Below are positions 1 to 64,000 of a stretch of 64,000 nt of DNA, one piece after another. The DNA lies in NCBI GenBank assembly GCA_031271265.1, contig JAISWB010000096.1, positions 1-64,000 on the forward strand, written 5' to 3'. The translations under genes were made by a program, and so were the position numbers. The notes beneath the pieces are model-generated. The model was not told the DNA's origin and ran no database searches. It worked only from the letters and a program-made list of their open reading frames with translations. Position 1 is the stretch's first letter. Each line of letters starts with the position of its first letter. The stretch comes from Desulfovibrio sp. (lineage in GTDB: Bacteria > Desulfobacterota > Desulfovibrionia > Desulfovibrionales > Desulfovibrionaceae).

Positions 1-1071
1 GGCCCGGAAAGCACGGCCGCGGCGCAAGGCTCCGGGCATCGTGTGAGGGTAGCCTATATCGAGGGCGGATTTTATACGGACTATTCCGGCATACTCGTCG
101 CCTTGGCCCAGAGCCTCGCTGAGCTCGGCGTTATTGAAAACGGGAACGCGTCTGTTCCGGAGAACGTGGACAGCACGGCGGGCATATGGCAATGGCTGCA
201 TGACAATGCCGGCGGGAGCGCCGTCGAGTTCGTTGCCGACGGGTATTATTCGGCGGGTTGGGATGATGCCGTTTTTGCGGAAAAGCGGGCCGAGTTGGTC
301 ACGCGTCTGAACACCACCAGGGATATCGATCTGGTGCTCGCCTTTGGAACGAAGGCCGGTCAGGCGATGGCCAAGGACGACCATAAGACGCCGGTCGCGG
401 TGCTGTCCGTTACCGACGCGGTCACGGCGGGGATTATTCCTTCTCCCGAGGATTCGGGCCGGGATCACGTTTTTGCGATGGTGGAGCACAACCGCTACTA
501 TCGGGAGGTTGTGATTTTTCACGATATTTTCAAGTTCAAGCGTCTGGGCATCGCCTACGAGGACTCGGAAAAGGGGCGGGCCAGCGTGGCGCTGCCCCAG
601 ATTCAGAAAGCGGCCAAGGATTCCAATTTCGAGTTGGTGACTTGTGTCGACACGCTTTTTGATGACCCCGCGCCGGCCACCGCGAACCTGATCGCCTGCC
701 ATGAGCGGCTGGTCAAGGAAGGAGTGGATGCGGTGTACATGACCGTCAACAACGGGATGCGGGCGGAAGCGATGGCCGACAGTCTCCGGCCGCTCATGGA
801 AGGACGCCTGCCCACTTTTTCGCAGAACGGCGTGGACGAAGTGAAGCACGGGGTGCTTCTGAGCATTTCCCAGGCGAATTTTAGCGGCCAGGGGATGTTC
901 GCGGCCAAGGCCATTGCCAACATAATCAAAGGCGAATCCCCGCGTTCCCAGAAACAGAGCTATGAAGAACCATTAAGTCTGGCCCTGAATCTGCGGACAG
1001 CCATGCTCATCGGCTGGAACCCTTCGCTGGCGGTCTTGTCGGCCGTGGACGAGATTTTTCAGGGGCAATAG
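1..1071 (+). CDS. ABC transporter substrate-binding protein (TrpX/ABC_sub_bind type), 5' end missing
   Basis: The reading frame is open to the first base of the window, so the GTG at 43 given by the ORF track is probably internal and the signal peptide lies upstream. The visible 340 or so residues start with a VRVAYIEGG strand and keep the two-lobe pattern of the ABC_sub_bind family (periplasmic binding proteins of tryptophan/tyrosine-type importers): DIDLVLAFGTKAGQAM in lobe one, FKRLGIAYED at the hinge, and GVDAVYMTVNN and LPTFSQNGVDEV in lobe two. It should bind a small ligand in the periplasm for an ABC importer whose permease and ATPase would lie outside the window. The ligand cannot be told. 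The frame ends at TAG 1069-1071 and nothing follows for 950 bp. Confidence 0.75.
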   Translation, partial: GPESTAAAQGSGHRVRVAYIEGGFYTDYSGILVALAQSLAELGVIENGNASVPENVDSTAGIWQWLHDNAGGSAVEFVADGYYSAGWDDAVFAEKRAELVTRLNTTRDIDLVLAFGTKAGQAMAKDDHKTPVAVLSVTDAVTAGIIPSPEDSGRDHVFAMVEHNRYYREVVIFHDIFKFKRLGIAYEDSEKGRASVALPQIQKAAKDSNFELVTCVDTLFDDPAPATANLIACHERLVKEGVDAVYMTVNNGMRAEAMADSLRPLMEGRLPTFSQNGVDEVKHGVLLSISQANFSGQGMFAAKAIANIIKGESPRSQKQSYEEPLSLALNLRTAMLIGWNPSLAVLSAVDEIFQGQ

Positions 1072-1321
1072 AACGCCACGCGGCGCGGCACCAAACGTCT
1101 CGACGGGATACGTTCTCTTCGAGCGGACATGTCGTTGCCCTTGCAGGATTTGCCTTACGGAAGCTTTTACGGGAAAGCTTTCCAAATCCATCCGTGCATT
1201 CTCGAACCGCGTGGCCGCAAATTTGTTGGATGCTTGACGCGTCGCGGCACCGGTTGCCTTCTCTCTCGCGGGCAAGGTGTGCTTTGCCTTGCCACGGGGT
1301 GTTCAGGTTCAAAAACTGTCC

Positions 1322-1500
1322 GCTATCCTGTCTTTAACAAAAATTGACAAGAAATGGGTATAAAACAAAATTTTTTGTTGGTTTTTGACAAAAAAACCAA
1401 TTATTTCAATAGATATACTCTGAGAATCGCAAATGTTGTGCCAGGAATTTAAAAATAATTCTTGCTTTGTCTGTTGACAATGCTATCCGGTCTTTAACAA
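1322..1500. repeat. Pair of 19-bp direct repeats 160 bp apart
   Basis: GCTATCC(T/G)GTCTTTAACAA occurs at 1322-1340 and again at 1482-1500 with one mismatch. Each copy lies next to a TTGACA-like hexamer (1344 and 1475). They could be operator or promoter duplicates in this empty AT-rich space. No gene close by is clearly controlled by them. Confidence 0.5.
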
Positions 1501-1531
1501 GTTCGAGGAAAAAGTTAATTCATTGAGAAAT

Positions 1532-1550
1532 CCCCCGGCTCTGCCGGGGG
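1532..1550. terminator. GC hairpin, terminator- or REP-like
   Basis: CCCCCGGC-TCT-GCCGGGGG forms a perfect 8-bp stem with a 3-nt loop. It ends 11 bp before the 105-bp dispersed repeat. No T-run follows on the plus strand, so it may be a REP-type palindrome rather than a terminator. Confidence 0.4.
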
Positions 1551-1561
1551 TGAATGACTAA

Positions 1562-1666
1562 GCTATACTTGACGCTTGAACTTTATGCGTTTTTTCTTCC
1601 TTCATCATATTGAAAAAACTAGAATATGCTCTTGGTAATGCGCAAATAACCAAGACGCTGCGTATA
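1562..1666. repeat. 105-bp dispersed repeat, copy A
   Basis: This stretch matches 38442-38546 over 105 bp in the same orientation with about five substitutions and no gaps. It is AT-rich, begins GCTATACTTGACGCTTGAAC and has no intact ORF. Its borders are sharp: both flanks differ completely between copies. It may be the remnant of a small mobile element, or an insertion-sequence end. Confidence 0.8.
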
Positions 1667-2024
1667 ATAAAGTGTAATTTAGGGATTCCTGAAAAAATTT
1701 CAACAACCCGCTCAAATTCGCACACACTCGATGCCCCCGTTTCCTCCTCACTCGCGGCTCGGAGGTTGGGGCACTGAGAGCGCGAACACGCACTCCCCCG
1801 CATCTGCTGTTTATATGCGCGTATGAACTCTACTCGCGCCTGAATAAGCCGCTGAGGATAATTGTGACTTTTTTTCCCCGGATGCTTGTATTTTTGCCTG
1901 CCTGCAAATATGGTTGCATAACAGGTAACTACGCGGCGAGCGACACCCAAACAGGGCCGCGCGCAAAGCGCTGCTGCCGCGACATGGTCGATCCCCGGCC
2001 CGGCGGAAGAGGGAGGAGCATATC

Positions 2025-2549
2025 ATGACAGAAAGGCTTTATAAATTTTCGTGGGACTTTATCGGTGATGTGGAAGAAGGGCGTCCCAACCTCGGCAACA
2101 CCACGCGCATCGAGGTTTACAGACTGTTCCAGTATACTATGCGGGATGTTCTGGAAGAGAGATTCGGCACGGAAGCCGCGGACCGCATTCTTTACGATGC
2201 CGGACACAAGGCGGGCCTCAATTTTTGCAGGCGATTCGCGGACGGGGAATCGGACCTGAACGCCTACCTTGAAAAAGTCAAAGAGTCGTTGATGGACCTG
2301 AAAATCGGCATCCTGCGCGTTGAAAGCGCCGATACGGCAAAAAGCAACTATGTCCTGACCATTGCCGAAGACCTGGACTGCTCGGGGCTGCCGGACATGG
2401 GGCACACGGTCTGCAATTATGATGAAGGCTTCATCTCCGGCATCTTTTACGCTTTCGGCGGCCAAAAGTTGAACGTCAAGGAAAGCGACTGCTGGTGTAC
2501 CAGTGACCGAACCTGTCGTTTTCAGGTAACCCCACCGTCCCCCACGTGA
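2025..2549 (+). CDS. Stand-alone V4R (4-vinyl reductase) domain protein
   Basis: A 174-residue protein made almost wholly of a V4R domain, the fold that binds small hydrophobic or heterocyclic ligands in bacteriochlorophyll reductases and in ligand-sensing regulators. The C-terminal half shows the family marks CNYDEGFISG, then CWCTSDRTCRF with paired cysteines that could hold a metal. There is no attached HTH, GGDEF or kinase domain, so a role as a ligand-binding sensor subunit or chaperone is inference. The ATG at 2025 follows GGGAGGAGCATATC, a good ribosome binding site. The left neighbour is 950 bp away and the right neighbour is mobile-element debris, so it is probably transcribed alone. 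Confidence 0.8.
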   Translation: MTERLYKFSWDFIGDVEEGRPNLGNTTRIEVYRLFQYTMRDVLEERFGTEAADRILYDAGHKAGLNFCRRFADGESDLNAYLEKVKESLMDLKIGILRVESADTAKSNYVLTIAEDLDCSGLPDMGHTVCNYDEGFISGIFYAFGGQKLNVKESDCWCTSDRTCRFQVTPPSPT

Positions 2550-2739
2550 CGCGGCGGAACAGTAGGCTCAGGCAAGCCTGTTTTTGCCGTGAACGGGATG
2601 CAGGCGCCATTACATACTCCGGCCGGGCAGGCACCCGCTGTTCCGGCCCCGGAGCCTGCGGACGGCACGGCTCTTGACGTTGCGGTAGTAAGGCTTTCAT
2701 GCACTTTGCGGAAGTGGTGTTCACCACGCTGAAACCTGA

Positions 2740-2914
2740 AGTTTCCACAGCTTCGGCAAGGCAGGTATTTCCCGGCATGGCTTCCGAGCCGCGGCACAGG
2801 ATGGAAAAGGCTCCACCTTCGCAAGCAGAATTCTGCTGTGCGGCCTGTGGGTATACAGCGAATGCGGATGTAAATGCAGCAAAAAGGTTCTTCGACGTTC
2901 ACTGTGGAATTTGA
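2740..2914 (+). pseudogene. C-terminal remnant of an IS200/IS605 TnpB (OrfB) gene
   Basis: The 3' part of this frame reads SQAEFCCAACGYTANADVNAAKRFF, which is the second half of the TnpB zinc ribbon with its following ADxNAA motif. Only about 50 residues keep the pattern; the RuvC-like core and the first cysteine pair are gone, and the upstream sequence is out of frame. It is the tail of a decayed transposon-associated RNA-guided nuclease gene. No left or right element end could be fixed. Confidence 0.7.
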
Positions 2915-2989
2915 CGAGATCCTCCTTGCCCGGTAACGAGGTAGCAGGAGGATATGATGAAAGCAGAAGAAGTCTTTACCCTTGGCCTT

Positions 2990-3396
2990 GGTTTGACAGC
3001 GCTCGTGGCGCTTGCCGGGGCAATCGCTTGATACGGAGAAGAACCCCTTTCGCACATAAGCGAGCGATACTTTCACACCAATCAGGAATTTGAGATGTGC
3101 CGCGAGCATCGCGTTCACATTGTCTCCGCTGTAGAAGCCGCGATCCATTGCGAGCTTGATTTTTTTTGTATTCCAGGCAGTCGATATCTGCAATTAGCAT
3201 ACGCTCGTTTCGATGTCGGCTCTTTTTGTGCGGGTTTGCGCTCCCGGGTGGGCACGATTTTTCCGGTCGCCTCGTCAACGCGCCCGATCAGCTTGCGCCG
3301 CGACCGTGGTTGCTGCTTATCCTTGTCCGGGTATGATTCGTTTTCGTAGGCGTATGTGATGCCCACGCGTTTGTCTTTCTGATAGATTATGCCCAT
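2990..3396 (-). pseudogene. IS1634-like (IS4 superfamily) transposase remnant
   Basis: The minus-strand frame from 3396 starts MGIIYQKDKRVGITYAYE and continues to RRKLIGRVDEATGKIVPT, the usual N terminus of IS1634-type DDE transposases. It is then joined, with loss of roughly 130 residues, to a second frame reading AMDRGFYSGDNVNAML and FLIGVKVSLAYVRK, a stretch from the catalytic core that includes the second acidic residue. The C-terminal third is absent. The gene cannot make a working enzyme. The internal deletion suggests old decay rather than a recent insertion. Confidence 0.75.
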
Positions 3397-3413
3397 GCCC
3401 GCCCTCCGTTTTC

Positions 3414-3442
3414 ATAGTGATGATAACATATATCATCACTAT
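3414..3442. repeat. 12-5-12 inverted repeat upstream of the transposase remnant
   Basis: ATAGTGATGATA and TATCATCACTAT form a perfect 12-bp inverted repeat around ACATA, 18 bp upstream of the transposase start. It could be an operator, or a structure shielding the element from outside transcription. No matching copy was found at the other end. Confidence 0.5.
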
Positions 3443-3523
3443 AAAAATGTCAAGCGGAAATATGCCTCCTGCATTGAAATTGCGATACTATTTGGCAGAA
3501 AAACGGCTCACATAGTTATGAAT

Positions 3524-3841
3524 TCACGGGAATGCAGGCTTCAATGCCGAACAGATCGAGGGCAGGGTCCGCTCATGGACGGGGAGATCCACCGCGTTCC
3601 GCCGGCGGGCGGCAAGGAAAGCGAACTGTGACCGCTGATGCTGCGAGTACAGGGCTTCCAGCTTGCGAAGATCGGAGGACAACTTGACCTGCATCAGTAT
3701 CAAGGGGTTGCCGGACGCGGCTGCCATCATTTCCGCCGCATTCGCAGCCTCGGACTGCACATCGTCAATGACCCGCCGGCGAAGATCACCCTTGCGGAAT
3801 TGCTCGATAGCGGCTGCCTTGTACTCTATTGTTTGCCACAT
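3524..3841 (-). pseudogene. Fragment of a large SNF2-type helicase/methylase from a conjugative element
   Basis: The 105-residue frame reads MWQTIEYKAAAIEQFRKG, then VIDDVQSEAANAAEM, then ASGNPLILMQVKL and LRKLEALYSQHQRSQ. This is the pattern I know from the end of the helicase module in very large SNF2/methyltransferase proteins carried by plasmids and integrative elements. An in-frame stop lies six codons upstream and the C terminus runs out of family sequence, so only a small internal piece survives. It marks the left side of an element remnant whose other relic is the ParA-like pseudogene near 8 kb. Confidence 0.55.
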
Positions 3842-4191
3842 TCTGACTTTTCGATATGCTTACAACTATATTGTTTTATTTACTATTTTTATGATAAAAA
3901 ATGTCTATACCCTTAAATATACCCACAAAAAATCTGGATTGGAAGAAATTTTATTGGACGTAGTTGGGCAATCCCACCGAGTTTGGAGAATGGGAAATGA
4001 GAGGGGAAGATTACTTTCTTATTATTCCATTTTTCGCCGTTTAGTCTATATTCTCAGAAATATTTACGGCCACAAGCATAGCAAGTGAATTCTCGACAAG
4101 CACCGGCTACTGGGTAACGGGAACTGGAGTGGCAGCGAGAACCGGAATTGCCGAAACGACGACAAGAGTTTTCACGCTGATCACACCACGC
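3842..4191. other. AT-rich gap without recognisable gene
   Basis: About 350 bp of low-GC DNA between the helicase fragment and the AraC gene. A plus-strand ORF (3663-4088) runs through it but overlaps the helicase fragment and matches nothing I know. I see no promoter or hairpin that I would defend. Confidence 0.4.
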
Positions 4192-4959
4192 TCATCTTTC
4201 ACGGTATCGCCCCGGCGTCACGCCTGTAATTTTTCTGAACATTGCGATGAAGGCGGACGCGCTGGAATAACCGTACTTATGGGCAATCTTCTCTACGGTT
4301 TTACCTTCTTCAATCATGGCTGTAGCCTTAACGACACGCAGTCTGTTTCGCCACTCTGTAAGCGGCATTCCCAAATCCCGCCTGCATTTCCGGGCAAGTG
4401 TCCGTTCCGTTATGTCGGCCTCTTGAGCCAATTCGGCCACGGAGCGGTTATCTTCCGGGTGCTGCTCAAGGTAATACAGGATTTTTTTTACCACTGCATC
4501 TTTGGATGCCGGAAGTAAGATTCTGGCTCTCGACGTTTCCGCCAGTTCGTCAAGTAGGACACGGAGAAGCCGTAAGTGCTTTTCACTGCGAAAATCCCCG
4601 GAAAATTCACGCGCATGGTCAAGAAGAGATCGCATAAAAGGTGACACCAGCAAGGCTTGCGGCGTATCCGGCAAAGCGCCGCAGAGTTCGTTAACGACAT
4701 ACAAAGATGATTGCAAAATTTCCCGCCGTGAAATTCCTACATGCTCCTTGTACGGAGGAACCCAAATGCCATACTGCGGCGGCACAAGATACCGCTCCTC
4801 TTCGACAATTACCTGAACCACACCATTATACGAGTACACGAATTCCCCCCAGGAATGGGTATGAGCCGGAAATATGGCGTCATCCGGCATGAGCGTTGAG
4901 CGCAAATAGAGCTGTGTAGGAAGAGCCTCACTGAAAGGAGCTTGTAGAGAGTGTTTCAT
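4192..4959 (-). CDS. AraC-family transcriptional regulator
   Basis: A 255-residue one-domain-plus-HTH regulator. The N-terminal part is a cupin-like ligand pocket (PAHTHSWGEFVYSYNG, then YGIWVPPYKEH); the C-terminal 100 residues hold two helix-turn-helix units (SVAELAQEADITERTLARKCR, then EKIAHKYGYSSASAFIAMFRK and GVTPGRYR). It reads away from phzF across a 412-bp AT-rich gap, the usual position of a local activator of the neighbouring set phzF-ybaK-paaI-rraA. The inducer is unknown. ATG 4959 fits the family length. Confidence 0.85.
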   Translation of the reverse strand: MKHSLQAPFSEALPTQLYLRSTLMPDDAIFPAHTHSWGEFVYSYNGVVQVIVEEERYLVPPQYGIWVPPYKEHVGISRREILQSSLYVVNELCGALPDTPQALLVSPFMRSLLDHAREFSGDFRSEKHLRLLRVLLDELAETSRARILLPASKDAVVKKILYYLEQHPEDNRSVAELAQEADITERTLARKCRRDLGMPLTEWRNRLRVVKATAMIEEGKTVEKIAHKYGYSSASAFIAMFRKITGVTPGRYRER

Positions 4960-5371
4960 CTGTCACCTGTGCTGCATTGCTTGTCAGATAATCGCTATAT
5001 ACTTTTTTTCAGACCAGAGTAAAGTGATCTTATGGAGACTCAGCAATTCTAATTAGTCGGCCCTGAAAAATAGTGTAACTTATTGATATAGCAATATAAA
5101 TCTTTAAAAAACAGTTCTTTTTTCGACCAGAAAAACACCAAGGTGCCGACTATCCTGGTCGATGAAATCGACCGGGCGCGGCGAAGGTGAGCCGCAATTT
5201 ATTTACGGCGTCCGCGCAAGCGGTGCCTGGAGCCGGCGTGCCTTTCTGAAAAAGCCGTTGCACGGCTTTTTCAGCATCGACTAATTATGGCGCTGATTGT
5301 TCCGTTTCCAAGGCATGATGTGGAGCTAACTATTTGATTTTTCATCGGTTGGAATGCTTGATGGAGGCTAT
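4960..5371. promoter_or_regulatory. Divergent AraC/phzF intergenic region
   Basis: A 412-bp AT-rich spacer that must hold the promoters of the AraC gene and of phzF. It contains AGCAATTCTAATTA near 5041, a motif also found at 42303, a strong hairpin at 5246-5274, and from about 5275 a stretch related to 42303-42395. No clear -35/-10 pair could be fixed. Confidence 0.5.
5246..5274. terminator. Strong 13-bp hairpin
   Basis: CTGAAAAAGCCGT and ACGGCTTTTTCAG pair perfectly around TGC. With five T in the right arm it works as an intrinsic terminator in either direction. It lies about 100 bp before phzF with no intact gene to its left, so it probably ended a gene that has been lost. Confidence 0.6.
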
Positions 5372-6144
5372 ATGCGCTATTACGTTGTGGATGCGTTTGC
5401 GGACAAAGTTTTTGAAGGTAATCCTGCTGGCGTATGCATCATGGAGAAATGGCTGTCAGACGACCTTATGCAGAAGATTACGATGGAAAATAACCTTTCA
5501 GAGACTGCTTTTGCGGTCAAAGAAGGCAAGAGCTATCACCTCCGTTGGTTTACTCCTGGAGGAGAGATTGACCTTTGTGGTCACGCAACCCTGGCAACTG
5601 CTTACATAATCATGCGATTTGTTGAATCTGACAGTGAAAGCGTCAGTTTTAACACGCTATCTGGAGAATTGGGCGTACTCAAAAAAATGACCTCTATGAA
5701 ATGGATTTTCCTGCGTACCCTATGGAACAGGTTGCAGTTACCGACCTCATGGAACAGGTCCTTGGCGTGAGGCCACTGGAAGTATGGAAGGCAAGGGATT
5801 TGGTCTGCGTTTTGGATTCCGAGGACAAGGTCTTTTCCGCCGCGCCGGACTTGCGGAAAGCTCTTGAACTGGAAGGGCTTCTTTTGCATGTGACGGCTAA
5901 GGGATCAACTTTTGACTGCGTTTCCCGAACATTCGCTCCTAAGCTGGCTGTTGAGGAAGACCCCGTTTGCGGATCGGGGCATTGCCATATCGCGCCGTTG
6001 TGGGCGGAAAAGTTGGGCACAAGGTCACTTGTAGCTCGTCAAGCGTCAAAGCGCGGCGGCACGTTGTACTGCGGAATTTACGGCGACAGAATAAAAGTAT
6101 CTGGCAAAGCGGCACTTTACTCCACAGCGGACTTGTATATTTGA
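5372..6144 (+). pseudogene. PhzF-family isomerase, frame broken at an A7 tract
   Basis: The two halves together make a full-size (about 257 residues) PhzF fold protein, a family of proton-transfer isomerases/epimerases acting on small amino- or keto-acids. Half one (from ATG 5372 after TGGAGGCTAT) has DAFADKVFEGNPAGVC, the catalytic-glutamate motif NLSETAFA and GGEIDLCGHATLA. Half two, one frame back, resumes at NDLYEMDFPAYPMEQ and ends with EDPVCGSGHCHIAP. The break falls on CTCAAAAAAATGACC at 5680-5690: eight A instead of seven would restore one ORF. Either a one-base loss, an assembly error or slippage explains it. All catalytic motifs are intact, so decay is recent if real. It heads a same-strand set with ybaK, paaI and rraA-like genes. 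Confidence 0.8.
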
Positions 6145-6175
6145 AGCCACACATTGTTTTTCAGGAAAGGAAACC

Positions 6176-6649
6176 ATGTCTTTTGAGCGAGTTAAAGAAT
6201 ACTTTGAACGGGTAGGCTTGGGCCAGCGCGTGGTGGAACGGGAACACATCGGCGCAACCGTCGAACAGGCGGCATTGTCCATCGGATGCGAACCTGAACG
6301 AATTGCGAAAACAATGTCTTTCCTTGTGGCTGGAGGGCCTGCTCTGGTGGTCATGGCGGGTGATGCCAAAGTGAACAACTCCAAATTCAAGGCGTGTTTC
6401 CACCAAAAAGCGGTTATGCTGCCCAGCGACCAAGTTGCGACGCGAATCGGCCATGAACCCGGCGCAGTATGTCCGTTTGCGCTGAACGAAGGAATCAGTG
6501 TTTTTCTGGACGAATCCCTTAAACGATTCAATGTCGTGTATACGGCTGGCGGCAGTGTGAACAGCACAGTGGAATTGGCGATGGAGGAACTTGTTCAGCA
6601 CTCTGCACCGGCTGGCTGGGTGGACGTATGCAACGGGTGGAACCAATAA
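6176..6649 (+). CDS. YbaK/EbsC-family aminoacyl-tRNA deacylase-like protein
   Basis: A 157-residue single-domain protein of the YbaK/ProX editing family, whose members hydrolyse mischarged aminoacyl-tRNA such as Cys-tRNAPro. Visible marks are RIAKTMSFLVAGGPALVVMAGD, the lysine-rich KVNNSKFKACF, the glycine loop GHEPGAVCPFAL and the end VYTAGGSVNSTVEL. The ATG follows CAGGAAAGGAAACC by a good ribosome-site distance and lies 31 bp after phzF. Family membership is clear; which acyl group is removed is not. Its place among small-molecule enzymes suggests editing linked to an unusual amino acid, but that is inference. Confidence 0.85.
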   Translation: MSFERVKEYFERVGLGQRVVEREHIGATVEQAALSIGCEPERIAKTMSFLVAGGPALVVMAGDAKVNNSKFKACFHQKAVMLPSDQVATRIGHEPGAVCPFALNEGISVFLDESLKRFNVVYTAGGSVNSTVELAMEELVQHSAPAGWVDVCNGWNQ

Positions 6650-6680
6650 CGCATATTTGGTCTTACGACATGAGGGCATC

Positions 6681-7106
6681 ATGGTGGAATCGCACACGAC
6701 TTTGCACGACAGGATAAAGACGAGTTTCGACAAGCAGGCTTTCTTGGCGCTTATCGGCGCAGAACTGGAACGGGTTGAAAAGGGAAAGGTTGTTGTCAGT
6801 TGCAAGCACAGGAATGCGTTGACGCAGCAGCAAGGCTTTCTGCACGGCGGCGTTGTATCTTCTTTGGCGGATGTTTCCTGCGGCTATGCAGCGTTGACGA
6901 CCATGCCCGACAACGCGGAAGTTCTAACTGTGGAATTTAAGATAAATCTTATCCGGCCAGCGAATGCTGACAAACTCGTTGCCAGCGGAGAAGTCGTAAA
7001 ATCCGGCAGGACGCTGATTATCGCGGAATCAACTGTTACCGATGAAAACGGCGAAAAAGTCATCGCCAAAATGTTGGCCACAATGATTGTATCTCCAATG
7101 AAATAA
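6681..7106 (+). CDS. PaaI-type hotdog-fold thioesterase
   Basis: A 141-residue hotdog protein of the acyl-CoA thioesterase group that cleaves aryl- or short acyl-CoA esters. Key features are QQGFLHGGVVSSLADVSCGYAA, the catalytic-loop region typical of PaaI, followed by VEFKINLIRPA. The ORF track starts at 6591 inside ybaK; I prefer ATG 6681, preceded by GAGGGC, because the first 30 residues of the longer form are only ybaK out of frame. It lies 31 bp after ybaK and 12 bp before the RraA-like gene, so the set is likely one transcript. Confidence 0.85.
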   Translation: MVESHTTLHDRIKTSFDKQAFLALIGAELERVEKGKVVVSCKHRNALTQQQGFLHGGVVSSLADVSCGYAALTTMPDNAEVLTVEFKINLIRPANADKLVASGEVVKSGRTLIIAESTVTDENGEKVIAKMLATMIVSPMK

Positions 7107-7118
7107 AGGATTGTCAGG

Positions 7119-7832
7119 GTGATTGCTATGGATAACAAGCTGATTGAACGTCTTAACGCTTTAAGTACTCCCCATCTGGCCGATGCCTGCCTGCGTACCG
7201 GAACTCCGGTACGCTGCGCCCCTTCGGCCATGCGCCCGGTGTCTGTTACCATGCGTTGTGCAGGCAAGGTGCGCCCTGCCCGTCATATCGGCAGTGTGGA
7301 TATTTTTCTTGAAGCCTTGGAAAAAGCGGCGCGCAACGATATTCTGGTCGTCGATAACGGCGGGCGCATGGACGAGGCTTGCGTGGGAGATTTGGTGGCT
7401 TTGGAGGTGGCGAACGCAGGCTTGGCCGGTATTGTTATTTGGGGGCTGCACCGTGATACCCCGGAGCTTCTTGAAATAGGATTGCCTGTCTTTTCTTTGG
7501 GGACAATGCCAACCGGCCCCCAGCGTCTGGACAGACGTTCACCCGATGCTCTTGATTGGGCACGGGTAGGCGAATGGGTTGTCAGCTCTGATGATGTGGC
7601 CGTTGGGGATGCAGACGGAGTCCTTTTCATTCCGGTTACGAAATTGGCGGAAGTGATTGAAGCGGCGGAAGGCATTCGGGAGACTGAACGCCGACAGGCA
7701 AAAGCAATGCGCGAGGGGCGCACGTTCAGAAAACAGGCGTCATTCGCTCAATATCTTGCCCGCCGTGAAGAAAATCCCGCTTTCGGTTTCCGGGAGCATT
7801 TGCGAATGATTGGTGAAGCGATTGAAGAATAA
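7119..7832 (+). CDS. RraA-like / HMG-aldolase-family protein
   Basis: A 237-residue protein of the RraA / 4-hydroxy-4-methyl-2-oxoglutarate aldolase family (often misnamed demethylmenaquinone methyltransferase). It shows the N-terminal STPHLADACLRTG helix, the substrate loop ILVVDNGGRMDEACVGDL, GLAGIVIWGLHRDT and the late GDADGVLFIP strand. In the aldolases the GGR...D motif holds the metal and pyruvate moiety; here the RMDEACVGD spacing keeps the arginine and acidic residues. A role in cleaving a 2-keto-4-hydroxy acid is plausible but not shown. The start is GTG 7119, spaced well from AAAGGA, or ATG 7128. Confidence 0.8.
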   Translation: MIAMDNKLIERLNALSTPHLADACLRTGTPVRCAPSAMRPVSVTMRCAGKVRPARHIGSVDIFLEALEKAARNDILVVDNGGRMDEACVGDLVALEVANAGLAGIVIWGLHRDTPELLEIGLPVFSLGTMPTGPQRLDRRSPDALDWARVGEWVVSSDDVAVGDADGVLFIPVTKLAEVIEAAEGIRETERRQAKAMREGRTFRKQASFAQYLARREENPAFGFREHLRMIGEAIEE

Positions 7833-7911
7833 TAATTGATTACTCATGCTCAGGCTGCTGCGCATATGCGTGCCATATGCGGCTTGCTCCAACTTCCCAA
7901 GGAGTTTGGAA

Positions 7912-8235
7912 ATGACAAAGCAAACAAATACTCCTGTGGTGTTGGCAGACTTTGAAAGCAAGGCAAAAGAATTCATCAGCCTGACCTTATCAAACATTGT
8001 CGCGCAACGCTCCGCGTTGCAATTCCGCGCGCGTTCCGAAAGGCATTTCAAAGTGAGCGGCGCGGATGGACATGCGCCTGGAATAGAGCCGGTTCTGGAA
8101 AATTCAGGGTTTTGCCGTTTTTTCAACCGCCTCTCGCGCTTTGGAACTGTTATACAGGTCGAAACGCTCCGGTTCGCCGAAGAACAGGTTGCGGCATACA
8201 TGAATGGTCACGTCTGGAAACGCCTCTTGAAATGA
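7912..8235 (+). pseudogene. Truncated fifth gene of the PhzF set
   Basis: An ATG at 7912 follows CCCAAGGAGTTTGGAA, a strong ribosome binding site, and the first 30 or so residues (MTKQTNTPVVLADFESKAKE...) look like a real N terminus. After about 8000 the same frame runs antisense to the ParA-like pseudogene, so the coding sequence is probably cut by an element junction there. I do not recognise the N-terminal piece. Confidence 0.4.
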
Positions 8236-8644
8236 GTACAAAAATTCGATGGAGTCACGGTATCTGTTGATTATCCAGAAGACAGCCGATTCTCTCCGCA
8301 TCTCCCGCAAGGCTCCCCGCATGATGCCGCCATAGCTCGCCGTACTGGTCTTGGTTCTGGCGGCGGTATTGATGACGATGGTATGCTCCGAGTAGTTCTG
8401 CACCGTGTCCAGCAGATCGGGCCCACCCATCCACATCGTCAAAAGAGTCCATCAGGCAATGCAGATTCGGCAGGGCGAGGTCTTTATGCGCCTTGAACAC
8501 GTCCTGGTTGTCGGTGTCCGTGGCCACAAGCAGGACGTTCCGTTCCCGGTTCAGAAGATAATCGGTCAGGGCGAAGGAAAGAAGGGTTTTACCCACGCCG
8601 CCTTTACTGCCGCCGATATAGTAAATGTTGAAATTGCCGTTCAT
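8010..8644 (-). pseudogene. ParA/MobD-like P-loop ATPase, frameshifted
   Basis: From ATG 8644 the protein begins MNGNFNIYYIGGSKGGVGKT, a deviant Walker A of the ParA/MinD type used by plasmid partition and mobilisation ATPases, followed by LLVATDTDNQD. Near 8420 an extra C in a CCC run shifts the frame; the next piece (DLLDTVQNYSEHTIVINTAARTKT..., then LYNSSKAREAVEK) continues the fold. At 8118-8123 a short A-run breaks it again before KTLNFPE, and further shifts follow. The gene order fits a mobilisation module of an integrative element. Several breaks make decay more likely than a single sequencing error. Confidence 0.65.
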
Positions 8645-8645
8645 G

Positions 8646-8840
8646 TCAAAGCTCAGTATTGGACAGATTCGGCGTATAGTAGGACGGCATGTTTTTCTGC
8701 TCCGCCCTTTGCGCCGGGGTTGCGTTCTGTGTTTCGGGTTTCAAGGTTTCAGTTTGCGGGGGGAGCCGCTTTTTCCGGGGCCGCTGCTTTCGGCCTCTCT
8801 TTCCGAGCCCTGGGGGATGACGGGCAGGTATGCGCCCCAT
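8646..8840 (-). CDS. Small ORF upstream of the ParA-like pseudogene
   Basis: A 64-codon frame ending 1 bp before the ParA-like start. It is rich in Arg, Lys and Pro (ARHPPGLGKRGRKQRPRKKR) and ends QKNMPSYYTPNLSNTEL. No family is recognised and no clear ribosome site precedes it. It may be the tail of a lost mobilisation gene, or chance. Confidence 0.25.
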   Translation of the reverse strand: MGRIPARHPPGLGKRGRKQRPRKKRLPPQTETLKPETQNATPAQRAEQKNMPSYYTPNLSNTEL

Positions 8841-9162
8841 AAGCGCTAATCAATTTTAGAGGGTATTACCCAAAGAATGTTTCAGCTTCTTAAAACCCCT
8901 GCCCCACAACCGATTCAGGGGGGTAAAATCATTCGTAAGTTAACACCCTCCATGTTTCAATGCCCGCATCGTTCGGAACGGACAGCGGCGAAGCCCGCAA
9001 AGGGAGTCCGGGGAAACGCCGACCGGGGATGCAGAGGAATTGCCGACCTTGTGCCGGCGCGGGCCTCGGCTGGTGAGGAAGGATGGTCGTGAGGTGTCTC
9101 TTCAATCCGCGCGGACGCGGGCCGCAGAGAACTTTGTGAGCTGTGCGGTGTTGAGTGTCGAT
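8841..9162. other. Gap between element remnant and lpxC
   Basis: About 320 bp without a supportable gene. It marks the change from lower-GC acquired DNA to GC-rich core. At 9101-9125 a GC-rich motif recurs, imperfectly, at 9162-9186 inside the lpxC end. No promoter was found. Confidence 0.4.
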
Positions 9163-10080
9163 TCAACCTGCACAGACGCGGGCCGCGGGCTGCCGTGCCG
9201 CCGGCGCGGCGCGTCCCGCAGGACGCTCGTCCAAAACGAGCTCTTCAAAAAAGAACTCGCGGGAAGCAAAGAGATGACGGAGGAAGGCGTTGTTCAGGCC
9301 GTGCCCGGAACAGTGAACGGTGAAACGGCCTTGAAGGGGAAGAGGCGACATGGCCGCGTCGCCGATAAAATCCAGAAGTTTATGACGTACAAATTCGTTT
9401 TCGTACCGCAGACCGCCCGGATTGAGCACGTCGGTATCGTCGAGAATGATCGCGTTGTCCAGGCTGCCGCCCAGGCCGAGCCCGGCTTTGTGCAGCATCT
9501 CCACATCGCGCAGAAAACCGAAGGTTCTGGCCGAAGCAACGGCGGAAAAGGATTCGGGGGTCAGATTCAGGGTCATGCGCTGCGCGCCGATGGCCGGGTG
9601 AGGAAAATCAACGAAATAATCCACGAAAAATCCGTCATAGGCCTCAGCCTGGATCCACTTGCCTTCCGCGGCATACCGGACCGGGCGCTTGATGCGCAAC
9701 ACCCTGCGCGTGCAGGACTGCCTGCGTATGCCTGCCTCGGCAAGCAGCCCGGCAAAGGCCGCGGCGCTGCCGTCCATGATGGGGATTTCGCCGCCGTCGA
9801 CATCGACGTGAATATTGTCGACGCCGAGACCGCGCAGGGCGGCCGCAAGATGCTCCACCGTGGCAACGGAAACGCCGTTCCCGCCCAGAACCGTCGCAAG
9901 ACAGGCCGCCGTCACCGCATCGGGCGCCGGCCGAAGGGCGCGTGAACCGTCCCGTGTGCGGGCATGGAACACTATACCGGCATTCCCGGCTGCCGGGCGC
10001 AATGTTATGCCTACCTCTTTCCCGCTGTGTAACCCTATGCCGGAACAGGAAACCCGCCGCCCTATGGTTGTCTGCCGCAT
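9163..10080 (-). CDS. lpxC: UDP-3-O-acyl-N-acetylglucosamine deacetylase
   Basis: LpxC performs the committed step of lipid A synthesis: zinc-dependent removal of the acetyl group from UDP-3-O-acyl-GlcNAc in the cytoplasm. The start MRQTTIGRRVSCSGIGLHSG is the family N terminus; the ATG at 10080 follows ATGGAGGCATGC, so I trim the ORF-track start by 40 codons. Zinc ligands appear as TVEHLAAALRGLGVDN (first His) and KLLDFIGD with downstream GRFTVHCSGHGLNNAF. The 305-residue size is normal; the last 20 residues are an Ala/Arg/Pro-rich tail. It is the last gene of the rpmE-DUF1385-prfA-prmC-lpxC run, with a 259-bp AT-rich gap to prmC that may hold its own promoter. Confidence 0.93.
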   Translation of the reverse strand: MRQTTIGRRVSCSGIGLHSGKEVGITLRPAAGNAGIVFHARTRDGSRALRPAPDAVTAACLATVLGGNGVSVATVEHLAAALRGLGVDNIHVDVDGGEIPIMDGSAAAFAGLLAEAGIRRQSCTRRVLRIKRPVRYAAEGKWIQAEAYDGFFVDYFVDFPHPAIGAQRMTLNLTPESFSAVASARTFGFLRDVEMLHKAGLGLGGSLDNAIILDDTDVLNPGGLRYENEFVRHKLLDFIGDAAMSPLPLQGRFTVHCSGHGLNNAFLRHLFASREFFFEELVLDERPAGRAAPAARQPAARVCAG

Positions 10081-10339
10081 GCATGCCTCCATGTGCAAAG
10101 CGCGTATGCAAGAAGCATTCCGTAGGTTGTATAGAGATATCATATTTAAATTATTACTAAAAATTTTGCGCATGGAGCAGTCTTGCGTGTGTTTTTCCAC
10201 ACAGTGCGTTGTTTATGCACGGGTTATTGCCTTGTCCGTTTCGAACGCAGGGGGCAGACAAATGATGGGCATCGGCCTGAGCAAGCGCCGGGCCGGCAGG
10301 GGAAATACTTTCTTCCGGCGGGGTTTGAGTGGAGCCCCT

Positions 10340-11539
10340 TTAATCAATGTTTCTCAATCCGCTCCGGTGGCGCAGGCGGGCGACGAGAGCCCTGTCCCTG
10401 CCCGCGTGATCCGTATGCAGGCGGGCTTCGCGCCAGAGGCCCGCGCGCAGCGCGGAGAGGAGCCGCGCGCCCTGCTTTTCCCCTATTTCCAGCAGAAGGA
10501 GACCGCCCGGCTTGAGCAATGTTTCCGCGCAGCGCACGATGCTCAGGGCGGCGGAACTGCCGTCGACGTTCCCTTCCGCCCCGCGGGCCGGAACGGGCAC
10601 CAGGGCTGTTTTCGGCTCATGTTCGCGTATTTCGCGCGGCAGGCGGGCGTATTCCTCCGCACTCACATAGGGGGGGTTGGCTACCAGCAGGTTCAGGGAG
10701 CGTTCGCGCAGGGGGGGGTGGTTGAAATCGGCGCGGAAGAAGGCCACGCGGCTGCAGCCCAAGGCGCGGCAGTTTTGGGAGGCAAGGTGCAGCGCGCCCT
10801 CGCTCATGTCGAGGGCCAACCCTCGCCAGTTGTCGGGCAATTCCAGATCCAGGATTGCGGCAAGGCAGCCGGAGCCTGTGCCGAAATCGGCAAAGACGGC
10901 CTTGTCCGTGCCGTGCCGGCAACTCGGGGATGCGGCCGAGGCGAGTTCGATGAGAAGTTCGCTTTCCGGGCGAGGTATGAGTACTTCCGGCCCGACTGTG
11001 AAGGTGCGGCCGTAAAATTCTTTTTTCCCCGTGATATAGGCGGTCGGCTCGCCGGCAGCGCGCCGTCCGATAAATGCGCGGGCTTTTGCCGCGTGCGCCG
11101 GGTCCAGGGGTTGTCCGGGCGACATGATCAGCTCTTTGAGCAAATCCGCCCTGTCCACGCCGCAGGCCGCGGCCAGGAGGACTTCCGCCGTCAGGCGGGG
11201 GCTGTCGGCGCGGGCCTTGTCCAGAAAATGCGTGGCGGCAGCGAGGAAGCGTGGTGCATCGGCTGGAAATCGCCCGGTATCCGTGAGGAAGCGTTCTGCA
11301 TCGGCTGGAAATCGCCCGGTATCCGGGAGGAAGCACTCCGCATCGGCGTGGAAATGCCCGGTCTCCGTGGGGAAGCACTCGGCATCGGCGGGCAAGAGGT
11401 CGGTATCCGTGCGGAAGCGCGCTGCCTCGGCGGCGGAGGGCTTTACGTCGGTGGGGAAGCGTTCGGTTTCGATGTGAAAGGGCCGGCAGTCGGACCCGGT
11501 GTCCGCGGGCGGCGAGGCGGCATGGCGCGGGCGGTGCAC
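10340..11539 (-). CDS. prmC: Release-factor glutamine methyltransferase with N-terminal repeat extension
   Basis: PrmC (HemK) methylates the glutamine of the GGQ loop in release factors. The C-terminal 280 residues are standard: THFLDKARADSPRLTAEVLL (N-terminal helical domain), GKKEFYGRTFTVGPEVLIPRPESELL, the SAM loop FADFGTGSGCLAAIL and the active-site NPPYVS. In front lies an unusual 115-residue extension of about six 14-residue repeats (TGRFPADAERFLTD type) coded by a 42-bp DNA tandem array. GTG 11539 starts 10 bp after the prfA stop, the classical prfA-prmC pair. A shorter product starting near the helical domain is possible, but I see no good start there. Confidence 0.9.
   Translation of the reverse strand: MHRPRHAASPPADTGSDCRPFHIETERFPTDVKPSAAEAARFRTDTDLLPADAECFPTETGHFHADAECFLPDTGRFPADAERFLTDTGRFPADAPRFLAAATHFLDKARADSPRLTAEVLLAAACGVDRADLLKELIMSPGQPLDPAHAAKARAFIGRRAAGEPTAYITGKKEFYGRTFTVGPEVLIPRPESELLIELASAASPSCRHGTDKAVFADFGTGSGCLAAILDLELPDNWRGLALDMSEGALHLASQNCRALGCSRVAFFRADFNHPPLRERSLNLLVANPPYVSAEEYARLPREIREHEPKTALVPVPARGAEGNVDGSSAALSIVRCAETLLKPGGLLLLEIGEKQGARLLSALRAGLWREARLHTDHAGRDRALVARLRHRSGLRNID
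11246..11482. repeat. 42-bp tandem repeat, about 5.6 copies, in the prmC 5' end
   Basis: Units begin at 11246, 11288, 11330, 11372, 11414 and 11456, each starting GAAGC. The first two differ at only a few positions; the outer ones are more diverged. Because 42 is a multiple of three, the array encodes a 14-residue repeat in PrmC. Confidence 0.9.
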
Positions 11540-11549
11540 GGCGCGGGAG

Positions 11550-12620
11550 TTACAGCTCGGACTGAGCCTGGAGTTTTTCCGCCTGGGCGGCGGTGGTCAG
11601 GGCATCGACAATTTCCTGGATATCACCTTCAAGAACTTGTTCCAGTTTGTAGAGGGTCAGGTTGACGCGGTGGTCGGTCACGCGGCTCTGGGGGAAATTG
11701 TAGGTGCGGATACGTTCGGAGCGGTCTCCGGAACCGACCTGGGAGCGGCGGTTTGCGGCCTGTTCGGCGTGCAGCCGGTCCTGCTCGGCCTGCAGGAGAC
11801 GCGAACGGAGCACCTTCAGCGCCTTGGCCCTGTTTTTGTGCTGCGATTTTTCGTCCTGACAGGAAACGCTGATGCCGGTCGGGATATGCGTCAGGCGCAC
11901 GGCCGAATCAGTGGTGTTGACGCTTTGGCCTCCCGGCCCCGAGGAGCGGAAGACGTCGAAGCGCAGATCGTCGGGTTTCAGGTCTACGTCGGCTTCCTCG
12001 GCCTCGGGCATGACGGCCACGGTTGCGGCCGAGGTGTGGATGCGCCCTTGCGATTCCGTGACCGGCACGCGCTGCACCCGGTGGGTGCCTGCTTCGTATT
12101 TCAGGTAGCTGTAGGCTTTCTTTCCGTTCAGGAGGGCGATGATTTCCCTGCAACCGCCGCCGGCGGCATCGCTCATTCCCAGGATTTCCACCGTCCAGCC
12201 GCGCCTTTCCGCATAGCGGGCGTACATGCGGAAGAGGTCCGCGGCAAAGAGAGCGGCTTCTTCTCCGCCGGTTCCGGCGCGGATTTCCAGAATGGTGTTC
12301 TTGTCGTCCAGAGGATCGGCGGGAAGGAGCAGGAGGGTCAGTTCCTGTTCCAGGCGGGCCGCTTCCGCCTCCAGGTGTTTTATTTCCTCGCGGGCCATCT
12401 CCCGAATATCGCCGTCCTCGTCCTGAAGCAGGGAAGCGCTTGCGGCGGCCTGCTTTTTGATTGCTTCGTACCGTCCGAAGCACTCCACAATCTCCTTGAG
12501 ATCCGCGTGGGCTTTGGCCAGTCTGCGGTAGCGCTCCGGATCGGCAACGGCTTCCGGGTCGGCAAGCTGTCGTTCCAGATCCTCATGGGTGCGCTTGAGA
12601 TTTTCCAGTTTTGCGAACAT
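11550..12620 (-). CDS. prfA: Peptide chain release factor 1
   Basis: RF1 recognises UAA and UAG and triggers peptide release. The 356-residue protein shows the codon-reading tripeptide PVT in [14 protein letters not shown] (PxT marks RF1, SPF would mark RF2) and the catalytic GGQ in [26 protein letters not shown] and [14 protein letters not shown] are also typical. It lies between DUF1385 (70 bp upstream) and prmC (10 bp downstream), whose product modifies this GGQ. A 31-bp tandem duplication sits just upstream. Confidence 0.96.
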
Positions 12621-12673
12621 CAGGCGGTTCTTTTTCCGGTTTTGCGGATGTCGGACGTTTGTATGGCCGGGGC

Positions 12674-12726
12674 GGTTCAGGTTGCGCCGTTCATACAGCA
12701 GGGTGGTTCAGGTTGCGCCGTTCATA
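12674..12726. repeat. 31-bp-period tandem duplication at the DUF1385/prfA junction
   Basis: GGTTCAGGTTGCGCCGTTCATA occurs exactly at 12674-12695 and 12705-12726. Read on the minus strand the first-met copy encodes the end of the DUF1385 protein (YERRNLN) and the second contains its stop codon, so the 3' end of the gene has been duplicated. Confidence 0.9.
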
Positions 12727-13764
12727 GGGCGGGGTATTGATTGCGGCGTCCGCCGTATCGCCGAGGGCTTCTTTAAGGGCGACGAGGGCGACTTCCAGTT
12801 CACGGTAGTCCGGTTCGCGGGTGGTGAGGAGTTGCAGGAGCATGCCCGGCCCGCGCGCGAGAAGCCCCGGCAGGAAGGCGCGGATGCCGGCGGCGGCGCG
12901 GATGGCCTCGTAGGCCAAGGCGCTTATGGGCGCCATGAGCAGCAGTTTGAAAACGATGATGACTGCATGCTTGAGCAGGGCGGATTCCGGCGTCCACAGG
13001 GACAGGAGGAGGGGCACGAGCGCGGCGTGCATAAGGATGGACAGGGACAGCACGAAAAGCAGGAAAGTCGTCCCGCAGCGCGGGTGCAGGCGGCTGTAGG
13101 CGGCGGCGGCCCCGGCCGTAACCGGGTTTTCCCCCTGCTCGTAGGCGGCGATGGTTTTGTGTTCCGCGCCGTGGTATTCGAAAACGCGGCGGATATCCGG
13201 CACACAGGAAATACAGGCTATATAGCCGATGAACATGATGAATTTCAGCAGTCCGTCCCAAAGGTGAAAGGAGAGTTCTTCCACTTCTCCGGACAGGGAC
13301 AGGGCGTTCAACCCGAGGGTCAGCAAATGCGGCAGGACCACGAACAGCATGAGGGCAAAGCCCACAGCGCCGAACAGGGTCAGGGCGATCTGCCAATTTT
13401 TGAGCTTGTCGCCCTCGGCTTCCGCGGCGAGTGAAGCGGACAGGTTGAGCGCCTTGATGCCGTTGACCATAGTGTCTATCAGCAACGGGAAACCGCGCAA
13501 CCAGCGTTTGCGTGCGAGGCCGGAAGTGAAGCAACTGCGCCAGGGACCGCTCAGGGCGACAATAGCGCCGTTGCTTGTGCGGACGGCAACGGACAGGGTG
13601 CCGCCGTTGCGCATCATGATGCCTTCTATGACCGCCTGCCCGCCGACGGCGAGGCTTTCCCGACTGCCGTCGGCAGCGTCGCCGGCGCTTGTGAAAGCGG
13701 CAGGCAGGGCGGCAAAAAAGGCGAAAAGGGCAGCGGGGTATTCGGCGCGGACGGCTGAATGCAA
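12691..13764 (-). CDS. DUF1385 integral membrane protein
   Basis: A membrane protein of the DUF1385 family, about 357 residues from TTG 13764. It begins near [16 protein letters not shown], the family signature, and contains the conserved [15 protein letters not shown] and [17 protein letters not shown], with about five hydrophobic segments. The histidine- and glutamate-rich signature suggests a metal site, but the function is unknown. The 409-residue ORF overlaps rpmE, so a later start is needed; TTG 13764 follows AGAGGCAGCT. Its position between rpmE and prfA is common in this group of bacteria. Confidence 0.8.
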
Positions 13765-13774
13765 AAGCTGCCTC

Positions 13775-13984
13775 TTATTGTTGCGCGCGGGCGTATTTCT
13801 TGCGGAAGCGGTCAATGCGTCCGGCGGTGTCGACGAAGCGTTGCTTGCCCGTATAGAACGGGTGGCAACGCGAGCAGATTTCCATGGGGATCTTTTCGCC
13901 TTTGGTGGAGAGGGCCTCAACGGTATGACCGCAGGCGCAGCTTATGACGGCTTTGTACAGCTTCGGATGAATATTTTTTTTCAC
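13775..13984 (-). CDS. rpmE: Ribosomal protein L31
   Basis: A 69-residue zinc-type L31 of the large ribosomal subunit. [34 protein letters not shown] and [14 protein letters not shown] are diagnostic; CxC plus CxxC are the zinc ligands, so this is the C+ paralogue. The start is GTG 13984 after CGAGGTCAGTC, 13 codons inside the ORF-track frame. A good sigma-70-type promoter lies 120 bp upstream and probably serves the whole run down to prmC. Confidence 0.95.
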
Positions 13985-14101
13985 GACTGACCTCGTCGGG
14001 CGCCGGGGACCTCGCGGGAGCAACTCTCGGCCGTGCCGTCCATGGCAGGGCTTGCCGTGTCGTGCCGCGATTGCCCGGACAGGCGTTGTGTTGAACTTTT
14101 A

Positions 14102-14130
14102 CATATACACCCTATGCTGAGAATTGACAA
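14102..14130 (-). promoter_or_regulatory. Sigma-70-type promoter of rpmE
   Basis: On the minus strand TTGTCA and TATATG are separated by exactly 17 bp, ending about 117 bp before the rpmE GTG. It is the best housekeeping-type promoter I found in the window. Confidence 0.6.
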
Positions 14131-14259
14131 GAAAAAATGTCGACAACAAAACTACCGACGATTTACGGCATAAACGCTTAAACGGCGGACATGACGTAAA
14201 CGCGCAAACGGCCGGCGCGCCGCGGGGGCGCGCCGGGAGAGCTTTGCAGCGGTGATGCG

Positions 14260-15210
14260 CTATTTTTCCGCCTGATCTTTGCGCAGAAACTCGATCAGCG
14301 TCTGTTCGCGCGCCGAGCGGCGTTGTTGTATTCTTTCAGCGGGCCAGTCGAAGTATCCTTTGCCGGTTTTCAGGCCGAGCGTTCCTGCCGCGCGCAGGTC
14401 GTCCACCAGGGAAGGCGCTTTTTTGTAGGCGCAAAGCTTGTCGCCCAATTCATCCAGCAGGGCGCCGAGGATGTCCCATCCACCCATGTCGGCGCTTTCG
14501 ATGGGTCCGGTTTGCGCGTAACGGCGGCCGAGGCTGTAAACGATTGCCTTGTCCACGGTTTCCGCCGAAGCCCAGCCCTGCTCCACGATATACACGGCTT
14601 CGCGCAGCACTGCCGCCTGAATGCGGTTGATGATGAAGCCCGATACGGCCGTGCTCAGTTCAACGGGCATATTCCCGATGGATTCCACCCATTGCACGGC
14701 GGTTTTGCGCACGGAATCCGAGGTCGCGGAACAGGGGCAGACCTCGACCGTGGGCATGAGGTAGGGGGGCGTGAAGAAGTGTATGGAAAGAAAGCGTTCG
14801 GGGCGTTTGAAGGCCGTGCGGATTTGCTCAAGGTCGAGGCCGGAGGTGTCTGTGGCGATGACGGCGTGTTCCGGGCATGCGGCTTCCACCACGGCGAAGA
14901 CGTCGCGTTTGACCTGCAGGACCTCGGCGACGGATTCCATGACCAGGTCGACGCCTGCGGCGGCTTCTTCCAAAGTGGTGACGCCGGTGATATTCTTTCT
15001 GATCTTGTCTCCTTCGCCGGCCGGCATGAGTTTGTTGTTTTCGTACAGGGCTATGGCCCGGTCGATGCTGTCGAGGCCGCGCTTGATGCTTTCCGGCGAG
15101 CGGCCGAACAGCTTGACGGTATAGCCGGCTTTGGCGGCGAGAAAGGCGACTCCGTGTCCCATGGTTCCGGTGCCCAGACAGGCGACCGTATTGATGTTTG
15201 CTGCCCGCAT
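14260..15210 (-). CDS. 3-hydroxyacyl-CoA dehydrogenase-family protein
   Basis: A 316-residue NAD-dependent dehydrogenase with an N-terminal Rossmann domain (VACLGTGTMGHGVAFLAAKAGY) and a C-terminal helical domain (VSGFIINRIQAAVLREAVYIVEQG, GPIESADMGGWDI). The linking motif SIHFFTPPYLMPTVEV departs from the HFFNPxxxMxLVEV of true acyl-CoA enzymes and recalls lambda-crystallin and carnitine dehydrogenases, so the substrate may be a free 3-hydroxy acid. ATG 15210 follows AGAGGAGTCATCGCC. A same-family gene sits at 39735 in the BKACE cluster; the two are paralogues, not copies. Confidence 0.85.
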   Translation of the reverse strand: MRAANINTVACLGTGTMGHGVAFLAAKAGYTVKLFGRSPESIKRGLDSIDRAIALYENNKLMPAGEGDKIRKNITGVTTLEEAAAGVDLVMESVAEVLQVKRDVFAVVEAACPEHAVIATDTSGLDLEQIRTAFKRPERFLSIHFFTPPYLMPTVEVCPCSATSDSVRKTAVQWVESIGNMPVELSTAVSGFIINRIQAAVLREAVYIVEQGWASAETVDKAIVYSLGRRYAQTGPIESADMGGWDILGALLDELGDKLCAYKKAPSLVDDLRAAGTLGLKTGKGYFDWPAERIQQRRSAREQTLIEFLRKDQAEK

Positions 15211-15331
15211 GGCGATGACTCCTCTGTTATGAGTTGGGTAAAGTTGAAAGATTACCGTTTGCGCCCTGCACCATAGCACACACGCGGCAAATATGACAAC
15301 CGCCGGGAACGCGGCCGTTCAGGCAGGCGCA

Positions 15332-15853
15332 TCAAAATTTTTGTCTGCTTTGCAGGAGATGCCCGGATCCTTCAAGGCGCAGTAAAGCCGCTTTTTTGTC
15401 GAGCCCCCCGGCGTAGCCGGTCAGGCTGCCGTCCGCGCCCACAACCCTGTGGCACGGTATCAGCAGAGAAACGGGATTATGCCCCACTGCGCCGCCGACG
15501 GCCTGCGCCGACATGGAAGCTGAGCCTTTTTGCGCCGCCAACCGTCCGGCAACAGCTCCATAGGTTGTGAGTTTTCCATAGGGAATCTCCAACAGGATGG
15601 CCCACACCTTTTTCTGAAAAGCAGTACCCTGCGGATTAAGGACAAAGTCATGATTCGGGTTGCAGCCTGCAAAATAGTTATCCAGCCATGCCTTCAACCG
15701 CGTAAAAACAGGATGGTCGGGTTTCTGAATCCAATTGCCGGTTTTCGCAGGATAATATTTTTGTCCTATGAACCAAAATCCGGTAAGCGCATCGTCTTCA
15801 ACGCATGCCGTAGTGAGGCCGAGCGGCGTTTTCAATTCATCGACATAAATCAT
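15332..15853 (-). CDS. ogt: Methylated-DNA--protein-cysteine methyltransferase
   Basis: A suicide DNA-repair enzyme that moves the methyl group from O6-methylguanine to its own cysteine. The 173-residue protein ends with the active-site motif LLIPCHRVVGADGSLTGYAGG; the HTH-like part reads GTAFQKKVWAILLEIPYGKLTTYGAVA. There is no Ada regulatory domain. It starts 3 bp after the stop of the MFS gene, so the two are co-transcribed with no obvious functional tie. Confidence 0.93.
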   Translation of the reverse strand: MIYVDELKTPLGLTTACVEDDALTGFWFIGQKYYPAKTGNWIQKPDHPVFTRLKAWLDNYFAGCNPNHDFVLNPQGTAFQKKVWAILLEIPYGKLTTYGAVAGRLAAQKGSASMSAQAVGGAVGHNPVSLLIPCHRVVGADGSLTGYAGGLDKKAALLRLEGSGHLLQSRQKF

Positions 15854-15856
15854 CAC

Positions 15857-17026
15857 TTATGCTCCTGTCGTTTTCAGTTTCGGCAACGTAAAAGAGAGTA
15901 TCGCCGGAAGCACGGCAACTCCCGCGACAATATACATAACAGGCTGCAGACCGTGAACGTCCGCAACGCTGCCCAGTATGGGAGCGGCGATGCCGCCCAC
16001 GCTGACCGCCAAGCCCAAAGTAACGCCCGAGGCCAGCCCGATCCGGTTGGGAAGATATTTTTGTCCCATAACAACTGCGGGACTGAACGGCACATACAAT
16101 GCCAAGCCGATAGGAATAAGCAGTAATGTAGCCCAAACCACGTTGTCTGCAAAAATAAAAAGACACAGTAACGGCAGTAGAAAGAGAAAACCAATCCGGA
16201 TTATCCTGTGAAAGCCGAACCTGTCGGCCATCCTGCCGCCCAGCAGCGTACCGATCGCTCCCACGCCGAGCAACAGGCTTAAGGTCATGCCCGCGACATG
16301 TTCAGATTGTTTGAGTACGTTTATCCAATAAAGCGGCAAGAAGGTGTTCATGCCGTGAAAAATAAAGGATCGGCTGAACACGAGGGCACACAGCAAGGTA
16401 AAAGCTCCCCATCGGTCTTTTTCCTGTGTATTGCTTTGTATTTTCCCGGCGGCCACGGCTTCTGCCTCATTACGACTGTACCTGTTCATTGCCGTGTATA
16501 ACGCAAAAAAGGTAATCACGGCCGGCAGGAGAAGGGCGGACATGCCTTTGAGCCCGAAAGACAGGATAAGCCACATGGCTGTAACCGGCCCAAGCGCGAA
16601 GCCGAGGTTGCCGCCGAAGGAGAAGATACTCAACCCCGTACCTTTTTTCTTACCGGAAACCTTATTGGCATACCGGGCGGCTTCGGGGTGGTACGCGGCA
16701 ATGCCTATGCCGCTTATCATGAAAGCGACAAACAGCAGCGGATAACTGGTGACGAATCCGGCAGCGACAGGGCCGCACACTGCCGACAGCGCGCCGACCG
16801 CCATAATCCACGGTTTGCTGATTTTGTCCGCAAGGGCGCCGAAGGCGGGCTGAATGACCGAAGATACAAGCGTGAGCGCAAAGACCAAACTTGCGGCCGT
16901 TGTGTAGCTGAACCCGTATTCGGCGATGAAAAACGGGAGAATCGCCGGTAAGGCTCCCTGATTCATATCGGTAAACAGATGGCCCGCCGACAGCAGGTAA
17001 ATGTACGGGCTGTTCCGCTCTTTCAT
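15857..17026 (-). CDS. MFS efflux transporter, fosmidomycin-resistance (Fsr) type
   Basis: A 12-segment inner-membrane transporter of about 389 residues. The N terminus YLLSAGHLFTDMNQGALPAIL and the loop GISGIGIAAYHPEAARYAN-like region with SGKKKGTGLSIFSFGGNLGFALGP match Fsr-type exporters, which remove small hydrophilic drugs by proton antiport. GGRMADRFG is the MFS loop motif. I prefer ATG 17026 (ribosome site GTGGAG) to GTG 17038. The drug or metabolite exported is unknown. It forms a two-gene unit with ogt. Confidence 0.85.
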   Translation of the reverse strand: MKERNSPYIYLLSAGHLFTDMNQGALPAILPFFIAEYGFSYTTAASLVFALTLVSSVIQPAFGALADKISKPWIMAVGALSAVCGPVAAGFVTSYPLLFVAFMISGIGIAAYHPEAARYANKVSGKKKGTGLSIFSFGGNLGFALGPVTAMWLILSFGLKGMSALLLPAVITFFALYTAMNRYSRNEAEAVAAGKIQSNTQEKDRWGAFTLLCALVFSRSFIFHGMNTFLPLYWINVLKQSEHVAGMTLSLLLGVGAIGTLLGGRMADRFGFHRIIRIGFLFLLPLLCLFIFADNVVWATLLLIPIGLALYVPFSPAVVMGQKYLPNRIGLASGVTLGLAVSVGGIAAPILGSVADVHGLQPVMYIVAGVAVLPAILSFTLPKLKTTGA

Positions 17027-17095
17027 TTTTTTCTCCACCTTGACAAAGGTCGGGGCCTTGTATAGGCGACGGCATCCCGACTTCGCCGTACCCTG

Positions 17096-17199
17096 ATGAA
17101 AACCGCCTGATGCCTCACGGCATCGACCCTATGAAAACCGTTCAAACCTCACGGTGCCGGCTTGATGAAAACCGCTCAAAATTTCACGGCGTCGGCCTT
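17096..17199. repeat. Three tandem copies of a 34-35-bp unit carrying the start codon
   Basis: ATGAAAACCG followed by a CTCACGG-like block occurs at 17096, 17131 and 17165. The third copy contains the ATG of the transglycosylase gene and its first ten codons. Copies are diverged (about 70-80% alike by eye). Confidence 0.7.
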
Positions 17200-18466
17200 G
17201 TTGCTGGGTTTCCTCCTTTGCCTGCCCGGCGCGGCGGCGGGCGATATGCCGCTCTGCGCGGAAATGTCCGCGGCAAGCGCCGTGCCGGAAAAACAAGCGG
17301 ATGACCGCACTCCTCAAGCCGCGCCGGGCGGCGACAGGACTCCCGAAGCCGCATCGGACGGCGATTTCAACGGCCGCGCAACACCGTCCGCCCGCGACGG
17401 CGGACCGGACCGCCAAGCCGCGCCGCACGGCGATCAGGCCCCCCATACCGCGCCGGTAGGCGACCCCGCCCCTCAAGCGGCGACATTTGACCCCGCCTTT
17501 GCTCCGCTGATGGAGCGTCTTGCCGCGGACGGCTTCTCCCGCGCATACGTTGAAGTCCTGTTCGCGCGTCTCGGCCCGCGCGCCTATACCCCGGCATACA
17601 TGGGCCTCAAACTGCAGGAACTGTTCGGCGCCGCCGGCATAGGCGTCAACAGGGACGACGCGCCGAAACCGGAACCGCCCGACGGCTTTGAACCACCGTT
17701 GCAGGAAGTCACCATCGGCGATTGTCTCGAGTTCGTCAAACAGCAGGACGCAATGCTGCAGGCCGTAGAAAAGAAGTACGGAGTGCGGCGTTCCGTGCTC
17801 CTGAGCCTCATGCTCGTGGAAACCGCCATGGGCCGGGACCTGGGCCGGGATATCGCCCTGCGCTCGTTGGCGGGCATGGCGCAGACGACCGGCGCTGCGG
17901 AACTCTCTGTCGCCGGCAACGCCCGCCAGGCACGGAGAATCAATGCCGCGCGTCTGGCCGACACGTTGCGTAAGCGCTCCGAGCGCGCATACATGGAACT
18001 CGTCGCCCTGCTGCGCTGGTGCGACGCGACGGGGCTGGATGCCGCGCGCATTCCCGGTTCAATATACGGGGCCGTAGGCTTGTGCCAGTTCATGCCTTCC
18101 AGTATCGAACCCTACGGCGTCGACGGCGACGGGGACGGAAAAATCAATTTGTACACTCCGGCGGACGCCGCCCACAGCGCCGCCCGCTACCTGGAAGCCC
18201 ACGGCTGGCGCGGCGCGGCAACGGACGCGCAGCGCCGCAAGGTACTCATGGCCTACAACGACGACGGCTTTTATGCTTCTTTTGTCCTCGGGGCGGCAAA
18301 ACGCATGGAACGCGCCCTGGCGGGAAAAATTTCACCGAAAAGCGCCGCGCTGCCCGGCTTCGGCGTCCCTTCGGCGCGGTTGAACCCGAGCCTGCGCCGC
18401 CTCCGTCCGGTACCCGCGCGCGCCGCGGTCCGCTCACTCGGCGATTACAAAAGCCTGCTGCAATAA
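17165..18466 (+). CDS. MltB-type lytic murein transglycosylase
   Basis: A secreted peptidoglycan lyase that cuts between MurNAc and GlcNAc. Residues 1-27 are a signal peptide (SALLLGFLLCLPGAAAG). About 80 residues of Pro/Asp/Gly/Ala-rich low-complexity linker follow (GGDRTPEAASDGD style), then the catalytic part: KKYGVRRSVLLSLMLVETAMG, where the glutamate is catalytic, IYGAVGLCQFMPSSI and YGVDGDGDGKINLYTPADA. The glutamate occurs as LVETAMG, close to the ESxxG of the family. ATG 17165 is the third of three repeated ATGAAAACC units; no strong ribosome site is seen. Confidence 0.88.
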   Translation: MKTAQNFTASALLLGFLLCLPGAAAGDMPLCAEMSAASAVPEKQADDRTPQAAPGGDRTPEAASDGDFNGRATPSARDGGPDRQAAPHGDQAPHTAPVGDPAPQAATFDPAFAPLMERLAADGFSRAYVEVLFARLGPRAYTPAYMGLKLQELFGAAGIGVNRDDAPKPEPPDGFEPPLQEVTIGDCLEFVKQQDAMLQAVEKKYGVRRSVLLSLMLVETAMGRDLGRDIALRSLAGMAQTTGAAELSVAGNARQARRINAARLADTLRKRSERAYMELVALLRWCDATGLDAARIPGSIYGAVGLCQFMPSSIEPYGVDGDGDGKINLYTPADAAHSAARYLEAHGWRGAATDAQRRKVLMAYNDDGFYASFVLGAAKRMERALAGKISPKSAALPGFGVPSARLNPSLRRLRPVPARAAVRSLGDYKSLLQ

Positions 18467-18485
18467 GCCCGGACCGGACCGCGCG

Positions 18486-20486
18486 TCATCCGCCCGAAGA
18501 AAACAGCGGCGCCGCCCGGCTGACCGCTTCCGAGCCGGCAAAGACATAGGCAATGTCTCCGGCCCGGAGAAGGAAATTCCCGCCGGGATTGGCGACAATC
18601 TCGTCTCCGCGCAGCACGCCGATGACGGTAAGCCCGTGCTTTGCGCGCAACTCGGAATCCGCAAGGCTCACCCCGTCCAGGGGCGATTGCGCTTCCACGC
18701 CGACGGCCGCGACATTGATTTCCGGCATCTGTTTCCGAAGATCCTCCAGGGGGATTCCCGGCACATGCAGCTTGCGGGCCGTGACATAGTTTTCCGCGCG
18801 CACATCGCGCACAAACCTCTCGATATCCGCGCGCGGCACCAGATACCTGGAAAGCACGCGCGTAAAAATTTCCACGGCCGCTTCAAACTCTTCAGGAATG
18901 ACTTCGTTCGCGCCGAGTTTGCGCAGGGCCTCCACCTCGCCGAGAAAATGCGTGCGCACCACGATATGCAGTCCGGGGGCCATGTGCCTTGCCGCTTCCG
19001 TAATACCGCGCGTCGCCGCCGGGTCGGAAATGACGACGGCCAGCACCCCGGCCCGCGCGGCCCCGAGCGCCTGCAGCACTGAAGGATGCGTCGCATCCCC
19101 GTAGCTGATGGGTTCCGTGCCGGCATACGCGCGCACCGTATCCGGATTCATTTCAAGAATGGTGTACGGAATTCCGGCCGATTTGGCCGTCCTTGCCAGG
19201 TACTTGCCCCCTATGCCGAAGCCGATGATGATCAAATGGTCGCGCAGCACCGAGTCTTCCGATGTCGAAACCTCGTCGACGCGCAGTTTGCCGGCGGGCA
19301 GGCGGGCGACGAAGGGCAGGCCGGCAACTTTGGAAGCGAAACGCGGAGCGACAGCTATGAGAAAGGGCGCGGCAGCCATCGTCGCAATACTCGCGGCAAG
19401 AAAAATCTGGTACGAATCGGCCGGCATCAACCCGTGGTCAAAGCCGGCCTTGGCCAGAACAAAAGAAAATTCGCCGATCTGGCAGAGGGCCAGCCCGGCA
19501 ATAATCGCCGGGCGCAACGGATAACCCAGAAGCAGGCTGACCGGCAGCACAATCAGCATCTTGCAAAGCATGAGAAAAATCGTGACGGACGCAATCTCCG
19601 GAAGGTGAGCGGTAAAAAAGTTCAGGTTCAGCAACATGCCCACGGATGTGAAAAAGAGGCTCGTGAACACTTCCTTGAACGGCAATATGCCCTCCAGCGC
19701 GCTGTGGCTGTATTCGGACTCGGACATGATAAGCCCGGCCATAAAAGCTCCCAAAGACAGGGAAAGGCCGAGGGTGGAGGTAATCATGGCGATGGAAAGA
19801 CAGATGCCCAGGGTCGTGATCAGGAACAGTTCCCGGCTGCGCGTTCTCACCACCAGAGCCAGCCCGGCGGGCACCAGTTTGCGCGCCAGCAGAAAGCCTC
19901 CGCCCATCAGCCCCACGGTCTTCAATCCGGACAACAGCAGCTCAATCCCCGTCCCTCCTTCGCTCAATCCGCTCCCGTCCAGCAAGGGAACCGCCAGCAC
20001 CATCGGCACGATGGCCAAATCCTGAAAAATGAGTATGGAAAGGGTAATGCGCCCGTGCGGACTCTCCATCTGCCCGGACTGCTGCAGGATTTTCAACACT
20101 ATGGCCGTGGACGACAGGGCCGCGAGAAAACCCGCGAACAACGCCTTGTTCAGCGACCCGAGCGCGATCAGCGCCACGGGCACAACGGCCAGCGTGGTCA
20201 GCCCGACCTGCAGCGCCCCCCCCAGAAACACCGGCTTGCGCAGGCGCACCAGCTCGCTTACGGACAGCTCCATGCCTATGGAAAACATCAGCAGCACTAT
20301 GCCGATTTCGGCCATCAGTTCCACTTCGTGCACGGCGCTGACCAGACCCAGCCCGTAAGGACCGCAGACTACGCCGGTCAAAAGGAACCCCACCACGGGC
20401 GGAATTTTTATTTTGTGACATCCGTAAATGACGAGTATAGACAAACAAAAGATGGTTACCAGTTGGTTGAGGAGGGACAAATCCAT
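18486..20486 (-). CDS. KefB/CPA2-type cation:proton antiporter with TrkA domains
   Basis: A 666-residue inner-membrane protein. Residues 1-385 form the Na+/H+ exchanger fold (KIPPVVGFLLTGVVCGPYGLG; MFSIGMELSVSELVRL). Residues 413-540 are a TrkA-N (RCK) Rossmann domain, HLIIIGFGIGGKYLARTA, with ISYGDATHP, and residues 575-655 a TrkA-C ligand domain. This is the layout of glutathione- or nucleotide-gated potassium efflux systems. ATG 20486 follows GGGAGCCGGC. It is divergent from the OppF-like gene and convergent with the transglycosylase. Confidence 0.9.
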   Translation of the reverse strand: MDLSLLNQLVTIFCLSILVIYGCHKIKIPPVVGFLLTGVVCGPYGLGLVSAVHEVELMAEIGIVLLMFSIGMELSVSELVRLRKPVFLGGALQVGLTTLAVVPVALIALGSLNKALFAGFLAALSSTAIVLKILQQSGQMESPHGRITLSILIFQDLAIVPMVLAVPLLDGSGLSEGGTGIELLLSGLKTVGLMGGGFLLARKLVPAGLALVVRTRSRELFLITTLGICLSIAMITSTLGLSLSLGAFMAGLIMSESEYSHSALEGILPFKEVFTSLFFTSVGMLLNLNFFTAHLPEIASVTIFLMLCKMLIVLPVSLLLGYPLRPAIIAGLALCQIGEFSFVLAKAGFDHGLMPADSYQIFLAASIATMAAAPFLIAVAPRFASKVAGLPFVARLPAGKLRVDEVSTSEDSVLRDHLIIIGFGIGGKYLARTAKSAGIPYTILEMNPDTVRAYAGTEPISYGDATHPSVLQALGAARAGVLAVVISDPAATRGITEAARHMAPGLHIVVRTHFLGEVEALRKLGANEVIPEEFEAAVEIFTRVLSRYLVPRADIERFVRDVRAENYVTARKLHVPGIPLEDLRKQMPEINVAAVGVEAQSPLDGVSLADSELRAKHGLTVIGVLRGDEIVANPGGNFLLRAGDIAYVFAGSEAVSRAAPLFSSGG

Positions 20487-20569
20487 GCCGGCTCCCGAAG
20501 GGCGGCCCGTTGCGGGCGGGACGGTACAGCGCGCCGTGAAAGCAAGGCAACAACGCAGGTTATGACAAT

Positions 20570-21424
20570 ATGGGCAACTGCGAAGCTAGCGGTAATGCGC
20601 CGGCACCCAAGATAGAGCCTCTCGTCGAATTGCGCAAGTTGAGTAAACACTTCGACCGCGCTCCTTCCCTGACCGCGGGTGCACAGAGCCTGCCCGCGGT
20701 GCGCGGCGTTTCCCTGCGCATCCCGCCCGGCGAAACCCTGGGACTTGTGGGTGAGTCCGGCTGCGGCAAGTCCACCCTGGGGCGTATGGCCGCGGGACTT
20801 CTCGAACCGTCCGGCGGCGACGTGTTCATCAACGGCCTGCCCCTGTGGGATAAAAAAGCGCACGCGGACTACCGGGCCTTCCGAAGAAGTTTGGCCGGGG
20901 TCGTGCAGATGGTTTTTCAGGATCCCTATGCCTCCCTGGACCCGCGCATGAGTATAGGCGACAGCATAGCCGAACCGCTGCTCTGCTCCCGCAGGTCCAC
21001 GAACAGGGGGAGCAAGCCGGCCAAGGATGAAATCCGCGGGCGGGTGCGGGCGATGTTGCGCAAGGTAGGACTGGAAGCTGACGCCGCCGCGCGCAGGCCG
21101 CACGAGTTTTCCGGCGGACAGCGCCAGCGCGTCGCCGTCGCCCGTGCCCTGATTACCGGGCCCGCCTTCGTCGTCTGCGATGAGCCGACCTCCTCGCTCG
21201 ACGCCTCTGTGCAGTCCCAGGTGTTGAATCTGCTGCTGGACCTGCAGGACGAATTCGGCGTGTCCTACCTGTTCATCTCGCACGACCTTGCCGTCGTCCG
21301 GCACATGAGCGACCGCATAGCCGTCATGCGCAAAGGCAGGCTGGTGGAAGAAGGCGATGCCGACCGGATATTTTTTCATCCCGCCGAGGATTATACCCGC
21401 CTGCTTCTGGAAGCGTCGACATGA
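20570..21424 (+). CDS. ABC transporter ATP-binding protein, oligopeptide OppF/DppF type
   Basis: A 284-residue cytoplasmic ATPase subunit. Walker A GESGCGKST, Q-loop MVFQDPYASLDPRMSI (the PYASLDPR form is typical of OppF/DppF), signature FSGGQRQRVAVARAL, Walker B FVVCDEPTSSLD and switch HDLAVVRHM are all intact. OppF-type subunits normally end an operon with a binding protein, two permeases and OppD. Here it stands alone: kefB lies divergent on one side and a repeat-rich gap on the other. The lack of partners suggests a rearrangement or a shared subunit. Confidence 0.88.
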   Translation: MGNCEASGNAPAPKIEPLVELRKLSKHFDRAPSLTAGAQSLPAVRGVSLRIPPGETLGLVGESGCGKSTLGRMAAGLLEPSGGDVFINGLPLWDKKAHADYRAFRRSLAGVVQMVFQDPYASLDPRMSIGDSIAEPLLCSRRSTNRGSKPAKDEIRGRVRAMLRKVGLEADAAARRPHEFSGGQRQRVAVARALITGPAFVVCDEPTSSLDASVQSQVLNLLLDLQDEFGVSYLFISHDLAVVRHMSDRIAVMRKGRLVEEGDADRIFFHPAEDYTRLLLEAST

Positions 21425-21847
21425 CGCGAGACCCCGTTCCGTACCCCGGAAGTTCGGCCTGAGCCGTCGCGGAAAATTTCCCGGAAGGGAATTTTGATCA
21501 GAAAGGCCTTTACGGCCTGCTCCCCCGCCGGGGGCTTCAGGGAGATTCCCGCTTGACGCCGGGCTTTGCCGCGCGTACCTTTCCGGCAATCCCTCCTTCA
21601 GGGAGCGGACATGCCGTCAGGCTCCCCTCCGGCGGGGCGGAGTCATCCGGTGGACGGGGGCGGATCAGCGCTTCTAATTTTAGACTTTTTGGGGAAAATT
21701 TTCCACCTGAGTCGATGGAACCGCAAGAATAACGTCCCGTATTCCCACAGAATCGGCGTTTTGTCCCACCAGCCGATGTTGTAAAACCACAGCCAAGGCG
21801 ACAAGGGGCCATAATTAGGATTGCCGGAGGCGGATGCGGATCGAAGC
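21425..21847. other. Repeat-rich intergenic region upstream of the ABC-3C genes
   Basis: 423 bp without an accepted gene. It holds nested hairpins (AAGGCCTTTACGGCCT, CCCCCGCCGGGGG), two CTTCAGGGAG motifs and a CCGGCGGGGCGGAGTCATCCGG block also found, slightly changed, near 46830. A divergent minus-strand frame ending at 21643 is tryptophan-rich and is discussed as a finding. The promoter of the ABC-3C pair should lie between 21660 and 21830, where the sequence is AT-rich. Confidence 0.5.
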
Positions 21848-22111
21848 ATGGACATACAGGCAACACTTTTACCGAATAAGCACGTCCCGCTCCGCGAATC
21901 CGTTCTGGCGCTGGCAGGGCATATCCGCACGCTGCCTGCGAAGCCGCGCACGCTTGACGAGCTTTGGGCCGAACTCAACCGGGACGCCTCTCCCCGGCCG
22001 GGCAGACCTTCCCTGGACGATGTCGTCTACGCGCTTGACGTCCTGTTTGCCCTTAAACAGGTAACGCTGCTCGACGACGACCGCCGGTTCATACTGGGGT
22101 CGGCGCAATGA
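21848..22111 (+). CDS. ABC-three-component system middle component 6 (MC6)-like protein
   Basis: An 87-residue protein with ATLLPNKHVPLRESVLALAGHI, then TLDELWAEL, then VYALDVLFALKQVTLLDDD, the pattern of the small winged-helix-like MC6 components of ABC-3C conflict systems. These link an ABC ATPase with an effector. The ATG at 21848 gives the usual length; the stop overlaps the next start (ATGA), so the two proteins are translationally coupled. The expected effector gene is not visible. The call rests on recalled family pattern and on the diagnostic partner downstream. Confidence 0.75.
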   Translation: MDIQATLLPNKHVPLRESVLALAGHIRTLPAKPRTLDELWAELNRDASPRPGRPSLDDVVYALDVLFALKQVTLLDDDRRFILGSAQ

Positions 22112-23820
22112 AACTCATCGAACTCTCCTGCAGCCGGCCGTCGTTCAAAACCCTTCGCTTCAACCCTCAAGGACTGACCGTAATTGTCGGAGACGCCGAC
22201 GCCGATATAGAAGGAGATGAAGGCAGCAGCAACGGCGTGGGCAAAACCTTGTCTCTCGGCCTTGTCCACCATTGCCTGGGGGCGCAGGTCAACAACAAAC
22301 TCAAGGCCGCCGTCCCCGATTGGCTGTTTACCTTGCGCTTCAGCCTCGCCGGGAGGGAACATACTATTGCCAGAAGCGGCGACGGCAGCCGTATATACCT
22401 GGATAAAAGCCCTGTCGGAATTAACGAACTGCGAACACGTCTCAATGCCTGCGGCGCGTTCATCCTTGATCAGCAAATTTCCGGACTCACGTTTCGTTCA
22501 TTATTCAGCAGATTTGCACGATACGCCAAAGAAGACTGCCTACATCCGCTGCTCACCAAAAAAGAGGAAGAAGCGGACGGCAGGCTCCGCAGCCTTTTTC
22601 TGTTGGGAATCGATTGTACCCTGGCCGTTGCCAAAAAAAATGACAGAATACGTCTTGTGCAAATAAAGAATACAAAAAAAACATGGAATGAAGATCATAT
22701 TTTACAAGATATCATGCGGGCAGGCAGTAATCCGCGGGCGCGATTTGAAGAGATTGAACAGGAAATTCCCAAATTATCCGCAGCGCTGCATAAATACCAA
22801 ATAGCGGAAAATTACAGGCTGCTGGAATGGCAGGAAAGCGAAATAACCAAGCAGCTCAGGAAAATTGAACGCGAAATTGCCGGGTTGGAGTTTCTGTTGG
22901 AGGAAATGGAAAAACGCCTGGAGGATCCGCAGGATATTACTGCCGCCGCATTGCGTTCATTGTACGACGGTCTGGGCGATATCTTCAAACCCGAGGCCTT
23001 GGAGCGTTTTGAAAAAGTTGAAGCCTTTCATAACAAGCTCTACGCAAGCAGAAAAATACGCCTGGAGAAAGACAGGCTTGCCGTTCTCGGCAAAAAACAC
23101 CGGCTTGAGCAGGAGTATAAAAACAAAGCTGTTGAGCGAGACCGGTTTGTAAAAAATCTGCAAGCCGAAAGGGCGCTTGATGAATATGTGGCCCTGGCGA
23201 AACATCTTGCATCGCTTGAGGAAGAACGCAACAGATTATACATGTTTTTTGAGATGGATATGACGCTCGACCTGCGCGCCCGTGAAATTCGCGAGAAAAT
23301 ACTTGCCGACGACAGCGCCGCTGACGAATATTTGCGCAGTAATCCTCTTGCGGAGCTTTCCGAAAGATTTACGCGTCTCGCCCACATGCTGTACCCCAAT
23401 GATCCTGCCGGGCTGATGATCAGTAACAATACGGGCGACAACCAACTCCGCTACGACATTTCAGTTAAAATTGAAGGTGATGATGCGGACGGTATCAATT
23501 CGGCAAGGATATTGTGTTTTGACTGGACGTATTATATGTACGGCGCAAACCATACCATGGATTTTTTATGGCATGACAACAGGCTGTTTGCCCATATCGA
23601 CCCGCACCCGCGCGCAGCATGGTTCAGCTATGTTCTGCAGCATTCCGCACAGGCTCAAAAACAGTATATAGTTTCACTCAATACGGAAAACCTGGTGAGT
23701 ATGAAAGGGTATATGTCACAGGAGGCCTGGTCGGCCTTGAACGAAAGTATCCGGCTGACGTTGCACGGTGATAAACCGGAAAACAAACTCCTGGGCATGC
23801 AGTTCGGCAGTGCCGGGTAA
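22108..23820 (+). CDS. ABC-three-component system ATPase with DUF2326 C terminus
   Basis: A 570-residue SMC/RecN-like ATPase. The N-terminal lobe has a Walker A in GSSNGVGKTLSL; residues about 225-430 are coiled coil (EEIEQEIPKLSAAL, LEFLLEEMEKRLED and so on); the end matches DUF2326, with RILCFDWTYYMYG, DFLWHDNRLFAHIDP and QKQYIVSLNTENL. DUF2326 ATPases are the motor of ABC-3C systems, thought to sense invading nucleic acid and switch an effector. The gene looks lower in GC and richer in AAA lysine codons than the core genes, which suggests transfer. A missing effector makes activity uncertain. Confidence 0.82.
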   Translation: MKLIELSCSRPSFKTLRFNPQGLTVIVGDADADIEGDEGSSNGVGKTLSLGLVHHCLGAQVNNKLKAAVPDWLFTLRFSLAGREHTIARSGDGSRIYLDKSPVGINELRTRLNACGAFILDQQISGLTFRSLFSRFARYAKEDCLHPLLTKKEEEADGRLRSLFLLGIDCTLAVAKKNDRIRLVQIKNTKKTWNEDHILQDIMRAGSNPRARFEEIEQEIPKLSAALHKYQIAENYRLLEWQESEITKQLRKIEREIAGLEFLLEEMEKRLEDPQDITAAALRSLYDGLGDIFKPEALERFEKVEAFHNKLYASRKIRLEKDRLAVLGKKHRLEQEYKNKAVERDRFVKNLQAERALDEYVALAKHLASLEEERNRLYMFFEMDMTLDLRAREIREKILADDSAADEYLRSNPLAELSERFTRLAHMLYPNDPAGLMISNNTGDNQLRYDISVKIEGDDADGINSARILCFDWTYYMYGANHTMDFLWHDNRLFAHIDPHPRAAWFSYVLQHSAQAQKQYIVSLNTENLVSMKGYMSQEAWSALNESIRLTLHGDKPENKLLGMQFGSAG

Positions 23821-23935
23821 TGCTGATTCCCGGCCGATAAACATACGGAAGCGCGCGGATGGATTATACCATAGAAAGTGTTTATCAATAGATAGACCTG
23901 TTACACGAAAAAGCAATTACATCAGCATTACCGGT

Positions 23936-23959
23936 CCGGCAGCGGGGATACGCTGCCGG
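23936..23959. terminator. Hairpin downstream of the ABC-3C genes
   Basis: CCGGCAGCG and CGCTGCCGG form a perfect 9-bp stem around GGGATA, 116 bp after the ATPase stop. No T-run follows, so a Rho-independent role is unsure. Confidence 0.4.
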
Positions 23960-24013
23960 TGCGGCGGTGTATCCCGCGGCGCGCCATTCCGACTTTTTCA
24001 AAGTTGAACATCC

Positions 24014-24691
24014 CTATTGCCCCAGTAGAATAACCTCTTCCACATTCATGGAATAGACGATGCCGCCGCCGGGCTCGGCCAGGGTCGGCACTTTCCGGAT
24101 TGCTTCAAGGATCGGGGAAACCAGGGCTTTTTCCGCAACTATCATAAGCACTTCTTTTTCCGGCACCAGGGTGATGCCGAAAAATTTCACGTCTTCCTTG
24201 GACGCCGTGCCGCGTCCGACCAGAATGGTGCCGCCGCGCGCGCCGGCGTTTCTGGCCTGGGCCATTACATCGTCGGCATAGCCGTTGTTCACGATAACCG
24301 TCAGCAGGGTGTATCCGGATTCCATTTTTTCACTCCTCGCGCCGGCGGCGGGCTCTGTGTCGTCGGCGGTGTTCCTGGATTGGCGGACAAGCATGCCGGA
24401 CACGTCCAGCACAAGGGCGATGCCGGCCGGCTTTTTGGGTTGCCCGCGGCAGGTCGAGCGCACGGCACTGATTACGGAGTCCGCTTCGTCCCGCAGAAGT
24501 GTGAAGACGATATCCTGCTGTACATCAGCCAGGAAGAGGGCCTGCAAAATTTTGCTGTCCGCAACCGCGCGGCCGAACGCGATGGTGCCGCCGCGCGCGC
24601 CGGCCGCCTTGGCGACGGCCATGAATTTTTCGCCCTTGCGGCGGCCCACCATGCTGATGAGCAGTTTTCCGGGCAAGAAGGTTAAACTCAT
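24014..24691 (-). CDS. Double PII-like regulatory protein
   Basis: A 225-residue protein made of two PII-like ferredoxin-fold domains in tandem: residues 5-105 (ISMVGRRKGEKFMAVAKAAGARGGTIAFG) and 125-225 (LLTVIVNNGYADDVMAQARNAGARGGTILVG). Both keep the GARGGT loop where PII proteins have the T-loop base. No adenylation or uridylation tyrosine is evident. Its stop side is free; its start overlaps the end of the DUF1538 gene by 4 bp, so it probably gates that membrane protein as GlnK gates AmtB. Having both domains fused is unusual, since PII proteins act as trimers of single domains. Confidence 0.75.
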   Translation of the reverse strand: MSLTFLPGKLLISMVGRRKGEKFMAVAKAAGARGGTIAFGRAVADSKILQALFLADVQQDIVFTLLRDEADSVISAVRSTCRGQPKKPAGIALVLDVSGMLVRQSRNTADDTEPAAGARSEKMESGYTLLTVIVNNGYADDVMAQARNAGARGGTILVGRGTASKEDVKFFGITLVPEKEVLMIVAEKALVSPILEAIRKVPTLAEPGGGIVYSMNVEEVILLGQ

Positions 24692-26190
24692 GATTCGCTG
24701 TCCCCCTTGAGAAACGCGTCCCGCTGTTTCCCGCGTTTTTCCAGTCTGTGGAAAATCATGCCCAGGAGTTGGATAGTGATGAGCGGCCCCATGGCGATCA
24801 TGGCGATCATGCCGAAGGCGTCGGTGGCCGGGTTCCCGCCGCAGGCCATGGAAGCGCCGAGGGTAAGGGAGAGGACAAAGGTCGTCGCCATGGGGCCGGA
24901 AGCTACCCCGCCGGAATCAAAGGCTACGGCCGTGAACAGCGGCGGGCAGAACATCGTCAAAACAAGCGCCAGAGCGTAGCCGGGGATGAGCACGAACCAG
25001 ATGCTCATGCCGGTGACGACCCGGAGCATACCGAGAACCACGGCCGCCGCAATACTGACGGAAAGGGCCGCGAACATGATCTTGCGCTGAATGTATCCCC
25101 CCGAGATTTCCTCGATCTGCCGGGTAAGTATCCAGACGGCCGGTTCCGCGCACACCACCACGGCTCCCAGGAGAAATCCGACGGGGAGAAGAGCCGCCTC
25201 CGAAAAGGAACCGAGGGCGAAGCCGAGCGATTTCCCCACCGGTGAAAATCCGCCGGAAACGCCTGTCATGAAGGCCACCAGTCCGATATAGGCATAGATA
25301 AAGCCGAAAAGCATGCGCTTCAGCTTTTCCGCGGGCAAGTGCAGCAGCAGGATCTGGAAAATGACGAAAATAACCAACAGGGGGAGCAAGGCCAGGGCTA
25401 TTTCAACCACGATGTGGGGCAGAACGGATGCAAAGACATCCATGCCGGACAGCGCCGCGGCTGCGCCCTGTTCGGCCGCGGCTTCGGACATGCGGCTGCC
25501 GGAAGTCAGCCCGAACACTGCCACCGCAGCGACAGGCCCGATGGACGCGAGGCCGACCAGGCCGAAGCTGTCGTCGCCGTCGGCATGGTCCTTCCTGCTC
25601 TTGGCCGACGCCACACCCACGCCCATGGCCATAATGAAGGGAACGGTGACGGGGCCCGTGGTGGCGCCGCCGGCGTCAAAAGAAACCCCCACAAAACCGG
25701 GGTCCACCAGGGAACATACGCCGAAGAGCGCGATATAGAACCCTATCAGGAGGTAGCGCAGGGGAACCTGCATGACGATGCGTCCCGAGCCGATCAGCAG
25801 GAAAAAACCGACGCCGGCGGCGATCATCATGAGCAGCAGGGTTCTGTCCATGCCGGGCATGATGCCGGAAACCTGCGCCGCCAGAACCTGTACATCCGGT
25901 TCCGCGATCGTGACGGCGAACCCGATGGCGAAGGACGCGGACAGCATGAGGGAAAGGCTGCGTTTGCGCGTCAGGGCGGACCCGACCAGCCGGCCGAAAG
26001 GCACCATCCAGATTTCCGCGCCGAGCAGAAAAATACTGAGGCCCAGAATAAGCAGCACGCCGCCGACCAGAAACTGCGGAAGCTGTCCTTCGCCTAGAGG
26101 GGCTATGGTCAGGTTGAGCAGCACCACGATGACCATTATGGGGACAACAGAAATCGTGGATTCCTTAAATTTTTCAAAAAAATCAGACAT
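24688..26190 (-). CDS. DUF1538 integral membrane protein (two-repeat transporter-like)
   Basis: About 500 residues with some 12 hydrophobic segments arranged as two homologous DUF1538 halves. The repeat is visible as VDPGFVGVSFDAGGATTGPVTVPFIMAMGVG in half one and FTAVAFDSGGVASGPMATTFVLSLTLG in half two. The paired FDSGG/FDAGG loops suggest a substrate or ion path at the centre. The substrate is unknown. ATG 26190 follows GGAGGAGTGTCTTTA; GTG 26199 is too close to that site. It overlaps the double PII-like gene, which is likely its regulator. Confidence 0.8.
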   Translation of the reverse strand: MSDFFEKFKESTISVVPIMVIVVLLNLTIAPLGEGQLPQFLVGGVLLILGLSIFLLGAEIWMVPFGRLVGSALTRKRSLSLMLSASFAIGFAVTIAEPDVQVLAAQVSGIMPGMDRTLLLMMIAAGVGFFLLIGSGRIVMQVPLRYLLIGFYIALFGVCSLVDPGFVGVSFDAGGATTGPVTVPFIMAMGVGVASAKSRKDHADGDDSFGLVGLASIGPVAAVAVFGLTSGSRMSEAAAEQGAAAALSGMDVFASVLPHIVVEIALALLPLLVIFVIFQILLLHLPAEKLKRMLFGFIYAYIGLVAFMTGVSGGFSPVGKSLGFALGSFSEAALLPVGFLLGAVVVCAEPAVWILTRQIEEISGGYIQRKIMFAALSVSIAAAVVLGMLRVVTGMSIWFVLIPGYALALVLTMFCPPLFTAVAFDSGGVASGPMATTFVLSLTLGASMACGGNPATDAFGMIAMIAMGPLITIQLLGMIFHRLEKRGKQRDAFLKGDSES

Positions 26191-26326
26191 TAAAGACACT
26201 CCTCCGCGCTTGGGCGCCGGCGGAATCGCCGCCGGACGTCAAGTCTCCGGAACAGAAACCTTGAAGAGGAAACACTCCAAAGCAGGTTGTTGAAAATGCT
26301 TCAACGATGTTGATCCGGGACCGGCA

Positions 26327-26965
26327 TTATTCCAGGCTGATGCCGCGTTCTTCCAGAACAGCCGTGACCTGATTGTAGACATCATCAAGGGGCTGCGAGG
26401 CGTCCACCGTGCGGCAGCGTTGCGGATATTGCGCAGCCAAGGCCAGGTAGCCCTGCCGGATGCGCCGGTGGAAATCCAGGCGTTCAGTTTCAAAGCGGCC
26501 CTGAGTGACGGCAACTCCTGCATCCAGATTGCGCCGGCGGGCGCGTTCCAGGCTGGTTTCAGGGTCCAGATCAAAGATGATCGTGAGGTCGGGCCACAGG
26601 CCGCCGGTGGCGAACCCGCACAGGCTGGTCAGCCGCTCCAGGTTCATCTCCCGTCCGTGTCCCTGATAGCAGAGCGTTGAGTCTATGTAGCGGTCGGAGA
26701 ACACGATGTCTCCCCGTTCCAGGGCGGGGGAGATGACCTCGCTCACATGCTGGGAGCGGTCGGCAAGGTACAGGAACAGTTCCGCCTCTTTCGTCAGGTT
26801 GCTCCGCTTGTCCAGAAGCAGGGCACGGAGTGACCTGCCGAGTTCGCTGCCTCCCGGTTCGAGAGTTCGCACAAAGGAAATGCCTTCATCGGAAAGGGCG
26901 GGGCACAAGCGGTCCAGAATGCTTGTCTTTCCCGAGCCTTCAATACCTTCAAAGGTAATAAACAT
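26327..26965 (-). CDS. tmk: Thymidylate kinase
   Basis: Tmk phosphorylates dTMP to dTDP for DNA synthesis. The 212-residue protein starts MFITFEGIEGSGKTS (P-loop), then TLEPGGSELGRSLRALLLD and SDRYIDSTLCYQGHGRE, the DR(Y/F) motif that positions dTMP. LID-region arginines appear as LERARRRNLDAG. The length is standard. It lies 49 bp downstream of the HD-domain gene on the same strand, probably one operon. Confidence 0.95.
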   Translation of the reverse strand: MFITFEGIEGSGKTSILDRLCPALSDEGISFVRTLEPGGSELGRSLRALLLDKRSNLTKEAELFLYLADRSQHVSEVISPALERGDIVFSDRYIDSTLCYQGHGREMNLERLTSLCGFATGGLWPDLTIIFDLDPETSLERARRRNLDAGVAVTQGRFETERLDFHRRIRQGYLALAAQYPQRCRTVDASQPLDDVYNQVTAVLEERGISLE

Positions 26966-27014
26966 GGTGCGCGTCCTGTATTTCGTATTCGGTTTTCAAT
27001 ACTGTGTCCGTACA

Positions 27015-28187
27015 TTATTCCTGATGCCGGCCTGCCGGCCGGAGTGAAGATTCTCCCTGAACGCCGAACAGGGACAGTCCTTGTTCTCCCGGCCTGCCGC
27101 CCTTGCCGGCCCGCACGCGCGGCGCGGGAAGCGGTACGTCGGCGTTGCGCGGGGCGGGAGGTTCGCTGCGCCCCCCTGCTTCGGCGTCCGCCGGCGGAGC
27201 GTCGGGGTCGCGCAGGGGGGGAGAAGGGCTTGCCGGGGCGCGGTAGAGAAAGCGTTCCAGCGGCGCATTGTAGTCGGACCAGTCGCCTTCCTCAACACCC
27301 GCCAGGGCGTCTTCCACCTGTTTGAGCTTGGCGTCGAGCATGTCCGCATAGTGCAGGGCCAGAGCCTCCGCGCTGGCAGGCAGGCGGGGGGCGCCGAATT
27401 CATGGGAGCCGTGGTGGCTCAGAACCATGTGTTCCAGGTGCTGCGCGAGTTCTTCCTCAAGGCCTGCCTGCCGCACGAAGCCGCCCAGCATGTCCGTGAA
27501 GAGGCCGATGTGCCCGATGAGGCGTCCGGGCGTGGTATAGTCGACGGCCGGACCCGGACGCAGTTCCCGGAGTTTGCCCAGATCGTGGCATACCGCGCCG
27601 GCAAAAAGCGCCTGCCTGTCCAGTGCCGGGTAATGGTCGGCGATGCGCAGGCAGAGGCGGGCGACGGACAGGGTATGTTCCAGAAGCCCGCCGGCATAGG
27701 CGTGGTGCAGGGATTTGGCCGCCGGGGCGATGCGCAGGGCAGGGGCGATATCCGGGTCCGCCAGCAGGGCGAGGATGAGCTTGCGCCAGGGGGCGTGGGT
27801 CAGGGTGTCGCCGGCGAGGTCGGTGAGCTCGCGCAGCATGTCGTCCGGATTGCGTTTCGAGGCGGGCAGGAAGAGCGCCATATCCAGCGCCTGTTGCGCC
27901 GCCTCGTCCAGCATGCGCAGTTCGTCGACCACGAGATCGGGTTTGTCGCGCCAACTCCCGACCCGCCCTTTGATCCATACCAGAGCCCCCGGCGCAAGGT
28001 CCCGGTAATTGCGGCTTTGCGGGCTCCAGATTTTGCCGGGTATGCTGCCCGTGGCGTCTTTAAACTCCAGCAGCCAGTAGGGGCCGTTTTTGGACTGATT
28101 CAGCCTTGCGGCGGAAAGGACGAAGATGTCGGCCGCCTCGTCGCCCGGCTTGAGTTCTTCGACAAAACATTGTTTGTTTGCAGACAT
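27015..28187 (-). CDS. OB-fold/HD-domain 3'-5' exoribonuclease (YhaM-like)
   Basis: A 390-residue protein. Residues 1-100 are an OB-fold nucleic-acid binding part (YWLLEFKDATGSIPGKIWSP, GALVWIKGRVG). Residues 145-300 are an HD phosphohydrolase domain with HHAYAGGLLEHTLSVA, GAVCHDLGKLRE and MVLSHHGSHEFG. This is the build of YhaM-type exoribonucleases, also called CMP-binding factor. After residue 330 a Pro/Ala/Arg-rich disordered tail of 60 residues follows, longer than usual. I start at ATG 28187 because the extra 53 codons of the ORF cover a repeat-containing intergenic region. Confidence 0.85.
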   Translation of the reverse strand: MSANKQCFVEELKPGDEAADIFVLSAARLNQSKNGPYWLLEFKDATGSIPGKIWSPQSRNYRDLAPGALVWIKGRVGSWRDKPDLVVDELRMLDEAAQQALDMALFLPASKRNPDDMLRELTDLAGDTLTHAPWRKLILALLADPDIAPALRIAPAAKSLHHAYAGGLLEHTLSVARLCLRIADHYPALDRQALFAGAVCHDLGKLRELRPGPAVDYTTPGRLIGHIGLFTDMLGGFVRQAGLEEELAQHLEHMVLSHHGSHEFGAPRLPASAEALALHYADMLDAKLKQVEDALAGVEEGDWSDYNAPLERFLYRAPASPSPPLRDPDAPPADAEAGGRSEPPAPRNADVPLPAPRVRAGKGGRPGEQGLSLFGVQGESSLRPAGRHQE

Positions 28188-28299
28188 AAATAATTGCTTT
28201 GCGTAAACGCGGGCGGCTTCCCGCCCGCGTTGAAACGGCAAACACAGAAACCGGACTCCTGATTCCCCCGCATCCTTGATTACCGGTTCAGCGAGTTGC

Positions 28300-28362
28300 T
28301 TGGAGGGGCCGGGGGAAATCATTCCCCCCGGCGGAGTTTGGGGCAAAGCCCCAATTAATCAG
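28300..28362. repeat. Intergenic GGGGCA(A/G)(A/C)GCCCC hairpin repeat, copy 1
   Basis: CCCCCCGGCGGAGTTTGGGGCAAAGCCCC followed by AATTAATCAGTGCTTCC. The GGGGCAAAGCCCC hairpin and the flanking CCGGCGG...TTTGGGGC block recur at 32328, 47700 (inverted) and 63755. Confidence 0.75.
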
Positions 28363-28369
28363 TGCTTCC

Positions 28370-30517
28370 TTATTTAAGCTGACGGGCCAAAAGTTCGGAG
28401 ATGTGCTCGACCTTGACCTTATTGCCGCGTTTTTCTTCACCGCCGCGGAGCTGTATCACGCAGCCGGGGCAGTCGGCAACAATGGTCGCGGCCCCTGAAG
28501 CTTCCAGGTTGTCCAGTTTGTTCTTCAATATCTGTTCGGATATTTCCGGAAACTTCATGGAATAGGTGCCGCCGAAGCCGCAGCAGACGTCTTCTTCTTT
28601 GGCTTCCTTGTAGTCGGAGGCGGCGCGGATCAGGTTCCTCGGCTGTTCGGTCACGCCCAGGCCGCGGCAGAGGTGGCAGGCCGAGTGGTAGCCGACGGCC
28701 TGACCGGAGTTGCGGAAGGCGTCTTCCTTCATGCCGAGTACGTCGTACACGAAGGAACTGAAGTCCCGGACCCTGGAGGCAAACTGCTGTGCTTCCGTGC
28801 GCAGGGGCGAGTCGGTGAGCAGTTCGTCGTAGTGGTTCTTTATGTGCGAGGCGCAGGAAGCGCAGAGGGTGACGATGTAATCCAGACGGGCAGGGTCGAA
28901 GGCCTTGATGTTGGCCTCGGCCGTACTTTCGGCGGCCTTGCGTTCGCCCATCATGCGCACCGGCAGCCCGCAGCAGCTTTGGCCCATGGGGAATTCCACG
29001 GAACAACCGCCCGCGGCCAGCACCTTGACGGCCGCTTCAAGCTGTTCGGGATACACGAAATCCTGGGCGCAGCCGGCAAAAAGGCCCACGCGCAGCCTGC
29101 CGTTCGCGGGCAGACTTTTCGCAATATCTTTCCAGCGGTCGCGGAAGGCCTTGGAGGCGATGGCCGGCAGCGCCCTGAACCCCTGCCCTTTCATGAATAT
29201 CTGCGGCAGGTGGCGGATGTACGGCGTCCCTCCGGTGACCGGGCGCTGGGCGAATTTGCCGAAGCGCAGCAGGCTGTGGAAGAGCTTGCGGTTTTCCAGT
29301 ACCTTGGCGAGCAGTGTGGACTCGGCGGGCGCGCCTTCCTCCTCCACCAGGCGGGCGCGAATTTCCTGGATGATGCCGGGCAGGTCTATGCCCGCCGCGC
29401 AGACGTCCTTGCACGCCTCGCAGTTGATGCAGTTCTGAACCAGGTTGCGGGCGTTTTCCCGGCCGTGGAAGAAATAGGTCAGGATAAGGCCGATGGCCCC
29501 GATGTAGACATAGCCCATCTTGTGCCCGCCCACCAGGCGGTACACGGGACAGACGTTGGCGCAGGCGCCGCAACGCACGCAACGCAGCGCGCTTTTACAG
29601 ATTTCGTCCTTGGCCAGAGCCGTGCGGCCGTTGTCAAGAAAGATGACGTGCATGATCTTGCGCTTGTCGGGCGTCAGGGTATTTTCCGGCGCCCCGGTCA
29701 TCCAGGACACATAGGTGGTGATGGCCTGGGCGGTAGCGTTGCGCGGCAGCACCCGGATAATGCGCAGGGCGTCGTGGATGTTCGGCACCAGTTTGTCTAT
29801 GCCCGCCAGGGCCACATGCACGCGGGGCAGGGTGGTGGTCAGACGTCCGTTGCCTTCATTGGTGCAGACGCCGACGGTGCCCGTATCCGCGACGGCGAAG
29901 TTGGCGCCGGAAATGCCCATGTCTGCGTTGGCGAAGCGGGAACGCAGTTCCCGCCTGGCCACCTTGACCAGTTTTCCGATATCGCTGTCCTGTTTCAGCT
30001 TGGTCTCGTCCGTAAAGGTATCCGCCACCTGGTAGCGGGAAAGGTGTATGGCGGGCATGACCATGTGCGTCGGTCCCTCGTGACGCAGTTGGATGATCCA
30101 TTCGCCGAGATCCGTTTCCACGACTTTACAGCCGGCGTCTTCCAGGGCGTGGTTGACGTGGATTTCCTCGGCGGTCATGGACTTGGATTTGATGACCAGT
30201 TTACAGTTGTTGTCTGTAGCGATTTTACAGATCAGTTCGTTGGCTTCCGCGGCGGTCGCGACCCTGTGCACATGCACGCCGCGTTTTTCGGCCTCGGCCT
30301 TGAACTGCGCGTACATCGCGTCGAGATGCGTGAGTCCCTCGTCCTTGGCCGCGGCGATTTCCTCAATGAGTTCTTTTTCGTTGATGTCGGCGAAAATGTT
30401 GAGGCGGTTGGCCTTGTAGGCCACGGCGAACTTGTCCAGGGTTTCGCGCAGATAGGAATTTTCCAGCGATTCGTTCAGGCGGCCCCGGTATTCTTTCATG
30501 GTTTCTGCGCTGTGCAT
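28370..30517 (-). CDS. Fused L-lactate dehydrogenase iron-sulfur protein (LutB/LldF + LldE-like)
   Basis: A 715-residue cytoplasmic iron-sulfur protein. Residues 60-290 are a LUD domain (KLVIKSKSMTAEEIHVNHALE; NADMGISGANFAVADTGTVG). Two 4Fe-4S clusters follow: ALRCVRCGACANVCPVYR and NCINCEACKDVCAAGI. The last 250 residues carry two CCG domains (FAGCAQDFVYPEQ...GQSCCGLP; YHSACHLCRG...CCGFGGTYS). It merges what are separate LutA/E and LutB proteins in Bacillus, as in the Desulfovibrio lactate operon (DVU3033 type). ATG 30517 follows GGAGGCTTGAAG, 2 bp after the LutC-like stop. It likely passes lactate electrons to the membrane. Confidence 0.9.
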   Translation of the reverse strand: MHSAETMKEYRGRLNESLENSYLRETLDKFAVAYKANRLNIFADINEKELIEEIAAAKDEGLTHLDAMYAQFKAEAEKRGVHVHRVATAAEANELICKIATDNNCKLVIKSKSMTAEEIHVNHALEDAGCKVVETDLGEWIIQLRHEGPTHMVMPAIHLSRYQVADTFTDETKLKQDSDIGKLVKVARRELRSRFANADMGISGANFAVADTGTVGVCTNEGNGRLTTTLPRVHVALAGIDKLVPNIHDALRIIRVLPRNATAQAITTYVSWMTGAPENTLTPDKRKIMHVIFLDNGRTALAKDEICKSALRCVRCGACANVCPVYRLVGGHKMGYVYIGAIGLILTYFFHGRENARNLVQNCINCEACKDVCAAGIDLPGIIQEIRARLVEEEGAPAESTLLAKVLENRKLFHSLLRFGKFAQRPVTGGTPYIRHLPQIFMKGQGFRALPAIASKAFRDRWKDIAKSLPANGRLRVGLFAGCAQDFVYPEQLEAAVKVLAAGGCSVEFPMGQSCCGLPVRMMGERKAAESTAEANIKAFDPARLDYIVTLCASCASHIKNHYDELLTDSPLRTEAQQFASRVRDFSSFVYDVLGMKEDAFRNSGQAVGYHSACHLCRGLGVTEQPRNLIRAASDYKEAKEEDVCCGFGGTYSMKFPEISEQILKNKLDNLEASGAATIVADCPGCVIQLRGGEEKRGNKVKVEHISELLARQLK

Positions 30518-30519
30518 CT

Positions 30520-31134
30520 TCAAGCCTCCATAAGAGCGATGTGCAGTTCAAGGGGGCCGTGCACGCCCAGAGTGAGGACGCGTTCAATGTCGGCCGTGCG
30601 GCTGGCGCCGGAAATGAACGCCGTGTACATGACGCCTTTTTCCATAAGTTTCTGCAGGTACGGTTCCACGTCGTAGGATGTTTTTTTGATTTGGGATTTT
30701 TTCAGGGCCACCACATGAATTTCGGCGACCATGGTCGCGAGGCGGATGTCTTCGCTCATACACTCGAGGATGGTGGTGGCGGTTTCGGCGACGGCGCCGT
30801 CCGCCGTGGTAAAGGCCACGTCGATGCCTTCCAGGTGTCCGCGCATGCCCGCGCGCAGCATGTCGAAACCTTTGCCCGCGCTCAGTTCGGCCACGGCGGC
30901 GTACTCCTTCTCCGTCAGGTTCGGGGCGCAGAAGGTCTTTTTATCCGCCTTGGTTATCCCGGCTGACGTTTGTTCCGTGCCGCAATAGATACGTTCGCAA
31001 AAGTCTTTTTTTTCGCACACATCCAAGGCATAGGCCGCGGCTTCCGCCATGTCCTTCACCTCGACGACCTTGATGGAGACAGGCGCGGCTTTTTGCTTGA
31101 ACAGTTCAACGGCTTCTTTGTCGATAATCGCCAT
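30520..31134 (-). CDS. LUD-domain lactate utilisation protein (LutC-like)
   Basis: A 204-residue LUD protein, the third component of LutABC-type lactate dehydrogenases. It has YCGTEQTSAGITKAD, GIDVAFTTADGAVAETATTILE and MYTAFISGASRTADIERVLTLGVHGP, the usual C-terminal signature GxSxTADIE. ATG 31134 follows CGGAGGTCTT, 12 codons inside the ORF-track frame. It precedes the fused iron-sulfur gene with a 2-bp gap and follows the BioD-like gene by 62 bp. Confidence 0.9.
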   Translation of the reverse strand: MAIIDKEAVELFKQKAAPVSIKVVEVKDMAEAAAYALDVCEKKDFCERIYCGTEQTSAGITKADKKTFCAPNLTEKEYAAVAELSAGKGFDMLRAGMRGHLEGIDVAFTTADGAVAETATTILECMSEDIRLATMVAEIHVVALKKSQIKKTSYDVEPYLQKLMEKGVMYTAFISGASRTADIERVLTLGVHGPLELHIALMEA

Positions 31135-31196
31135 AAGACCTCCGCAGCGGTTATAATGTTGATTTCGCACGGCGCCCGCGCAGGGTTGCCGAACAT

Positions 31197-32261
31197 TCAG
31201 TTTATACTATCAAGAATCGCGCGGATAGCAAGGGAATTTTCCACGAGCCTGACGCCCGCGCGCAGTTGTTTGAGGTCGCGTATTTTTTTTGCCTTGAAGA
31301 TGCGCGCCGTATTGCGGGCGGTGCGGTAGGCGTCTTCGCGCACGCGGATGAGGACGACGTTTTTTTCTTCGGCCCTGGCCCGGATCATTTCCGGGGGGCC
31401 TGCATTGCCGGTCAGGATTATGCAGGGACAGCCCGCGCATATGGCGGCGATCTGCAGATCAGGGCGGTCGCCGCCGGTAATGACCACGCAGTCCGTGCGC
31501 CTGTGCAGGTGCAGCATGAAATTGTCCGCCTGCATGGCGCCGATCAGGAAATCGGCGACCATGCCGGTGGCCTGCCCGTTGCCGGCGATGATGCGGCCGT
31601 TGAGGCTGTGCGCCAGATCAATCATGCGCACGGCGGCCAGGGCGGCTTCGTGCCGTATGCAGCCGAGCACCGGCACACCGCGCCCGTGCAGCCAGGGGAG
31701 CAGGATATCGGTTGCGGCGCGGCGGTCGTCGTCATGCACGTCGTTGAGGACAACACCGATCAGGGCATCGCCCAGATCGTCGCGGACCGCGAGCAGGCGG
31801 TCCAGGTTCACGCGCGGGTGAAAACGCAGGGTGAGCAGCACTTTCAGGCCCAGCTCCCGGACCACGACCGTCCCGCCGGCCCCGGCGCAGTGCCCGGCAT
31901 AGGGAAAGCTCCCCACGCCGGAAACGAGGCAGACGTCCTTGCCCGCCGCAAGCGTCCCGTAGGCGTCGACGATGCGTTGCATGGCGTTCTCGTGTTTCTC
32001 GTGCAGGACGGGCGAATAGATGTCCTCGGGCAACATGACCGGGGTGAGCCGGTCCGGCGGGGCTTCCTGGCCGAGCACTTCCTGCACCATCATGGCGTCC
32101 GTGTCGCCGGGGACGTCGTCTTTTTTGCCGGGGATGCAGCCTACGGGTTTCATGTAACCGACAGAAAGGCCCGCCTTTCGGAACAGCAGGCCGAGGGAAA
32201 AGGCGAGCAGGCTCTTGCCCGCCCGCGGCGTTATGGAGCCGATGTAGAGACCAGCGCCCAT
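31197..32261 (-). CDS. BioD-like ATPase with DRTGG domain (DVU3031 type)
   Basis: A 354-residue protein: an N-terminal P-loop ATPase of the dethiobiotin-synthetase/CobQ kind (LYIGSITPRAGKSLLAFSLG, VGYMKPVGC, VSGVGSFPYAG) and a C-terminal DRTGG domain (DCVVITGGDRPDLQIAA). The same combination occurs at the N terminus of some phosphotransacetylases, but no Pta catalytic part follows. In Desulfovibrio the gene sits with pta, ackA and the lut genes, so a regulatory role in acetyl-phosphate or lactate metabolism is inferred. It is the first of three co-oriented genes here; pta, ackA and lactate permease are not in the window. Confidence 0.82.
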   Translation of the reverse strand: MGAGLYIGSITPRAGKSLLAFSLGLLFRKAGLSVGYMKPVGCIPGKKDDVPGDTDAMMVQEVLGQEAPPDRLTPVMLPEDIYSPVLHEKHENAMQRIVDAYGTLAAGKDVCLVSGVGSFPYAGHCAGAGGTVVVRELGLKVLLTLRFHPRVNLDRLLAVRDDLGDALIGVVLNDVHDDDRRAATDILLPWLHGRGVPVLGCIRHEAALAAVRMIDLAHSLNGRIIAGNGQATGMVADFLIGAMQADNFMLHLHRRTDCVVITGGDRPDLQIAAICAGCPCIILTGNAGPPEMIRARAEEKNVVLIRVREDAYRTARNTARIFKAKKIRDLKQLRAGVRLVENSLAIRAILDSIN

Positions 32262-32327
32262 TCAGTCCTCCGTTCGCTCTTCCGCTAAGGCTTCCCCTGC
32301 GCCCCGGATTGCTGTTTCAACGCGTTA

Positions 32328-32450
32328 CGTTTGAGGAGGTTCGAGGAAAATCGTTCCCCCGGCAGGAGTCGGCCTGAGCCGGCGCAAGGACGACTGGACA
32401 GAGTCCCGGCGGGGTTTGGGGCAGCGCTCCAAGTAAACAGCGTTTCCCGA
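32328..32450. repeat. Intergenic GGGGCAGCGC hairpin repeat, copy 2
   Basis: TCGGCCTGAGCCGGCGCAAG and TCCCGGCGGGGTTTGGGGCAGCGCTCC followed by AAGTAAACAGCGTTTCCCG. Both blocks recur at 63755-63850; the second recurs inverted at 47700. Confidence 0.75.
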
Positions 32451-32471
32451 TGCCGCGTTCCGGCGTCGGCA

Positions 32472-34145
32472 TTACTTGGCGGCGGCCGCGGCGAACAGCC
32501 GCTCGGCCTCCTCCCGCAACGCGTACTTGCGTATTTTTTTGCTGCCGGTCATGGGAAAGGACTCCACAAAGGCCATGAAGCGCGGCACCTTGTGCCAGGC
32601 TATCCTGCCTTTGCAATAGGCGCGCACTTCTTTCCGGGTAATGGTCACGCCTTCTTTGGGGATGATGAAGGCGACCACGTCTTCGCCGTAGCGCCGGCTG
32701 CGCACGCCCACCACCTGCACATCCGAGATTTTGTCCATTTCCAGCAGAAAATCTTCTATTTCACGGGGATAAATATTCTCCCCGCCCCTGATGATCATGT
32801 CCTTGATGCGGCCGTTGATGACCACGTAATCCTTTTCGTCCATGATGCCCACGTCGCCGGTACGCAGCCGGCCGTCCGCGGTGATTACTTCCCGCGTTTC
32901 TTCGGGCATCTTGTAGTAGCCTTTCATCACGTTGTAGCCCCTGCACACCACCTCGCCGGGCGTGCCGCGCGGCATTTCCACGGTGCGCTCCGGCAGGGCG
33001 TCGGGGTCGGCGATGAGTACCTCGATGCCCGGCATGGGGCGGCCGACGGTTTCGGTTTTGCGCGCGAAATCGTCGTCGGCCGTGGTTTGGGTCATCACCG
33101 GCGAGGCTTCGGTCAGTCCGTAACAGTTGGTCAGATCCTTGAGATACATTTCTTCGACAGCCCTGCGCATGAGCGGCGGGGGACAGACCGAGCCGGCCAT
33201 GATGCCGGTGCGCAGCGAAGTGAGGTCGTAGCGGGGGAAGCGCTTGTGATCCATCATGGCCAGGTACATGGAGGGTACCCCATGCACGGCCGTGCAGCGC
33301 TCTTTTTGTATGGCATCGAGTACTTTCAGGGGATTGAAGGCGTCGATGATCACCAGGCTTGTGCAGTGATTGACGGCGGCCATGACGCCGAGCACGGAAC
33401 CGAAGCAGTGGAACAGGGGCACGCACAGACAGAGGCGGTCGTCGGCCGTGAAGCGCATGTTCCGTCCTATCCACCAGCCGTTGTTTTGGATGTTCACATG
33501 GCTCAGCATCACGCCCTTGGGAAAGCCGGTGGTGCCGGAGGTGTACTGCATCTGCACCACGTCGTGCGGGGCAACCGCGGCCTGCCGCGCGGTGTAGTCC
33601 GCGTCGGAAACGCTCCCGGCCCGTTCCGTGACACGGCCCAGGCCCATGATGCCGCACGCGCCCTCCTCATCCATGAGGAAGACCCTGCGCAGGAAGGGGA
33701 AATCGGCGGAGCGCAGGTCGTCCGACGGACGATCATGCAGTTCCGGAACAACGGATTCGAGGATGTTCAGAAAGTTATGGTCTTTGTAGGTATGGGCGAG
33801 AAACAGGGTGCCGCAGTCGCTCTGTTTGAGAAAATAGGCCAGTTCCCGGTCGCCGTAGCTGGTGTTGACGGTGACCAGCACGGCCCCGATGCGCGCTGCC
33901 GCGAACATCAGGGTCAGCCAGTGCGGCACGTTGGGCGCCCATATGCCTATTTTCGCGTCCCTGCCCACGCCGAAGGCGATGAGTCCTTTGGCCAGAGCTT
34001 CCGTATCGCGGGAAAATTCCGCCCAAGTCTGCCGCAACCCGGTATCAAAATAGACAACGGCTTCCCGGTTCGGAAAACGGGAAACCGCCTCGTCCAGCAT
34101 GCTGCCGAGGGTTTTTTCCTGCAGCATGAAAGTTTCAGAGCGCAT
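32472..34145 (-). CDS. Acyl-CoA synthetase (AMP-forming)
   Basis: A 557-residue ligase that activates a carboxylic acid to its CoA thioester through an acyl-AMP. The P-loop-like motif reads YTSGTTGFPKGVMLSH, the A5 region NCYGLTEASPVMTQT, A7 RTGDVGIMDE, A8 GRIKDMIIRGGENIYPREIE and the catalytic lysine lies in GSKKIRKYALR. The pattern matches medium/long-chain fatty acyl-CoA ligases. I start at ATG 34145; the ORF-track start 111 codons upstream overlaps the repeats before the NlpC gene. It may serve fatty-acid or branched-acid activation; no partner gene is close enough to decide. Confidence 0.88.
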   Translation of the reverse strand: MRSETFMLQEKTLGSMLDEAVSRFPNREAVVYFDTGLRQTWAEFSRDTEALAKGLIAFGVGRDAKIGIWAPNVPHWLTLMFAAARIGAVLVTVNTSYGDRELAYFLKQSDCGTLFLAHTYKDHNFLNILESVVPELHDRPSDDLRSADFPFLRRVFLMDEEGACGIMGLGRVTERAGSVSDADYTARQAAVAPHDVVQMQYTSGTTGFPKGVMLSHVNIQNNGWWIGRNMRFTADDRLCLCVPLFHCFGSVLGVMAAVNHCTSLVIIDAFNPLKVLDAIQKERCTAVHGVPSMYLAMMDHKRFPRYDLTSLRTGIMAGSVCPPPLMRRAVEEMYLKDLTNCYGLTEASPVMTQTTADDDFARKTETVGRPMPGIEVLIADPDALPERTVEMPRGTPGEVVCRGYNVMKGYYKMPEETREVITADGRLRTGDVGIMDEKDYVVINGRIKDMIIRGGENIYPREIEDFLLEMDKISDVQVVGVRSRRYGEDVVAFIIPKEGVTITRKEVRAYCKGRIAWHKVPRFMAFVESFPMTGSKKIRKYALREEAERLFAAAAAK

Positions 34146-34413
34146 GGTCGGCCTTGGTCGGAGGGTTGCGCAACACCGTTTTGCAGCCGCGCAGCATACA
34201 AAACGGCGTTCTATACCCCTTCGGGGCGCTAAAGGAAAGCCCCGGTATGCCGATAATAGTTTAGACTTTTTCAAGACTGCGCGGGGCGTGCGCGCGGCGG
34301 AGCGGCCTTGCCGGCGGACGGCAAAGCTACACCGCACGGACGCGGCATAGTTGAATATCAAGTAGGGACGACAGATGCGTTTGTCCAACGGCGCGGAGGC
34401 GGGCATGATCGGA

Positions 34414-34545
34414 CGGAATTTTCCCGGCGCGTTGCGTTTTCCGGTGCGGACCTTTCGGGATATGTTGCGCTTTCTCACGCGAAATTTTCCCGGCGGGGCG
34501 CGCTTTCAGCCGCGGCGTTTTCCCGGAGCGATGCGCCTGTTGTCG
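34414..34545. repeat. Four tandem 33-bp units over the NlpC/P60 start
   Basis: Units at 34414, 34447, 34480 and 34513, consensus CG-AATTTTCCCGG-G-G-TGCGCTTT. The last unit holds GGAGCGATG, the ribosome site and start of the lipoprotein gene. In frame they would encode an 11-residue repeat (RNFPGALRFPV, RNFPGGARFQP, RRFPGAMRLLS). Confidence 0.85.
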
Positions 34546-35001
34546 TTGTGCGCCGTTTGCCTGTTGCTTGCGCAGAGCGCGGGCTGTTCCCTGCGTTCGG
34601 GCGCAGGCGGCGGCGGGGAAGGGACGGCTTCGGGGCGCGCCGTGAGTAAGGTTGCCTTGAGCGCGGTTGGCGTGCCCTATCGCATCGGGGGCAGCACGCC
34701 GGAGAAAGGTTTCGATTGTTCGGGGCTTGTTTTTTGGGCCTACGCCCGCAACGGAGTCAAGGTGCCGCGCACGGCTGCGGAGCAGAGCGGGCTGGGTTCG
34801 TCCGTGCGCCGCTCCGAGTTGAAGCCGGGAGATATCCTGGTATTCAGGATTAAAAACGGCCTGCACACCGCCGTCTACGTCGGGGGAAGCCGCTTTGTTC
34901 ACAGCCCGAGCAGCGGCAAAAAGGTGCGTGTGGACAACATATCCGGCGATTACTGGAAAACCCGCCTCATTGCCGCGCGGCGCGTCCGGCAGATATATTG
35001 A
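34531..35001 (+). CDS. NlpC/P60-family peptidoglycan hydrolase lipoprotein
   Basis: From ATG 34531 (after CCCGGAGCG) the protein is 156 residues: a lipoprotein signal MRLLSLCAVCLLLAQSAGC with the lipidated cysteine at 19, then an NlpC/P60 domain, a cysteine endopeptidase of cell-wall stem peptides. Active residues are Cys in GFDCSGLVFWAYARNG and His in NGLHTAVYVGG, with FVHSPSSGKKVRVD after it. The ORF track starts 52 codons earlier at 34375; that would put four cationic 11-residue repeats before the signal peptide, which is unlikely for export but cannot be excluded. Confidence 0.85.
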   Translation: MRLLSLCAVCLLLAQSAGCSLRSGAGGGGEGTASGRAVSKVALSAVGVPYRIGGSTPEKGFDCSGLVFWAYARNGVKVPRTAAEQSGLGSSVRRSELKPGDILVFRIKNGLHTAVYVGGSRFVHSPSSGKKVRVDNISGDYWKTRLIAARRVRQIY

Positions 35002-35024
35002 GCCGCGTCCGGCAGATATATTGA
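34981..35024. repeat. 23-bp tandem duplication over the NlpC/P60 stop codon
   Basis: CGCGTCCGGCAGATATATTGA is present at 34981 and again at 35004 with period 23. The first copy ends with the TGA stop of the NlpC gene, so the duplicate repeats the gene's last codons outside the frame. Confidence 0.9.
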
Positions 35025-35112
35025 CTGGTAGGCAAACCTGTCTACCTTACCTTCCTCATCGGTGAGGGTCATGTGTGGAGGGCGGGCGCCGGCCCGGACC
35101 GACGCCATGTCG

Positions 35113-35168
35113 GCGGTGGAGATTTTTCGGAAGCGCAGGTCTTCAGCGGCGGAGATTTTTCGGAAGCG
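35113..35168. repeat. 33-bp-period duplication upstream of the glycosyltransferase
   Basis: GCGG(T/C)GGAGATTTTTCGGAAGCG occurs at 35113-35135 and 35146-35168, one mismatch in 23. It lies 100-150 bp before the glycosyltransferase start. Confidence 0.85.
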
Positions 35169-35266
35169 ATTGTATTTCTCAGGATACTGTATCAGTATAC
35201 TACGGTAATTATCACGCCGGATGCGCGCTGTTTCACTTGCCGCCGAGCATGAAAGGGGAACGGAGT

Positions 35267-36286
35267 ATGTACGTTGCGCCCAAAAAACCTTTGGCCCTGC
35301 TGATCGGCGTCACAGGCGACCTGGGTTTCGCCGCGGGATGCCTGTTGCAGTCCCTGCGCAGGCACAGCCCGCACCTGGAAGCCGATGTTGTCATGTACAC
35401 CGACGGCGCTCTGCCGCCGGTCGACGCCGCCCTGCTCGAAGGCATGGGCGCGCGCCTTACGCCGTTTACGCCGCCGCAGGCGGACTTGCCCGCGGAGGCC
35501 GTCAGGCAGTTTTCCCTGCTTTGTCTGGCGTGTTTTGAAGGTTTTCTTCTCCTTGATCGCTACAAGACCGTCATCCGGCTGGACGCGGACGTTGCCGTGC
35601 AGGACGATATCAGTGCTCTTGCAAACTACGGTCCGCTGTCCATGGCGCTTGAAGACCCTTATTTTACGGACACAGGACGCTCTTTGCCGGCTTCGGTCAA
35701 TGTGCTCAAGCCGTTGCCCGGCTTGGACGGTGAAGCGCCCAACCTCAATTCGGGAGTGCTGGTTCTTCAGGACAGCCTGCCTGAGCCGGCAAAACTGCGT
35801 GACCTCTGTCTGCGCCGGCTCAAGAATGACGCGTCCTATTTGCGCTATCCCGATCAGGCGGTCTTGAACATGCTGGCACAGCAGTTGCGAAGGAACGATC
35901 CGCCACTGTTTTCTCTGCTTCCCTACGAGCGTTTCAACGCCCACCCGCGCAATCCCGCGGCGCAGACCGCCGCCGTGGTGCATGCCTTCGGGGCGTATAA
36001 GCTTTGGGATGACGGGTTGACACGCTGTTCTTTCCCGGAATGGCATAGGGATTATTGCCGTTGGCTGTCCCTGGGAGGCAGTCCCTGGCGGGGCGAGGTC
36101 GGGAACGGCGAGTACCTGGAAGGCGGGGCTTTTTTTATGCTTAACAGGCTGTACGGCAACGTGCAGACTGCCCAGGAGCTTCTCGACCGCATGCGCGACG
36201 ATCTGGTCCGGGAGAAGAAGCTGAGACGGAACCTGGAAAAGACGATTGCCGCAGGCGGCGGCCCGGTAGGGAAAGATCCGCAATGA
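35267..36286 (+). CDS. GT8-like glycosyltransferase
   Basis: A 339-residue cytoplasmic transferase of the GT-A fold. It opens LALLIGVTGDLGFAAGCLLQSLRRHSP, has LLDRYKTVIRLDADVAVQDD with the DAD metal-binding motif, and APNLNSGVLVLQDSL, the acceptor-side motif of GT8 family enzymes that work on LPS or glycogenin-type acceptors. FNAHPRNP and VVHAFGAYKLWDDG complete the pattern. ATG 35267 follows GGGGAACGGAGT; the earlier ORF start runs through repeats. The sugar and acceptor are unknown. Its neighbour NlpC hints at envelope work but there is no polysaccharide cluster. Confidence 0.75.
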   Translation: MYVAPKKPLALLIGVTGDLGFAAGCLLQSLRRHSPHLEADVVMYTDGALPPVDAALLEGMGARLTPFTPPQADLPAEAVRQFSLLCLACFEGFLLLDRYKTVIRLDADVAVQDDISALANYGPLSMALEDPYFTDTGRSLPASVNVLKPLPGLDGEAPNLNSGVLVLQDSLPEPAKLRDLCLRRLKNDASYLRYPDQAVLNMLAQQLRRNDPPLFSLLPYERFNAHPRNPAAQTAAVVHAFGAYKLWDDGLTRCSFPEWHRDYCRWLSLGGSPWRGEVGNGEYLEGGAFFMLNRLYGNVQTAQELLDRMRDDLVREKKLRRNLEKTIAAGGGPVGKDPQ

Positions 36287-36355
36287 CATCGTGTTGCTTG
36301 CAGCACATTCTTTTGTGTTCCAGGTAATTGCCGGACGCTCGGGCGACGTTCCCAT

Positions 36356-36475
36356 ATCTGAAAGGCGCTGTTTCCCGATCCGGAGAAGCGTTGTTCCTCT
36401 ATCTGAAAGGCGCGGTTTCCCGATCCGGAGAAGCGTTGTTCCTCTATCGGGAAGGCGCGGTTTCCTGTAGGAAAA
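36356..36475. repeat. 45-bp tandem repeat, about 2.7 copies
   Basis: ATCTGAAAGGCGC(T/G)GTTTCCCGATCCGG... starts at 36356, 36401 and (changed, truncated) 36446. Units one and two differ at one base over 45. The array fills the gap between the glycosyltransferase and the HDOD gene and ends about 45 bp before the latter. Confidence 0.9.
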
Positions 36476-36518
36476 TTTCGGTTGCATCACATCGACGGGG
36501 CTGCTAAACTCGTCGGAT

Positions 36519-37859
36519 ATGATGGAAAAACTGGATATACAACAGGTTCATGCCGGGAGAAAACTCGGCCAGCCCGTTTTTGGAGCGGACGGGGTTCTTC
36601 TGTTTCCCCCCGGCCGGATACTGACGCAGGAAGACCTGGAAATTCTGGCCCGGAACGGCCTGACGCGTATCTCGCTTTTCCCCGTCGCGCGTGAAGCAGG
36701 CGTTGCGCCGCCCCAGGCGGCGAACCTGACGAGCAGCGGCGCGGTCATGTACCCGGACGAGCGGCCTCCCTTTTTCTATACCCGCTCGCAGGAAGCGCCG
36801 AACGAGGTCATTTCCGCGCTTGATGAACGCAGTATCGAAAAAATCAGCGATTACACGGCGGAACGTTTTCGTCTGATGGATGCCGACGACCCGCTTGTCG
36901 CGGAGCTTTTCAATATTGCCGTGGAACGCCAGATCAGGGTTTACCACGACAGACCCACGCGCATACCGTCGTGGCCCAAGCATAGCGGCCTGTTGCCCGG
37001 CCCGGAACGTCCCCGCGATGTTTCCATGCAGAAACTGACGGCGACCAGCCACCGCATCGGCACGCTTCCGACCATATTCCACCGCCTGATCGGGATGATC
37101 AACAACCCTATCGTAAATTCCGAAGAACTGTCCAAGGTCATTGCCGTGGACCCCGCATTGACGGCCAAACTTCTGAAACTGGTCAACAGTCCCTTTTTCG
37201 GCTTGCCCTACAAGATAGACAGCATTTCGCGCGCCGTACTCATCGTGGGCACCAAGCAACTGGTCATGCTCGCCATGGGCGCCACGCTGATTTCGGCCTT
37301 CAAGGGGCTGCCCGTAAGCCTTGTGAACATGCAGTCCTACTGGTCGCATTCCATAAGCTGCGGGGCGGCCTGCAGGTTGCTCTGCGTCAAGGCAGGCATA
37401 CAGGACGCGGAAAGTTTCTTCGTCGCCGGCCTGCTCCACGACATATCCAGACTGTTGATTTACGTGCAGCTTCCCGATCATGCCCGCTACATAGTGACCG
37501 AGGCCGCGCGCAGAAACATACCCGTGCGCGACATGGAAATGGAAACCCTGGGGTTTACCCATGAGGATCTGGGCGCGGAACTGCTCCGCTCCTGGAACTG
37601 TCCCGACGAACTTGTGCTGAGGGTGCAAAGGCATCACCGCGTCCCCGATCCGGGTTGCGCCGCCGAAGAAGTGATTCTGCCGACGGCGAACATGCTCTCG
37701 CAGGCCCTGGGCTACGGCTCCAGCGGCGAAATGATTATTCCGCCGCAGCCGGCCGTTGCCTGGGCGAAAATCGGGCTGAACACCGAGGGCCTTTGCATGC
37801 TCTGCGCCGAACTCGACAACGACGTCAGGGAATTGCGCACAGTTTTCACTCCCATATGA
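36519..37859 (+). CDS. HDOD-domain signalling protein
   Basis: A 446-residue protein with an N-terminal region of about 150 residues (QPVFGADGVLLFPPGRILTQEDLEIL, as in many c-di-GMP or HD-GYP-related proteins) and a central HDOD domain: LPTIFHRLIGMINNP, VIAVDPALTAKLLKLVNSPFFG, ISRAVLIVGTKQLVMLAMG, with FVAGLLHDISRLLIY and FTHEDLGAELLRSWNCP. HDOD proteins resemble HD hydrolases without full catalytic sets and act in signalling or stress circuits. ATG 36519 or 36522 can be the start. The upstream gap is a 45-bp repeat array. Confidence 0.85.
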   Translation: MMEKLDIQQVHAGRKLGQPVFGADGVLLFPPGRILTQEDLEILARNGLTRISLFPVAREAGVAPPQAANLTSSGAVMYPDERPPFFYTRSQEAPNEVISALDERSIEKISDYTAERFRLMDADDPLVAELFNIAVERQIRVYHDRPTRIPSWPKHSGLLPGPERPRDVSMQKLTATSHRIGTLPTIFHRLIGMINNPIVNSEELSKVIAVDPALTAKLLKLVNSPFFGLPYKIDSISRAVLIVGTKQLVMLAMGATLISAFKGLPVSLVNMQSYWSHSISCGAACRLLCVKAGIQDAESFFVAGLLHDISRLLIYVQLPDHARYIVTEAARRNIPVRDMEMETLGFTHEDLGAELLRSWNCPDELVLRVQRHHRVPDPGCAAEEVILPTANMLSQALGYGSSGEMIIPPQPAVAWAKIGLNTEGLCMLCAELDNDVRELRTVFTPI

Positions 37860-37936
37860 AGGAAAATATGCACCGCTTTTATTCTCGTTGTGCGGAGAGA
37901 GCTTCAGGATTGCCGCAGTCGGAATCGGATGCCGGG

Positions 37937-38020
37937 AAATGTGGATGAACTGTATATGCCTTACCGGCCGTAAGAAGGAAATGCGGATGAGTTATGCATG
38001 CCGTACCGGCCGAAAGGCGG
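37937..38020. repeat. Two tandem 42-bp units before the small hypothetical gene
   Basis: AAATG(T/C)GGATGA...TACCGGCCG...AGG units start at 37937 and 37979. They are diverged (about 75% alike). The second ends 9 bp before the next start codon. Confidence 0.7.
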
Positions 38021-38029
38021 GGTCAAACA

Positions 38030-38350
38030 ATGTACGCCGACTATGATTTTCCGCGGGGGCTGCCCGGAAGCGTTCAACGTGTTGAACCCGTAACGGAACC
38101 GCGTTTTGCGACCTTTACGCTGTATTCTTCCGGGGTTGCGCGTCCCTGGACCTCCTTGCTCGACGACAGGCAGCGGTCCGTAGACATGTTTGAATACCGC
38201 AACGCGTTGCGGCAGGTTGCCCTGCGTCCCCTGAAACTGCATGCCGGACAGACAAACAAACCCAACGGAGAATTCGGGCGCTACTTCGCGTGGGATCCGA
38301 TCATGGTGCCGGAAATGACCGGCGGGCGCATCCTGACCACTACCGTCTGA
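38030..38350 (+). CDS. Hypothetical protein, 106 residues
   Basis: I do not recognise this protein. It starts MYADYDFPRGLPGSVQRVEP, has no membrane segment or cysteine, and contains a charged middle (DDRQRSVDMFEYRNALRQVAL) and an aromatic end (GRYFAWDPIMVPEMTGG). Codon use matches the core. Its last five codons and stop lie in the left 28-bp direct repeat of the catabolic cluster, so its true C terminus may once have differed. The 37994 start of the ORF track lies in the tandem repeats; I prefer ATG 38030. Confidence 0.6.
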   Translation: MYADYDFPRGLPGSVQRVEPVTEPRFATFTLYSSGVARPWTSLLDDRQRSVDMFEYRNALRQVALRPLKLHAGQTNKPNGEFGRYFAWDPIMVPEMTGGRILTTTV

Positions 38351-38362
38351 TTCCCCGTTCAT
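38335..38362. repeat. 28-bp direct repeat, left copy, at the edge of the BKACE cluster
   Basis: GACCACTACCGTCTGATTCC and the next 8 bases are identical to 44450-44477 in the same orientation. The left copy covers the end of the hypothetical gene. A third, imperfect copy follows at about 44520. The pair encloses the whole catabolic cluster. Confidence 0.9.
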
Positions 38363-38441
38363 TTATGGGTTGAGACCCCTCCCGTCAGGCCGGAAGTCCG
38401 ACACCCGCCCAAGCGCAAGACGCATGAGCCTGAAGGCCCAT

Positions 38442-38546
38442 GCTATACTTGACGCTTGAACTTTATGCGCTTTTTCTTCCTTCATCATATTGAAAAAACT
38501 AGAATATGCTCTTAGTAATGCGCAAAGAATCAAGACGTTGCGTATA
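38442..38546. repeat. 105-bp dispersed repeat, copy B
   Basis: Matches 1562-1666 with about five substitutions and no gap. It sits 80 bp inside the left 28-bp direct repeat. Right after it the sequence becomes GC-rich (CTTCTTGGTAGGGCCGG). Confidence 0.8.
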
Positions 38547-38676
38547 CCTTCTTGGTAGGGCCGGAGTCGGACTGCCGTGCCGGCTGAACCGAGCTTTCCG
38601 AAACGGCATGACGTGCGGGCAGGCGCGCTGCCCGATGCCTCTTCCTGAAGTCCGACCTTTTCAGACAGTCTTATTC

Positions 38677-38692
38677 AGCTACATGTGTAGCT
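38677..38692. promoter_or_regulatory. 7-2-7 palindrome, candidate activator site
   Basis: AGCTACA-TG-TGTAGCT is a perfect inverted repeat centred about 125 bp upstream of the predicted -24 element, the usual distance for an enhancer-type site of a sigma-54 activator. The activator encoded at 42459 is the obvious candidate ligand. Confidence 0.45.
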
Positions 38693-38806
38693 AAGTAAGA
38701 CGGCATATCTGCATTATTCCACTACAACTCCGGAAAAATATAACCGGCCTGTTCCAAGGTGCCTGGAAAATACCGTCTTTCTGCTGTGACGCGGCAAGAG
38801 ATCGGC

Positions 38807-38826
38807 CGGCCTTGATTTTGCAATAT
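38807..38826 (+). promoter_or_regulatory. Sigma-54 promoter of the BKACE operon
   Basis: CCGGCCTTGATTTTGCAAT keeps GG and GC exactly ten bases apart (38809-10 and 38821-22) and a perfect TTGCA -12 block. Transcription would start near 38834, 50 bp before the first gene. Confidence 0.55.
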
Positions 38827-38883
38827 TGTCGCATGCAAGTTGTGAAAAAAATATGCAACGTAAACTCGTAATGGAGGAACTAG

Positions 38884-39726
38884 GTGAAATTAAACGAAAA
38901 AGTCATCATTACCGTTGCCCCCACCGGAGCTTGGCCGTCAAAGGAAGACAACCCGGCTCTGCCCCTGACCCCCGAAGAAATAGCCGCGGACGTATGCGCC
39001 TGCAGGCAGGCCGGTGCCTCCGTTGCCCATCTGCACATGCGTGACGCTTCCGGGCAGGGGAGCATGGACAAGGAAATTTTCAAAAAAACGGTCGGTCTGA
39101 TCCGTGAACGCTGCGATATTGTGCTCAACCTGACCACCTCCGGCGATTTGAAGGCCACGGATGAAACCCGGATGGCCCATTTGCGGGAAATCAAACCTGA
39201 GCTCGCTTCCTACGACTGCGGGAGCATGAACTGGATGCACAGCGGAGTTTTTCTGAACACCCCGACGTTCCTGGAAAAGCTGGCTCAGACCATGAACGAA
39301 AACGGCATCAAGCCTGAAATAGAGATATTTGACGGCGGAATGGTATATAATGCTCTCCATTATCAGAAAATGGGCCTACTCAAGTCCCCGCTTCATTTTC
39401 AATTTGTGGTCGGAGCCGCCGGTGGACTGTCAGCCACTGTGGAGAACTTGGTTTTTCTCAAAAGCCTGATTCCGACGGATTCCACTTGGTCGGCTCTGGG
39501 CATCGGCAAGGGGCATCTGCCCATCATGTACGCGGCTCTCGCCTTGGGCGGTCATGTGCGGGTGGGTATGGAGGATAATGTTGTCTACAGCAAAGGGCGT
39601 CTTGCCTCCTCCAACGCGGAATTTGTGGAACGTGCGGCGCGCCTGACGCGCGAGGCCGGCAAGGAAGCGGCCACCCCGGATGAGGCACGTCTGATTCTGG
39701 GCCTCGGCAACTCTAAAAAGCAGTGA
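38884..39726 (+). CDS. Beta-keto acid cleavage enzyme (BKACE, DUF849)
   Basis: A 280-residue zinc enzyme of the BKACE family, which condenses a 3-keto acid with acetyl-CoA and splits it to acetoacetate and a new acyl-CoA. Zinc ligands are seen in GASVAHLHMRDASG (HxH); the catalytic region includes GVRVGMEDN-like GGHVRVGMEDNVVYSKG, with the conserved glutamate. VAPTGAWPSKEDNPALPLTPEEIA is the family start. GTG 38884 follows ATGGAGGAACTAG. It is the first gene of an operon with a dehydrogenase (which could make the keto acid) and a carboxylate transporter. Substrate unknown. Confidence 0.9.
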   Translation: MKLNEKVIITVAPTGAWPSKEDNPALPLTPEEIAADVCACRQAGASVAHLHMRDASGQGSMDKEIFKKTVGLIRERCDIVLNLTTSGDLKATDETRMAHLREIKPELASYDCGSMNWMHSGVFLNTPTFLEKLAQTMNENGIKPEIEIFDGGMVYNALHYQKMGLLKSPLHFQFVVGAAGGLSATVENLVFLKSLIPTDSTWSALGIGKGHLPIMYAALALGGHVRVGMEDNVVYSKGRLASSNAEFVERAARLTREAGKEAATPDEARLILGLGNSKKQ

Positions 39727-39734
39727 GACGGAGT

Positions 39735-40673
39735 ATGAAAAGAGAAAAGATATCCGTCATCGGTTCTGGTCTTATGGGGCACGGCATTGCCCAAATCTTT
39801 GCTTTATGCGGTCATGCGGTGCGGCTGTACGACATCAGGCGGGAATTTCTGGATAAAGCCATGCAGAGCGTGCGCGGCAATCTGGAGGCGCTTGTGGAGC
39901 GAGGTCTCATCAGTGAGCAGGATGCCGCCGCCGCTCCTTCGCGCATCACAACTACACTCAGCTTGGAAGAGGCGGCCTCGGACGCGGATTTCATCATTGA
40001 AGCCGTACCGGAGGATATGTCTCTCAAACAGGATATCTTCCGGCAACTTGACCTCTTCAGCAAGCCCTCTGCCATACTCAGCAGCAACACCTCGGTCATG
40101 AGCATTACGGAAATAGCCTCCCGCGCAACGCGTAAAGAGCGCATCGTGGGCACGCATTTCTGGAATCCGCCTTATCTCATTCCCTTGGTGGAAGTGGTGC
40201 AGACTGGAGACAGCTCTCCGGAAAGCGTAGCGTTTACCATGGATGTTCTGCATCGGGCAGGCAAGCGCCCGATTCACTGCCGCAAGGATGTGCCCGGTTT
40301 TGTGGCCAACCGCATGCAGCATGCCCTGTGGCGGGAAGCCCTGTATATTGTGGAACAAGGCATAGCGGACGCCTCCACCGTGGATGAGGCCGTGCGACTG
40401 AGTTTCGGCCTTCGTCTGCCGCAGTTGGGTCCGCTGGAAAACGCCGATCTGGTGGGGCTGGATATGGCTCTGGCCATACAGGACTATCTCCTCCCGCATC
40501 TTTGCGACAGCCACACGGGATCCTCCCTGCTGCGCGAAAGAGTAACGGCAGGAGAATTGGGATTTAAAACCGGACTGGGGCTGCGGTCTTGGACCGGGGA
40601 AGAGAGCGCCGCCTCACACCGCGCCCTCCGGGAGTATTTGCTGGACATGGCCGGACGCCGCGGCACGGGTTGA
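39735..40673 (+). CDS. 3-hydroxyacid / 3-hydroxyacyl-CoA dehydrogenase, carnitine-dehydrogenase-like
   Basis: A 312-residue NAD-dependent enzyme: Rossmann start ISVIGSGLMGHGIAQIFALCGH, catalytic-region motif VGTHFWNPPYLIPLVEVV and C-terminal domain VPGFVANRMQHALWREALYIVEQG, GPLENADLVGLDM. The NPPYLIPLVEV form resembles L-carnitine and lambda-crystallin dehydrogenases that act on free 3-hydroxy acids. With BKACE next to it, the likely step is 3-hydroxy acid to 3-keto acid, as in carnitine degradation. It begins at ATG 39735, or at GTG 39723 which overlaps the BKACE stop. Confidence 0.85.
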   Translation: MKREKISVIGSGLMGHGIAQIFALCGHAVRLYDIRREFLDKAMQSVRGNLEALVERGLISEQDAAAAPSRITTTLSLEEAASDADFIIEAVPEDMSLKQDIFRQLDLFSKPSAILSSNTSVMSITEIASRATRKERIVGTHFWNPPYLIPLVEVVQTGDSSPESVAFTMDVLHRAGKRPIHCRKDVPGFVANRMQHALWREALYIVEQGIADASTVDEAVRLSFGLRLPQLGPLENADLVGLDMALAIQDYLLPHLCDSHTGSSLLRERVTAGELGFKTGLGLRSWTGEESAASHRALREYLLDMAGRRGTG

Positions 40674-40730
40674 AACCATTTCGCACCGGCGGCAGGCCTG
40701 TTTTTCACTTTGCAACCAAGGAGACCCTCA

Positions 40731-42071
40731 ATGCTGTGGAAAATCTCAAAACGCTTTCAGTTCGCCGCGGACAGAATCATTCCGGAATCCTTTGTTTTCT
40801 GCATCATACTCACTTTGATAGCCTTTGTACTCGGTCTCATAGTCCACGGCGGCAATCCCATGGATCTTGTGACCGGTTGGTATAACGGTCTTTGGAGCAT
40901 GATCGCCTTCGCCTTCCAGATGTCTTTCATGGTCATCACCTGCGGAGCGGCGGCCAAGGCTCCGGCCATGTCCAGAGGGTTGGCCCGGGTGGCATCAATC
41001 CCCAAATCGCCGGCTGCTGCCTATACCGTACTCCTGCTCTTCGGCATCGCAAGTTCTTTTGTCAATTGGGCCTTCTGCACCATTCTCACCCCCATTCTGG
41101 CCATGTATCTCTCCAGGAGCGTCAAGGGTCTGCATTTCCCCCTGATGGTGGCTTCCGGTTACAGTATGATGATCCTCGGGCAATGTTGGGGACCGAGCGC
41201 CAGTGTATACGCCTTGGTGGCCAGTAAGGGACATTTTCTGGAAAGCAGCATCGGCATCCTGACCCAAGACATAACCGTGTACAACTCCGTGAACACCATA
41301 CTCTTCTTCACCACCTTTCTGGTCATCCTGCTGGTCACCATCTATACCAGGCCGCCGGAGGACGAATTGGTCGTCTATGACGGCGACATCACCAGCGGAA
41401 GCGCCGCCGGGGAGGAAGACAAGGACCACACCCCGGCCGGCATGATGAACCGCAGCCGCGTACTCATGTGGATCATCGGCGCGGCAGGGATTGTGCTCAT
41501 CATCCGCTCTTTTCTCGACAAGGGCGTTTTGGGCTCGCTCAACTTCAACTTTGTCATTTTCTTCTTCATTATCCTGAACTGTTTCCTCTACAACTCGCCC
41601 AGTAAATTCCTGAATGCCTACCGTGACAGCATGCGCTCCGCCACCGACGTCATGATCCAATTCCCCTTCTATGGCGGAATCATGGGCATGATGACTGCCT
41701 CCGGATTGGGCAAGGCCATTTCTTCCCTGCTGGTGGACATAGGCTCCAAGGACAGCTTTTATACCCTGTCCTTCCTCTCCTCCGCCCTGCTCAACATGTT
41801 TATCCCCTCCCAAGGAGGGCAGTGGATAGTGCAGGGACAGATACTCACGGATGCGGCACAGCATCTCGGCGCAAGCATTCCCTATGTGATCAACGCCTTT
41901 GTTGCCGGCGATGAAGTCACCAACCTGCTCCAGCCCCTATATCTCATCCCGGCCTTGGCCTTGGTGGGCATGAAGCTGAAAGACGCCTGGGGTATCTGCG
42001 CCTTCCTCTGCGTCTTCTGGCTTCTGACCATGGGCATAGGCTTTTATGTGCTGCCGCAGATCTTCGGCTAA
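40731..42071 (+). CDS. Short-chain fatty acid transporter (AtoE family)
   Basis: A 446-residue inner-membrane carrier with about ten hydrophobic segments of the SCFA_trans/AtoE family, which import butyrate- or acetoacetate-sized acids. Typical parts are FQFAADRIIPESFVFCIILT at the start, AASSFVNWAFCTILTPIL-type segment and FIPSQGGQWIVQGQIL near the end. ATG 40731 follows AAGGAGACCCTCA. It is the third gene of the cluster and ends 36 bp before an intrinsic-terminator-like hairpin. The cargo is probably the substrate of the two enzymes upstream. Confidence 0.88.
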   Translation: MLWKISKRFQFAADRIIPESFVFCIILTLIAFVLGLIVHGGNPMDLVTGWYNGLWSMIAFAFQMSFMVITCGAAAKAPAMSRGLARVASIPKSPAAAYTVLLLFGIASSFVNWAFCTILTPILAMYLSRSVKGLHFPLMVASGYSMMILGQCWGPSASVYALVASKGHFLESSIGILTQDITVYNSVNTILFFTTFLVILLVTIYTRPPEDELVVYDGDITSGSAAGEEDKDHTPAGMMNRSRVLMWIIGAAGIVLIIRSFLDKGVLGSLNFNFVIFFFIILNCFLYNSPSKFLNAYRDSMRSATDVMIQFPFYGGIMGMMTASGLGKAISSLLVDIGSKDSFYTLSFLSSALLNMFIPSQGGQWIVQGQILTDAAQHLGASIPYVINAFVAGDEVTNLLQPLYLIPALALVGMKLKDAWGICAFLCVFWLLTMGIGFYVLPQIFG

Positions 42072-42106
42072 GCCGCGCGTTCACCTTTTTCCAACTCTTG
42101 CGTTTT

Positions 42107-42144
42107 ACCCGTTCCGGCTGGTAATATAGACCGGAACGGGTTTG
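42107..42144 (+). terminator. Terminator of the BKACE operon
   Basis: ACCCGTTCCGG and CCGGAACGGGT pair over 11 bp around a 13-nt loop, followed by TTTGCG. It separates the three structural genes from their regulator. Confidence 0.6.
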
Positions 42145-42302
42145 CGCAACGCGCTTTCGGCATGTTTCAATCCACGTCCGGATCTGTCCGACGGATGCCC
42201 CTGCTCCGGTTCCTAATCGCCGGCCGACATGCCCTGCCTTGAAGGGAACGGTTGCAAACTATAAAGGAATTCCTGATGAAAATCGAATAAAACGAACGCG
42301 GA

Positions 42303-42400
42303 GCAGCAATTCTAATTATCGCGTTGAGCAATACGCCGTCAAGCCGGTATGTTGAGCTGAACTCTTGATTTTTCGTCGGGCGGAATGCCTGAAAAGCTGC
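42303..42400. repeat. Diverged repeat also found before phzF
   Basis: CAATTCTAATTATCGCGTTGA...GAGCTGAACTCTTGATTTTTCGTCGGGCGGAATGCCTGA resembles 5275-5360 (CTAATTATGGCGCTGA...GAGCTAACTATTTGATTTTTCATCGGTTGGAATGCTTGA). The match is about 65-70% by eye over 90 bp. The 387-bp gap 42072-42458 otherwise holds only the terminator and the activator's leader. Confidence 0.5.
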
Positions 42401-42458
42401 GCCTGTGCGCGAAAAAACCATAATTCGAATTGCTGAACGCGGAGGGAGAGAAAATTTT

Positions 42459-44375
42459 ATGTTTTGGGATGTTCGGCGCCCTGCGGAAAGCGGTATTTCG
42501 GCTACAGCCCTTGCCGGTCGCGGTAGACAAGATGCCGGAATACGATTTGCCGATGGAAAAGGGGGAGAGGTATCTCCTTTCTCTTTGCAGGCTGAGCTGG
42601 CTTCCGGGATGTTGCCTCCGGGGCCGTTTTTTTTGCTGACCATGATCGCGCCGGACAGGCGCATCGTAGAACAAATCCCCTCCTCCTTCGCCTCAGAGAT
42701 GCAAAAAAAGCATGTTTCCGCCCCTTACCCCCCGATTGCGCACTTAGATGAACTCCTGAATATATATGAAAAAATGCCGACTGCGAAGCGCTTCTCCTGT
42801 TCCCGAGGTTGTTGCATCGCCGCCGTCCTGCGGGAAGAGACTGATGAGGGCGGGATTCCTGTGCCCTTCACAGCCCCGTCGGAAACAGAGCGGACGGCGT
42901 TCTGGTTGCTGCTCGCCTCCTGCCCGCCTGCGGAAGCTTCTCCGGAAAGAATCGCCTTTATGAATTCGGCCCTGAACTGTCTGGCCTGTGCTTGGCAGTG
43001 CCGGTATACGGAAAGAAAATTTTTTGAACAGGTACACTTTGTGGAAAATATCGTGCGATCCATGTCTTCGGGTTTTCTGATTTTAACCCCGGAACTGCGG
43101 GTTACGGCCGCCAACAAGGCCGCGGCCGAACTCCTTCAGACCACGGAAAAAAAGCTGGTGGGAGCCAAACTCACGGACCTGATTTTTTCCAAACTTAAGG
43201 TGCGCCGGGTTTTCAGCACGGGCGAACCCTTGATCGACGAAGAAGTTTTTATCAAACTCGCCAATAAAACCGTGCATATCCTCAAAACTTGCGTACCCGT
43301 ATTCAACATGCAAGGCGAGGTGATCGCCGCACTGGATCATTTCCGCGAAATAAAGGAAGCCCATCGGATGGTCAGCCGCATCAGCGGCACGCGAGCCGGT
43401 TTTTCCTTTGATGACATCATCTACGGCAGCCGAGTCATGGATGAAGCTGTTGAATTGGCCCGCCTGGCATCCAAAAACTCGCTCTCAGTATTGATACACG
43501 GTGAAAGCGGCACCGGCAAGGAACTCTTCGCCCATGCCATACACCAATCAAGCAGTAGGCACGCCGCGCCTTTTATTGTCATTGATTGCGCCTCCATGCC
43601 TCGCGAGCTGGTGGAAAGCGAACTTTTCGGCTATGTGGAAGGCGCCTTTACCGGAGCTCGAAGGGGCGGTAGACCGGGTAAGTTCGAGCTTGCCGACAGC
43701 GGTACCATTTTTCTGGATGAATTGGGCGAACTGCCGCTGGAACTGCAATCTCGCCTGCTCCGGGTCTTGCAGAGTCGCGAGGTGGTCCGGTTGGGAGGGG
43801 TGGAGCGCATGCCGGTGGATATAAGAATCATCGCCGCAACAAACCGAAATCTTTACGAAGAAGTCCGTCTTGGGAACTTCAGGGCGGATCTCTTCCATCG
43901 GCTCAACGTATTGGTTATTCATATACCTCCCCTGCGATCAAGACCGGAAGACATCAAAATCCTTTCCGAGTATTTTCTCGGCAAATACCGTGCCCGCTTC
44001 AACATGCCTGATTTGCATCTAACGGCGGAAGTACATGCTGAACTGCAGGCCCGTGCCTGGCCCGGAAACGCCAGGGAGCTGGAAAACACCATAGCCAGAG
44101 CCGTGCATGTCTGCCGCGGCAGGATTGAGCCGGTACATATACGCCTTAATGTCCCATCCCCGATTGACCCGCCGGCCTCGGACTCGTGCCCCTCTTCCTT
44201 GATACGCTCTCTGCACGATATTGAGCATAATGCTTTTAAAGAGGCTGTCGCGGCCTGTAACGGCAATATTTCCCGCGCCGCCCGCAGGCTGGGCGTAGCC
44301 CGCAGCACTGTCTACAAAAAACTGCAGAAGGAGCATCAATGTTGTAATTCCGATTACAGGTCAAAATTGTCATAA
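42459..44375 (+). CDS. Sigma-54-dependent transcriptional activator (GAF/PAS-AAA-Fis HTH)
   Basis: A 638-residue enhancer-binding protein. Residues 1-185 are a GAF-like sensory part of no clear subgroup, 195-310 a PAS domain ([31 protein letters not shown]), 325-560 the AAA+ motor with [15 protein letters not shown] (Walker A), [17 protein letters not shown] (GAFTGA loop that touches sigma-54), and [12 protein letters not shown] (Walker B). The Fis-type HTH at the end reads [21 protein letters not shown]. The layout is that of AcoR/PrpR-like catabolic regulators. ATG 42459 follows GGAGGGAGAG. It likely drives the promoter at 38807. Confidence 0.88.
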
Positions 44376-44398
44376 AGGACGGGTCCATACCTGGAATA

Positions 44399-44436
44399 GC
44401 GCGACAGGGTGTCGCGCCGAAATACGAAGTATTTCG
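44399..44436. repeat. Two adjacent perfect hairpins
   Basis: GCGCGACA-GGG-TGTCGCGC (44399-44417) is followed without a gap by CGAAATAC-GAA-GTATTTCG (44418-44436). They sit between the activator stop and the right 28-bp repeat, and look like a REP/BIME-type element or a bidirectional terminator. Confidence 0.7.
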
Positions 44437-44449
44437 CGAGGTAAGGCGG

Positions 44450-44477
44450 GACCACTACCGTCTGATTCCCCGTTCAT
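44450..44477. repeat. 28-bp direct repeat, right copy
   Basis: Identical to 38335-38362. A related block (ACCGTTTGATTCCCCGTTCATG) follows at 44523, so the right end carries a partial tandem duplication of the same sequence. Confidence 0.9.
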
Positions 44478-44560
44478 GAAGGTGCCAGTCACCTGACTCC
44501 CCGGCTCAAGGCCGGCGACATGACCGTTTGATTCCCCGTTCATGAGGGTGACCCCTCATT

Positions 44561-44654
44561 CTCCGTCCCGGCGCGGCATCACCTGCGCGGAACATGCCTG
44601 TTGTCGCCCTTACGGCCACCCTTACTCTCCGTCCCGGCGCGGCATCACCTGCGC
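44561..44654. repeat. 66-bp-period duplication at the 3' end of the glycosidase-like gene
   Basis: A 28-bp block starting CTCCGTCCCGGCGCGGCATC occurs exactly at 44561 and 44627. The copy at 44627 contains the stop codon of the minus-strand gene; the other lies outside it. Confidence 0.9.
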
Positions 44655-45763
44655 CGTTGTACGGCAAGCACGTTCGGCAGGGCGCCCCGCGGGTCGCCGT
44701 CGGCATTCAGCAGGGAACTGCGCCCTTTCCAGACGTATACCATCCCGTCCGGCGCCGGAAAGGACGATGCCCCGGCAAACCCGGCCGCACTCACCGACTC
44801 CCGGGCGTTGTCGACGCGCAGAAAGATGCCGGCCTGCGCTCCGCCTTCCACATACATAACCGTGCGCAAGGCGAGGGAAAAATCTTTCAGGGCGGCGGCA
44901 AAACGCTCGGCGGTCAGGGCGTCGCGGCACAGGATGAAGAGGATACGCCCCGCTTCGTCCTCGGCCACGACGGCCATGCCCGCGGCGCGGCCGCCCTCCG
45001 GCCAGAGCGCGTTGCCCTCTTTGTCCATGAACCGGAAATTCTGCACCACTACGGCGTATTCTTCGAGAATTCCCGGCATGCCGGGCGCATCGCGTTCCAA
45101 AATGCAGGCTGCCGGGAACGCGGCCGAAGGAGCGCCGCGTTGCCCGCAAACCCCGCCCGGCCGCTCCGGGCAAAGCCTCGCCGCTTCACTCGTTGCGTTC
45201 CCCGCGGCATCTCCGGGCGCGTGTACCGCCGCATCGCCTTTAGTGTCGCCCGTTGCACCGCCCGCCGTGTTCCTCATTGCGCCGCCCGTCACGTTTCCCG
45301 TCGCTTTGCCGGGCGCAATCCCGGCGCGCCGATGCGGCCCCGCCGCGAAAAACGCCCCGAGTCTCGGACCGGCGTTTTCGTTGTTTACGGATTCCCCGTT
45401 GCGCATGTACCCGGTGCTCGTGATTCCGTCCGGCAGGTACATCGAGGCGTTGATTCCGGCCCGCAGGTCGCGCTGTGCGCTCCAGTCCGGCAATGACCGC
45501 GCGCGCCCTTCTTCCGACGCCATGCACAGGGTAAAAGTATGCAGAAGCGGGTCGATACGCAGCATCGTGAACAGGGCTTCACGATCGTCCGGCCCGCCGC
45601 GGACGACGGCTTGCGCCAGTTCCAGGCCGGGCTCAAGCGGGATGAAGACCGGCGTGCCGGCATAGGCCCGCGCTTGCCTGCCTGCAAGCGGGAACACGAG
45701 GAAAATTGAGAGCGCGAGGCAGGACAAAACGCGCCGGCGCAACAGTCCTGTTGCCGAAAGCAC
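44645..45763 (-). CDS. Secreted phosphodiester-glycosidase (NAGPA/DUF2233)-like protein
   Basis: A 372-residue exported protein. From GTG 45763 (after GGGAGGCAATGCA) it has a signal peptide (RRRVLSCLALSIFLVFPLAGRQARA) and then the NAGPA-like fold: LRAGINASMYLPDGITSTGYMRNGE, GMAVVAEDEAGRILFILCRD, TVMYVEGGAQAGIFLRV. Family members remove GlcNAc from phosphodiesters or act on cell-wall sugars. A low-complexity insert of about 50 residues (GKATGNVTGGAMRNTAGGATGD) interrupts the middle of the fold. The ORF-track start 53 codons upstream would put a 7-residue repeat before the signal peptide. Substrate unknown. Confidence 0.75.
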   Translation of the reverse strand: MLSATGLLRRRVLSCLALSIFLVFPLAGRQARAYAGTPVFIPLEPGLELAQAVVRGGPDDREALFTMLRIDPLLHTFTLCMASEEGRARSLPDWSAQRDLRAGINASMYLPDGITSTGYMRNGESVNNENAGPRLGAFFAAGPHRRAGIAPGKATGNVTGGAMRNTAGGATGDTKGDAAVHAPGDAAGNATSEAARLCPERPGGVCGQRGAPSAAFPAACILERDAPGMPGILEEYAVVVQNFRFMDKEGNALWPEGGRAAGMAVVAEDEAGRILFILCRDALTAERFAAALKDFSLALRTVMYVEGGAQAGIFLRVDNARESVSAAGFAGASSFPAPDGMVYVWKGRSSLLNADGDPRGALPNVLAVQRRR

Positions 45764-45872
45764 TGCATTGCCTCCCGTCAACATGCCGGTGTTCCGACAA
45801 CAGGTATCGGAACCACGCAGGATTACAGCTTTTAACAGACCTTTATGTATATGCTGCGCACTCCCCGAGTCA

Positions 45873-45907
45873 AGGATGAAATGTGCTGTTGACAGGATGA
45901 AATGTGC
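45873..45907. repeat. 21-bp-period tandem duplication upstream of the glycosidase-like gene
   Basis: AGGATGAAATGTGC occurs at 45873 and 45894. On the minus strand it would code AHFILST/AHFILDS if the long start were used. Confidence 0.8.
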
Positions 45908-45924
45908 CGGTGCCGTGCGCATCT

Positions 45925-45953
45925 TGACCGTGCCGCCGGCATGGGTTAAATAG
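45925..45953 (+). promoter_or_regulatory. Sigma-70-type promoter, probably for greA
   Basis: TTGACC and TAAATA are separated by 17 bp. It lies 236 bp before the greA start, which is long, so the assignment is tentative. Confidence 0.35.
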
Positions 45954-46188
45954 GCAAAGCTTCACCCCGCGAAGGGCATCCGGAAGAGCCGACAGACTTC
46001 CGGATATTTTCTTTTCTCCAAAGATGCCGTTGTGTTTGTGATATCAACTTCTTCCTTCAGGGAAAGGGCAGTTTGTCCGGCTTCTGTCCGCCGGGATACA
46101 GATTCGGCAGGCAGCCGGTGCCGGCTGCGGACGCAACGCCTACAGCTTGCAACATATTCCCGAGTTGTGCCGCCGGGAGGGTCACAAT

Positions 46189-46689
46189 ATGGAAAGCATT
46201 CCCGTTTCCGAACAGGGCTTTGCGCGCGTATACAGGGAACTTGAGCGCCTCAAAAAGGAACGCCCCGAAATCATTCAGGCCATCAAAGACGCCAGGGAAG
46301 AAGGCGACCTCAGCGAAAACGCCGGCTACGAAGCCGCACGAGAGAGGCAGGCCATGCTGGAGGCCAGAATATGCTCCATCGAATCGCGCATGGCCTTCTA
46401 CAACGTGGTCAAGCCGGAGCAGATGCGCGGCGGACGTATAGCCTTCGGCGCCACCGTGCGCCTGAGGGACCTGGAGTCGGGACAGGAGCGCGAATACACG
46501 CTGGTCGGACCGGACGAAACAGATTTCGTGCCCAGGGAAAAACACGCCGTGAGCGTCTTTTCCCCGGTAGGTCGGGCGTTGCTCGGCCGGGAAAGCGGCG
46601 ATGAAGTCGTTGTGGACGCGCCCAAAGGCAAAATCTTTCTGGAAGTAATCGACATCGCCTTCAACGGGCCTTTCATCGAGGCCGGCTGA
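46189..46689 (+). CDS. greA: Transcription elongation factor GreA
   Basis: GreA enters the secondary channel of RNA polymerase and stimulates cleavage of backtracked RNA. The 166-residue protein has the N-terminal coiled coil with the acidic tip DAREEGDLSENAGYEAARERQ (the two acidic residues at the tip bind Mg) and the C-terminal FKBP-like domain (GATVRLRDLESGQEREYTLVGPDE, SVFSPVGRALLG). ATG 46189 follows CGGGAGGGTCACAAT. It is followed by exonuclease III on the same strand with a 191-bp repeat-bearing gap. Confidence 0.95.
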   Translation: MESIPVSEQGFARVYRELERLKKERPEIIQAIKDAREEGDLSENAGYEAARERQAMLEARICSIESRMAFYNVVKPEQMRGGRIAFGATVRLRDLESGQEREYTLVGPDETDFVPREKHAVSVFSPVGRALLGRESGDEVVVDAPKGKIFLEVIDIAFNGPFIEAG

Positions 46690-46731
46690 TCGGCGATACC
46701 CTTACGGTTTGCAGCCTCTCCTTTCAAGGAA

Positions 46732-46860
46732 ATTTCTCATTGACTCCCGGCGAAGCCGGACATATCGTTCAAGTAAGTCTTCCCTTCAGGGAGGGGACAA
46801 TCCACCGGGTTCCCATCCGGCGGAGCGGAGTCCTCCGGCCGATGGGAGTCGGATGCGGAT
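46732..46860. repeat. Intergenic CCGGCGGAGCGGAGTCCTCCGG repeat, copy 2
   Basis: CTTCCCTTCAGGGAGGGGAC...TTCCCATCCGGCGGAGCGGAGTCCTCCGG...GGATGCGGA resembles 21580-21665. Both have a CTTCAGGGAG arm, a CCGGCGG(A/G)GCGGAGTC(A/C)TCCGG palindrome and a GGATGCGGAT-type end near a start codon. Confidence 0.65.
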
Positions 46861-46880
46861 TGAAACATCAAGGCGGAGTG

Positions 46881-47660
46881 ATGCGCCTGTATTCATGGAA
46901 CGTCAACGGCTTCCGCGCCTTGTGCGCCGGCGGGGCATGGTCGTCCTGGTTTCCCCGTACCGCGCCGGACATTGTCGGGCTGCAAGAGGTCAAGGCCGAG
47001 TTAACGGATGTGCCGGAAGCCTGCAGAGCGGTCCCCGGATACCGTGTCTTCTGGCTGCCGGCCGTCAAAAAACGCGGCTATTCGGGCGTTGCGGCCTTTT
47101 CGCGCCTTGCGCCTCTGGCCGAACAGTATGATTTGCCGGACCCGGCCTTCCGCGATGAAGGCCGGCTCATCCACCTGGAACTGCCTGCCTTTCACTTTTT
47201 CAATGTTTACTTCCCCAACGGGCAAAAGGACGAAACGCGCCTGAACTACAAGCTCGGCTACTATGACGCTTTTTTGAGCAGGGCGGAAGAACTGCGCCGC
47301 TCCAAACCCGTCGTCGTGTGCGGCGACTTCAACACGGCTCACAAGCCCGTGGACCTTGCCCGGCCGGCGGAAAACGAACACGTTTCCGGCTTTCTGCCCG
47401 TGGAACGGGCCTGGATGGACCGTTTCACGGCTGCGGGCTATGTGGATACCTACCGTCTGGTACACGGCGACAAGCCGGCAAGTTATACTTGGTGGTCCTA
47501 CCGCGTCCGCGCGCGTGAGCGGAACGTGGGTTGGCGCATAGACTATTTCTTTGTGTCCGAGGAGTTGAAAGGAAAGGTGAAAAACGCCTGGATCGAGGAC
47601 GCCGTGCCCGGCTCCGACCACTGCCCCATAGGGCTGGAGTTGGACTGCCCCTCGGTCTGA
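46881..47660 (+). CDS. Exodeoxyribonuclease III (AP endonuclease)
   Basis: A 259-residue base-excision repair nuclease of the ExoA/XthA family. It begins MRLYSWNVNGFRA, has DIVGLQEVKAE (metal-binding Glu), YSGVAAFSR, NVYFPNGQKDETRLNYKLGYYDAF, VVVCGDFNTAHKPVDLARP and ends with GSDHCPIGLEL (catalytic Asp-His). The absence of an N-terminal extension and the ARP motif favour the ExoA branch. ATG 46881 follows GGCGGAGTG; the ORF-track start lies in the repeat upstream. Confidence 0.95.
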   Translation: MRLYSWNVNGFRALCAGGAWSSWFPRTAPDIVGLQEVKAELTDVPEACRAVPGYRVFWLPAVKKRGYSGVAAFSRLAPLAEQYDLPDPAFRDEGRLIHLELPAFHFFNVYFPNGQKDETRLNYKLGYYDAFLSRAEELRRSKPVVVCGDFNTAHKPVDLARPAENEHVSGFLPVERAWMDRFTAAGYVDTYRLVHGDKPASYTWWSYRVRARERNVGWRIDYFFVSEELKGKVKNAWIEDAVPGSDHCPIGLELDCPSV

Positions 47661-47699
47661 CCCGCGCTTTCGAAGCACAATTCGTCAACACCCCGCAAC

Positions 47700-47790
47700 G
47701 CTTGGGAAACGCTGATTATATCGGGGCGCTGCCCCGACTCCCGCCGGGTCGACCCGCACCGGCGCAAGGCCGACATGCCGGCGAGTTTGA
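47700..47790. repeat. Intergenic GGGGC(A/G)GC(G)CCCC repeat, copy 3, inverted
   Basis: CGGGGCGCTGCCCCGACTCCCGCCGGG followed by CACCGGCGCAAGGCCGACATG; on the minus strand it reads GGGGCAGCGCCCCGATATAATCAGCGTTTCCC, matching copy 2. Confidence 0.75.
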
Positions 47791-47864
47791 GAGGGCGGCC
47801 TCCCCCAAAAGCATACATCGGCGCTTCCTTTGAAAAGCCTCGGGGGAGATCGGGAGGCTCCGCC

Positions 47865-49031
47865 ATGATACGCCTGCTGACCGCGTACACCTGTGAACTC
47901 GACGATATCAACGGCGCCGTTGATGAAATCATGCAGCAGTTACAGTTGGAAAAACGCCTGCTGCGGCATTCCGTCGGGATATTGGCATTTCATCCGGAAT
48001 TTCTGGAAACGGGCGTCGTCAAAGCCGTCAGCGACGCTCTCCCCTTCGATGCCGTCGGCGGCACGGCTTCCACCACGGCGGTGACGGGAGCGATGGGCGA
48101 CCTGATGCTGACCGTCGGCGTGCTCACGAGCGACGACATCCTGTTCCGGACGGGTGCTTGCTGCCTCGCGCAGGAAGAACCGCAGGCCGCGATACAGCGG
48201 CTGTATGCGCGGCTCGTGCCGCCTTTCACGGAAAAACCGGCACTGCTGTTCACCTTGGCGCCGGTCATGGCCGACTTTTCGGGCGATGATTTCATTGCGG
48301 CCCTGGATGCAGTTTCCGGCGGAGTTCCCGTGTTCGGGTCCTTGCCCTTTACGCATATGCCCGACTCAAGCGGCATTGAAATCTGTTGCAACGGCGAACA
48401 TCATGCCGGCCTGTTTACGCTTGTCGCCATGTTCGGTGAGGTCAATCCCGAATTTTACCATACAGACATACCGGACGACAGGATCATACATAAAAAGGCC
48501 GTCATCACCGGGGCCGTGAAAAACAGGATTCAGAGCATCAACAACATTGCATCGCTCGACTATCTTGAGTCCATAGGCTTGGCGGAAAAAGGCAGCATCG
48601 CAGGCATCGGCGCCCTTCCCTTCGTCCTGACCCTGGACGACGGTTCCCGCGTGGTGCGCTCCGCGTACAGCATCGCGGGGGAAGGAGAGATTCTGACGTA
48701 CGGCGCCGTCCCCCAAGGCGCGAAGATCGGTTTTGCCGACGGCAGCGCCGCCTATGTGCTCCAATCCGTAAAGGACGACATAGCCCGCGCCGTTGCGGCC
48801 CGGGGATCCTCCGATGCGCTGATTGTCTCCTGTGAGGGCCGCAAATGGACTATCGGCACGGACGCAACGGCGGAGATAAAAGAACTGGCCGAGCATCTGG
48901 ACCGGTCATGTGCATACCAGTTCGCCTACGCGGCAGGCGAACTCTGCCCCGTGAAAAACCTCGGCGGCCGGACGGTCAACGCTTTTCATAATTTTTCGAT
49001 GATCGCCTGTGTGTTGCGGTCCGGACGGTGA
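47865..49031 (+). CDS. FIST domain protein (FIST_N/FIST_C)
   Basis: A 388-residue ligand-sensor protein without catalytic or output domain. MIRLLTAYTCELDDINGAVDEI starts the FIST_N part; PVFGSLPFTHMPDSSG and LFTLVAMFGEVNPEFYH lie in the middle; YAAGELCPVKNLGGRTVNAFHNFSMIACV is the FIST_C end. FIST proteins are thought to bind amino acids and related small ligands for signalling. It is a clear paralogue of the protein at 51589. It converges with the hybrid kinase gene, whose stop lies 63 bp away. ATG 47865 follows CGGGAGGCTCCGCC. Confidence 0.85.
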   Translation: MIRLLTAYTCELDDINGAVDEIMQQLQLEKRLLRHSVGILAFHPEFLETGVVKAVSDALPFDAVGGTASTTAVTGAMGDLMLTVGVLTSDDILFRTGACCLAQEEPQAAIQRLYARLVPPFTEKPALLFTLAPVMADFSGDDFIAALDAVSGGVPVFGSLPFTHMPDSSGIEICCNGEHHAGLFTLVAMFGEVNPEFYHTDIPDDRIIHKKAVITGAVKNRIQSINNIASLDYLESIGLAEKGSIAGIGALPFVLTLDDGSRVVRSAYSIAGEGEILTYGAVPQGAKIGFADGSAAYVLQSVKDDIARAVAARGSSDALIVSCEGRKWTIGTDATAEIKELAEHLDRSCAYQFAYAAGELCPVKNLGGRTVNAFHNFSMIACVLRSGR

Positions 49032-49077
49032 TGCGGCAGGCGTTCGCTTTAGCGGCCGAGGTCTGCTGAAAATATTG

Positions 49078-49097
49078 CTGATTTCTGCAGAAATCAG
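49078..49097. terminator. Bidirectional hairpin between convergent genes
   Basis: CTGATTTCTGCAGAAATCAG is a perfect 20-bp palindrome between the FIST gene and the kinase stop codon (it overlaps the latter). The AT-rich stem is a weak terminator at best. Confidence 0.45.
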
Positions 49098-51586
49098 TAA
49101 TCGGCGTTTCCCTTGAGCAGCGCGCCGATTATCTCCTCCGCTTTTTGGAAGTCAGCCTCCAGGGCGCAATCGGCCGTCGCGGATACGGCTTCCCGCAACG
49201 CTTCCGGCAAAGTCAGGGCCTGCAGATACGCCAAGGCGGCATCCGTCGCGTCGATGTCTTTTGTCTCCAACGCCTTCAGCAGGCGCATCAGGGCGTTGTC
49301 GATTTCCGGCCCGCGCGCCTCCGCGCCGTCTCCGGAGCGGGCTGTGGTCGATGCCTGCGCAACGACCTCGCCTATCCGCTCCGCAAGGGCGGCAAGCGTT
49401 TCCCGAAACGGCGCAAGATGTTCGCGGATCACGGGCATCTCGCCCTCGCGCCCCGCCTTTTCCAGCAAGGCGGCCGTCTGCGACAAGGTGTCCGCGCCGA
49501 CAGCGGCCAGGGCGCTTTTCAGGGCGTGAACCTGCGTTACGAAGGCGCGCAGGGAACCGGCCGGGCTTTGCCCGGAAGTTTCCGCAGGAGTCTTCGCAGG
49601 ACTCTCTCCCCCGGCGGCGTCCGAAGATGAGGCGTCCGGCTCGCGCGCAAGCAACGCCGCCGCGGCTTGCGCATCCCGCCGGAACACCGTCAGCAAATCC
49701 AGGTAGCGGCGTTGCGACCCGCCGACCACGGCAATCCCGGCGGCGGTATTCAGCCCCGCGATTTCCGGAAACAACGGCGCAGCATCATCTTCTGCGCCTT
49801 GTTGTTCGCCGTTCCCGCAGCCGTTCCCGCCCGAACCGTTGTCGTCGTCCAACGGCAGTTTTCGACGTTTAGCATCGGGAATCCACTTTCTCAGCAACGC
49901 GTCCAGCTTGGGCACTTCTATGGGTTTGGAAAGAAAGTCGTTGAAACCGTTTGCCAGGAACATTTCACGCATGCCGGAAACGGCGTTGGCCGTGAGCGCG
50001 ACGACAGGCATCGTCCGGCAACGTTCATCGGGCATGGCCCTGACGGCACGCGTAGCTTCCATGCCGTCCATGCCCGGCATCATGTGATCCATGAGGACAA
50101 GATCGTAAGTATACGCTTCAATCATAGCCAGAGCATCCTCTCCGCTCCGGCAGGCGTCGGTTTTCATCCTGTACGGTGCGAGCAGGCCTTCCGCCACCAT
50201 CAGGTTGGTATCCATGTCGTCGACGATGAGCACGCGAACATCCGGGGCGGTAAAACGAATATCCCGCCCCCGGACCTTGCCGGCCGACCTGCCGCTCAGG
50301 GAACCCATGGGACGGGCATCGGCTATGCCCTGGACGACGGTCGCGGTGAAGGTCGATCCGGTCCCGTACTCGCTCGTCACGCGCGTATCGCCGCCCATGG
50401 CGCGGCACAGGCTGCGCGCAATGGCCAGACCCAGACCTGTACCCTGAATGGCCCTGTTGTGCATTTGGTCAAGGCGGACAAAATCCCCGAACAGGCGCGG
50501 CAAATGCTCGGGCTTTATGCCGATGCCGCTGTCGGCGACCGTGAATGTCAACTTGACCGTATCCGAAGACAACAATTCGTATTTGACCGTAAACCTGATG
50601 AAACCTTTACGGGTGTATTTGACGGCATTGGACAAAAGATTCAACAAGATCTGGCGCACACGCATTTCATCGCCGAAGAGCGCGGCCGGTATGGATTCAT
50701 CCAGCTCACTTTCGAACACCAAAGGCTTGTCTTCAAGACGGACCTTGATAATCATCAATATATCGTTCAGCAGGGAAGCTGTATCATAACGCGTCGGCGC
50801 GATCTCCATCCGACCCGATTCAATCTTGGAAAAATCAAGGATATCGTTGATAATGGACAGCAGGTTCGCTCCGGCTTGCTGTATCCCGGTGATGTATTCC
50901 ATGCATTGCGCTTTGCCGTAGTGCATGGCGGCCAGTTCGCTCAGTCCCATGACGGCGTTCATGGGAGTGCGTATTTCATGGCTCATGCGGGCCAGAAAAA
51001 GGCTTTTGGCAAGACTGGCCTGTTCCGCCTTTTCCTTGGCTGTGGCCAGCTCGGTAATATCGTGCAGAAGCAGCATGAAGCCTTCAACAGCGCTTCCCTG
51101 GTCCACAAGAGGCGTTATGTAGACGGAAAACACGCATACTTCATTTTTTTCACCGATACGGAGGGAGGCCTCGGCGCTGATGGTGCCTTTATCACGGTAG
51201 GCTTGCGTGAACAGGTCCGCTATCGGCGCCAGTGAAAAGCCGCTCTTCTGCGATATTTCGACAAGATCGGGAAAAGTTAAGCCCTTGAGCGTATCGACGT
51301 TCTCAATACCGACGAGTTTAAGGAACCGGTCCGTGCAGTATGCGACCTCTCCTTGCTTGTCCAGCAGCAGGATACTGTTGATGCTGTTGCTCAGCAGCAT
51401 GTTCAGGTATTTTTCCTGCCGCAATTTCTCAATTTGTAAATTCGCATAGAAACGCGTCTGGGCCTGGGTAAAGGAATCCGCCAGCGTCATGGAGTTTTTC
51501 AGCGCCGTATTTTCCCGCTGCAATTTGCGTATCTGCACTTTAAGCGCCGTTACGGCGGCGGATTCATCAGGCGTGGTGTCGTTCAT
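49094..51586 (-). CDS. Hybrid sensor histidine kinase (PAS-HisKA-HATPase-REC-HPt)
   Basis: An 830-residue phosphorelay protein. Residues 10-80 are coiled coil, 80-200 a PAS domain (SINSILLLDKQGEVAYCTDRFLKLVG), then the phosphorylated His in FLARMSHEIRTPMNAVMGL, the ATPase domain (GIGIKPEHLPRLFGDFVR, GTGLGLAIARSL), a receiver domain (VLIVDDMDTNLMVAEGL, DLVLMDHMMPGMDGM) and a C-terminal HPt with VHALKSALAAVGA. There is no transmembrane segment, so it senses a cytoplasmic cue. ATG 51586 lies 2 bp after the FIST gene upstream, so the FIST protein is the likely ligand-binding partner. No separate response regulator is adjacent. Confidence 0.92.
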   Translation of the reverse strand: MNDTTPDESAAVTALKVQIRKLQRENTALKNSMTLADSFTQAQTRFYANLQIEKLRQEKYLNMLLSNSINSILLLDKQGEVAYCTDRFLKLVGIENVDTLKGLTFPDLVEISQKSGFSLAPIADLFTQAYRDKGTISAEASLRIGEKNEVCVFSVYITPLVDQGSAVEGFMLLLHDITELATAKEKAEQASLAKSLFLARMSHEIRTPMNAVMGLSELAAMHYGKAQCMEYITGIQQAGANLLSIINDILDFSKIESGRMEIAPTRYDTASLLNDILMIIKVRLEDKPLVFESELDESIPAALFGDEMRVRQILLNLLSNAVKYTRKGFIRFTVKYELLSSDTVKLTFTVADSGIGIKPEHLPRLFGDFVRLDQMHNRAIQGTGLGLAIARSLCRAMGGDTRVTSEYGTGSTFTATVVQGIADARPMGSLSGRSAGKVRGRDIRFTAPDVRVLIVDDMDTNLMVAEGLLAPYRMKTDACRSGEDALAMIEAYTYDLVLMDHMMPGMDGMEATRAVRAMPDERCRTMPVVALTANAVSGMREMFLANGFNDFLSKPIEVPKLDALLRKWIPDAKRRKLPLDDDNGSGGNGCGNGEQQGAEDDAAPLFPEIAGLNTAAGIAVVGGSQRRYLDLLTVFRRDAQAAAALLAREPDASSSDAAGGESPAKTPAETSGQSPAGSLRAFVTQVHALKSALAAVGADTLSQTAALLEKAGREGEMPVIREHLAPFRETLAALAERIGEVVAQASTTARSGDGAEARGPEIDNALMRLLKALETKDIDATDAALAYLQALTLPEALREAVSATADCALEADFQKAEEIIGALLKGNADY

Positions 51587-51588
51587 GG

Positions 51589-52740
51589 TTACAGTACGCA
51601 GGCAATCATTGAAAAATTCTGGAAGCTGTTGACAAGCCGGCCGTCGCGATTTTTCACGGGACAGAATTCTCCGCCGGCATAGATGATGCGGTAGGGGAGC
51701 AGGGGACCCAGGCAGTCGACCACTTCCCGCATTTCCGCGGTCGGTCGCATGCCGAGCGTCCATTTGCGGGCGCTGCAGGAGACGATCAGCACGCTTGCTC
51801 TTCCGGAAGCAGCGACGGCCCCGGCTATGCTTTCTCTTGCGGAGTTGAGGACAAATTCCGCGTTGCAGTCGGAAAAACCTATTGTCGCGCCCTGGGGGAC
51901 GTTGCCGTATGTCGCGATGTACCCTTCCTGCGTGGCCCGGTAGGGGGAGCGTACCAGACGGGTGCCGTCGTTCAGGCGCAGGACGAAGGGGATGGCGGCG
52001 ATGCCGGAGATGCTTCCCTTGTCGGCCAAGCCTATGGATTCAAGATAGTCGAACGCTCTCAGGCCGTTGATGCTCTGAATCAGGTGTTTTTCCGACCGGG
52101 TAATGACGGCGTTTTGATGTATCACCCTGTCGTCCGGAACGGTGGTATGGTAAAATTCCGGCTTGACATCCCCGAATAAGGCAACAAGCGTGAACAGGTT
52201 CTCCTGAGGCTCGCCGTTCATGCATGGCGAACTGTTGCCTAAGCCGGGCCGGGCACCGGCGGCCAGAGAGCCGAACACGGGAACTCCGCCGGACGCCGCG
52301 TCCAGAGCCTCGATGAAGTCGTCCCCCCCGGCGTTGTTTATGATCGGGGCGACCGTCAGGAGCAGGGCGGGCTTCTCTCCGTCATGAGGCGCGAGTTCCG
52401 CGTACAATGCCCGTATGGACGCGCCGGGGTCGTCCCCAAGGGGGACGGCGCCCGCCCTGAACTCGACATCGTCGCTCGTCAGCACGGTAACGGCCAGCAT
52501 CAGGTTCCCCAGGGCACCGGGAACTGCAAGATAGGACGTCGTTCCGCCTATGCTGTCGAAAGGCAGAGCCGCGCTCACGGCCTTGATAACGCCTGTTTCC
52601 AGGAAGTCCGGATAAAAGTCCGTCAACGCAACGGAATTGCGGAGCAGGCGTTCGTCGAGGCGCAACTGCTCCAAAATTTCCGCCGCGGTGCGCTCGATGT
52701 AGTCGATCTCCCGTGTGTATGCGGTCAGCATGCGTATCAT
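51589..52740 (-). CDS. FIST domain protein coupled to the hybrid kinase
   Basis: A 383-residue FIST_N/FIST_C protein, paralogue of the one at 47865 (compare MIRMLTAYTREIDYIERTAAEI and YAGGEFCPVKNRDGRLVNSFQNFSMIACV). It has no signal peptide or membrane segment. The start ATG 52740 trims 82 codons of the ORF, which overlap the fliI end. It lies 181 bp downstream of fliI on the same strand and 2 bp upstream of the kinase, so it may be read from the flagellar operon and probably feeds a ligand signal to the kinase. Confidence 0.85.
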   Translation of the reverse strand: MIRMLTAYTREIDYIERTAAEILEQLRLDERLLRNSVALTDFYPDFLETGVIKAVSAALPFDSIGGTTSYLAVPGALGNLMLAVTVLTSDDVEFRAGAVPLGDDPGASIRALYAELAPHDGEKPALLLTVAPIINNAGGDDFIEALDAASGGVPVFGSLAAGARPGLGNSSPCMNGEPQENLFTLVALFGDVKPEFYHTTVPDDRVIHQNAVITRSEKHLIQSINGLRAFDYLESIGLADKGSISGIAAIPFVLRLNDGTRLVRSPYRATQEGYIATYGNVPQGATIGFSDCNAEFVLNSARESIAGAVAASGRASVLIVSCSARKWTLGMRPTAEMREVVDCLGPLLPYRIIYAGGEFCPVKNRDGRLVNSFQNFSMIACVL

Positions 52741-52921
52741 GCGGTCGCCCCTGTGCGGGAGCATCCCCTGTTCTGTGGGTAGGAATAGTTCTGCGTGTCC
52801 ACGAGCCCCCTGCGTTGCGGTTGTAAACGGCAGAACGGGACCGGCGTTGCCCTGAAACGGCAACCAACGGCAATCCGCAATCTCCGGCGTACACAACTGC
52901 TGAAGCCGCATACCACGAAAA

Positions 52922-54244
52922 TTACAGGAGAGCAAGCGTGTGCAGTTGCGTGAAGCTGTCCTCCAGCGAACAGGCGGTGCCGACATCCTGGCGCAAAAAG
53001 GTGTTCGCAGGCGTGCGCGTGTCTATGGCCTTGTCTGTTTCCGGATTGGAACCGCGGGCATAGGCCCCGATATTGATCATGTCTTCCACGCGCCTGTAGG
53101 CGGCGAGTCTGGAAACGACCACGCGTCCGTCTTGCGTGACGCCGTCCGACACCAGGTCCGGGCGCAGGCGGCTTATGCTGCGCAAGACGTCTATAGCCGG
53201 AAAATGTCCTTCGTCGGCGAGTTCGCGGGTCAGCACGATATGCCCGTCGAGGATGGAACGCACGGCGTCGGCTACCGGCTCCGTGAAATCGTCGCCGTCC
53301 ACCAGGACCGTGTAGATGCCGGTGATGGACCCGGCGGCGCTGCGTCCGGCGCGTTCCAGCAGCTTGGGAAGTTGGGCGAAAACGGAGGGCGTGTAGCCCT
53401 TGGCGGCCGGAGGTTCGCCGACGGCCAGACCGATCTCGCGCGCGGCCATGGCGAAACGCGTTACGGAATCCATCATGAACAGGACATCCTGCCCCCTGTC
53501 CCGGAAGTACTCGGCCACGGCCGTGGCCGCGTAAGCCGCCCGCATGCGCAGCAGGGGCGAGCGGTCGGACGTGGCCACGACCAAAACGGAGCGCGCCGCG
53601 CCTTCCCTGCCCAAATCCTTTTCGATGAATTCAAGAACTTCGCGCCCGCGTTCACCGACCAGCCCGATGACGTTGACGTCCGCCTGCGTATAGCGGGCCA
53701 TCATGCCCATGAGCGTGGATTTGCCCACTCCGGACCCGGCCATGATGCCCATGCGCTGCCCCTTGCCCAGCGTGAGCAGGGCGTTGACCGCGCGTACCCC
53801 CACGTCCAGAGCCTCGGTTATGCGCGGCCGGGACAGGGGAGGAGGGGGATCGGCATACAGGGGCACGGATTCCGGAAGATCGACGGAAACGGAAGGATCG
53901 AGGGGTGCGCCGAAGGGGTCGAAGGCTTTGCCCCGCATATCCGGGCCGACGGGAAACAGGGGAGAACGGCCGACAACGCCGACCAGGCTGCCCGGCCGCA
54001 CCCCGCGCAGGTCGCCGTAAGGCATGAACAGCAGCGAACCGTCGCGGAACCCCACAACCTCGACGTCCACCCCGACCTCCCGCCGCGTTCCGCCGTCCGG
54101 AAAAATACGGCACACGGACCCTACCGGGGCATTCAGGCCGCTGCCTTCGGCCACCAGCCCGACGACCTTGTTGACCTTGCCGTAACAGGTTACGGGCCGA
54201 AGCGCGGACAGGGCGCGCAACGCGCCGCGCGGGGCGGAACTCAT
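52922..54244 (-). CDS. fliI: Flagellar export ATPase FliI
   Basis: FliI energises type III export of flagellar subunits. The 440-residue protein has the F1-beta-like layout: GVRAVNALLTLGKGQRMGIMAGSGVGKSTLMG (Walker A), VNVIGLVGERGREVLEF and DVLFMMDSVTRFAMAAREIGLAVGEPP (Walker B region). The start overlaps the fliH stop (ATGA). The chaperone gene fliJ, which commonly follows, is missing; a 181-bp gap and the FIST gene come instead. Confidence 0.95.
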   Translation of the reverse strand: MSSAPRGALRALSALRPVTCYGKVNKVVGLVAEGSGLNAPVGSVCRIFPDGGTRREVGVDVEVVGFRDGSLLFMPYGDLRGVRPGSLVGVVGRSPLFPVGPDMRGKAFDPFGAPLDPSVSVDLPESVPLYADPPPPLSRPRITEALDVGVRAVNALLTLGKGQRMGIMAGSGVGKSTLMGMMARYTQADVNVIGLVGERGREVLEFIEKDLGREGAARSVLVVATSDRSPLLRMRAAYAATAVAEYFRDRGQDVLFMMDSVTRFAMAAREIGLAVGEPPAAKGYTPSVFAQLPKLLERAGRSAAGSITGIYTVLVDGDDFTEPVADAVRSILDGHIVLTRELADEGHFPAIDVLRSISRLRPDLVSDGVTQDGRVVVSRLAAYRRVEDMINIGAYARGSNPETDKAIDTRTPANTFLRQDVGTACSLEDSFTQLHTLALL

Positions 54245-55068
54245 GCCGGGCGCGCGTCCGGGCCTTGCCCGGCGTTGTCCGGGGAGGGCCGCGCGGGATG
54301 CGCTCCCCCGGTTGCGCGCGCCGTATCGGTGAAACCCGCGTCCTGCCCGAAGTTTTCGGCAAGGCTGAGATCCTTGAGCACTTCGTCCACCGCCGCGATA
54401 CGGCTCTCCAGGCGCCCGTCGGCCAACGACGATTCGCTCTCCACCAGCATGCCGCCCGGAGTAATTGCCGGGTCGGCGCGCACGCGCCAGGACGCGACAT
54501 CCGGAAAACGCTCCCCGGCCGAGGCTATGATGTCCTCCAGGACGGGCGCGTCCTCAGCGCTCACGTGTATGACCAGCGTCCGGCGTTTTTCCAGAAGCGC
54601 CGCGGCTTCGTCGAGCAGGGCGGTCAGCACGGCGGCGCGCCTTTCCGACAGTTCAAGGGCCGTGATCCGCTCCACGGCCAGACGGGCCACTGCCGTGATA
54701 TCGTCGCGCTGCTGTTCGAAGATATGCGAACATTGTCCTTCTATGGCGCCCAGAACGGCGGCAAGCGACTCGGACGTCCCCGCGCGGAACTCCTCAAGTT
54801 CTTCGGAGGCCCGGGCCATGCCGGCGGCGTAGCCCGTTTTTTCCGCCTCGGCGCGGAGTTCGGCCGCCTCGGAAGCGGCCGCGGAAAGAATGTCCGCGGC
54901 CATGGCCTCCGCCTTGCGGCGCACACGCGCCAGGTATTCAGTTTCGTCCTTGTCGTTCCACGCGGTCGTCCGCCCGCGCTCGAAGCTCCCCAGACCGTAT
55001 TCGTCGCCGCGCGAGTAAATCGTGCCCCACGCATCGGCGCGTTTTTCCCCTGCGTCAGACAAAGACAT
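54241..55068 (-). CDS. fliH: Flagellar assembly protein FliH
   Basis: FliH is the stator-like regulator that holds FliI at the export gate. The 275-residue protein shows the usual weak family pattern: a charged N terminus, a long Ala/Glu-rich helix (KAEAMAADILSAAASEAAELRAEAEK), and a C-terminal VIHVSAEDAPVLEDII and DPAITPGGMLVESESSLADGRLESRI, which matches the FliH/YscL end. A 40-residue Pro/Ala/Gly tail follows. Its ATG at 55068 lies 14 bp inside fliG after GGCGGAGGCG. Confidence 0.88.
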   Translation of the reverse strand: MSLSDAGEKRADAWGTIYSRGDEYGLGSFERGRTTAWNDKDETEYLARVRRKAEAMAADILSAAASEAAELRAEAEKTGYAAGMARASEELEEFRAGTSESLAAVLGAIEGQCSHIFEQQRDDITAVARLAVERITALELSERRAAVLTALLDEAAALLEKRRTLVIHVSAEDAPVLEDIIASAGERFPDVASWRVRADPAITPGGMLVESESSLADGRLESRIAAVDEVLKDLSLAENFGQDAGFTDTARATGGAHPARPSPDNAGQGPDARPA

Positions 55069-56068
55069 CGCCTCCGCCGCGGCTGATCATGATGCGGCCC
55101 TCGCCTTCCAGTTTGCGCACTACCTTGACGATGTTCTGCTGCGCGGCCTCGACGTCCGAAAGCCGCGTCGGCCCCATGATTTCCAGGTCTTCGCGGATCA
55201 TGTTCCCGGCGCGCTCGGACATGTTCCTGAAGAACAGCGCCTTCATGTCGTCCGTTGCCCCGCGCAGGGCCATGGTCAGATCCTCGTTGGAAATTTCCTT
55301 GAGAATCTCGCGGACGGAGCGGTCTTCAAGACCCTTGACATCCTCGAAGACGAACATGAGGTTGCGGATTTCCTCGGCCATTGAGGACGAGGTTTCCTCG
55401 ATTTCCGCCAGCACCTCTTCTTCGGTGGCGCGGTCCACGGCATTGAGAATCTCAGCCACGGAGTTGATGCCGCCCACTTTCTTTCCTTCTTTTCCGCCCA
55501 TAGCTATCAGTTGGCTCTCCAGCACCCTGTCGACAGCCATGAGCATATCTTCGGGCACGGACTCCAGGTTGGCGAGGCGGATGAGAATTTCCGACCGCAC
55601 GCCGGTCGGCAGTTTGGTCAGCAGGTCCGCCGCCTGATCCGTAGGAAGGTTGCCCAGGATCAGCGCCAGTGTCTGGGGATGTTCGTTGCGCAGGATCTGC
55701 GCCAGTATCTTGGTGGACACCTTGCCTATGCCCCTGAAAGGCACGGGGCCGGTGTCCAGTTCCAGATAATCGCTTACATATTTGGCCGTATCGCTGTCCA
55801 CATTGGGCAGCAACAGGCGTTTGACGGCGTCCTGCCCGCCCCTGACCAGTTCGCGCCCCGTGACCAGAGCATGGTAGTATTCGCGCAGAACCGCCTCGAC
55901 CAGTTCCTTGGGCACCGTTTCCATCTGCAGCATGGCTTTGGAAACGGCGGCCAGCTCGTCGCGGTTCATACGCTTGAAGACCTCGGCGGCGAACTGTTCA
56001 CCCATGGTGAGCAGCAAAACCGCTGTCTTTTTCGCGCCTTCAAGGGAAAACTGAGTGTCCGTCGCCAT
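55055..56068 (-). CDS. fliG: Flagellar motor switch protein FliG
   Basis: FliG forms the switch complex on the MS ring and meets the stator to make torque. The 337-residue protein contains the middle-domain EHPQTLALILGNLPTDQAADLL and the C-terminal torque helix region DRSVREILKEISNEDLTMALRGATDDMKALFFRNMSERAGNMI with the charged residues that face MotA. ATG 56068 follows GGAGGATCGGAAT. It lies 66 bp after fliF and overlaps fliH. Confidence 0.96.
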   Translation of the reverse strand: MATDTQFSLEGAKKTAVLLLTMGEQFAAEVFKRMNRDELAAVSKAMLQMETVPKELVEAVLREYYHALVTGRELVRGGQDAVKRLLLPNVDSDTAKYVSDYLELDTGPVPFRGIGKVSTKILAQILRNEHPQTLALILGNLPTDQAADLLTKLPTGVRSEILIRLANLESVPEDMLMAVDRVLESQLIAMGGKEGKKVGGINSVAEILNAVDRATEEEVLAEIEETSSSMAEEIRNLMFVFEDVKGLEDRSVREILKEISNEDLTMALRGATDDMKALFFRNMSERAGNMIREDLEIMGPTRLSDVEAAQQNIVKVVRKLEGEGRIMISRGGGDVFV

Positions 56069-56134
56069 ATTCCGATCCTCCGCCGGCCGAGGAATAAGTT
56101 ACGCGTGTACCGTGAAGCCTGCAATCGGATAAAT

Positions 56135-57778
56135 TCAGGCCGCCTTGGCCGGGACGGAAGCGGGCACGGCCGTTCCGCCGGTCTTGAGCCAACTCCTGAG
56201 AATTCCGATGGCCTGTTCGATGTTCTGCTCACTCAGTTGCATGGCATGGACCTTGATGTCCTCGAGTTTTTCCAGCATGGCGGTGGCGGCCACGGCTTCC
56301 TCGTCGTCTTCCATGAGGGCCAGGCGCTCGTCCGCGGCGGCCAGACCTTCCAGTCCTTCGATGCCTTCAAGCATCGTGCCTTCGACCTTGGGACGGATCA
56401 GGGCCATGATGACCGGACGGACGATCAGGAGCAGGAAAAGAAAGGCCAGCAAGGCATTGAGCAGGGGTTTGCCGAAGCGCAGGGCGTTGTCGGCCAGGTA
56501 GCCGGCCATGCCCTTGGGCGCATCCAGTTCCACGCCCTGGAAGGCGATGTTGCTCACTTCCAGGGTATCGCCCCTGGCCGAGTCGTAACCCACCGCGTTG
56601 GCCACAAGCTGGCGAATGCGCTGCATTTCCTCGGCAGAGCGGGGAGCGAAGACGCTCGTGCCGTCGTCATTTTTCTCATAGTTGCCGTCCACGACCACGG
56701 CAACACTAAGGCGGTCCACGGTGCCGACATCGGACACTATGTTTTGTTCTTCCTTGTTGATTTCAAAGTTGGTGGAGCGGTTTTCGCTGGTGGAATTCTG
56801 GTTGGACACGGTGCCGGACGGGCCGTCGCCCCTGAAATTCGGGTCCGGAACTCCGCCTTCAATAGCCGCCCGTCCCTGGGTACCGGTTTCCGAGCGCGTT
56901 TCCGAGCGCACCACGGTTTTTTCCGGGTCAAACAGTTCGCGGCGGATGGTTTTCCGGCTGAAATCCAGTTCCGCGTTGACCCTGGCGATGACCCGGCCCG
57001 CGCCGACCACGGGCATGAGCATTTCTTCTATACGCCGCTCCAGGGTTCGCTGGGCGGTCATTTTGTAATCGTGTTGCGTGCGGGTCAGTCCGTCCAGGCT
57101 ACCTTCCTCTTCGGGCTGGTAGAGGGATTTGCCGTTGGTGTCGGCTATGGACACCTTGCCCTTGTCCAGGCCTTCCACGGCCATAGTCACCAGATTGACC
57201 AGGGCCTCGATGTCGCTGCGTTCCATCTTTCTCATGCCCGACAGCTTCAGCAGCACCGAAGCCGACGGTTTTTGCTGTTCCTCGATAAAGAGGCTGCGGT
57301 TGGGTACGACAAGGTGGACCCTGGCGCTTTCCACGCCGGGAAACTCGCTGATCGTGCGGGCCAGTTCGCCTTCAAGGGCGCGGCGGTAGAAGAGCTTCTG
57401 CACGAAATCGGTCTGCCCGACCTTGACGTCGTCGAAAATTTCAAAGCCCACGCCCTGCCCGGTCATGATATTCTGCCCGGCTATGCTGATGCGCAGGGCA
57501 TGTACCCTGTCCTCGGGCACCATGACGGCGCTGCCGTTCTTTTCCAATTTGTAGTCGACCTTTTCGGTTTCCAGCGCCTTGATGACGTTTGCGGCGTCCT
57601 GCGGGGTAAGATCGGCATAGAGCAGGCCGTATTCCTCGCCTCCCAGCCAGACGGCCAACACCAGAAAGCTGCCCACCGCGAGTACGGACAGGCCGCCCAA
57701 AAACACGCGCTGAGTTATGTTTCTGCCGGACCAGAAGTCAAATATGCGGCTCTTGGCCGATTCCAGAAAGGGCGACAT
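56135..57778 (-). CDS. fliF: Flagellar MS-ring protein FliF
   Basis: FliF builds the MS ring in the inner membrane. The 547-residue protein has one membrane segment near residues 22-42 (VFLGGLSVLAVGSFLVLAVW), ring-building domains (LLYADLTPQDAANVIKALE, GVESARVHLVVPNRSLF) and a second membrane segment at about 443-463 (LLNALLAFLFLLLIVRPVIM). The C-terminal end binds FliG. ATG 57778 follows GTAAGGAGCCGCGC. Confidence 0.96.
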   Translation of the reverse strand: MSPFLESAKSRIFDFWSGRNITQRVFLGGLSVLAVGSFLVLAVWLGGEEYGLLYADLTPQDAANVIKALETEKVDYKLEKNGSAVMVPEDRVHALRISIAGQNIMTGQGVGFEIFDDVKVGQTDFVQKLFYRRALEGELARTISEFPGVESARVHLVVPNRSLFIEEQQKPSASVLLKLSGMRKMERSDIEALVNLVTMAVEGLDKGKVSIADTNGKSLYQPEEEGSLDGLTRTQHDYKMTAQRTLERRIEEMLMPVVGAGRVIARVNAELDFSRKTIRRELFDPEKTVVRSETRSETGTQGRAAIEGGVPDPNFRGDGPSGTVSNQNSTSENRSTNFEINKEEQNIVSDVGTVDRLSVAVVVDGNYEKNDDGTSVFAPRSAEEMQRIRQLVANAVGYDSARGDTLEVSNIAFQGVELDAPKGMAGYLADNALRFGKPLLNALLAFLFLLLIVRPVIMALIRPKVEGTMLEGIEGLEGLAAADERLALMEDDEEAVAATAMLEKLEDIKVHAMQLSEQNIEQAIGILRSWLKTGGTAVPASVPAKAA

Positions 57779-57824
57779 GCGCGGCTCCTTACACTTTATT
57801 TGCGTTGCACTGTGTTACAAGTAT

Positions 57825-58154
57825 TCAGAATTGAAGCCTGGACAATTCTTTGTAGGCTTCCATCACCTTGTTGCGCACGGCGGCGGTCATGTTCATGGCC
57901 AGACTCGCCTTCTGCATGGAAATCATGAGTTCGTGCACATTCTGGTGTTCACCTGAAGCAAAGGAGGCTACAAGGTCCGAACGTTCGATCTGCGCTTTGT
58001 TGACTTTTTCCAGAGATGCGCCGAGCACCTCGGCGAAAGCGTCGACACGGCCCGCCTCTTTGGGCACGGTCATGCTTTTGGCCTTGTTTTCGGCCTTGGC
58101 GAAATTACGCAGGGCTTCGTTGTATGCCTTGAGTCCGACGGCTTGAATGCTCAT
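57825..58154 (-). CDS. fliE: Flagellar hook-basal body protein FliE
   Basis: FliE is the adaptor between MS ring and rod. The 109-residue protein ends with the conserved LMISMQKASLAMNMTAAVRNKVMEAYKELSRLQF. ATG 58154 follows AAAGGAATTTTTG; the ORF-track start one codon earlier is a TTG. It lies 93 bp after flgC and 46 bp before fliF. Confidence 0.95.
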   Translation of the reverse strand: MSIQAVGLKAYNEALRNFAKAENKAKSMTVPKEAGRVDAFAEVLGASLEKVNKAQIERSDLVASFASGEHQNVHELMISMQKASLAMNMTAAVRNKVMEAYKELSRLQF

Positions 58155-58247
58155 CAAAAATTCCTTTACGGTTTACCGGCGCTCCCTTCCGGGAGATTCC
58201 CGATCGACTCCCGGCCGGACCGGGAAGGACTTTTCGGAACGCCTTGC

Positions 58248-58685
58248 TTATCTGTTGATTTCAAGCGCTTTGCCGTACATCTGCTTGACGGCGTCAATGG
58301 TGGCCACATTGGCCTCATATCCGCGCTGGGCGGTCATGAGGGCGGCCATTTCCTCCATGACGTTGATGTCGGGGTAAGCGACATAGCCGTCTTCGTTTGC
58401 ATCGGGATGCCCCGGTTCGTAGACCAGTTTCAGGGGTCGCTGGTCCACGGGTATGGCCTGCACGCGCACGCCGCGCAATTCCTTGTCCAGTTCCCCGCGC
58501 ATCTGCGTTTTGAAATCGGCGTCCAGGGGCGTGGATTCCATAATCACGCTGCGTCTGCGGTACGGACCGCCGTTTGCCGTCCTGGTGGTTTTGACGTTGG
58601 CCAGGTTCATGGAAATGATGTTGATATGGGTGCGCTCGGCGCTCAGGGCGGAAGCGCCCATATCCAGAGCAGTGATGAAGTCCAT
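58248..58685 (-). CDS. flgC: Flagellar basal-body rod protein FlgC
   Basis: A 145-residue proximal rod protein. The N-terminal flagellar-rod motif reads ALDMGASALSAERTHINIISMNLANVKTTRT and the C terminus ends EEMAALMTAQRGYEANVATIDAVKQM, as in all rod and hook proteins. Its ATG overlaps the flgB stop by one base (TAATG). Confidence 0.96.
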   Translation of the reverse strand: MDFITALDMGASALSAERTHINIISMNLANVKTTRTANGGPYRRRSVIMESTPLDADFKTQMRGELDKELRGVRVQAIPVDQRPLKLVYEPGHPDANEDGYVAYPDINVMEEMAALMTAQRGYEANVATIDAVKQMYGKALEINR

Positions 58686-59095
58686 TATTTCTGTCCCTCG
58701 ACTATCATTTGTTTGAGCCCTTCGAACTTGCTGCGGATAATCGTGCTCAGGGCCGAATAGTGCAGGTTGGTCTTGGCCATTTCGGCCATTTCCTTATCCA
58801 GGTCCACACGGTCCTCGCCGTGGACGATGCGCGGCTTGAACGCCTTCTCCCAGGCCGGCGCAAAGCCTTGTGCCGAAAACTGCGAAGGGACGTGCGCCGG
58901 GTCGGTGCGGGTCATCTTGCCCTTGGCGTCAAGGCCCAGCGCCGTCTGCAGATCATCTTCGAATTTCAGCTTCCGCGCCCGGTAGCCGGGCGTCTTGACG
59001 TTGGCCATGTTGCTGGAAATGACGTTCTGTCGCTGCAGCAACAGGTCCAAAACCTTCCCCGACAGCATCACATCCCGATCAAAAAGACTCTTCAT
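58685..59095 (-). CDS. flgB: Flagellar basal-body rod protein FlgB
   Basis: A 136-residue proximal rod protein with LLLQRQNVISSNMANVKTPGYRARKLKFEDDL, the rod signature, and a helical end MAKTNLHYSALSTIIRSKFEGLKQMI. It is the first gene of the seven-gene flagellar operon. ATG 59095 follows GGAGGGAGTC, about 65 bp downstream of the predicted sigma-54 start site. Confidence 0.96.
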   Translation of the reverse strand: MKSLFDRDVMLSGKVLDLLLQRQNVISSNMANVKTPGYRARKLKFEDDLQTALGLDAKGKMTRTDPAHVPSQFSAQGFAPAWEKAFKPRIVHGEDRVDLDKEMAEMAKTNLHYSALSTIIRSKFEGLKQMIVEGQK

Positions 59096-59169
59096 GACTC
59101 CCTCCGCTGTTCCCCGGCCGTGCCGGGCGCCGACGGGAAAATTTTTCCCGGTGCATTGCCCGAATCGGC

Positions 59170-59186
59170 AGCAAAAAATATGCCAC
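59170..59186 (-). promoter_or_regulatory. Sigma-54 promoter of the flgB operon
   Basis: On the minus strand TGGCATATTTTTTGCT matches the TGGCAC-N5-TTGC consensus with GG and GC ten bases apart. Sigma-54 control of rod/MS-ring genes by a FlrC/FleQ-like activator is established in polar flagellates. Confidence 0.75.
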
Positions 59187-59420
59187 TACTGTACTATACT
59201 GAAATGTTTATGTTTAAATAAATTTTGGAAAAACGGCGTCATTTTTTTGGAGCGAAGCAAACGGGCCGGGTCATATGTCCGAAGAGGAAGACTTTTCCCG
59301 TTGGGGGCGGCGGAAATCGGTCGGAACGGCCGGGGCGGGCGGACGTACATACGCGGGTACGGCCCGGCAAAGCCTTGTGGAGAGCGGAAAATAAAGCATC
59401 GCCGGAGTCGGCTGTTCAGC

Positions 59421-59437
59421 TTGGCACGGTCTTTGCT
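59421..59437 (+). promoter_or_regulatory. Sigma-54 promoter of the TPR gene
   Basis: TTGGCACGGTCTTTGCT is a near-perfect -24/-12 element. It drives the TPR gene, whose ATG is about 54 bp downstream. It is divergent from the flgB promoter 235 bp away. Confidence 0.8.
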
Positions 59438-59490
59438 GTGGAGCAGGCAGACAACCATATCGCTTCGGCGAAACTTCTCAGGAGGGGATC

Positions 59491-60048
59491 ATGAACCACG
59501 TTGACTATGAAATCAACAAAGAACTCGGCGAATGCTACCTGTTCATGGGCGAGTACGACAAGGCCCGCGACTATTATCACAAGGCTGTGGAGTGCGATGC
59601 AGGCATGATAGACCCCTATCTCGGTCTGGCGGCCGTAGCCGTGCACAAGGGCGATTATGACGATGCCCTGGCCTTGTACAGAAAGGCGCATCAGGTAAGT
59701 CCGGGAGAAAAATCCCTGGCGGGCATGGGTATGATGGAAGTGGAGCAGGGCAGCTATCCGGAAGCCTTCGGGCACTTTTCCGCCGCCCTGGGGCACAATC
59801 CCGGCAACATGATGGCCGTCAACAGTCTGGTGCAGCTCGGCTATGTGCTGAACCGCCTGGAAGACGTGCTGCCGCATCTGGAGGCGGCTCTTGAGCCGGG
59901 CGACACGCCGGCCGTGCGCTACACCCTGGCGGCCTGCCTCATCGCTCTCGGCCGTGAAAACGATGCCAGGGAGCATCTGGAAATTTTGCTCGGCGAAAAT
60001 CCGTCACATGACGACGCCAAACAACTTTACGCGCAATTAGCCGCGTAA
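59491..60048 (+). CDS. TPR-repeat protein under sigma-54 control
   Basis: A 185-residue soluble protein with about four to five tetratricopeptide repeats (ELGECYLFMGEYDKARDYYHKAVECD; GDYDDALALYRKAHQVSPG; GSYPEAFGHFSAALGHNPG; GRENDAREHLEILLGENPS). TPR proteins are protein-binding scaffolds. Its near-perfect sigma-54 promoter and its divergent position to flgB suggest a flagellar assembly or chaperone role, by inference. ATG 59491 follows CTCAGGAGGGGATC. Confidence 0.85.
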   Translation: MNHVDYEINKELGECYLFMGEYDKARDYYHKAVECDAGMIDPYLGLAAVAVHKGDYDDALALYRKAHQVSPGEKSLAGMGMMEVEQGSYPEAFGHFSAALGHNPGNMMAVNSLVQLGYVLNRLEDVLPHLEAALEPGDTPAVRYTLAACLIALGRENDAREHLEILLGENPSHDDAKQLYAQLAA

Positions 60049-60395
60049 AACGGTGTGTAGGGGGTAGCCAATCCTCCATCGCACGATCCCCCCCGTACGA
60101 TTTCCCGGCCTTACGCCGGCGCGGGAGGCCGGGAGATCAACAAAAAACGGGGGGAGAGAAACATCTGGGAACATCTTTGCGCGCCGGAGCCCGGCGGGGA
60201 TTGAACGGCAGCGCGGGCCGGGGCAACAACGGGAAGAGCAAGGCCGCGCCAATATAGCTCCGGCGGCAGGCAGTCCCTGCGGCCGACAGGGCTTCATTCC
60301 GGCGGCTGAGGTGATCGCGCGGCATACGGCGCGCGCGGCGCCGGCGGGTTCATCACGAGGCCGGCGGCCGGCAGTCGTTGCGCCCGGCCGTGATT
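60049..60395. other. Gap between convergent TPR and thiC genes
   Basis: 347 bp of GC-rich sequence with several imperfect hairpins (CGGCCTTACGCCGGCGCGG among them). No gene is supported. It probably ends both transcripts. Confidence 0.45.
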
Positions 60396-61670
60396 TCACT
60401 CCCGCAGCATGGTGACCGCGCAGAACCCGCCGCACATCGCGCAGACTTCTTCGTCTGCGTGTTCTGCGCGTTTGGCGCACACTGCCGCCGGGTCCAGCGC
60501 ATTTTCCTGCATCAGTTTCCAGTCGAGTCTTTTTCTGGCCCCGGACATGGCCTGTTCACGCTTCAGCGCATGGGGCCTGCCCAAGGCGCGTTCGCCGGCC
60601 TGAGCGGCTATGCGCGATGCGGTCACGCCGGCGCGCACGTCGTCCCTGTCCGGCAGCGTCAAATGTTCCGCGGGCGTCAGGCAGCAGAGAAAATCCGCGC
60701 CGGCCTCCACGGCAAGCGCCCCGCCTATGGCCCCGGCGATATGGTCGTAGCCCGGACAGACGTCGGACACCAGGGGGCCGAGCACATACAGCGGCGCGCC
60801 GCCGCAGGCGGCCTTGATGCCGAGAATCTGCGCGCGCACCATATTCAGGGGCACATGCCCCGGCCCCTCCACCATGCACTGCACACCGGCCTGCAGGCCG
60901 CGCTTGGCCAGTCTGCCCAGCGTGACGACCTCCTCCCACTGGGCCGGGTCTCCGGCATCGGCGCCCGCGCCGGGCCGCAGACCGTCGCCCAGGGACAGGA
61001 CGACGTTGTGCGCGCGGGCTGTCTTCAGTACGCGTTCATAATCTGTGAGCAGGGGATTTTCCTTGTTGTGCGTGCGCATCCAGCGGGCAAGTATGGAACC
61101 GCCGCGCGACACGATGCCCATGACGCGCCCCCCCGCTTCCGAAGCCCAGGCCGCGCCGCGTTGCGTGAGGCCACAGTGTACCGTCATGAAGTCGACTCCC
61201 TGCTCGGCCTGCCGCTCTATTTCCTCGAAAAGCTCGGCCGGGGAAAAGTCGGCCGGGTCTTTGCCGGCATCTATATAGCGTTGGGCCACGGCATATATAG
61301 GTACGGTGCCCAGGGGCAGAGGGCAGGCGGCGAGCATCGTTTCCCGGCAGAGGCGTAAATCTCCGGCCACGGAAAGGTCCATCACCGTATCGGCCCCGGC
61401 CGCCGCGGCAACGGCCAGTTTGTCCAGTTCCTTGTCCAGGTCGTTGCGCAGAGGGGAGGTGCCGATATTGGCGTTGACCTTGACGCGGGCAGGCTGCCCG
61501 ACCAGGCAGGGCTTCAGGCCGGGATGGCGCGGGTTGCCGAGCAGGACCATGGTGCCCTGTTCCAAAGCCGAGCTGATGTCGGCCGGCGTCAGACCTTCCT
61601 GCTCTGCCAGGCAGGCTTGGGAACTCTCCAGAAGACCGGCCAGAGCCGTGTTCTGTTCAAAAAGAGACAT
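60396..61670 (-). CDS. thiC: Phosphomethylpyrimidine synthase ThiC
   Basis: ThiC is the radical-SAM enzyme that rearranges aminoimidazole ribotide into HMP-phosphate for thiamine synthesis. The 424-residue protein keeps VNANIGTSPL, ADTVMDLSVAG, DFMTVHCGLTQ, MVEGPGHVPLN, YVLGPLVSDVCPGYDHIAGAIGG and a C-terminal cluster motif CAMCGGFCAV (CX2CX3C, as in the short ThiC form). ATG 61670 follows CAGGGGTTGCAGCA. I see no TPP riboswitch upstream. A divergent NMT1/THI5-type importer suggests joint thiamine-precursor supply. Confidence 0.95.
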   Translation of the reverse strand: MSLFEQNTALAGLLESSQACLAEQEGLTPADISSALEQGTMVLLGNPRHPGLKPCLVGQPARVKVNANIGTSPLRNDLDKELDKLAVAAAAGADTVMDLSVAGDLRLCRETMLAACPLPLGTVPIYAVAQRYIDAGKDPADFSPAELFEEIERQAEQGVDFMTVHCGLTQRGAAWASEAGGRVMGIVSRGGSILARWMRTHNKENPLLTDYERVLKTARAHNVVLSLGDGLRPGAGADAGDPAQWEEVVTLGRLAKRGLQAGVQCMVEGPGHVPLNMVRAQILGIKAACGGAPLYVLGPLVSDVCPGYDHIAGAIGGALAVEAGADFLCCLTPAEHLTLPDRDDVRAGVTASRIAAQAGERALGRPHALKREQAMSGARKRLDWKLMQENALDPAAVCAKRAEHADEEVCAMCGGFCAVTMLRE

Positions 61671-61894
61671 TGCTGCAACCCCTGTTGCGTGTTGTCGGCG
61701 CATTGCGCCTCAAAGGGCGTCTGTCCATAGCGCAGGAATGCCGGTGACGCAAGCCGGCCGCATTTTCCGGGCGAAACGGCTTATGCGCACAGTGAATAAG
61801 GGTATACAAAATAGTTCGTTCACAGGACGCGGGGTCCGCATGTTAAGACGACGTGCACAACCCGCTGAATGTTTATGAAACGAGGAGGTTTTGT

Positions 61895-62896
61895 ATGCTG
61901 AAGAATGTGTTCGCATGCGCCGTTCTGGTTCTGTCGGCGCTCGCCGTCCCTCTGCCTGCTTACGGCGCAGCCGCCGGCAGGGACGGGAAAAAAATTATCG
62001 TGGCCGACGCCAATTCCACCCATCACCTGAACCTGTATGTGGCCTTTGAAAAGGGGTTCTTCAAAAAACGCGGCCTGGATGTGGAAATCAAACAGACCAG
62101 TTCGGGGGTCGCCGCCGTGGTGGGCGGCGAGGCCGACATCGTCTTCAACTGCCCCACGGGAGTCATTACCCCCATCGGCAAGGGACAGAACATCACCATC
62201 ATCGCCCAGGTCAAGATCCCCTGCACCTCCGTGCTGGTGGCGCCGGTCAACGCGCCTTTCAAAAAACCCGAAGACCTCAACGGCCGGCAACTGGCCGGAC
62301 TTTCCAACACCTGCTGCGCGGTTATCGCCATACGCGACACGCTGAAAAAACGCTACAACACCGAATTCACCCTGACCGCCCTCGCGCCCGGCGCCGCTCT
62401 GGCCGCCCTTGAAAGCAACGCTGTGGAAGGGGCCATCCTGGAAGAGCCGTTTGTCGCCGAGGCCCTGCTCCTCAAAGATGCCGCGGGCAAGGCCAAGTAC
62501 AGGACCTTTTTCGACGGCCGTTCCGCCGGCGCCGACGGCAAGATCGAACCCAACCTGGCCGGGGAAAATCCGCCCTGCCGGACCATCAACGCCAACAAGG
62601 ATTTCGTCAAAAACCGCACCAAGGAAGCCAAGGCATTTATTGAAGCCGTCGACGAAGCGGACAAGCTGATCCGCAAAAATCCCGTCGCGGCCGACATTGT
62701 CGCCGTCGCTCAGAAGTATGTCCCCAACGTCTCCAGGCAGGCGATCATCAACAGCAACCCCAAACTGGGTTTCCAGATCAAGCTGGATACCGGGGGCCTG
62801 ATCGGCTACGCGCAGGCGCTGGTCAACCAGGGAACCATAGCGAACAATCCCGGCGAAGCGCTCTTTGCGCCCGAATTCAAAGGGATTACCTGGTGA
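61895..62896 (+). CDS. ABC transporter substrate-binding protein, NMT1/THI5-like
   Basis: A 333-residue periplasmic protein with a signal peptide (FACAVLVLSALAVPLPAYGA) and the NMT1/SsuA fold: HHLNLYVAFEKGFFKKRGLDVEIKQT, VVGGEADIVFNCPTGV, DLNGRQLAGLSNTCCAVIAIRDTL. Such proteins bind thiamine pyrimidines, sulfonates or nitrate-type ligands. Next to thiC, an HMP-like ligand is plausible, but the binding-site residues cannot be judged here. ATG 61895 follows CGAGGAGGTTTTGT; the stop overlaps the permease start (GTGA). Confidence 0.85.
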   Translation: MLKNVFACAVLVLSALAVPLPAYGAAAGRDGKKIIVADANSTHHLNLYVAFEKGFFKKRGLDVEIKQTSSGVAAVVGGEADIVFNCPTGVITPIGKGQNITIIAQVKIPCTSVLVAPVNAPFKKPEDLNGRQLAGLSNTCCAVIAIRDTLKKRYNTEFTLTALAPGAALAALESNAVEGAILEEPFVAEALLLKDAAGKAKYRTFFDGRSAGADGKIEPNLAGENPPCRTINANKDFVKNRTKEAKAFIEAVDEADKLIRKNPVAADIVAVAQKYVPNVSRQAIINSNPKLGFQIKLDTGGLIGYAQALVNQGTIANNPGEALFAPEFKGITW

Positions 62897-63723
62897 CGGA
62901 CGATTGTTACGAAACAACCGGAATCCGCCGGGTTATACAGGAACTCGGCGGATTCTGTAAAAATGCGCTGGGAAATTTCTTCTCTCCGGAATTTCTGTGC
63001 GTTCTGGCGCCCTTGCTCCTGCTCTGGGAACTGCTGCCGCGTTACGACATTATTCCCGCGAGCCTGTTGCCTCCGCTGAGCACGGTGGCGGCTACCTTCA
63101 AGGATATGCTCCTGCATAGGAATCTCACGCTCCACATAGCGTACAGCATGGGCAGATTTTTCGTCGCCTTCGGCATCGCGGTGGGGCTTGCCGTCCCCAT
63201 AGGCATGCTCATGGGCTGGAATCAGAAAATTCGGGCCTTCATTCTCCCGCTCTGGCAGCTTCTGTCGCCCATCCCCCCGCCCGCCTGGGTGCCGATGACC
63301 ATCATTGTTTTCGGCATAGGCTCAAGCATGCACATCTTTCTCATGGTCATCGGCATCTTTTACCCCGTGCTGTTCAACACCTACCAGGGCATCAAGGATA
63401 CCGACCCGCGTTATCTTGCTTCGGCCAGGGTTTTCGGCGCGAGCGAGTTCACCCTGCTGCGCAAGGTGTACTTTTGGCACGCCTTCGGCGCGATTATCAT
63501 GAGCCTCAAAACCGGCGTCGCCATGGGGCTGGTGATGCTGGTCATCGGGGAAGCCTACGGCGGCAGGATGGGTATAGGCTTCCTCCTCGGGCAGGCCAAG
63601 GACTATTTCTTGATTCCGGAAATGATGGTCTGTATGATGGTCACCGGGTTCATAGGTTGGTTTCTCATTGAAGTTTTGAAATACGTGGAAATAAAGGCGG
63701 CGATCTGGAAGGTGGGGAGATAG
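62893..63723 (+). CDS. ABC transporter permease (SsuC/TauC/ThiX type)
   Basis: A 276-residue inner-membrane permease with six hydrophobic segments. The binding-protein-dependent transport motif that contacts the ATPase reads ASARVFGASEFTLLRKVYFWHA (EAA loop). LLPPLSTVAATFKDMLLHRNL and MGWNQKIRAFILPLWQLLSPIPPPAWVPM are typical of the nitrate/sulfonate/pyrimidine subgroup. It starts with GTG 62893, overlapping the upstream stop. A repeat-filled gap separates it from the ATPase. Confidence 0.9.
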   Translation: MTDDCYETTGIRRVIQELGGFCKNALGNFFSPEFLCVLAPLLLLWELLPRYDIIPASLLPPLSTVAATFKDMLLHRNLTLHIAYSMGRFFVAFGIAVGLAVPIGMLMGWNQKIRAFILPLWQLLSPIPPPAWVPMTIIVFGIGSSMHIFLMVIGIFYPVLFNTYQGIKDTDPRYLASARVFGASEFTLLRKVYFWHAFGAIIMSLKTGVAMGLVMLVIGEAYGGRMGIGFLLGQAKDYFLIPEMMVCMMVTGFIGWFLIEVLKYVEIKAAIWKVGR

Positions 63724-63754
63724 GACTGTTTAGAGCGATTTAACCTTGAAAATG

Positions 63755-63850
63755 CACATCCCCGATGAGGGGGTCGGCCTGAGCCGGCGTAAGGCCGACC
63801 AGGGAAAGCATTTCCCCCGGCGGGGTCCGGGGCAGCGCCCTGGTCGCCGT
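63755..63850. repeat. Intergenic GGGGCAGCGCCC repeat, copy 4
   Basis: GGTCGGCCTGAGCCGGCGTAAGGCCGACC followed by TTTCCCCCGGCGGGGTCCGGGGCAGCGCCC, nearly the order seen in copy 2. It lies inside an ABC-transporter operon, between permease and ATPase. Confidence 0.75.
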
Positions 63851-63882
63851 AGGCGTATAAATAAACGGAGAGCCGGGAACCG

Positions 63883-64000
63883 ATGATTGAAGTTTGCAGC
63901 ATCAGCAAATTTTTTTCCGTGGTGAACGACAAGGGGTTGGCCGAGGGGCTGACGGCCGTACTCAACGTGTCCCTGCTCATTCCCGACGGCAGCATTGTCA
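63883..64000 (+). CDS. ABC transporter ATP-binding protein, cut by the window end
   Basis: The first 39 codons (MIEVCSISKFFSVVNDKGLA..., ...VLNVSLLIPDGSIV) are the usual N terminus of an ABC ATPase: the S1 strand and the strand before the Walker A motif, which would follow beyond the window. ATG 63883 follows ACGGAGAGCCGGGAACCG. It is the third gene of the importer begun at 61895. Confidence 0.75.
   Translation, partial: MIEVCSISKFFSVVNDKGLAEGLTAVLNVSLLIPDGSIV

Follow-up and report, generated by a model that had tools for sequence, protein, structure and literature searches.

An in-frame minisatellite at the start of prmC in a gut Desulfovibrio, probably encoding a tolerated disordered tail

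We examined the start of the prmC gene in a 64,000-nucleotide stretch of a gut Desulfovibrio genome (assembly GCA_031271265.1, contig JAISWB010000096.1, positions 1 to 64,000; hereafter the window). The tandem array found there is best read as a coding minisatellite, a known kind of element, and not as a new functional domain. We consider it probable (roughly 0.75) that the gene encodes an ordinary PrmC with a tolerated disordered tail, derived by slippage that kept the reading frame, in the stretch from a prfA-adjacent start codon to the first PrmC helix. The tail is carried by this bacterium and two close relatives. The copy-number comparisons below use one genome per species; the window genome is a draft (116 contigs), and the closest relatives that have names are metagenome-assembled genomes.

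The prmC gene and its product

The features on which the analysis rests are as follows, in window coordinates.

11550..12620, minus strand: prfA, encoding RF1, the substrate of PrmC; directly upstream of prmC (TIGR00019, 530 bits; GGQ present)
10340..11539, minus strand: prmC coding sequence, stop included; 399 amino acids, GTG start; TIGR03534 RF_mod_PrmC
11246..11539, minus strand: N-terminal extension, codons 1-98, 14 heptads; normal PrmC begins about 5-10 residues before residue 98
11477..11539, minus strand: leader heptads 1-3 (VHRPRHA ASPPADT GSDCRPF), homologous in two sister species
11243..11431, minus strand: 42-bp tandem array, 4.5 copies, a dimer of 21-bp units (TRF)
11393..11395, minus strand: TTG codon 49, the sole other in-frame standard start before codon 128; inside the array, with no Shine-Dalgarno sequence
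11027..11245, minus strand: PrmC_N helical domain, residues 99-171 (PF17827, 64 bits, cut-off 23.4)
10868..10882, minus strand: SAM-binding GTGSG motif (GxGxG), residues 220-224, conserved in aligned relatives
10667..10678, minus strand: NPPY substrate-glutamine motif, residues 288-291, conserved in aligned relatives

Judged by its sequence, the product of 10340..11539 (minus strand) is a bona fide PrmC, a predicted release-factor glutamine methyltransferase. The 399-residue ORF matches TIGR03534 with 210.5 bits against a curated equivalog cut-off of 199.1, and the best Foldseek match of the core is E. coli PrmC in complex with RF1 (2b3t_A; E 3e-21, TM-score 0.92 on the target). The initial annotation had placed a normal PrmC behind the array, and with TIGR03534 and PrmC_N both above cut-off and the GxGxG and NPPY motifs present we agree. 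No second PrmC was found in the genome, making this the sole copy detected.

The tandem array

TRF analysis of 11243-11431 returned a period of 42 with 4.5 copies, 82-83% matches and a score of 222-228, the units being degenerate; 436 kb of random sequence with the same dinucleotide statistics contained no array scoring at least 80. The basic unit is 21 bp or 7 residues (PADAERF-LTDTGRF). Identity at a lag of 21 is 0.48 over a baseline of 0.29, a value reached by 0 of 5000 codon shuffles. The 14-residue unit originally described is an alternating dimer of this heptad, present in four well-matched copies at codons 40-95 with degraded heptads on either side; the original count of about six such units holds once degraded copies are included. 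Counted from the GTG, exactly 16 heptads precede the native DSPRL motif: 3 leader, 11 repeat and 2 native. The eleven repeat heptads end PADAERF LTDTGRF PADAPRF and are followed by the native first helix, LAAATHF LDKARAD. In the alignment, residue 110 of the window protein corresponds to residue 16 of E. coli PrmC, and PrmC_N starts at residue 99, so the extension amounts to about 94-95 residues. The array had been described as in frame and a multiple of three, which the TRF result bears out: a 21/42-bp period divisible by three, with no stop inside the intact prmC ORF, is what characterizes a coding minisatellite.

Several other connections were considered and set aside. When the array was used to search its own genome at the DNA level, only short, chance-level matches were returned elsewhere, and we rejected the idea of a dispersed mobile repeat. 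Weak protein matches in other family members were to unrelated ORFs or to a different 7-bp array. A common intergenic motif, GCGNTTTCC, suggestive by eye of a link between the prmC array and 34375-34550 and 36348-36465, was dropped because the strong arrays of the genome differ, with unrelated unit sequences. Our literature search on repeats in PrmC found no paper.

Where translation starts

The prmC GTG lies 10 bases past the prfA stop codon, in keeping with the initial annotation, which had the extension beginning right after that stop. We saw no Shine-Dalgarno sequence ahead of this GTG, and for that reason suggest that translation is probably initiated here by coupling to prfA termination. 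The in-frame standard starts (ATG/GTG/TTG) are GTG at codon 1, TTG at codon 49 and then GTG at codon 128, inside PrmC_N. As none occurs between codons 50 and 127, translation from standard codons has to start either ahead of the array or at TTG49. The open frame by itself proves nothing, since the array has no stops in its sense frames. A codon-position test within the array gave pS 0.21 and pN 0.18, with similar values in the other frames, and was discarded as proof of coding, the differences being insufficiently concentrated at synonymous sites.

It had been recognized at the outset that a start after the array would turn the latter into an untranslated leader. On that reading PrmC would begin at a codon that is cryptic or non-standard, with the array acting as a spacer comparable to the minisatellites found between genes elsewhere in the genome. 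About half of the strong arrays in the genome are indeed intergenic, and the sequence of the extension lacks purifying selection, as described below. In one relative, Desulfovibrio sp. Nm470_bin149 (G001, locus L033), an in-frame GTG at codon 46 (GAT GTG GAG) immediately precedes the native start and could yield a PrmC of normal length, so that translation of its extension is not forced. Against this reading stand the lack of a standard start at codons 50-127 of the window gene and, in a second relative, Nm470_bin82 (G002, locus L031), the absence of any in-frame ATG, GTG or TTG from the first GTG to the native helix. The length differences between species, moreover, are all in-frame multiples of 21 bp, and the intergenic arrays of this genome are often not multiples of three. 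We regard an untranslated leader as unlikely.

Relatives and history of the array

The window genome, G002 and G001 share the leader and the prfA-adjacent GTG, which lies 9-10 bases past the prfA stop. In four further loci of the genus (L004, L006, L007 and L008) the prmC start also falls within about 10 bases of the prfA stop or overlaps it. From the start to DSPRL there are 16 heptads in the window, 10 in G002 and 9 in G001, all whole numbers, so that the extension varies among the three species with the frame kept. These shared starts and copy numbers, the comparison called for by the initial annotation, support its proposal that the array grew in the start region of the gene. The array is absent from G003, whose PrmC is 80% identical, and from G013.

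In a tree of prfA plus PrmC, G001 pairs with G002 (support 97) with the window genome (G000) adjoining, and G003 and then G013 fall outside; the node separating G000-G002 from G003 and the rest has a support of 80. In a set of 104 other PrmC loci, the median distance from the anchor back to the nearest in-frame start is 6 residues and the 90th percentile is 16; only L031 and L002, from one species, exceed 26 residues. These comparisons fit an array that arose once, in the common ancestor of the three species, and expanded later. Long extensions at L061, L015, L070 and L009 were rejected as lacking repeats, or as resulting from the wrong frame or an upstream gene. At the prfA-prmC junction of G003 (locus L003) we noted no in-frame ATG, and an AAAGGA followed by an ATG that is out of frame with prmC; the start there may be a TTG, or the assembly may be doubtful at this point.

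Selection and structure of the tail

For heptads 1-5, the three species pairs gave dN/dS values of 1.96, 1.55 and 0.81, estimates that rest on about 35 codons and in which strict orthology is not assured for array heptads 4-5; the corresponding values for the PrmC core were 0.24, 0.19 and 0.26. On this sequence comparison the extension appears to be free of purifying selection and of any sign of sequence conservation, and the frame is nonetheless kept. AlphaFold, run with a 45-sequence alignment, assigned pLDDT below 50 to residues 1-12, 14-35 and 38-68, block means of 71-83 to residues 71-100, with a short helix at 79-86, and more than 90 to nearly all of the core. Most of the tail is thus predicted to be disordered, and the last repeat units may possibly have a small packing role. 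There is no Pfam family match in residues 1-98, and with low pLDDT and no long helix the tail resembles neither a folded solenoid nor a coiled-coil repeat domain. The initial description of the extension as a domain is for these reasons not upheld. An RNA-structure role for the array was rejected, its folding being no better than that of shuffled sequences (z +1.12).

We envisage that a 21-bp, and later a 42-bp, unit was tandemly duplicated at the 5' end of prmC by slippage or unequal recombination, growth being confined between a start codon fixed beside the prfA stop and the first PrmC helix. With a stop-free unit whose length is divisible by three, each change in copy number would only lengthen or shorten a disordered N-terminal tail. 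The core behind it would be unaffected and would continue under normal selection, the tail being tolerated and its sequence not selected for. Both the slippage and the lack of function are what we infer.

The tail could instead be a length-tunable appendage whose copy number is selected, for example for binding of RF1/RF2, for solubility or for co-translational capture of RF1 from the same operon. Three species have retained it with its heptad period intact, and moderate structure is predicted for the last units, both of which would fit such a role. The dN/dS of about 1 or above and the predicted disorder speak against it. So do the lack of a tail in the other members of the genus that we examined and in some 100 further PrmC loci, and the similar arrays that this genome carries in genes unrelated to prmC; we find it very unlikely. 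A more specific version is a long shot: heptad copy number would change through in-frame slippage where prfA and prmC meet, and would set the output of PrmC or its binding of RF1, thereby tuning termination in gut-adapted Desulfovibrio. That the heptads form a coiled coil prolonging helix 1 and mediating oligomerization is hardly credible. Their period of exactly 7 residues is in register with the native helix (LAAATHF-LDKARAD), but many heptads have proline at the first position and AlphaFold predicts no long helix.

Minisatellites across the genome and clade

Minisatellites are numerous in this genome, and the one in prmC is simply another of them, with nothing particular to that gene. We surveyed 436 kb of the window genome with TRF (period at least 15, score at least 80) and found 18 arrays, or 4.1 per 100 kb. 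The density was 3.3-6.5 per 100 kb in the near relatives G002, G003 and G006, whereas family members beyond this close clade, and G007 of the same genus, had 0-1.5; by these sequence counts the clade seems unusually rich in minisatellites. Using simple home-made gene calls, we observed a period divisible by three in all 9 strong arrays within genes and in 4 of the 8 outside genes. An ABC ATPase (L126) carries an array at its C terminus, and others lie ahead of SLT_2 (L140) and DUF1850 (L133) or in spacers.

On contig C85 of the same genome (L124:7223-7361), a MiaB/MtaB-type protein has an in-frame 33/66-bp minisatellite in the linker that joins its UPF0004 and Radical_SAM domains. Further strong arrays, most of them at the edges of genes, occur at L142:16186-16327, L134:6321-6497, L140:11155-11237 and L127:9934-10065. 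Within the window, 36348-36465 is an intergenic minisatellite (45 bp x 2.6, with halves of about 22 bp) between the ORFs 35075-36286 and 36519-37859, and just past the latter, at 37935-38016, a 42-bp unit is duplicated in tandem. At 34375-34580, an ORF for an NlpC/P60 lipoprotein has in-frame degenerate repeats upstream (RNFPGALRFPVRTFRDMLRFLTRNFPGGARFQPRRFPGA) and then a likely signal peptide, MRLLSLCAVCLLLAQSAGCS; its true start is probably the later ATG. A ParA/MinD-like P-loop protein (GGSKGGVGKT) at 8104-8644 on the minus strand seems split over two frames and is possibly frameshifted or decayed.

Comparison with known systems

The prmC tail offers a clean case in which a minisatellite, slipping in the interval from a start codon to a conserved domain, would give a housekeeping enzyme a new disordered tail; sister species supply shorter versions, and other relatives lack the array. 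Seemingly so rich in such repeats, the clade could be used to study how coding tandem repeats arise in bacteria and what becomes of them. It also carries a caution for annotation, since trimming PrmC starts to the family norm is risky.

The window protein has the same order of PrmC_N and SAM methyltransferase domains as PrmC/HemK (TIGR03534; E. coli 2B3T, 1T43), with GxGxG and NPPY, and in E. coli too prmC directly follows prfA (PMC8904536). It differs in its ∼94 extra N-terminal residues of tandem heptads and in a start codon that adjoins the prfA stop, far from helix 1. In the archaeal Borg elements, all amino acid tandem repeats (aaTRs) within ORFs have units divisible by three, compared with 14-38% of intergenic ones, and their products are mostly disordered and sometimes placed at N termini, as in Sm proteins (PMC9879509). 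Borg genomes carry such repeats throughout, and the repeats described here are likewise widespread in their genome, with in-ORF periods divisible by three, intergenic ones often not, and, for prmC, a product predicted to be disordered. They differ from Borg aaTRs in lying on a bacterial chromosome, in having imperfect, diverged units (TRF ∼82% matches) and in extending a housekeeping cytoplasmic enzyme, and the prmC repeat sequence bears no sign of selection. Nor is the array a phase-variable contingency locus, because with a period that is a multiple of three a change in copy number is unable to shift the frame. It is most like the coding minisatellites or VNTRs of bacteria, with which it shares a period divisible by three and, on one genome per species, a copy number that differs between relatives.

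Follow-up and report, generated by a model that had tools for sequence, protein, structure and literature searches.

Two overlapping genes of an ABC-3C conflict system with no effector gene beside them raise the question whether such a pair has lost its effector, is served by one encoded at a distance, or constitutes a two-gene variant of its own, the three options named in the original prediction for this locus. The pair lies in what we call the window, the whole 64,000-nucleotide stretch of Desulfovibrio sp. DNA analyzed here.

Identity and surroundings of the gene pair

The first gene (21848–22111, + strand) encodes a small adaptor of 87 aa, the LmuC-like middle component, and the second (22108–23820, + strand) a LmuB-like coiled-coil ABC ATPase of 570 aa. 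Both predicted family assignments passed their HMM cut-offs: the adaptor, which could be aligned with 12 other MC6 proteins, scores 39.2 bits against the Pfam family MC6 (PF20293; cut-off 27.2, E 7.2e-10), and the ATPase 113 bits against DUF2326 (PF10088; cut-off 28.7, E 1.2e-32) over residues 426–566, the domain being the C-terminal half of the split ATPase domain (23383–23805, + strand). The adaptor also lies barely above the Pfam MC7 cut-off (29.2 vs. 27 bits). The PADLOC model PDC-M68B (PDLC04774) spans the whole ATPase (residues 3–566, E 5e-69), and PADLOC's LmuB models match it only faintly (E 0.007–0.012). As predicted, the genes are intact and their limits exact, the ATPase start ATG at 22108 falling within the MC6 stop codon to give a 4-bp overlap, ATGA (22108–22111, + strand). 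Judged from these matches, the pair is of the MC6/DUF2326 type of ABC-3C (Lamassu superfamily, PADLOC PDC-M68). The ATPase is the single DUF2326 protein in its genome and carries a Walker A motif, GSSNGVGKT (residues 39–47, 22222–22248, + strand), of which N42, G45, and K46 are found in all four species that carry the pair (see below). SMC-like ATPases of the LmuB type have a short coiled coil and often a zinc hook; in the present sequence there is no CPxC motif. A structural model, poor in quality (pLDDT 50), places long helices at residues ~209–428; a PDB search by sequence returned no useful relative, and no viral or phage relatives were found.

Upstream of the pair lie a kefB-type transporter gene and then one for an oppF-type transporter ATPase (20570–21424), and the ATPase is followed by genes for a P-II domain protein and a DUF1538-like membrane protein (a label from sequence alone) and by tmk. 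There is no effector gene adjoining the pair on either side, as had been claimed. The 423-bp gap before MC6 is indeed repeat-rich and consists of two dispersed repeat families that recur dozens of times in the genome: one of ~131 bp (21535–21665), with more than 30 copies elsewhere in this genome and present in most genomes of the genus, and one of ~162 bp (21666–21827), of which this genome has four other near-complete copies and genome G127 many. Neither family has an Rfam match, and no Rfam families were found within the 64-kb window. An effector remnant in the gap could be ruled out, the gap being made of dispersed repeats and a tblastn search there with the effector of the closest relative outside the genus (L018, see below) being blank.

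Of the two genes, only that of the ATPase shows the lower GC content noted earlier (49.6%, with 60–64% in oppF, kefB, tmk, and lud); MC6, at 63%, is not lowered relative to its neighbours. Acquisition of the pair is plausible, given its presence in only four of the 15 genus genomes, the low GC of the ATPase gene, and a nearest relative in Methylococcales; the repeat gap, by contrast, drops out as evidence for it, the repeats being present in 10 of the 15 genomes and absent at this site from the congeners carrying the pair. Elsewhere in the window, overlapping transposase-like frames (2522–3396, - strand) resemble a broken insertion element, and a ParA-like short frame of 129 aa (GGSKGGVGKT; 8255–8644, - strand), in a low-GC stretch at ~1–9 kb, is possibly a cut-off mobile-element gene.

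An effector present in homologues and absent from the genus

In all 32 core homologue loci outside the genus, the survey of neighbours with a profile of the effector C-terminal domain (CTD) found this domain encoded directly before MC6; the profile had been built from nine loci, so that 23 of the 32 lay outside it. The closest relative outside the genus is the locus L018 of a Methylococcales MAG (ATPase 47%, MC6 42% identical), where a 316-aa gene directly precedes MC6. Its product matches Pfam CTD10 (E 4.7e-15), the domain by which ABC-3C effectors dock, and the PADLOC family PDC-M68A, and its N-terminus matches LmuA. At least 44 plasmid records contain a relative of the ATPase, in all examined cases together with an effector; among them are plasmids from Streptomyces, Vibrio, Cupriavidus, Rhodococcus, Phaeobacter, and others, most of which are annotated with the same three genes. 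The effectors are diverse: by eye, their N-termini are nuclease-like in several and HNH-like in others (two are annotated as HNH), and the CTDs of the MC6/DUF2326 type share 17–24% identity with that of L018. A few loci depart from the common pattern. A distant MC6/DUF2326 locus (L103, genome G233, 3296–4433) has a truncated upstream effector frame beside transposase-like frames: in this distant subfamily, outside the core type, an effector has been interrupted independently. Another locus that is not of the core type (L100) has a 191-aa gene without CTD hit upstream of the pair, and on a Cupriavidus taiwanensis plasmid (L033, NZ_CP016951) the ATPase departs from the family in its C-terminal region, inside the DUF2326 part, with an effector and MC6 that look normal.

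Within the genus, the pair is present in the window and in three congeneric Desulfovibrio sp. MAGs (L015, L016, and L017), whose ATPases are 90–91% identical to that of the window, and at none of these four loci did the CTD profile detect an effector. The effectorless state is thus not confined to the window. Nor did a search for an unlinked gene succeed: none of the 15 genus genomes has a CTD10 match above the Pfam cut-off, the CTD profile found no effector in them although it gave one in eight of eight control genomes, and the L018 effector as query had no hit in the window's own genome and no convincing one in the genus. A weak match to the CTD region in G131 (E 0.025) was dropped, as the CTD profile gives it no support. 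We also ruled out an effector domain fused onto the ATPase, which is collinear with that of L018 (570 vs. 563 aa). Between oppF and MC6, L016 has only 53 bp, and L015 and L017 carry a 6-kb block on the other strand, to which L017 adds an amidase-like gene; this block looks like a liv-like branched-chain amino acid transporter, which ruled it out as the hiding place of an effector.

The window pair thus resembles L018 and the other MC6/DUF2326 systems (PDC-M68) in gene order and in the overlap of MC6 with the ATPase gene, but differs from L018 and all other core homologues in having no CTD10 effector before MC6. With Lamassu type I it has in common that there are two genes, one encoding a probable SMC-like ATPase; the type I pair is one of effector and ATPase, whereas that of the window is one of adaptor and ATPase without effector. 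Type I was indeed first described as two genes (PMC12409362). The Lamassu superfamily takes in ABC-3C (PMC10586767), and with its type II, or DdmABC (LmuABC), the pair appears to share an SMC/Rad50-like ATPase, along with a small middle protein, but lacks the LmuA/DdmA effector and has an ATPase that resembles the LmuB models weakly. The pair would at best work like the sensor half of an ABC-3C/Lamassu system. Of the three components by which ABC-3C is recognized, the DUF2326 ATPase and an MC6 gene directly before it were found and the CTD10 effector was not, and for this reason the pair is to be classed with effectorless derivatives and not among complete ABC-3C systems.

In a midpoint-rooted tree of 44 ATPases, the four sequences of the genus form one clade (100/100), which is sister to the effector-bearing L018 (100/99), then to L033 (100/97), and then to a Vibrio–Arcobacter group (99/95), three nodes in succession, all with starred support, enclosing this orphan clade among effector-bearing systems. 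Because of this nesting, the simplest scenario places a single loss on their stem, and the four Desulfovibrionaceae species probably descend from an ancestor that already lacked the effector but kept the sensor pair. On this long stem, the loss may have come before or after the entry of the pair into the genus. In the nearest relative without the pair (G125), oppF and tmk lie on separate contigs with other neighbours, so that the junction at which the pair lies is a rearranged one. The P-II and DUF1538 genes, which lie beside kefB in G125 (L080, L081), are found between the ATPase gene and tmk in the window (18486–26965), a change of position that is a local rearrangement around the pair.

Selection on the retained genes

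The ATPase is under strong purifying selection and as constrained as its housekeeping neighbours: its dN/dS is 0.12–0.13 in all six comparisons among the four species (dS 0.34–0.56), as compared to 0.09–0.18 for tmk and 0.15–0.18 for oppF. In a neutral simulation, only 0–0.6% of such ORFs stayed free of stops, with ~5–10 stops expected in a neutral ORF. Across the four species, nothing in the oppF–tmk interval can be aligned except the pair itself, the spacers having turned over on both sides, with the exception of the extra block common to L015 and L017. Since the loss predates four species that keep both genes under selection, the effectorless state is no fresh deletion, but a stable two-gene form. 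Two of the options posed at the outset therefore stand together: loss fits best, with an effector in all 32 homologues and an orphan clade nested among them, and a stable two-gene form fits as well, being kept in four species.

MC6 has a dN/dS of 0.25–0.38. The ratio of MC6 to ATPase protein divergence is 2.3–2.7 in five of the six orphan comparisons, versus 0–1.4 in effector-bearing pairs, and in the sixth (L015–L017) it is 1.3, within the effector-bearing range. This hints that MC6 changes about twice as fast relative to the ATPase as in effector-bearing pairs, few of the comparisons being independent, and such quicker change would fit the loss of an effector-binding face.

Walker A and the H489–D490 pair are intact in the orphan ATPases; the latter lies in FLWHDN (residues 486–491, 23563–23580), which appears to be Walker-B-like. 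The orphans keep 35 of 44 near-invariant positions, as compared to 38 in L018. They have in common the changes S460A, R500H, D554G, and F230Y, of which F230Y, S460A, and D554G are among those absent from L018. Residue 460 (23485–23487), within the DUF2326 domain, is by its position the presumed signature serine. Together, these changes could mean a weakened ATPase action.

Possible roles of the effectorless pair

With all three components present, the coiled-coil ATPase and the small adaptor would recognize aberrant DNA and hold the CTD-docked effector until activation frees it. LmuB, which is related to Rad50, is the likely sensor and is thought to recognize aberrant DNA, and the variable C-terminal domains of the effectors may serve as docking stations (PMC10586767). 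Once freed by activation, LmuA forms an active tetramer (PMC12409362, addendum). In the orphan pair, the killing step is unavailable because the effector is gone. The reading we lean towards is that the effector was lost before the ancestor of the four species and that the pair was retained as a predicted ATP-dependent DNA clamp with a non-killing role for the host. Adaptor and ATPase would still form a complex that clamps onto DNA structures and might now, e.g., hold or shield DNA ends or stalled forks.

We favour such a host-serving clamp over three other explanations. A diverged or differently built effector, encoded elsewhere or on an unbinned plasmid, might dock on MC6 in trans, the system still killing infected cells. 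Both retained genes are intact and constrained, as for a working system; plasmids are often missing from MAGs, and homologous systems do occur on plasmids. We nevertheless consider this unlikely: the CTD10 and L018 searches described above gave no convincing effector, the chance that an unlinked chromosomal effector was missed in all four drafts (95, 86, 78, and 67% complete) is ~0.0005 by arithmetic from the completeness values, and the faster-evolving part is MC6, on which the effector would presumably dock. The same plasmid-borne systems, with their effectors, suggest another use, in which the pair would act like an orphan antitoxin and capture the effectors, or occupy the triggers, of complete ABC-3C systems on incoming plasmids, against which the host would thereby be protected. 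Since a Lamassu complex releases its effector on activation (PMC12409362), it is conceivable that an empty complex takes one up again. Low identity among the CTDs makes cross-binding doubtful, and quicker change of MC6 is unexpected if selection acts on effector binding, so that we hold this to be quite improbable.

Finally, the two genes might be a decaying remnant that persists by chance on its way to loss after the deletion of the effector. The missing effector, the changed conserved sites, the faster MC6, and the unconserved spacers would all agree with decay, but the uniformly low dN/dS of an ATPase intact in four species at this divergence, and the rarity of intact ORFs under simulated neutral drift, make it the least credible of the explanations and, in our view, very improbable.

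The favoured reading, a pair retained as a host-serving clamp, bears on how these systems are seen. ABC-3C and Lamassu are understood as suicide devices in which a DNA sensor frees a toxic effector, and the retention of the orphan pair under strong selection suggests that the sensor is of some use by itself. Tentatively, one might go further and see here the domestication of a conflict-system sensor, i.e., an effectorless Lamassu-type ATPase–adaptor that has become a stable two-gene unit handling aberrant DNA for the host. A literature search among open-licence papers turned up no description of an effectorless MC6–DUF2326 clade under selection. A clade of this kind under housekeeping-level selection is a natural case of separation of function; it makes testable whether an SMC-like sensor is useful alone, and offers a non-toxic ATPase–adaptor pair for biochemistry.
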